A DNA stretch of 20,253 bases. Origin: a virus. Shown here piece after piece: positions 1 through 20,253 of the stretch (the first letter of the stretch is position 1; every line of letters starts with the position of its first letter). The translations under genes were made by a program, and so were the position numbers. Below the pieces are notes generated by a model that did not search any database, had not been told where the DNA came from, and saw nothing but the letters and a program-made list of their open reading frames with translations. The stretch lies in IMG/VR virus record IMGVR_UViG_3300005563_000117, positions 1 through 20,253 of that record; one strand, written 5' to 3'.

Positions 1-16
1 GACTAACGGAGGTACT

Positions 17-217
17 ATGGCTGAAGAGCCTGAGAAGTATACGCCTGAAGCGTATGAGGAATATGAGATCGGTAAGTACCGAACTCGGTTTCCTGATGAA
101 ACCAAGGCATTGTCGGATGAGCAATTGTTCGACACTGTTATGTCTGCCGAAGATGACCACGACGACGCCGACTGGAAGGCCACGTTCCTTGCTGTCTCGT
201 CGACCGTCACCGCCTAG
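17..217 (+). CDS. Small acidic protein of unknown function
   Basis: A 66-residue, strongly acidic protein, rich in Glu and Asp with a DDHDDAD run near residues 46-52. The ATG is preceded at normal spacing by GGAGG, so the start is secure. No membrane segment, cysteine pair or recognisable domain is seen. Small acidic phage proteins sometimes mimic DNA or inhibit host enzymes, but nothing here proves that. It is followed by about 200 bases without a clear gene. The assignment as a gene is good; the function is unknown. Confidence 0.75.
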   Translation: MAEEPEKYTPEAYEEYEIGKYRTRFPDETKALSDEQLFDTVMSAEDDHDDADWKATFLAVSSTVTA

Positions 218-419
218 TTCGGCGTAGTCCTGAGCATGACTTGAAACTGCTCAACCTAACCTATGTTGACGCCTGCCGTAAGTAATAAGCATACATCAAT
301 GACGTGTTAACTGCGTTATTGAGCGCAATGTGTGTGTTGCACTCGCATTCCATTCACCCACTGTTCTCACACGATTGTCCGAGCTAAGAGTCCGGACCAA
401 AGGGACAAGATGAGGCAGA
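218..419 (+). other. Intergenic spacer with two hairpins
   Basis: No gene is seen here. Two hairpins can be read. TGAGCA (231-236) pairs with TGCTCA (248-253) around an 11-nt loop that begins TGAC. GTCCG pairs with CGGAC around 377-398. No convincing sigma-70 promoter or T-tract terminator is present, so the role is open. Confidence 0.4.
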
Positions 420-596
420 GTGAGTTTGACAGAGACATCGCTTACGGTAGGCGTGAACATAGGAGGCTCCAATGAAGTAGATAAGCTGACAGAACTACCT
501 CACGACTTCATCAGACCGTTACCCATCGCAAGCATGTTGGTTACATGCCGCTCGGCCCCATCTCTCGCGGAGAGAATAGCGTCACGGGGTCATTAA
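420..596 (+). CDS. Possible small protein, GTG start
   Basis: An open frame of 58 codons from a GTG, with the central sequence LTELPHDFIRPLPIAS, which has the look of real protein rather than shadow frame. The Shine-Dalgarno is only moderate (GAGG about 6 bases upstream). An alternative GTG start lies at 452. An AGGAGG at 462-467 sits inside the frame, in front of a two-codon ATG-AAG-stop. The frame ends just before the next gene's ribosome site. No domain is recognised; a chance ORF is possible. Confidence 0.45.
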   Translation: MSLTETSLTVGVNIGGSNEVDKLTELPHDFIRPLPIASMLVTCRSAPSLAERIASRGH

Positions 597-618
597 CTTG
601 TCAGTCGGGAGAAATGAC

Positions 619-867
619 ATGGCTGAGCCAATCACACATATCGCTCCAGAGGACGCCGATCTCATCGGCTTATCCCTTGTCCAGAAACCCTGTGGTCACT
701 GGAGTTGGTGCTTCTTTGGTCCCAATGATTACGAGTTTACTGACACTGAATGTCATGAGACTATCCTCGCTGCTTATCAGTGTGCTGTTCGTTGGGCTAT
801 GCACCATGCACCTGATGAAATCTGTGACGCCGTTGTGAGCAAGACCCATGACCTCACAACCCATTAG
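619..867 (+). CDS. Small hypothetical protein
   Basis: An 82-residue protein beginning MAEPITHIAP. I chose the ATG at 619 over the upstream TTG because GGGAGA lies 8 bases before it. It has a central GHWSWCFFGPNDYEF segment, then a helix with Cys and His (TECHETILAAYQCAVRWAMHH), so metal binding is conceivable but unproven. Its end overlaps the next reading frame by 20 bases, as is common in this phage. No family is recognised. Confidence 0.7.
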   Translation: MAEPITHIAPEDADLIGLSLVQKPCGHWSWCFFGPNDYEFTDTECHETILAAYQCAVRWAMHHAPDEICDAVVSKTHDLTTH

Positions 868-1033
868 CTGGTTCCGTGTCTTCTTCGATATCTTCGGATT
901 CGAAATGAAGAGCAGCCGTTGGCGTATCTTTGTAGCGAGGTTAATCATCCCTTGCTCCGCCAACTACCGGCAGCGTCGTGCTGCAAATGACAACGGCAGG
1001 GAGTGGAGTATTCCTCCATGGCCAGATGAGTAG
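848..1033 (+). CDS. Small basic, hydrophobic hypothetical protein
   Basis: 61 residues. The N-terminal half has an amphipathic/hydrophobic stretch (ISWFRVFFDIFGF, then WRIFVARLIIPC), and the C-terminal half is rich in Arg and Asn. The ATG overlaps the previous gene and has a weak GTGAG site upstream. Its stop overlaps the next ATG (ATGAGTAG), which suggests translational coupling. Membrane association is possible. It may also be a shadow of the neighbours; I hold it as probable only. Confidence 0.5.
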   Translation: MTSQPISWFRVFFDIFGFEMKSSRWRIFVARLIIPCSANYRQRRAANDNGREWSIPPWPDE

Positions 1034-1316
1034 CAAACACTTCCCTCGCAGAGGTGACAAGGTAAACGATAGGCGTCGGATACCATTCGCCAATGGCTTT
1101 GTCAGGAATGTCATCTACGATGATGGTCCTGACACTGTGATCGTACGCTTCGACAACGGGTTGGAGATGTACGACTATGAAGACTTCAAGAATACATGGA
1201 CCGACAGTTACGGTGGTGCATTTATTCTTGCAGGAGAAACATCCCTCACATCGGAGCAGAACGAATGTCTAGCCAAGTTATTAGTGCAGTGGAACCAACC
1301 CTTGAAGACGAAATGA
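1026..1316 (+). CDS. Hypothetical protein with SH3-like beta pattern
   Basis: 96 residues from the ATG that overlaps the upstream stop. An in-frame GTG (978) and ATG (987) would add 16 or 13 residues but have no better ribosome site. The middle (GFVRNVIYDDGPDTVIVRFDNG) alternates hydrophobic and polar residues, as in a small beta barrel of the KOW/SH3 kind; this is a reading of pattern, not a match. The 3' end overlaps the following gene in another frame. Start choice uncertain. Confidence 0.6.
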   Translation: MSSKHFPRRGDKVNDRRRIPFANGFVRNVIYDDGPDTVIVRFDNGLEMYDYEDFKNTWTDSYGGAFILAGETSLTSEQNECLAKLLVQWNQPLKTK

Positions 1317-1588
1317 ATATTCTTCTCGGAGTTAAATCTCTTCCGCAACCTACACCTACTGTCGATCGGCAGCTTAGTGTATTCCACCGTCAGTGGACGG
1401 CTACGGCGGAGGAATGTGAGAAGCGTGCTTCCGACTTGGAGACGGCTGCGGCTGATCTCCGGAAGCGTGCCGCCGATCTGTACGCAGCGAGGAATTACCT
1501 CGATGACGTGAAGATGTCTGTTCTGTTCGAGATCGAGAGCCGTAACCGTGCGCTCTCTCTCGCCCTCGTCAATCCCCCGAAGGAATAA
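1265..1588 (+). CDS. Coiled-coil hypothetical protein
   Basis: 107 residues starting MSSQVISAVEP, with GGAG 8 bases before the ATG. I prefer this start to the upstream in-frame start at 1196, which is buried in the previous gene. Residues 40-90 are helical with repeated Ala/Leu/Glu/Arg heptads (ECEKRASDLETAAADLRKRA), a strong coiled coil, so it probably oligomerises or binds a partner. No enzyme motif is seen. GC-rich third positions in the coil indicate a real coding frame. Confidence 0.7.
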   Translation: MSSQVISAVEPTLEDEMNILLGVKSLPQPTPTVDRQLSVFHRQWTATAEECEKRASDLETAAADLRKRAADLYAARNYLDDVKMSVLFEIESRNRALSLALVNPPKE

Positions 1589-1602
1589 AGGACCTATCAG
1601 CC

Positions 1603-1764
1603 ATGTTGCACGTAGAAATTGTCGATGATGACTGTGCCTCGGATGAGGCTCACATTCATCGGTTCCCGCTCGATACTGATCTCTCCGAGATAGTCCGAGC
1701 GATCAAGCTGCTGTATCCGACAGCTAACTCCATCTGGATCAAGGTGGAGGAAGAAGAGACATAG
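1603..1764 (+). CDS. Small acidic hypothetical protein
   Basis: 53 residues, MLHVEIVDDD at the start and IKVEEEET at the end, with an alternating beta-alpha-beta look. AAAGGA lies about 10 bases before the ATG. It fills the gap between two better-defined genes on the same strand, which supports it. No family is recognised. Confidence 0.65.
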   Translation: MLHVEIVDDDCASDEAHIHRFPLDTDLSEIVRAIKLLYPTANSIWIKVEEEET

Positions 1765-1813
1765 GAACGGCGCTGGTTCGCGCAGCATACACAACAAATC
1801 GGGAGTTGTCAAC

Positions 1814-2017
1814 ATGATTGTGAAAAGAATAGCAACTTGTAGTTGTCGTACGTCATACTACGACACTCCGGGCGGTTGGAACCGAATGGTTAACCATTTA
1901 CAGGCTAACCATCGTTGGGTTGAGTTCGGTGAGGGGTTGTTTCAGCCAGCCGAAGAGAGCCAAAAGGAACCTGAAGGCTCAAACGATGCTGAAACCTCAA
2001 AACCCGGTTTGCGTTAG
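1814..2017 (+). CDS. Small protein with possible zinc finger
   Basis: 67 residues, with GGGAG 8 bases before the ATG. The N-terminal part holds CSC at 9-11 and a helix with MVNHLQANH, so a C-x-C ... H-x4-H zinc site is plausible. The C-terminal third is polar and probably disordered. If it folds as a zinc finger it could bind nucleic acid or protein; that is inference only. Confidence 0.65.
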   Translation: MIVKRIATCSCRTSYYDTPGGWNRMVNHLQANHRWVEFGEGLFQPAEESQKEPEGSNDAETSKPGLR

Positions 2018-2061
2018 GAATGTTTTCGTGCTAATGTTAAGAATAATCGGGGAGAAAAGAC

Positions 2062-2601
2062 ATGGCCAATCGGACCATCCAACAGAAGATACTGAAGATG
2101 AAACGGCGGAAACGCCATGCAGTCTTCAGCGGGAATACTGCGAAGTACGCTGTCCGCATAGATCGCGGACGGTTTGAGGGAACAACTACCACTGGCGACG
2201 GTGATGTGGTTCCATCGGGAAAGCATGTCACTATTCCTGTGGGTAATATATCCCTCAGCAGGGCTGTGGTTAATACAGGCCGTGGTCCGGACAAGGAAAG
2301 GATGCAGACGTATTATGATCGTCTAGCTTCCTTCAATAAGGAAATACCTCCGACATTATCGGAGCGTCTAGATCAGGAGGCATTCCGTTCCCACGATAAG
2401 GAGCGGAGTATCAACTATCTTAAAGACGAGTTCGCGAGATTAGATTTGTTCTTTCTAGGACCCAGATGGTACTGGGTTGAAGTTAACTATAAAAAGAAGT
2501 TCTGGCGTAAGAGTGAAACGTACAGGACCAAAGCAATGGCAGACGTTGTTCTTGAAAACAATATGATCCGATGGGTTGAGACTATCTCCCCAGAGGTTTG
2601 A
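2062..2601 (+). CDS. Hypothetical protein, 179 aa
   Basis: The ATG follows GGGGAG at good spacing. The N-terminus is very basic (KILKMKRRKRHAVF), the middle is beta-rich and the C-terminal third is aromatic (FFLGPRWYWVEVNYKKKFW), ending ISPEV. The basic start suggests nucleic-acid contact, but no family is recognised. It is the last gene before two serial terminators, so it closes the first forward unit. Confidence 0.75.
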   Translation: MANRTIQQKILKMKRRKRHAVFSGNTAKYAVRIDRGRFEGTTTTGDGDVVPSGKHVTIPVGNISLSRAVVNTGRGPDKERMQTYYDRLASFNKEIPPTLSERLDQEAFRSHDKERSINYLKDEFARLDLFFLGPRWYWVEVNYKKKFWRKSETYRTKAMADVVLENNMIRWVETISPEV

Positions 2602-2695
2602 CGGGGGCTACGCCATCCGGCGTGCTCCTCCCGAGAGTACAGCCCTCGTCAACAGCCCCCACGGTTTCTTGCCCCGAGGCCGTGGGGGTTTACCT
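2602..2695 (+). terminator. First hairpin terminator with a competing upstream helix
   Basis: CCCCCACGG (2656-2664) pairs with CCGTGGGGG (2680-2688), followed by a T-rich tail (TTTACCTTT). Directly after the upstream stop codon, GGGGGCT (2603-2609) can pair instead with AGCCCCC (2654-2660), using the same C run; a small hairpin ACGCC/GGCGT (2610-2623) lies between. The two folds exclude each other, an attenuator-like arrangement. Confidence 0.65.
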
Positions 2696-2713
2696 TTCCC
2701 CTGTAAAGTGTAC

Positions 2714-2747
2714 AGCCCCTAGCTGCATCATCCTAGGGGTTTTTTTT
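2714..2747 (+). terminator. Strong intrinsic terminator
   Basis: CCCCTAG (2716-2722) pairs with CTAGGGG (2733-2739) around a 10-nt loop, followed by eight T residues. A textbook factor-independent terminator, placed after the first terminator and before the next gene. Confidence 0.9.
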
Positions 2748-2794
2748 CGTAACTGTACTATTAAATTAGTCCATTTTGGACGTTGGAGAAGAAC

Positions 2795-3217
2795 ATGGAG
2801 TACATCAATGACGGGTTGAACTACCTCTATGCTCATCAGGATGCAGTCTTTACGGCGGGAGTAGTGACTGCGGTTTTCCTGCTGATTCTGCCGTGGAATA
2901 AGACAGGATGGTTCGATTGGCTCATCCTGTACAGGAGGGGCCGCATGAAAAAGAAAGAGAGAAGGGAATTAGTCGTACTGCAAGCAGTTGATGATTTCGT
3001 CGATGCGATTGAAGAACGTGTCGCCGATGAGAGTATTTCTCGTACAGAAGCGACGGAACTGTACGTGATGCTGCAACGAGCATTCCCCATTAAGAGTCTG
3101 TTTCCTTCCAATCAGTGGTTGAAGGACAGCATTCGTTCTCGTCTCAACAACCACGTCACACCAAAGCTTCCTGACAAGAAGGAGAAGAAGGGCCGAAACA
3201 TCTTCGCCAAAGTATGA
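2795..3217 (+). CDS. Membrane-anchored hypothetical protein
   Basis: 140 residues from an ATG with GGAG 5 bases upstream (an upstream TTG at 2783 is less likely). One clear membrane segment lies at about residues 17-34 (AVFTAGVVTAVFLLILPW), perhaps extended by 36-46, followed by a basic stretch RRGRMKKKERR that should stay in the cytoplasm. The rest is a soluble helical domain. The last residues, KKEKKGRNIFAKV, resemble the tail of the next protein. Its stop overlaps the next ATG by 4 bases (ATGA), so the two are probably translated together. Function unknown. Confidence 0.75.
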   Translation: MEYINDGLNYLYAHQDAVFTAGVVTAVFLLILPWNKTGWFDWLILYRRGRMKKKERRELVVLQAVDDFVDAIEERVADESISRTEATELYVMLQRAFPIKSLFPSNQWLKDSIRSRLNNHVTPKLPDKKEKKGRNIFAKV

Positions 3218-4725
3218 CCACTAAGTTTCGCACTATCCACAGTAAGTTCAACGGCCTGAGGGCCAAACGGAGAATGAGAATGTCTCAATCGGGAACAATC
3301 GTACGCAGATCAGCCAACACTTTTATTCCGGATGCATATCTGGAACTGGTGACGGCGGCTAACCCTAACGGGTACAGTGCTGCGTTCGTCGAGGACGGCA
3401 ACGTGAAGTTCGTGAAAGACACGGCCGGCGCGACCGTCGACGACATCAAGGAGACAATGCAGGCGTATCCTGACAAGGATATCACCTTCTATTTCTGTCA
3501 ATCTGATGCGGCCCTCAATCAGGACGACCTGCCGCCGTATGTTCTTCTTCAGGAGAACAAGAATACTCCGCTTATCCTCGGCTTCATCGACGGCAACTTC
3601 CCGAACTTCGCGAAGTCCGAGAGTTCTCATCCGCCGGAGTTCTTCTTCGCCCACGAGTATCTCGTGCCGAAGTTCGAAGGTATGGCGGAGATGTCGGAGG
3701 ACCTCAACAAGGTAACGGCGGCGATGCAGAAGCCGTATTTCAAGAAGGAATTGCTGCTCAATTGTGTTTCACGGGGCTACGTGACATTGGTGTGTGCAAA
3801 CGGCACCGATTTGACATTTGCTCAAGGCGATACTTCCGCCGAGTACAAGTGGGGTTGGGTAAGTAACAACCACGGTTATGCTCTCGCTCCGCCGGAGGAG
3901 AAGAAAGTAGAGAAGAAGAAAGGTGGTATCTTTGGCAGAAGTACTGTCAGGGAACCGGCAAACGTGCCGCCGAAGGAAGAGATTGCTGAGGCAGTCAAGG
4001 TTAACGCCACGGCGGCGTCGATCATCAAGAATTTCAAGGGCTGGACTGTCAAGGACTGGGCACCAAAGCCCAGTGACAGTCGCAGCAACAAGAAGGATGG
4101 ATACAAAACACGTATCGGTTACCTTCCGCCGGGTTGGGAGCAATGTCCGACGGTACGTGCGTACTATGATCCGGGTGGGAAGCTGTCTACCTTCGCTCAG
4201 ATGAACAAGGCTCTTGGCTTGGAGGCCGCTGGTCTCCAGAAGCTGGCTGCTAATCCTCCTCGTATGCAGGGGAAGGACACCGAGCCGGATAAAGTCGAGC
4301 ACGATCAGACTTTGCCTGCCGAGAGCAAGGCTGTGACGACGGAGATTCTTCCGATCATGTCACCGCCGGGTCGGGAGTACATCGAGAAGCTTCGTGGTAC
4401 GGAGCAGTACAAGAAGATGATTGCGGAGAACGCCGCCGTCATCAACGACCCGAAGAAGTTCGAAGGATATGAGGCTAAGTTCGTTGACTTCGCAAAACAG
4501 ATGGGTGCGAAGTCGATGGATGAGTTCGCGATGTGGGATGACACGATGCTGTTCAACCTCGCGAACGATCGGCCTCAGGAGATGATGGTGATGGCACGAG
4601 CCTTCATCAACATCTACAACCGCAACCGAGCAAAAGGTGCAATCGAAGAAGCCCCGATCAACACGGAGGTCGTCAACGACCCTCCGAAGAAGAAGGGTGG
4701 TATCTTTGGTCGTGCCGCCGCATAG
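3214..4725 (+). CDS. 503-aa protein of unknown function with duplicated KKKGGIFGR tag
   Basis: Two parts can be seen. Residues 40-225 form an alpha/beta domain with NPNGYSAAFVEDGNVKF near 50-66 and a later GYVTLVCANGTDLTF ... WGWVSN pattern, loosely like class II glutamine-amidotransferase (Ntn) folds; the expected N-terminal nucleophile Cys is not seen, so this is a weak guess. At 234-242 lies KKKGGIFGR, and the same nine residues recur at 492-500 next to the C-terminus. This suggests two tagged proteins were fused. GYLPPGW sits at 302-308; a similar motif occurs in the protein at 16574. The C-terminal third is helical. The start overlaps the upstream stop; a second ATG (3280) is possible. 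Codon use is GC-rich, as for a well-expressed gene. Confidence 0.75.
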   Translation: MTTKFRTIHSKFNGLRAKRRMRMSQSGTIVRRSANTFIPDAYLELVTAANPNGYSAAFVEDGNVKFVKDTAGATVDDIKETMQAYPDKDITFYFCQSDAALNQDDLPPYVLLQENKNTPLILGFIDGNFPNFAKSESSHPPEFFFAHEYLVPKFEGMAEMSEDLNKVTAAMQKPYFKKELLLNCVSRGYVTLVCANGTDLTFAQGDTSAEYKWGWVSNNHGYALAPPEEKKVEKKKGGIFGRSTVREPANVPPKEEIAEAVKVNATAASIIKNFKGWTVKDWAPKPSDSRSNKKDGYKTRIGYLPPGWEQCPTVRAYYDPGGKLSTFAQMNKALGLEAAGLQKLAANPPRMQGKDTEPDKVEHDQTLPAESKAVTTEILPIMSPPGREYIEKLRGTEQYKKMIAENAAVINDPKKFEGYEAKFVDFAKQMGAKSMDEFAMWDDTMLFNLANDRPQEMMVMARAFINIYNRNRAKGAIEEAPINTEVVNDPPKKKGGIFGRAAA

Positions 4726-4844
4726 GCACTGTAGGCTGAGCGACTACAGTGGAGCAGCGGAGTAGTGACCCGTTTGCTCGGGACGGTGGTGTGAGGTGGC
4801 GGATACTCCCCACCGTCTCTCCTTTCATTCCTTCGGAGGTAATC
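4726..4844 (+). promoter_or_regulatory. Structured spacer/leader before the replication genes
   Basis: No gene. CACTGTAG pairs with CTACAGTG (within 4727-4752) around a 9-nt loop GCTGAGCGA. CCCG/CGGG forms a small helix around 4769-4783. GACGGTGG pairs with CCACCGTC (within 4783-4818), eight perfect pairs. The ribosome site GGAGGTAA of the next gene follows. No T tract, so these are not simple terminators; a leader RNA or processing site is likelier. Confidence 0.55.
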
Positions 4845-5504
4845 ATGTTCGAAAATGCACGTAAGTTCTTCCATCTTTCTACAGCAGAGGTGATTAATCC
4901 CGAGGCTGAGAAGTGGCACCGACAATACAGACGGACACCCGATCTGTGGTATCTGAACCAACATGCTCGTCAGTTGGTGTTCATCGCCGATGACTTCAAG
5001 CGAGGTCATCGACGGCACGAACTGATCGAGGGACAGGAACCAATTCACCCTAGCTGTTACACAGCTGATTCGTTTACCTGTTACAAGAAGGATTTGGGGG
5101 TACATTCATTCCCACTTCCGTTCGAGAAACACATTGACTTTCAAATCCATGGATGGTATAAGCCTGAGTTGGCCCGCATCCAAGGAGAATTGTACGCACT
5201 TCCCAGTCATTTCCTGTGGAAAGTGCTTGACATCGAGAAGGAAAATGGGTTACAATTCAATCGAACTAGGGTATCAATTACGGTACCTTGGCGTGAAGTG
5301 AAGTACAACATTGACCCTAACGTATGGGTCAGCAAAATCCCCACCATCAGTCGTGACTACATCCGCACAATCCGTGCTTGGATGTACATTGCTCGTCCCG
5401 AATATTGGGACGACTACGTCGGCGTCGCCCTCGGAACCCGAGCTGTCGATCTGTACGAACATGACACTCCCAAAGACTGGATAAAGAAGTATTACAAGTT
5501 CTAG
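4845..5504 (+). CDS. Gamma-glutamylcyclotransferase-like (GGCT/AIG2-fold) protein
   Basis: 219 residues from an ATG with GGAGGTAA just upstream. The upstream in-frame start at 4749 lies in the structured spacer and is rejected. Residues 105-150 carry the family pattern: ELARIQGELYALP (109-120), then LDIEKENG (128-135) with the acidic residue where GGCT enzymes hold their catalytic Glu, then FNRTRVSITVP. The family fold releases 5-oxoproline from gamma-glutamyl compounds; phage members of this fold are common but their substrates are mostly unknown. The N-terminal YGTLR-type signature is not obvious, so catalysis is uncertain. It overlaps the likely start of the primase-helicase. Confidence 0.65.
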   Translation: MFENARKFFHLSTAEVINPEAEKWHRQYRRTPDLWYLNQHARQLVFIADDFKRGHRRHELIEGQEPIHPSCYTADSFTCYKKDLGVHSFPLPFEKHIDFQIHGWYKPELARIQGELYALPSHFLWKVLDIEKENGLQFNRTRVSITVPWREVKYNIDPNVWVSKIPTISRDYIRTIRAWMYIARPEYWDDYVGVALGTRAVDLYEHDTPKDWIKKYYKF

Positions 5505-7098
5505 CAAAATCGTTGAGCAGCACATTCCCTGCCCATCCTGTCCATCCTCAGATGCTTATTGTGTCTACGAGGATGGACACGGATGGTGTTTCTCATGTAA
5601 CTACTTTAAACCTAAAGAGGGCAACATTTCAGACGAAACTTATTCTTATGAGTACCTCCCGTACAGAGGTATTACTAAAGAAACATTTCAATTTTATAAT
5701 AGTAAAACCAAAGTTGATGATACTGGTAAGCCTATTTCCATTGGCTTCGAGTATCCGAATAATTCTATTAAGGTTAGACAGTTAGATAAGAAAGCATTTC
5801 ATTCCGTCGGTGATATAACTCAAGGTGGTTTATTTGGTCGTAATAAGTTCGCGGCTGGCAGTCACAAATATGTGACAATAACAGAAGGGGAATTAGATGC
5901 TCTCTCTCTTTATCAGGTTCTTAAGTCGCCTGTGGTTTCTGTGCGGAGTAGTTCTTCTGCTCACACTGACGCCTCGTTCGATCGAGCTTATCTCAACTCT
6001 TTCGAACGAATCTATCTCGCGTTTGACGGAGATGAGCCGGGCCGGAGCGCAGCAGCTGCAGTCGCTAAGCTATTCGATTACAACAAGGTTTACCAGCTCA
6101 AGTTCCCCGGCGGAACCCGAAAAGACGCCAACGATTACCTCCGAGCCGGAGAAGAGTCCGAACTGAGGAACATCTGGTGGAATGCTAAGAAGTTTCTTCC
6201 CGACAATATAATCAGTGATCTGTCAACCTTCGAGAAAGAACTTCTAACTCCACCTAAGTTCGGCATCAGTTACCCGTTCCCTACCTTGACCCATATGACC
6301 TATGGGTTGAGGACAGGGGAAGTCGTCCTCATTACTGCACAGGAGGGCGTGGGTAAAACTGAAGTAATGCATACCATCCTCCACCATGTATTGAAGGAAA
6401 CAGACGATGCGGTTGGCGCGATCTTCCTTGAGGAAAGTAAGCAACGGTTACTACAAGCCGTGGCAGGTATTGAACTCCAACGTCCGGTCCATCTTCCAGA
6501 CAGCGGTTGTTCTCCTAGCGAGACGTACGCTGCTGTCAAGCAGGTGGTGCGTACCGACGATCGTCTCCACATCTATAATCATTTTGGTTCTGACGATCCA
6601 GAAGTTCTTCTTGACAGTATTAGGTTTCTCGTTGCTGCCCGTGGCTGTCGTTGGATTTTCTTTGACCTTATTTCTCTTGCCGTTGCTGGAGTTGGTGGAG
6701 ATAAGGAGACAGCTGCCCTCAGCTACCTCGCCGCCCGCCTCGAAATCATGACGCAAGAGTTAGACTTCGGGTTAATCATGGTGAGTCATGTCAACGACTT
6801 CGGTCAGACACGTGGCTCGCGAATGATTGGCAAGGATTGCCACATCCGTATCGACCTAAAAAGAGATATCGCAGCGATGTCTGATAGGTCGCGATTGACT
6901 ACGGAAATGACGATCACGAAGAACAGACCGGCATTCAGAACAGGGTTCGCAGGCAACCTTCTGTTTAATCCTGCAACGTGTACACTGAAGGAAGACTTCG
7001 GTGAGAGTGATGTAAAAGCTGAGTTTTTATATGGACCCTCACCACCCTTGGTGCCACTTTGGCAAGATTTACCGGAGGTTAAAGATGTCATGGCTTAG
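5491..7098 (+). CDS. T7-type primase-helicase
   Basis: About 535 residues if translation starts at the ATT at 5491 (T7 gp4 has 566). It makes RNA primers and unwinds DNA at the phage fork. In order: zinc-binding domain with C14-x2-C17 and C33-x2-C36; TOPRIM domain with TEGELDAL (about 130) and the acidic LAFDGDEPG motif (about 177-184); helicase domain with Walker A EGVGKTE (about 284-290), Walker B WIFFDLISL and the H4-like region FGLIMVSHVNDFGQTRGS. The frame is open only from 5485, after an in-frame TAA, and contains no ATG, GTG or TTG before the zinc finger. ATT at 5491 or ATC at 5509 would have to be the start, unless translation enters by a +1 shift from the upstream gene. The family call is firm, the start is not. 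Confidence 0.92.
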   Translation: MTSSSKIVEQHIPCPSCPSSDAYCVYEDGHGWCFSCNYFKPKEGNISDETYSYEYLPYRGITKETFQFYNSKTKVDDTGKPISIGFEYPNNSIKVRQLDKKAFHSVGDITQGGLFGRNKFAAGSHKYVTITEGELDALSLYQVLKSPVVSVRSSSSAHTDASFDRAYLNSFERIYLAFDGDEPGRSAAAAVAKLFDYNKVYQLKFPGGTRKDANDYLRAGEESELRNIWWNAKKFLPDNIISDLSTFEKELLTPPKFGISYPFPTLTHMTYGLRTGEVVLITAQEGVGKTEVMHTILHHVLKETDDAVGAIFLEESKQRLLQAVAGIELQRPVHLPDSGCSPSETYAAVKQVVRTDDRLHIYNHFGSDDPEVLLDSIRFLVAARGCRWIFFDLISLAVAGVGGDKETAALSYLAARLEIMTQELDFGLIMVSHVNDFGQTRGSRMIGKDCHIRIDLKRDIAAMSDRSRLTTEMTITKNRPAFRTGFAGNLLFNPATCTLKEDFGESDVKAEFLYGPSPPLVPLWQDLPEVKDVMA

Positions 7099-7264
7099 CG
7101 GAATATCAAAGGAAGAAAAAGACGAGATGTACCTCGATGCCTGTACTGCATTCAATACAGAAGTAATTAACGAAAAAGAATTCAGAGCTACACTAGGTAA
7201 ATTAGGTTATAACGCCACAGATATCGAAGACATCGTGAGGTGGCATCGACCGAAGGGAATGTAG
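7085..7264 (+). CDS. Small hypothetical protein
   Basis: 59 residues starting MSWLSGISKEEKDEM, with GGAGG 6 bases upstream inside the end of the primase-helicase gene (14-base overlap). It is helical and acidic, with a C-terminal GYNATDIEDIVRWHRP. No family is recognised. The strong ribosome site makes it a likely real gene. Confidence 0.7.
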   Translation: MSWLSGISKEEKDEMYLDACTAFNTEVINEKEFRATLGKLGYNATDIEDIVRWHRPKGM

Positions 7265-7272
7265 GAGGGCTT

Positions 7273-7449
7273 ATGGTTATCAGCGGTAAGGGGTCGGATC
7301 GTGATATCTATGTAGCGTTAGAGTTAATTAAACAACAATGGGAACAAACCCATGAAACGAATACCAATAGAAACCGTAGAGAGGATAATCCAGAAATTAC
7401 TTTCCGGAAAGAAACCGAAATATATCATCTACGAAGAGAAAATAAGTAG
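7273..7449 (+). CDS. Small hypothetical protein
   Basis: 58 residues from an ATG preceded by AGGAGGG at 4-base spacing. The first half (MVISGKGSDRDIYVALELIKQQWEQ) looks like a real fold. The second half is Asn/Arg/Glu-rich and overlaps another short frame (7352-7510), so one of the two C-terminal regions may not be under selection. Confidence 0.6.
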   Translation: MVISGKGSDRDIYVALELIKQQWEQTHETNTNRNRREDNPEITFRKETEIYHLRRENK

Positions 7450-7510
7450 GTCTTTTCTCTACAAATCGAAACTCAAGTACCCGCTATTCTTCTGGAAGGA
7501 TAGGCCCTAG
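7352..7510 (+). CDS. Possible overlapping small basic protein
   Basis: 52 residues, MKRIPIETVERIIQKLLSGK at the start and LKYPLFFWKDRP at the end, basic and plausible in composition. It overlaps the preceding gene by 98 bases in another frame. Only a weak GGAA site lies upstream of its ATG. Its reading frame continues well past the upstream stop, which favours it being used. Confidence 0.45.
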   Translation: MKRIPIETVERIIQKLLSGKKPKYIIYEEKISRSFLYKSKLKYPLFFWKDRP

Positions 7511-7621
7511 GAAGCCCTAGGAAGCCCGTACAGAGGTTTTACCTACGGAAGCTAGGGTGATGCCAGACAACATAAATAACGCACCAGCGGCCTTCTAATG
7601 GCCTCCTAGAGGGTATTTAAA
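7505..7621 (+). promoter_or_regulatory. Structured leader with tandem 10-bp repeat
   Basis: CCCTAGGAAG is repeated in tandem at 7505-7514 and 7515-7524. The second copy opens a long hairpin: CCCTAG (7515-7520) with CTAGGG (7552-7557), then CCGTA with TACGG, then AGGT with ACCT around a TTT loop, with GAAG-type internal loops facing each other. Downstream GGCC/GGCC and CCTC-CTA-GAGG hairpins place the ribosome site GAGGG of the next gene in a stem. Confidence 0.6.
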
Positions 7622-8020
7622 ATGAGTGTAGCACCAGAGACCGATGAAGAGCTGCGGCCGACGAAATACCCGCAGTTTCGAGTAGCTACAGGCGGTAAAG
7701 GACCTCCTGAACCACCTGACACCGGAGCTAACTGGCTCGGTACGTACGCTGTCGGTACTACATTCGTATGCCGGAGTAAAACAAGCAGAGACCCAGATTT
7801 CAATCTGTATCATCTTGTGTTTAAATGGGATGATGAAGTAGTTCTTCTTAAATGGGAATTACCTGACGGAAAGATACTTGACTATTATGTCAACCCTGCT
7901 AAGTTTAGTAAGAAGTTCGAGGACCCGTATGTCCTTGGAGTTGTTAAAATACCAAAACCAGAAGAGCTTGAACAACAAGCCGAAGGAGAAGAAGATGGGA
8001 ACAGTAATAGGCCCGATTGA
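7622..8020 (+). CDS. Hypothetical protein, 132 aa
   Basis: The N-terminal third is Pro/Gly/Glu-rich (GGKGPPEPPDTGANW) and probably flexible. The middle is beta-rich (NLYHLVFKWDDEVVLLKWELPDG), and the tail is very acidic (EELEQQAEGEEDG). An acidic tail after a beta domain recalls ssDNA-binding or DNA-mimic proteins, but no motif is diagnostic and a separate SSB is present downstream. The ribosome site GAGGG lies in a predicted hairpin, so translation may be controlled. It overlaps the next gene by 26 bases. Confidence 0.7.
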   Translation: MSVAPETDEELRPTKYPQFRVATGGKGPPEPPDTGANWLGTYAVGTTFVCRSKTSRDPDFNLYHLVFKWDDEVVLLKWELPDGKILDYYVNPAKFSKKFEDPYVLGVVKIPKPEELEQQAEGEEDGNSNRPD

Positions 8021-8168
8021 CCGGGCTACTTGGTATTGCATGCGCCAGTGCCTTGAAAGTATTAATTGGTGTAAAAGCAAACGTGACCCTAAGTATGATC
8101 TTGAGATCAAGGGTGAGCAAGAAATTTACAATCATTTCATGAAAGAAATTCCTAGGCGAGTTGCTTGA
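7995..8168 (+). CDS. Small hypothetical protein before DNA polymerase
   Basis: 57 residues starting MGTVIGPIDRATWYCM, with GGAGAAGAAG just upstream. It has three Cys (15, 19, 26) and a basic centre (KSKRDPKYD). Its stop overlaps the TTG of the DNA polymerase gene, so the two are probably coupled. No family is recognised. Confidence 0.65.
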   Translation: MGTVIGPIDRATWYCMRQCLESINWCKSKRDPKYDLEIKGEQEIYNHFMKEIPRRVA

Positions 8169-10096
8169 AGATTGTAGTTGACATAGAATGTGATGCTTTG
8201 GAGAACCCGAAGCACATCTGGTTGATTGTCTGTAAAGACATCGACACAGGTGAAAAATATATATTTAGAAAGGTTACAGAAGATGAAGAAACTGCACTTC
8301 GAGTTCGAGACTTTTGGAGGAATTGTACTCTTTGCATTGGCCATAATTGGCTTGGGTACGATTATCCGGTTCTTGCTAGGCTTTTAAACCTTGAATATAA
8401 GGAATGTATTGACACCTTAATCATCAGTAAACTGTTAGATTATTCTCGTCAGGGACATTCGATAGAAGACTACGGGATAGAATTTGGGATACCGAAGGGG
8501 AAGTTCACAGACTTCTCTAAGTGGTCTCAAGAGATGGAGGATTATTGTGTTAGAGACGTTGATATATGTCACAGGATTTACATTAAGTATCTTAAGTATA
8601 TTAGCAATCCTCAACATCTTCCTTCGATTAGACTTGAACATAGTTTCCAACTTATTGTTAATGATCTCCATGTCAATGGCTTTAGCTTCAATACTAGTAA
8701 AGCTGAAAAGCTACTTGATAAAGTAGCTGAAGAATTAGCTACTCTAGATAAAGATATCCTTGAAGCATTTCCTCCAAGGCTTAAGTTAATTAGGGAGATA
8801 CATCCCAAGGAAACTAAACATGGCACACTTTCGAAAACTGATTTCAGATGGGTCTCTGACGGAGATTTGTCTGAGTTTAATGGCGGTCCTTTTTGCCGCT
8901 GCTCTTGGGACGTTTTTAACCCTAGCAGCCACAAGCAAATTATTCAGGTATTGTCTGAAGCTGGATGGTCCCCCACCGATCGTACTCAAACACATATTAA
9001 CACCGAGAGAGAACTCAACCAAATAAAGTATAAGAAAGGTCTTGACAAAGAACGTCAAGTACTTTACGATAAACTTAATCTATTAAAGAAAACTGGTTGG
9101 AAAGTCAACGAGACTAATCTTGAAACATTGCCAGAACGTGCCCCCAAGGCTGCCAGATTATTGGCCAAAAGAATTCTACTTGAAAGTCGGAGACGAACAC
9201 TCACTGAATGGTTGGAACTTGTTCAACCCGACGGTAGAATTCACGGCAACTTCTATGGGATCGGTGCATGGACGCACCGTATGGCACATCAAAAACCTAA
9301 TACAGCCAACATTCCAAACGAGTTTGATACTGCCGGAAAACGTAAGTTACTTGGGAAAGAACTTAGATCACTTTGGTGCGCACCGAAGAACAGACTTCTA
9401 GTCGGTGTTGATGCGGAAGGTATTCAACTTCGTATATTTGCTCATCTTATTAATGACCCAGAGTTCACCCGTGCGCTAGTCGAAGGGAAGAAAGATGACA
9501 AAACCGATCCGCATAGTCTCAACCAGTCGATCCTTGGAAGTGTTTGTAAATCTAGAGATGCTGCCAAAAGGTTTATCTACGCATTACTTCTCGGCGCAGG
9601 ATTGCCGAAACTGGCTGAAATATTGGGATGCTCAGATGTGGAGGCCAGAGAGGCGCTTGATCGTTTGCTTACTCGCTACACGGGTTGGGCGTTTCTCAAG
9701 GAACAAGTCTTTCCAAAGGATGCAAAGCGTGGCTGGTTCATTGGGCTGGACGGTAGAAAAGTGCGCATCCCCGGCGACACAGATGGAACCAGACGTCATC
9801 TTGCAATGTCTGGATATCTACAGAATGGCGAAGCTGTCGTAATGAAGCTAGCCACCCTGAAGTGGTGGGATAAGCTAAAGTTCCTTGATGCTAAGTTAGT
9901 TAATTTTGTTCATGACGAATGGCAAGTAGAGTGTCCAAACAATATGGAAATAGCTTTAGACATCGCTAACATGATGTCAAATTCACTGAAACAAGTTGGT
10001 GAAGATTTAAACCTTTTGTGCCCACTAGCGGGGAGTTTCTGGAATGACAAAGCAAGAGACTACACCATCGCAACCAACTGGGCGTATACCCATTGA
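8165..10096 (+). CDS. Family A DNA polymerase, T7 type, with 3'-5' exonuclease
   Basis: 643 residues (T7 gp5 has 704). The replicative polymerase of the phage. Exonuclease domain: VDIE (D6, E8), then IGHNWLGYDYPVL, then DYCVRDVDI. Polymerase domain: motif A GVDAEGIQLR (about 413-422), motif B RDAAKRFIYALLLGAG (about 461-476), with Tyr at the place of T7 Tyr526, and motif C FVHDEWQVE (about 580-588). All catalytic acids visible are intact. The length suggests that part of the thumb/processivity region is shorter than in T7. The start is a TTG overlapping the upstream stop, with AGGCGAG before it; no ATG would keep the first exonuclease motif. Confidence 0.97.
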   Translation: MKIVVDIECDALENPKHIWLIVCKDIDTGEKYIFRKVTEDEETALRVRDFWRNCTLCIGHNWLGYDYPVLARLLNLEYKECIDTLIISKLLDYSRQGHSIEDYGIEFGIPKGKFTDFSKWSQEMEDYCVRDVDICHRIYIKYLKYISNPQHLPSIRLEHSFQLIVNDLHVNGFSFNTSKAEKLLDKVAEELATLDKDILEAFPPRLKLIREIHPKETKHGTLSKTDFRWVSDGDLSEFNGGPFCRCSWDVFNPSSHKQIIQVLSEAGWSPTDRTQTHINTERELNQIKYKKGLDKERQVLYDKLNLLKKTGWKVNETNLETLPERAPKAARLLAKRILLESRRRTLTEWLELVQPDGRIHGNFYGIGAWTHRMAHQKPNTANIPNEFDTAGKRKLLGKELRSLWCAPKNRLLVGVDAEGIQLRIFAHLINDPEFTRALVEGKKDDKTDPHSLNQSILGSVCKSRDAAKRFIYALLLGAGLPKLAEILGCSDVEAREALDRLLTRYTGWAFLKEQVFPKDAKRGWFIGLDGRKVRIPGDTDGTRRHLAMSGYLQNGEAVVMKLATLKWWDKLKFLDAKLVNFVHDEWQVECPNNMEIALDIANMMSNSLKQVGEDLNLLCPLAGSFWNDKARDYTIATNWAYTH

Positions 10097-10274
10097 GGTA
10101 CAGCGAACAGACCCTGATTTGTGTATTAAATTAGATAAAGCTTATTTATGTCCAGTATGGAGGGGTGACAATATAGCGTGGTACGATATTTATTCATTAG
10201 AGAACGGACATTGGTTAGGAAGACAAGAAACATTTAAGGAGTGTGAAGAGTGGCTGAGTTTGAAGGAAAAGTAA
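10044..10274 (+). CDS. Small hypothetical protein
   Basis: 76 residues, overlapping the polymerase end by 53 bases, with GGGGAG about 10 bases before the ATG. Its C-terminal half (CPVWRGDNIAWYDIYSLENGHWLG) looks like a small mixed beta domain, followed by the helix FKECEEWLSLKEK. It overlaps the next short gene by 25 bases. No family is recognised. Confidence 0.65.
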   Translation: MTKQETTPSQPTGRIPIEVQRTDPDLCIKLDKAYLCPVWRGDNIAWYDIYSLENGHWLGRQETFKECEEWLSLKEK

Positions 10275-10402
10275 GTTTTCATTACCCATATATGATTGAG
10301 GCTGATGATCAAGAACAAGCAGAGTTTGATATGATCAGTCTAGCTCGGGATGATTTTCCTGAGGCAACAAATTTTGAAATTGTAGATATAAAGAAGGTAT
10401 AA
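10250..10402 (+). CDS. Small acidic hypothetical protein, GTG start
   Basis: 50 residues (VAEFEGKVSFHYPYMIEAD...). AAGGAG lies 8 bases before the GTG. It has a beta-alpha-beta pattern: EGKVSFHY strand, a helix from EQAEFDMISLARDD and a strand NFEIVDI. The stop overlaps the ATG of the SSB gene (TAATG), so it is likely co-translated with SSB. Confidence 0.7.
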   Translation: MAEFEGKVSFHYPYMIEADDQEQAEFDMISLARDDFPEATNFEIVDIKKV

Positions 10403-10893
10403 TGGCTAGCGAATATATTGATGTCCAAGGCAAGGTGATGTTCATCCATGCTGTCAACTTTAACAAGTATGACAAATGGAGCATTACACTTCGTCCTACA
10501 CAGGCATCGCTTGAGATCATCCGTGATCTACAAGCACAAGGTATTAAGAACGTGATGAAGAAGGATGATAACGGTTATTACATCCAATTCAGCAGGGAAC
10601 CGACGAAGCTTATGCGAGGGAAGGTTGTTGCCTTCGCTGCACCTAAGTGTGTCCAACTGGTTGATGGTAAACCTGAGTTGATGGACGGAAGCCGAATAGG
10701 TCATGACAGCGATGTCACTGTCCGGTTGGAAGTCTACCAACATGGCACACCTAATGGTGGTAAAGCTAAGGCGGCAAGGTGGGACTCCATTCGTGTAGAC
10801 AATCTCATTCCTTGGGACCCTGATAAAGACCTGCCAGAAATGGCAGCCGCAGAGGTGAAAGACTTGGCAGCAAGTCCACAACCGATGTGGTAA
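10402..10893 (+). CDS. Phage single-strand DNA-binding protein
   Basis: 163 residues. Coats single-stranded DNA at the phage fork and in recombination. The sequence follows phage SSBs with an OB fold: VQGKVMFIHAVNFNKYDKWSITLRPT at the N-terminus, a central YYIQFSREPTKLMRGKVVAF, then KPELMDGSRIGHDSDVTVRLEVYQHG and RWDSIRVDNLIPW. The tail is acidic (DPDKDLPEMAAAEVKD) and ends in an aromatic residue (PQPMW), as expected for a tail that contacts polymerase and helicase. It sits directly after the polymerase block and just before the large noncoding region. Confidence 0.85.
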   Translation: MASEYIDVQGKVMFIHAVNFNKYDKWSITLRPTQASLEIIRDLQAQGIKNVMKKDDNGYYIQFSREPTKLMRGKVVAFAAPKCVQLVDGKPELMDGSRIGHDSDVTVRLEVYQHGTPNGGKAKAARWDSIRVDNLIPWDPDKDLPEMAAAEVKDLAASPQPMW

Positions 10894-11066
10894 TGTTTCA
10901 TTAGTAACTTTTCTGGCCGCATCAAGCGATGCTGGCTGGATGCCCTAACGGTTGAACAAAATCTTGAACGTCGTCTTAGGGATGCGTAAGGAAAAGAGCC
11001 GTATAACCTTACGTTCTAGTTTTTCGTCAGTGGTGTAAGAAACATCGAAGAACCTGTACGACGCAG

Positions 11067-11089
11067 TTGGCATAGACGTAGCTCTGCAA
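11067..11089 (+). repeat. Variant hairpin V1, 12-nt loop
   Basis: GGCA-type stem: T-T-(G bulge)-G-C-A pairs with T-G-C-A-A around the loop TAGACGTAGCTC (11073-11084). It keeps the A-T closing pair, the GAC and the 3' GCTC of the decaloop family but has two extra bases. Confidence 0.55.
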
Positions 11090-11468
11090 GACAACGTTCG
11101 GGTGTGGACCGGATTGATCGTACTGTTCTGGAGCATGCTCAGCATGCCTAGCCGATAGCCCCACTTCGGTGGTGCCGTGGTTAACACGGGTAGTGAAGGC
11201 GGGAGGTGCCGTGTGATGAACGGTGTGACGAAAGAGAGAGACCTCTGAGTCCAAATCATTGAGGTCACCTACAGTATGTAGCGAGACAGAATCTGGACAT
11301 ACTGTGAGCCGGGAGTAGGTCAAGCCCTGCAATCCCATCTCCGGGGGCACTAAGCGGAGAAACCAAGGTGTATATCGTTTCCCCTACCGTGACGCGGTTA
11401 ACAGTCAGCAATACTCGGAGTCCTACCTTAGAGTGGGTAACCGTGAGCAAAGGCGGAGACCAACACCA

Positions 11469-11486
11469 ACCATGACACGCTCTGGT
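11469..11486 (+). repeat. Decaloop hairpin 1
   Basis: ACCA pairs with TGGT around the loop TGACACGCTC (11473-11482). Shortest stem of the set, four pairs. Confidence 0.7.
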
Positions 11487-11622
11487 AGACAGCAAGAGAA
11501 GGAGAAGCGGCCACCCCTTTGTCGGGTATAGCCCGTCCTGAAGGAAGCTAGCTTCGATGTTATCTGCACAGGTGAATTCGTGACGAAGTGTACGCCAGAA
11601 CTATAGCGGAATAAGGCTTATG

Positions 11623-11642
11623 GCCTATGACTTGCTCTAGGT
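11623..11642 (+). repeat. Decaloop hairpin 2
   Basis: GCCTA pairs with TAGGT (one G-T wobble) around the loop TGACTTGCTC (11628-11637). The segment CTATGAC within it is also complementary to GTCATAG at 11744-11750, which would compete with this hairpin. Confidence 0.75.
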
Positions 11643-11697
11643 ACGGTCCCCGTGATGATTAGTGTTTACGGCGAGTGCAGCTGCCCCGTGCATGGTA

Positions 11698-11750
11698 AAA
11701 GGTCAGCCAAAGACCAGCAGTAGTACGCAGGTTCAAATCTGCCGTCATAG
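11698..11750 (+). other. Degenerate tRNA-like segment
   Basis: GGTC-AGCCAAA-GACC (11701-11715) looks like an anticodon arm with a CCA (Trp) triplet, but position 33 is G, not T. GCAG-GTTCAAAT-CTGC (11727-11742) looks like a T arm that has lost one C, so the stem has four pairs and the loop eight bases. GTCATAG (11744-11750) would be the acceptor 3' strand; its partner CTATGAC lies 113 bases upstream. No proper D arm is found. A tRNA relic or a tRNA-like domain of the large RNA, not a working tRNA. Confidence 0.4.
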
Positions 11751-11866
11751 ATGAAACTCAGATAATGGAACCCAACCGATGGCGCTAAACCATCAAAGAA
11801 CCCTCCAACCCTTAAGCGTAAGCATGGCTCTGAACCATGCCCATGCACTGTATGGACGCATCAGGA

Positions 11867-11893
11867 CCTCAGCATGACCCGCTCTGTGGGAGG
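11867..11893 (+). repeat. Decaloop hairpin 3
   Basis: CA pairs with TG next to the loop TGACCCGCTC (11875-11884); then an internal loop; then CCTC pairs with GAGG. Least regular stem of the set. Confidence 0.6.
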
Positions 11894-11902
11894 AAACCGT
11901 GG

Positions 11903-11925
11903 CAGCTAGGACTCGCTCTAGACTG
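11903..11925 (+). repeat. Decaloop hairpin 4
   Basis: CAGCTA pairs with TAG-A-CTG (one bulged A) around the loop GGACTCGCTC (11909-11918). The first loop base is G instead of T. It lies only 34 bases after hairpin 3, measured loop to loop. Confidence 0.7.
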
Positions 11926-12138
11926 TTGTCATATACCGTCTGTCTGGAAGGATAATACCCTGTAGCCTACAATCACCAACGGGTGGTGAACTCGTGTCTT
12001 GCGACTGTGGTGAGACCAATACAGGAAGAACTGGACCGTCCGGGTGTCTAACATCTGGTCACTCTGGTTAACGGCGTGCAGCTGTCAACTGCATAGCCCA
12101 GATACTGCGTACATTCGCAGGGAATTAAGTGGTGACGT

Positions 12139-12160
12139 AACTCATGACTCGCTCTGAGTT
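12139..12160 (+). repeat. Decaloop hairpin 5
   Basis: AACTCA pairs perfectly with TGAGTT around the loop TGACTCGCTC (12145-12154). Confidence 0.8.
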
Positions 12161-12275
12161 CAGATGCACCCATTAACCGACTACTCTGCAGGTAGGGCGA
12201 TGGCCCACACGATGGTGTAGTAGACCTCAGTCCGAGTATGCTCTGGTGAACTGGTCCTTACATGACCATGATGTT

Positions 12276-12298
12276 TGGTATAGACGTGTGCTCTACCA
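12276..12298 (+). repeat. Variant hairpin V2, 13-nt loop
   Basis: TGGTA pairs perfectly with TACCA around the loop TAGACGTGTGCTC (12281-12293). It starts TAGACGT like V1 and ends GCTC like the whole family, with the same A-T closing pair. Confidence 0.6.
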
Positions 12299-12381
12299 TA
12301 TCTGACCGCAGAAGGAATGAGGCGGTCCGGCAGAGAGTTCCGTAGACAACAGGGACCGTCCTGACTACGGCAAGTCTAAAG

Positions 12382-12403
12382 GCTGTATGACACGCTCTAC
12401 AGC
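12382..12403 (+). repeat. Decaloop hairpin 6
   Basis: GCTGTA pairs perfectly with TACAGC around the loop TGACACGCTC (12388-12397). Confidence 0.8.
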
Positions 12404-12536
12404 AGCAACCCTATTCACGCAGCCGATTACTGCGACTGGCCTAAACGGAGAAGTCAAGTATGTACTGAATGACTGGTTCCCTTCATCAACGTGGAGATGG
12501 AAAATGACCATCAATCAGAAATACCTCACCGCAAAT

Positions 12537-12600
12537 GTCGTCCCACGTAGCTTACTAGTAAGCGAACGACAACTTGGACAGCCCCCTTAATAAGAAGGGG
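12537..12600 (+). other. Palindrome and C/G hairpin near the RNA 3' part
   Basis: CTTACTAGTAAG is a perfect 12-base palindrome, bracketed by GTCGT and ACGAC. It is followed by CCCCTT (12583-12588) pairing with AAGGGG (12595-12600) around AATAAG. There is no T tract, so these are structural elements rather than an intrinsic terminator. Confidence 0.5.
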
Positions 12601-12608
12601 TAAGGTGA

Positions 12609-12632
12609 GGGGGTATGACGCGCTCTACCCCC
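12609..12632 (+). repeat. Decaloop hairpin 7
   Basis: GGGGGTA pairs perfectly with TACCCCC (seven pairs) around the loop TGACGCGCTC (12616-12625). It ends 27 bases before the next gene's ATG, just upstream of that gene's GGAGG. Confidence 0.85.
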
Positions 12633-12658
12633 GCCCCAACCCCCATACGGAGGTTAAC

Positions 12659-13003
12659 ATGAAACATGATCCTTATATCGGCATTGTATCGTTGCTGGAA
12701 TACATGGACCGAAAGACAGGACGTCCAGCTAAGACAGCGAACAAGATGTTCAAAGGAGCTAAGAAGATTAACTTCGAAATCAGTGAGCTTCCAGAGATAG
12801 TACGTCGTCGTAAGGAAGAACTAGACGGTCTGGAGAAGTTCCTGAAAGAATTCAACAAGAAAGAAGAGAAGAAGCCTGACAAGGGGATTAAGTTCTCCGG
12901 ACTAGAATGGTTCATCATCGGCATCATCTCTTACCCAATCGTCGGTCCGCTCTACAACGTTATCCGTCACAATCTTGAAACAATGGGAACGGTGATCAAA
13001 TGA
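12659..13003 (+). CDS. Coiled-coil membrane protein
   Basis: 114 residues from the ATG after CGGAGGTTAAC; an upstream in-frame start (12605) would run through hairpin 7 and is rejected. Residues 38-70 form a charged coiled coil (ISELPEIVRRRKEELDGLEK ...), then a Lys-rich linker, then one membrane segment at about 82-102 (LEWFIIGIISYPIVGPLYNVI). The topology suggests a C-terminally anchored cytoplasmic coil. It is the first gene after the noncoding region. Its stop overlaps the next ATG (ATGA). A role in lysis or in anchoring replication to the membrane can only be guessed. Confidence 0.75.
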   Translation: MKHDPYIGIVSLLEYMDRKTGRPAKTANKMFKGAKKINFEISELPEIVRRRKEELDGLEKFLKEFNKKEEKKPDKGIKFSGLEWFIIGIISYPIVGPLYNVIRHNLETMGTVIK

Positions 13004-13305
13004 CCCAATCTTACCAAAACTGCCGAGATTATCTAGCCAGTTTGTGCGATTGTGAAAACAATGCACAATGCAAATACCACCCTCAATATTATTTACGTAA
13101 AAATACAGAAGTCTTTGACGTACTTGACGGACCGAAACAGGAGTGCTTCCCTATTTGCCACAAGTGCGACAAACTGATTGAGAAAGGCACTGGGAAAGAA
13201 TTCACAGGTCATCCAAATGACGTAGCCTTCCCGCCGACGTGGTTTCACCACGAATGTTTCAACAGGTACGAGCACTATTACGGACTTGACAAACCTGCCG
13301 ATTAG
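13000..13305 (+). CDS. Small zinc-binding protein
   Basis: 101 residues. Cysteines cluster in CRDYLASLCDCENNAQCKYH at the N-terminus and in ICHKCDKLIEKG ... FHHECF at about 53-87; the second set looks like a treble-clef or LIM-like zinc site. No catalytic motif is visible. The start overlaps the upstream stop. Probably a protein or nucleic-acid adaptor; family not recognised. Confidence 0.7.
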   Translation: MTQSYQNCRDYLASLCDCENNAQCKYHPQYYLRKNTEVFDVLDGPKQECFPICHKCDKLIEKGTGKEFTGHPNDVAFPPTWFHHECFNRYEHYYGLDKPAD

Positions 13306-13313
13306 GAGGTATC

Positions 13314-13562
13314 ATGCCTACTCAAAAAGAAATCTGGGAAGCTTGGACTGCACCGGACACTCTTGAAGAATGTGTCAAACTATTCTTTGAAATCCTTGAT
13401 ACTAAGGAATACTCAGATATGTCTGACCGAGAGTTTCACCCTACCCGCTTCAATGCGGAAGAAAGAGCAATCATCAGTTGCCGTGTATGGGATACCCATC
13501 GTCTTGGCAAACTATTACCGAGAATGAAAGAACTTGCCCAACATCCACCAACTAATCCCTGA
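13314..13562 (+). CDS. Small hypothetical protein
   Basis: 82 residues, with AGGAGG 5 bases before the ATG. Helical, with EIWEAWTAPDTLEECVKLFFEIL at the N-terminus and a His/Arg-rich middle. It overlaps the TTG start of the exonuclease gene by 29 bases. No family is recognised. Confidence 0.75.
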   Translation: MPTQKEIWEAWTAPDTLEECVKLFFEILDTKEYSDMSDREFHPTRFNAEERAIISCRVWDTHRLGKLLPRMKELAQHPPTNP

Positions 13563-14385
13563 CATCTACAAACTCGTAGGGGGAACCGATGGTCTCAGCG
13601 ATCTTATCGCATCCGATCTGGGAGCTAGCGTTGCGAGCGCAATCCAAACATCTCTCGGACCCCAAGAAAGGCGTGGTTTACGTCTGTCCGCCCTCGGACC
13701 GAAGTGTCCCTGTGCGTTGTGGTACAGCGTACACAGACCTGATCTTGCCGAACCCCTTCCTCCATATGCGAAAATCAAATACGCCTATGGACACATAATC
13801 GAGCATCTCATAATTGGTCTTGCGAAGGCAGCAGGCCATGACGTCAAAGGAGAGCAAGATGAAATCAATGTTGATGGAATTCTTGGGCACCGAGATTGTG
13901 TTATTGACGGTGCTATCGTTGATGTCAAATCTGCTGCTTCCCGCAGCTTTCTCAAGTTTCGTGACAAGACGATCGCTCAAGATGATCCTTTTGGTTACTT
14001 GGATCAACTCGACGGGTATGTTGTGGGATCGTTGGATGACCCTTTGGTCACAGTGAAAGACAAAGGATACCTTCTCGCTGTAGACAAAACATTAGGACAC
14101 TTAGCATTATATGAGCACAAAGTTAGACCCGAACACATCAGAAAGCGAATACAGTCTTACCGACAAATTATTTCAGCTGATCAACCGCCTAGATGCGAAT
14201 GTCGATCTGTCCCTGACGGAAAAAGTGGAAATATGCGGCTCGATACGGCAGCTAGCTACAACTCTTTTAAGCAGGTTTGCCAACCAAATCTTCGAACGTT
14301 CCTCTACGCCACCGGACCAGTCTACTTAACTCATGTAGTGAGAACTCCAGATGTCCCAGAAACCACCAGACGAACAATCCATTAA
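13534..14385 (+). CDS. PD-(D/E)XK exonuclease (phage/Cas4-like fold)
   Basis: 283 residues from a TTG (T7 gp6, which fills the same role, has 300). The nuclease motifs are in order: E90 in YGHIIEHL, D121 in GILGHRDCVID, D130-V-K132 in AIVDVKSAA, and Q158 followed by Y162 in LDQLDGYV. This is the PD-(D/E)XK pattern of phage recombination and degradation exonucleases. Its expected job is 5'-3' resection for recombination, primer removal or host DNA breakdown. A Cys-rich patch (CPC at 58-60; CEC near 220) could hold a metal cluster as in Cas4/AddB relatives, but the usual four-Cys layout is not clear. It overlaps the preceding gene. Confidence 0.85.
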   Translation: MPNIHQLIPDIYKLVGGTDGLSDLIASDLGASVASAIQTSLGPQERRGLRLSALGPKCPCALWYSVHRPDLAEPLPPYAKIKYAYGHIIEHLIIGLAKAAGHDVKGEQDEINVDGILGHRDCVIDGAIVDVKSAASRSFLKFRDKTIAQDDPFGYLDQLDGYVVGSLDDPLVTVKDKGYLLAVDKTLGHLALYEHKVRPEHIRKRIQSYRQIISADQPPRCECRSVPDGKSGNMRLDTAASYNSFKQVCQPNLRTFLYATGPVYLTHVVRTPDVPETTRRTIH

Positions 14386-14413
14386 TGGTTCCTTCTCTTT
14401 CAAAGGAGAGAAT

Positions 14414-14551
14414 ATGTTTGGTATCAACATAGATTTCTTTGAATGGTGTGAACAGATGGAAAAGAAATATGGGGTGCGTTTGATTTCAAACCGATGTGAT
14501 TATACTAATTATTACCCTGTGGATAGAACAAGTGACAAAGATAGAAAATAA
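14414..14551 (+). CDS. Small hypothetical protein
   Basis: 45 residues, MFGINIDFFEWCEQMEKKYGVRL at the start, with AAGGAG 7 bases upstream. An in-frame ATG at 14351 overlaps the exonuclease and would add 21 residues, but its ribosome site is weak. The tail is polar. No family is recognised. Confidence 0.6.
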   Translation: MFGINIDFFEWCEQMEKKYGVRLISNRCDYTNYYPVDRTSDKDRK

Positions 14552-14681
14552 TTATAAGAAATTCACAATCCAGCAACGTATCACTGAATTGATGAAAGCA
14601 TTGAAGAACTATCCTAATTCTCCGTTCAGAGGTAAAAGAGAAGCAGAGTTAGAGAAGCTTAAGAAAGAACTAGACGAGTGA
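14532..14681 (+). CDS. Small basic helical protein, GTG start
   Basis: 49 residues, MTKIENNYKKFTIQQRITEL if GTG is read as Met, ending REAELEKLKKELDE. It is a clear amphipathic/coiled helix pair. The codon pattern continues cleanly past the end of the preceding gene, which it overlaps by 20 bases. Its stop overlaps the next GTG. Confidence 0.6.
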   Translation: MTKIENNYKKFTIQQRITELMKALKNYPNSPFRGKREAELEKLKKELDE

Positions 14682-14836
14682 CTGTCTTTACTAAACCTAC
14701 ATTACCTTGTCTATTTCTACATCAAATAGCTTGGACTGAGAGAGAAGATGATCCTTCAATAACTTATTGCCAATATTGCAAGAAGCTATTCTTCTACCCT
14801 ACTAGACGGACACATCGCCCTGTCTATAAGAAATAA
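14678..14836 (+). CDS. Small CxxC protein, possibly the N-terminal part of the HNH protein
   Basis: 52 residues from a GTG overlapping the upstream stop, with the zinc-like pair CQYCKKLFF at about residues 32-40 and a basic tail TRRTHRPVYKK. Many phage endonuclease VII proteins have a CxxC zinc half just before the helix that leads to the HNH core. The HNH core follows immediately in the +1 frame without its own canonical start, so these may be one gene read by frameshift, or split by a sequence error. Confidence 0.6.
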   Translation: MTVFTKPTLPCLFLHQIAWTEREDDPSITYCQYCKKLFFYPTRRTHRPVYKK

Positions 14837-15182
14837 ATATTTACTTAGAAAATTTGGAATTACTGAGGAACAGTATGAAAGTCTCCTTCAAAAACAAGCC
14901 GGAGCTTGTGGCGTATGTAAACGACCGGCTAAATCGTTCAAGACCCGATTGTGTGTTGACCATGACCATCGTACAGGAGAAGTCAGAGGGCTCTTATGTA
15001 CTTATTGTAACCGAAGAATTGTGGGGAGACACCGTAAAGAACAGGGTGCTGAATTACTCAGAGCTGCTTACGTATACCTCACAGAAGAATACTCCGGCTG
15101 GATAGTTCCACCGAAGAAGAAAAGAAGGAAGAAACGCCATGCGCGTGTTCGAAAGACTAGAGCCAAAGCCAATGTTCTTTGA
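14826..15182 (+). CDS. Endonuclease VII-like HNH nuclease 1, no canonical start
   Basis: The frame gives RKFGITEEQYESLLQKQAGA, then CGVC, KRP, RLCVDHDHRTGEVRGLLC, TYCN: the complete recombination endonuclease VII core with two CxxC zinc pairs and the DHDH catalytic motif. Such nucleases resolve branched DNA; in T7 this is the role of gp3. The C-terminus is very basic (PPKKKRRKKRHARVRK). There is no ATG, GTG or TTG in frame before the first zinc pair; ATA at 14826 is a placeholder. Either a rare start is used or the upstream small frame is joined by a +1 shift. Confidence 0.8.
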   Translation: MRNKYLLRKFGITEEQYESLLQKQAGACGVCKRPAKSFKTRLCVDHDHRTGEVRGLLCTYCNRRIVGRHRKEQGAELLRAAYVYLTEEYSGWIVPPKKKRRKKRHARVRKTRAKANVL

Positions 15183-15294
15183 TGAAATCGACGTTCGGAA
15201 TGCCTACCGTAGTGGGTTCACTATCGGTGCAACAGCCGGAGCAACAGGGATGTTTGTTCTCTGTTTACTTGTAGGAGTTTTCCTCGTAAGTTGA
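15139..15294 (+). CDS. Small single-pass membrane protein
   Basis: 51 residues. The N-terminal 20 are polar (MRVFERLEPKPMFFDEIDVR); a Gly/Ala-rich membrane helix covers about 27-50 (FTIGATAGATGMFVLCLLVG). AAGGAAG lies 8 bases before the ATG. It overlaps the HNH tail in another frame and its TGA overlaps the next TTG. It could be a holin-type or accessory membrane protein; nothing decides this. Confidence 0.65.
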   Translation: MRVFERLEPKPMFFDEIDVRNAYRSGFTIGATAGATGMFVLCLLVGVFLVS

Positions 15295-15440
15295 CGGACT
15301 ATACTGCCATACTAGATTGTTATTCTTTGGAAGAGATACTAGAGTTGAACGACATTACCTTGGAAGAGTGTTTGATATTCCTCGTCCAAGAGAAGTATAT
15401 AGAATTACCTGAAATACAACCATTAGATTTAGATGATTAA
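15291..15440 (+). CDS. Small acidic conserved-looking protein, TTG start
   Basis: 49 residues, LTDYTAILDCYSLEEILELN and then ITLEECLIFLVQEKYIELPE, ending DLDD. Acidic, with a two-helix pattern of the kind found in small early proteins of many tailed phages; I recall similar sequences but not a function. The TTG overlaps the upstream stop (TTGA), and its own stop lies just inside the next gene. Confidence 0.65.
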   Translation: MTDYTAILDCYSLEEILELNDITLEECLIFLVQEKYIELPEIQPLDLDD

Positions 15441-15873
15441 AATTTGTTCAGTTTGTAAAGAAGCTAAAGATTTAAAAGATTTTAGTAAACATCGTAGAGA
15501 CAGATTTCAATCGCGTTGTAAGCAATGTGCTTCCAAACTTAATAAAATTTGGAGACAAGAAAATCCCGATCGTGTTAAAAAGACTTATAAAAATTGGTCG
15601 GAGAAAAATAGAGATTGTGTTAGAAAACACCAATTAAAGAAATATGGTTTATCTAATGACGATTATAATAAAATGTTTGAAGTTCAAAATGGAAAATGCG
15701 CCATTTGTAATAAAACGTCTGAAAAGAAATTGTCTGTAGACCATTGTCATGACAGTGGAAAAATCAGAGGTTTACTGTGTGACAGATGCAATCACGGTTT
15801 AGGTAATTTTAAAGAAAATATAAATTTTATGTTTAAAGCTATTGAGTATTTAGAATGTCACCGAAAGGTTTAA
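15433..15873 (+). CDS. Endonuclease VII-like HNH nuclease 2
   Basis: 146 residues with an ATG. Complete layout: N-terminal zinc pairs C5-x2-C8 and C29-x2-C32, a basic helix, YGLSNDDYNKMFEVQNGKC, zinc C89-x2-C92, catalytic DHCHD (103-107) and C116-x2-C119-N. It has the same core as the protein ending at 15182 but is markedly more AT-rich than its neighbours, with A/T-ending codons. That points to recent acquisition, for example as a free-standing homing HNH gene. It may cut branched DNA or a specific target; sequence alone cannot decide. Confidence 0.88.
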   Translation: MIKICSVCKEAKDLKDFSKHRRDRFQSRCKQCASKLNKIWRQENPDRVKKTYKNWSEKNRDCVRKHQLKKYGLSNDDYNKMFEVQNGKCAICNKTSEKKLSVDHCHDSGKIRGLLCDRCNHGLGNFKENINFMFKAIEYLECHRKV

Positions 15874-16031
15874 AACACCCTAAAACTAGGGGTGAACGTT
15901 TGGCAATTAAAGCTAAAAAGAAAATTCACGTAAACGCCAGTCCAGTATACCGTCTCCTAAAGGAGAAGGAGGAACAAGATGCGTCAGCTTCGAAACGTCG
16001 AGACTTACCTGTCGAACCAGAACCTTTGTGA
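15855..16031 (+). CDS. Small basic hypothetical protein
   Basis: 58 residues, MSPKGLKHPKTRGERLAIKA, then KKKIHVNASPVYRLLKEKEE, ending VEPEPL. Very basic first half, charged helix, proline-rich tail. It overlaps the HNH gene by 19 bases and the following gene by 53. The composition suggests nucleic-acid contact. Confidence 0.55.
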   Translation: MSPKGLKHPKTRGERLAIKAKKKIHVNASPVYRLLKEKEEQDASASKRRDLPVEPEPL

Positions 16032-16182
16032 TGCCGTCTCAGGATTGCTTTACAGCCTTAACATTGTCCACGATGGTGAGGTTATTGTGTCCTTGAATGT
16101 AGGCGAACCTGTAGACGGCATCCGTCCAATCCGGTTGCAATGTATTGAAGAAAGGGAGGCAGAACTCATAGTTCACTCATGA
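15979..16182 (+). CDS. Small hypothetical protein
   Basis: 67 residues, with AAGGAGAAGGAGG upstream, a very strong ribosome site. Pattern: an N-terminal helix (NVETYLSNQNLCDAVSGLLY), then strands (GEVIVSLNVGE, IRPIRLQCIE). The TGA overlaps the next ATG. No family is recognised. Confidence 0.7.
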   Translation: MRQLRNVETYLSNQNLCDAVSGLLYSLNIVHDGEVIVSLNVGEPVDGIRPIRLQCIEEREAELIVHS

Positions 16183-16289
16183 ATTACACACTATTCTGGG
16201 CATCTTATGTCACAGACGAAGAAATACACGAATACGTAGATATTATATTAGAGCAATTGCGCTCCAAGAAAAGGAAAGAAAATGAATGA
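16179..16289 (+). CDS. Very small hypothetical protein
   Basis: 36 residues, MNYTLFWASYVTDEEIHEYV then DIILEQLRSKKRKENE. The start overlaps the upstream stop (ATGA) and the stop overlaps the next gene. GGGAGG lies about 22 bases before the ATG, too far, so it probably depends on coupling. Confidence 0.5.
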   Translation: MNYTLFWASYVTDEEIHEYVDIILEQLRSKKRKENE

Positions 16290-16458
16290 CATCACTCTGG
16301 AAACGATTGACAACATGGTGGAGCAGGAGCCTGTTTCCACACTCGGACTTGTTGAAATTCTCGACGACAACGGAAACCCCACCGGCCAGTATCGTACCGC
16401 TGACGGTGTTGCCTACGTCGCCGACACTGCAGCCGAGCATCCCGTCACCGTCCACTAA
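16282..16458 (+). CDS. Small acidic hypothetical protein
   Basis: 58 residues, MNDITLETIDNMVEQEPVST, then LGLVEILDDNGNPTGQYRTA, ending AEHPVTVH. AAGGAAAGAA lies just before the ATG. GC-rich codons, a beta-rich middle, no cysteines. It is the last gene before the terminator at 16523. Confidence 0.7.
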   Translation: MNDITLETIDNMVEQEPVSTLGLVEILDDNGNPTGQYRTADGVAYVADTAAEHPVTVH

Positions 16459-16522
16459 GTTACCGATGTAACCCGTCAAGGCGTTGCCACGAAATCATCG
16501 TGTATGGTTCGGGTTACTAGAG
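16459..16522 (+). promoter_or_regulatory. Two-level hairpin ahead of terminator
   Basis: GTAACCCG (16468-16475) pairs with CGGGTTAC (16510-16517), eight perfect pairs. Inside, CACGA (16488-16492) pairs with TCGTG (16498-16502) around AATCA. No T tract follows. It lies between the last small gene and the terminator and may protect the 3' end of the upstream message. Confidence 0.55.
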
Positions 16523-16559
16523 AAGGAGTCAGGTTATCTCCGTTTCCTGACTCCTTTTT
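16523..16559 (+). terminator. Intrinsic terminator
   Basis: AAGGAGTCAGG pairs with CCTGACTCCTT around a 12-nt loop, followed by a T tract. It closes the 12659-16458 block; the next gene's GGAG site lies only a few bases downstream. Confidence 0.85.
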
Positions 16560-16573
16560 CTATGGAGTATCAA

Positions 16574-17254
16574 ATGAATAATTGGAACTCAACTCGTAGA
16601 CGTAAAGAAAAGATTAAAGCTAAACTAGGTTATTTACCAGAAGGTTGGAGAGATATGAAGTTAAATTGCATTGCTTGCGAGAATATTCCTGAGAAATTAA
16701 TTCAATTTGCACCTTTGCCTAAGGCAGTGCCATGTGAGGTTATGGGCGATTGCCCAGACTCTCCATGTGTTAAAATCAAGAAAGAAGGGAAAACCCCCAT
16801 GCGTTACAATGACAACTACGCCCATGCTTCCGTGACTGCTCCGAAGAGCGATGCTGCTGTGCAGCGCGAGTATCTGCTGGAGCGTCTTGACAGTGCTTAC
16901 TACCCCAAGGTTAGCTCGTTCGAAACGTTGTTCAACCTTTACGTTGACAACTCTCCGAAGACGTATAAGCAGCTGATCGACGCCATCAAGAATGGCAAGT
17001 ACACCATCGACCCGAAGGTGGAAAAGAGGTTGGCTGCTGCGGAGGAAGAGAACGGTGCAAGGTACTGGCACAGCATGATTCAGGGTATCATCTGGGATGG
17101 TCCGCAGCCTGACCAGAAGGGCTATGAGAAGGCGCTCGAAGACTTGCGTCTTGAATCGACTAAGGCGCGGGATATCATCATGACTGGTGATGCCGCTGCT
17201 GGTCTGGCTGCTCTGCAGGCATTCGAAGCTTGGACTCCAGTTACCGCCAGCTGA
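16574..17254 (+). CDS. Hypothetical protein, possibly with two starts
   Basis: 226 residues from the ATG with GGAG 6 bases upstream; the longer frame from 16484 would run through the terminator and is rejected. Residues 1-75 are AT-rich in codons, with GYLPEGW at 19-25 and a Cys-rich patch (CIAC at 32-35; PCEVMGDCPDSPC near 53-65), possibly a zinc site. From Met76 (16799) codons become GC-rich and the protein is helical, ending WTPVTAS. AAGGGA lies about 9 bases before that internal ATG, so a 151-residue second product is plausible. Function unknown. Confidence 0.7.
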   Translation: MNNWNSTRRRKEKIKAKLGYLPEGWRDMKLNCIACENIPEKLIQFAPLPKAVPCEVMGDCPDSPCVKIKKEGKTPMRYNDNYAHASVTAPKSDAAVQREYLLERLDSAYYPKVSSFETLFNLYVDNSPKTYKQLIDAIKNGKYTIDPKVEKRLAAAEEENGARYWHSMIQGIIWDGPQPDQKGYEKALEDLRLESTKARDIIMTGDAAAGLAALQAFEAWTPVTAS

Positions 17255-17317
17255 ACTATTGGCGAGTGCTGCAATAATATATAACAACAAGCGCAGCAAA
17301 GAGTAAACAAAACTAAA

Positions 17318-17350
17318 GCCCCTAGGGATTTCTCCTTAGGGGCTTTTTTT
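17318..17350. terminator. Terminator between convergent units
   Basis: GCCCCTAGGG pairs with CCTTAGGGGC-type sequence around ATTTCT, followed by seven T residues on the plus strand. On the minus strand the same hairpin is followed by TTTAGTTTT, so it can stop transcription from both sides. It separates the forward genes from the minus-strand genes. Confidence 0.88.
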
Positions 17351-17372
17351 GTGCCTAAATTCCTAAATCGTT

Positions 17373-18617
17373 TCAAAAACCCGATAGGTCCGGTGCTTTC
17401 AGAAACTTATTATCGTCAATCATTGCGCCGTAAGCTGTAGTCCAACTCGGTCGATCAATAACAATTTGCTGATTGTATTGTAAATCTTGAGTATCGTGCG
17501 GAGGAATGCTACGAGCTTCTTTAGGAGTCATTTCTGCTCGTGTATATACATTCCTAGCTTCTGTTTCTCCAGCTAGACGAAGATAATTACGCCGAGCTTC
17601 TTTATCAGCTTCAGCACGATATTCACCGTATTTACGTACTGTTTGGTCGTGATTTTTAATCCAGTTTAAATCGTCTTCAGATAGTTTTTTATTTGTTTTA
17701 TAACTTTCGTTTATAGATCGGAAACGATCCTCAACTCCTGACATATATTTAGCGAAGTCTCCTTCAAGTTTAAGATCATAGATGCCCTGTCCTACTTTAG
17801 CGAAAGTACCACCCTTAGCAAAGCCTTCGATTTCTTGAATTGCATGTTGAACTTCATGCATCACAGTTCCTTTATCTTGAGCTGCACTACTACCGAAAGT
17901 TATATCATTACTTAGAGAATCATAAGCAGCTTCTGTTGGATGCATTTTAGGATCATGCTTAACATGTAGATCGGCTAGTTCAGGATAGTGTTTAAATAAC
18001 TCTGGATGATCTATAATATTCTTTAACTTATCGTGTACAACACCGAATGCATCCGGGTCTTTGCCAATCCATGTAGTATCAAGCTTAGCAGGACCATCAG
18101 GTATTTCGTGTCTCCATTTACCATCAGCTCCTCGGAAGAAACCTGTAGTAGTTGCGATATCTTTACCAGCAACACCGTTAGATTCAAGGATTTGTGCATG
18201 ACCAAGGTCAGCAAGTTTACCCTTTATCAAGGCAGACTTAACACCAGCCATAGTTCCTGTACCGAAAGACATAGCAACGTCTATGCCTTTATCCCTATCT
18301 TCTGAAGTTATTTGAAAGTTCTGACCTTCGGGGCCTTTTACATTTGCATATACTTCAGGTTCAGGTATAGGAGGGCCACCACGCTTTATCTCAAACATAG
18401 ACTGTGTGTCTAGCTGAGGAACGGGAGCTTTATAGTTTACATCAATTCCACCCATAACTGAGTAGTCTTGCTGTTCTAGTTGTTTATTCTGTTCTACCTG
18501 CGGAGGAGTCACAACCATCTTATCATCATTGGGATCATACTTAGGGTCCCAGACTGACGACTGGTAATGGAATTCATCCTCATAGAATGCACCCTTACTT
18601 GTGCCGATCCCCATCAA
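17373..18617 (-). CDS. Zincin-like metallopeptidase-domain (polyvalent-protein type) phage protein
   Basis: 414 residues. Residues 1-110 are low-complexity and proline-rich. At 140-175 lies a segment ending TGFFRGADGKWRHEIPDG, and at 252-270 VMHEVQHAIQEIEGFAKGG with HEVQH at 254-258; GETEARN (350-356) supplies the third glutamate. This combination is typical of the zincin-like domains found in large polyvalent proteins of phages and conjugative elements, which travel with the DNA or virion and cut host proteins. A stand-alone module here suggests a virion-delivered or virion-maturation peptidase, by inference. It overlaps the upstream gene by 4 bases and is last in its operon. Confidence 0.8.
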   Translation of the reverse strand: MMGIGTSKGAFYEDEFHYQSSVWDPKYDPNDDKMVVTPPQVEQNKQLEQQDYSVMGGIDVNYKAPVPQLDTQSMFEIKRGGPPIPEPEVYANVKGPEGQNFQITSEDRDKGIDVAMSFGTGTMAGVKSALIKGKLADLGHAQILESNGVAGKDIATTTGFFRGADGKWRHEIPDGPAKLDTTWIGKDPDAFGVVHDKLKNIIDHPELFKHYPELADLHVKHDPKMHPTEAAYDSLSNDITFGSSAAQDKGTVMHEVQHAIQEIEGFAKGGTFAKVGQGIYDLKLEGDFAKYMSGVEDRFRSINESYKTNKKLSEDDLNWIKNHDQTVRKYGEYRAEADKEARRNYLRLAGETEARNVYTRAEMTPKEARSIPPHDTQDLQYNQQIVIDRPSWTTAYGAMIDDNKFLKAPDLSGF

Positions 18618-18889
18618 CGGTATCCTTTATGAGGTGGCTGACGTCTGCGATTCGCTCTACGAGAAACAACTTTAGTCTTGACATGATCGAGACTACCCGT
18701 CGGATGATACCCGACGTGATCCAGTTCTTTTCCATCCCCTTTGTGAACCTTCCCTTGTTTCTCCGCCTTATAACGAGCACGAGTTCGAGCAGCTCGTCGT
18801 TTCTTCTGAATAGACTTACTCTCATATGCTGTTTCCTGAGCGTAGTTTCGGTCAGTTCTCTTCTTATGGTTTGCTGGCCAACGGGGCAT
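18614..18889 (-). CDS. Small basic HNH-like protein
   Basis: 91 residues, extremely basic (KKRRAARTRARYKAEKQGKV). The C-terminal half follows the phage HNH layout GDGKELDHVGYHPTGSLDHV then VVSRRANRRRQPP: an Asp-His pair at the first catalytic position and the N-R-R motif at the end. The middle segment is shorter and lacks the usual DN(G/N) loop, so activity is uncertain. The gene overlaps both neighbours by a few bases, which places it in the virion-protein operon. Confidence 0.7.
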   Translation of the reverse strand: MPRWPANHKKRTDRNYAQETAYESKSIQKKRRAARTRARYKAEKQGKVHKGDGKELDHVGYHPTGSLDHVKTKVVSRRANRRRQPPHKGYR

Positions 18890-20253
18890 TATTTCTCACC
18901 TTCCTTTGGCTTGATAGGTGCCTTCCTGCTTGCAGCGATGGCATCACCGAAAGCCTTAGGCAATCCAGTAATCTTACCTTCAAAGTTTAATCCATATTGA
19001 CCAAGAGTTTGGAGAAGCATAGTTTCCGTATCTCCACCACCGAATGATTTATATACATGCTCTAGATTAGGAAGAGCACGATTGATGCGGTCTACAACTG
19101 CTTGTACTTGAAGGACATATCCCTTCGGAACTTGGTATTGATCTCCCGCTAAACCAGCAGGTCTGCCGACAGGAGAAGCCATTCCACCTTCTGAATCTAT
19201 AAGTTCTAGTTTAGGTGTTCCATTACCAGTATTACTCCACTTAAAGTGAAGATTATCATGACCAGTGAAATGATTAAGATTACGGACGTCTTCGCCGATA
19301 AGCTCACGACCTGTGATGTCAACCCAACTCTTGTAGTATGCTTTTGTTTTATCATCTAGCTTTGCTATATTATTAGAGACATCTTTATCAGTCAGTTGTG
19401 TCCAGATTGCATACTTACCCGGATGTTCAATCTTCAATCGACCATCTGCAGATGTAGTTCTGTAATCCATCTTCCAATTCTGGAGGACACCATTATTCGC
19501 GGGATCAAAGAGATATCTTCCAATAGCAGCCTTAGCATCTGGAGACATCTTAGGGTCTTTAATTTCTTCTACAGTATTGACGAGACCCTTATACATATAA
19601 GATTTAGCGTTCTTATCAATACGCTTATCCATATCCGTTTCACGAATATGTTGAGCAAGAGTAGTTGGTGCAGCATCCCCACCCGATTGAGCATGTGCTT
19701 GAGTAACCTTCTCAGCAAATAGAGGTTTAATAAGATCAGGTAGTTTCTTCTGTTGTTCAAGAAGGGCAGGAAGAATGTGACTTGCAGTCACAGCAGGTCC
19801 AAACTTATCTGACAATTCTTTGTAATTATCAGCAAGTTCACCAAGAGTACTGTTAGTTAGATTAAACTTCCTATTCTCAGTAATAGCAGTAGCTTGTTTC
19901 ATAAGGTAAGAAGCAAGACCGAAGCCACCAGAGCCTCCGCCACGTACAGCTTCTGCCATAGCGGTGTAGATTTTAATCTGACTATTTAACTCTTCATCTC
20001 TGATATTAGCTCCACCAACATCTCTAGTATAACCTTGACGGTTAGTTTCAAGAGCTAGTTGAGTTCGCATAGCTTGAGCATGAGTATCAAGTTTAGCGGC
20101 TAGTTCAATGTATTGTTCAGGCTTATAGAAAGAAGGATCATTCTCAGCCTTGGTAATAATATCTTGAATCTTCTCAGGTTTATTCATACCATTGAGAGTA
20201 ATAGTTCCATTAAGATCACCAGCTATTCTCTGAGAAATGAAATCAGACATAAC
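18889..20253 (-). CDS. C-terminal part of a large probable virion protein
   Basis: At least 453 residues; a Met codon lies at 20248-20250, but the frame stays open to the window edge and the first residues (MSDFISQRIAGDLNGT) read like the inside of a longer chain, so the start may lie outside. It is helical, rich in Ala, Lys, Gln and Asp, without cysteines; there is a glycine run (RGGGSGGFG) near residue 103. Such composition fits internal virion or ejection proteins of short-tailed phages. It heads the visible minus-strand operon with the HNH-like and zincin proteins. No catalytic motif is seen. Confidence 0.65.
   Translation of the reverse strand, partial: VMSDFISQRIAGDLNGTITLNGMNKPEKIQDIITKAENDPSFYKPEQYIELAAKLDTHAQAMRTQLALETNRQGYTRDVGGANIRDEELNSQIKIYTAMAEAVRGGGSGGFGLASYLMKQATAITENRKFNLTNSTLGELADNYKELSDKFGPAVTASHILPALLEQQKKLPDLIKPLFAEKVTQAHAQSGGDAAPTTLAQHIRETDMDKRIDKNAKSYMYKGLVNTVEEIKDPKMSPDAKAAIGRYLFDPANNGVLQNWKMDYRTTSADGRLKIEHPGKYAIWTQLTDKDVSNNIAKLDDKTKAYYKSWVDITGRELIGEDVRNLNHFTGHDNLHFKWSNTGNGTPKLELIDSEGGMASPVGRPAGLAGDQYQVPKGYVLQVQAVVDRINRALPNLEHVYKSFGGGDTETMLLQTLGQYGLNFEGKITGLPKAFGDAIAASRKAPIKPKEGEK

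Follow-up and report, generated by a model that had tools for sequence, protein, structure and literature searches.

What are hairpins that share one loop and differ in their stems doing in a non-coding stretch of a phage genome? The question is raised by IMG/VR record IMGVR_UViG_3300005563_000117, positions 1 to 20,253 of which form the window analysed here (20,253 nucleotides). A first-pass annotation of the window had listed seven hairpins with loops of the type TGACNYGCTC and had taken them as a mark of selection on RNA. All seven were found on the + strand, with loops starting at 11473, 11628, 11875, 11909 (G first), 12145, 12388 and 12616, each on a contiguous stem (4, 5, 3, 3, 6, 6 and 7 bp, respectively) with A-T as the closing pair. 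The pattern [TG]GACNNGCTC accounts for these seven in the non-coding interval 10894-12658, where 2000 shuffles give 0.06 occurrences on average and never more than 2, and it has no occurrence on either strand in the remainder of the window. When the right arms were exchanged between these hairpins, the observed pairing total was reached in 0.016% of 100,000 trials. The claim of seven paired stems stands for the set as a whole, which also covaries (see below), but hairpins 3 and 4 are weak when the window is taken alone (each has 3 contiguous bp, with outer pairs that are interrupted). The count of seven was too low. An eighth copy had been missed, and there is a possible, weak ninth (Table 1).

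The clue to the nature of these hairpins comes from related phages. A DNA polymerase search of IMG/VR yielded 80 relatives, and six hairpins from one of them, L003, were combined with the seven of the window. In this set all five of the five stem pairs have changes on both sides, 87.7% of stem cells are paired (58.5% after shuffling), and the covariation score is 0.818 versus 0.276 (sd 0.060) for shuffled data, a value reached in 0 of 500 shuffles. The signal is lost when the partner column is slid by 1-3 columns. The L003 counterpart of hairpin 3 has a perfect 5-bp stem (CTGCG/CGCAG), and one L003 copy, TGACATTCTC, deviates from the module consensus. Selection at the RNA level, as the first-pass annotation had argued from constant loops on compensating stems, is thus supported by the homologs: against the refuting condition that the annotation had set, their copies keep complementary stems and the region is non-coding.

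The 10-nt loop itself proved invariant in the window's seven hairpins but not in the relatives, where the cap between the strands NGAY and GCTC is 2, 3, 4, 21 or 23 nt long and the strands stay constant. L063 has the copies ACCA-AGAC[GTAT]GCTC-TGGT and CTCA-AGAT[GT]GCTC-TGAG. L067 has ACCA-AGAC[TTAA]GCTC-TGGT, GCCG-TGAC[TTAA]GCTC-CGGT and ACGCA-AGAT[AT]GCTC-TGCGT, the last being the counterpart of the L063 copy with the CTCA/TGAG stem. Further copies among the relatives have long caps, namely ACGCA-TGAC[21 nt]GCTC-TGCGT and GGGGCCA-TGAC[23 nt]GCTC-TGGCCCC, and in the L063 and L067 copies of hairpin 7 a 23-nt inner hairpin is inserted between the two strands. Because the strands are constant and the tips variable, the module is, judged by sequence, a two-strand internal-loop element (A-N-G-A-Y / G-C-U-C-U) that either caps a helix or sits within one. 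No named RNA module with such a consensus is known to us. The helix tip at the possible ninth copy is shorter in relatives, which suggests that helix tips acquire and lose copies. GCTCTG is the top enriched hexamer when four RNAs are pooled, and the NGAY/GCTC module is confined to the window's clade.

Table 1. Features of the module-bearing interval and its borders (window positions unless a relative is named; bracketed letters are caps).
Feature	Position	Strand	Remarks
Upstream gene, 163 aa	10402..10893	+	"ssb-like" by position only; profile matches in 61/61 relatives
Non-coding interval holding the predicted RNA	10894..12658	+	No ORF above shuffled expectation; homologous in L003, L063, L067, partly L006; covarying helices
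Possible ninth module copy, weak	11070..11087	+	GCA-TAGAC[GTA]GCTC-TGC; 3 bp only; helix tip shorter in relatives
Covarying hairpin, constant GTCCAAA loop	11238..11268	+	11 pairs, both-side changes in 6
Module hairpin 1	11469..11486	+	ACCA-TGAC[AC]GCTC-TGGT; at equivalent position in L003, L063, L067 with caps TA, GTAT, TTAA
Module hairpin 2	11623..11642	+	GCCTA-TGAC[TT]GCTC-TAGGT; L067 copy has G-C closing pair (GCCG/CGGT)
tRNA T-arm-like hairpin	11727..11742	+	GCAG-GTTCAAAT-CTGC, 8-nt loop variant
Module hairpin 3	11867..11893	+	CCTC-AG-CA TGAC[CC]GCTC TG-TGG-GAGG; stem interrupted
Module hairpin 4	11903..11925	+	CAGCTA-GGAC[TC]GCTC-TAG-A-CTG; 3 contiguous bp, weakest copy
Long covarying hairpin, CTA loop	12033..12065	+	12 pairs, both-side changes in 6, inconsistent 0
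Module hairpin 5	12139..12160	+	AACTCA-TGAC[TC]GCTC-TGAGTT; L003 has no copy at aligned position
Module hairpin 8	12276..12298	+	TGGTA-TAGAC[GTGT]GCTC-TACCA; absent from first-pass annotation
Module hairpin 6	12382..12403	+	GCTGTA-TGAC[AC]GCTC-TACAGC; L003 copy GGTA/TACC
Covarying hairpin, near-constant loop C[AC]GATTA	12418..12434	+	5 pairs, both-side changes in 4
CAACT.GGACARCCYCCTTAA element	12573-12601		L003 about 11540-11568; in L012, L014, L015 near interval 3' end
Module hairpin 7	12609..12632	+	GGGGGTA-TGAC[GC]GCTC-TACCCCC; immediately 5' of next gene's ribosome-binding site
Downstream protein, 114 aa	12659..13003	+	K/E-rich charged stalk and single C-terminal hydrophobic segment; candidate partner
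T-arm-like hairpins in relatives, examples	L012 at 5825, 5900, 6008		Also L013, L015, L037, L045, L062

The interval that holds the modules is 1.77 kb long in the window and is enclosed by the replication gene block. Its conserved structured part runs from about 11015 to 12640 (~1.6 kb), these being the ends of the predicted structure rather than mapped transcript ends. The interval has no excess of promoter-like or terminator-like signals. Another, shorter stretch without a listed ORF lies near the left end of the window (218-544). Across the clade the gene order is pol, the ssb-like gene, the interval, a small membrane-type protein and a Cas4-like exonuclease, with profiles detecting the ssb-like gene in 61 of 61 relatives, the membrane protein in 54 and the exonuclease in 55. 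The slot between the ssb-like and membrane-protein genes is occupied by at least 1.18 kb of mostly non-coding DNA in every measurable relative (54/54, window counted in; 1.18-3.7 kb, median 1.84 kb). The longest internal ORF does not exceed the shuffled maximum in 46 of these 54 intervals, the window's among them; it does in the other 8, which belong to the longer ones and may contain an extra gene. The 114-aa protein is always encoded directly 3' of the interval (in the window and 53 relatives). Its relatives were found with a profile over syntenic ORFs, a single-query search having been unsuccessful. It has no Pfam match above cut-off and no PHROGs match, and the 163-aa ssb-like product likewise matches nothing in Pfam or PHROGs. 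The nearest cultured relatives in the collection are the Roseobacter phages CRP-4, CRP-5, CRP-9 and CRP-13 (CRP-4 and CRP-5 are classified in the Zobellviridae); in these the gene after pol abuts other genes, with no comparable gap.

A conserved element, CAACT.GGACARCCYCCTTAA, is found 5' of the ribosome-binding site of the next gene and is anti-Shine-Dalgarno-like (16S rRNA 3' end). The sequence TTGGACAACCTCCTTA presumably resembles the 16S 3' end. Reading it as a 16S mimic was rejected: CCCCCTTA stands in the window, along with a compensated hairpin, and there is no SSU match in Rfam.

How much of the interval is structured? L003, L063 and L067 have a homologous non-coding stretch of 1.7-1.9 kb, and L006 is similar mainly in parts of its 3' half. 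An alignment of four sequences folds into ~50 predicted helices, many with compensatory changes, at an energy of -548 versus -341 to -383 in six column shuffles; this clade-1 structure is built on only four near-complete sequences, of which L063 and L067 have segments in common. In this fold GUCCAAA, GGUGA, CUA, UUCAAAU and CAGAUUA form constant or near-constant loops above compensating helices. The interval thus shows what marks large ornate phage RNAs as a kind, extensive covarying secondary structure over several hundred nucleotides of a phage genome. The idea that the hairpins belong to one large RNA, also put forward in the first-pass annotation, gains from the conserved, covarying interval in the relatives but lacks a long-range closing helix, since none of the convincing helices extends beyond 300 nt. 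The L063 and L067 RNAs have near-identical segments alternating with quite different ones, as if swapped by recombination. Located 5' of the RNA in L003 (9490-9600) and L063 (9370-9480) is an element like a tRNA-like domain, with matching 7-nt ends and a T-arm and with no anticodon arm seen.

In a second clade (L011-L015, with L007) the same slot is occupied by a conserved RNA of that clade's own, and 111 of its 283 predicted pairs are compensatory. Iterated profiles over the syntenic regions join the two clades collinearly, including window positions 11810-11851 and 12578-12675, although these E-values come from a small syntenic set that had been through iteration, and for 12578-12675 the first round over the whole set gave only E = 0.073. 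The RNAs of the two clades are likely homologous. L050, L053 and L064 each have one 90-nt block similar to positions 346-438 of the clade-1 profile (best E 2e-20, iterated, syntenic set).

Another kind of repeated hairpin is found in both the window and its relatives. Hairpins resembling a tRNA T-arm (a G-TTCRANN loop on at least 4 bp) number 87 in 161 kb downstream of pol versus 23 in 587 kb elsewhere in the same contigs, and most syntenic regions have one to four of them, with differing stems. A stricter count leaves 49 distinct stems with 9 G-U and 2 A-C departures, an excess that fits RNA from the + strand. The family thus habitually combines a constant loop with changing stems: T-arms in most members, with NGAY/GCUC modules added in the window's clade. 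Does the interval then encode a tRNA cluster? This was ruled out with ARAGORN, which identified no tRNA in the window or in the clade-1 intervals, where there is no complete cloverleaf, and only isolated tRNAs elsewhere in the relatives.

Attempts to extend the family outside these relatives gave nothing further. The window RNA and two relatives' RNAs had no blastn match among 50,697 phage records. A scan for the 16-mer ACCAAGGTGTATATCG returned four contigs of the known clade and 15 others without support from the RNA profile, one for the 14-mer CTCAGATAATGGAA gave no supported new member among the matches listed, and the two matches to a 21-mer in bacterial genomes were likewise without support from the RNA profile. 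Additional pattern scans found no new clade-1 member, and a literature search found no earlier description of this RNA.

The obvious candidates for comparison are the giant RNAs that have been described. GOLLD RNA is very large and structured, occurs in phages and prophages and forms a 14-copy RNA cage, and ROOL (rumen-originating, ornate, large) RNA forms an eight-copy cage held together through loop contacts (PMC12286853). OLE RNA is large and ornate and works at the membrane with the membrane protein OapA (PMC12265935). The RNA here is like GOLLD in being a very large structured phage RNA, but it measures ~1.6 kb against somewhat over 800 nt, is placed in a replication gene block rather than a tRNA island and has NGAY/GCUC modules. 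ROOL is likewise a large phage RNA; the present one is more than twice as long, has different gene neighbours and is not near tRNA islands (the window has no tRNA). The likeness to OLE is the small membrane-type protein encoded beside the RNA in 54 regions, the RNA-protein partnership being only a candidate one. However, OLE is bacterial and the RNA here is of phage origin, and in the protein, for which Pfam and PHROGs give no assignment, a single hydrophobic segment is predicted. Because the GOLLD, ROOL and OLE covariance models match neither the window nor the relatives, membership is not claimed. Rfam 15 gave no match to the window at gathering threshold and only chance matches to the interval at a relaxed threshold (none of GOLLD, ROOL and OLE at E <= 5). 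The RNAs of 16 relatives, five searched at the relaxed and eleven at the gathering threshold, gave no match either.

Two smaller RNAs offer partial parallels. CsrB and RsmZ also have repeated hairpins with a constant loop and variable stems, and, like them, the RNA here may act as a sponge that takes up one protein in several copies. However, its loops are GAY/GCUC without the GGA core (GGA is present in one of eight module copies, hairpin 4), and the RNA bearing the modules greatly exceeds them in size and is conserved from end to end. The T-arm of tRNA provides the G-TTCRANN-C loop on short stems that is repeated in most relatives, whereas a complete tRNA is absent from the interval.

What if one long transcript of the interval is cut into a number of small, separate structured RNAs, with the modules marking the pieces, for instance as sites for a processing enzyme? 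The lack of a convincing long-range closing helix would be explained, as would the mosaic of blocks (L006 alike mainly in 3'-half parts, near-identical segments in L063 and L067) and the resemblance of the T-arm-like hairpins to parts of tRNAs. However, the order of blocks is collinear across two deep clades, no complete tRNA is present, and the modules occur in several unrelated helices at short spacing. We therefore consider this scenario rather unlikely, though it deserves to be kept in mind. That the interval is a very long leader, controlling translation of the membrane protein through hairpin 7 and the CCYCCTTAA element near the ribosome-binding site, is improbable. It is true that only ~15 nt separate the end of hairpin 7 from that site, that several relatives have a CCTCCTT-like element near the 3' end that could pair with the GGAGG site, and that the membrane-protein gene follows the interval in 54 regions. 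Nevertheless, the majority of the covarying helices lie over 500 nt away from the gene, and a conserved structure of at least 1.2 kb far exceeds the leaders known to us.

Perhaps the repeats act as DNA instead, as cruciforms at a replication origin or as sites for a DNA-binding protein. The location within the replication gene block and the nearly equal predicted fold energies of the + and - strands would agree with this. Against it, G-U departures outnumber A-C ones (9 versus 2 in T-arm stems, 20 versus 13 in clade-1 helices, modest numbers that make the latter a weak strand test), and tRNA-type T-loops and long multi-helix folds are features of RNA, which makes a DNA role very unlikely. It is harder still to believe that the interval encodes a diverged member of GOLLD, ROOL, OLE or another known family, overlooked by the models. 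The kind is similar (very large, ornate, phage-borne) and covariance models can miss remote members, but neither the relaxed searches (interval and five relatives) nor those of eleven more relatives at gathering threshold turned up a match.

The best reading of the sequences is an uncatalogued family of giant ornate phage RNAs, similar in kind to GOLLD, ROOL and OLE without being a member of any of them. Within it, the hairpins are probably modules repeated at the periphery of a very large, structured non-coding RNA of a clade of uncultured soil phages, serving multivalent docking. The + strand of the interval would be transcribed and work as RNA, presumably as one molecule rather than several. 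The module would cap or interrupt different RNA arms, leaving the stem sequence free to change. Docking is plausible and is favoured because up to eight unrelated stems bear the element, both of its strands are kept, its caps vary and its positions differ between relatives, a pattern more readily expected of a recognition element than of a structural linker with a fixed position. What would dock there? The modules could be multivalent sites for several copies of one protein or, alternatively, could engage matching receptors on the same RNA or on its other copies; no receptor motif with a similar copy number was found. Either way, docking would hold together a large RNA or RNP assembly. Since the module is present only in the window's clade, docking would not be the core function of the whole family. 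The adjacent small membrane protein is a possible partner or membrane anchor, but it may be a neighbour unrelated to the RNA.

Giant ornate RNAs are known in small number only, and for GOLLD, ROOL and OLE the 2025 structures revealed RNA cages and a membrane-linked particle that have no clear function. The family described here would add an RNA about twice the size of GOLLD, in a fixed replication-block slot in every measurable relative and with a candidate membrane partner. It also illustrates clearly how one short RNA module can be set on many stems that are unrelated, so that its docking partner can be tested directly. A more tentative idea is that a new class of giant phage RNA (~1.2 to >1.8 kb) extends clade-wide through uncultured soil phages distantly related to the Zobellviridae, that portable loop modules (T-arm mimics and NGAY/GCUC elements) on freely changing stems make up this RNA, and that it might work together with a dedicated small membrane protein as a membrane-anchored RNP or an RNA cage during infection.
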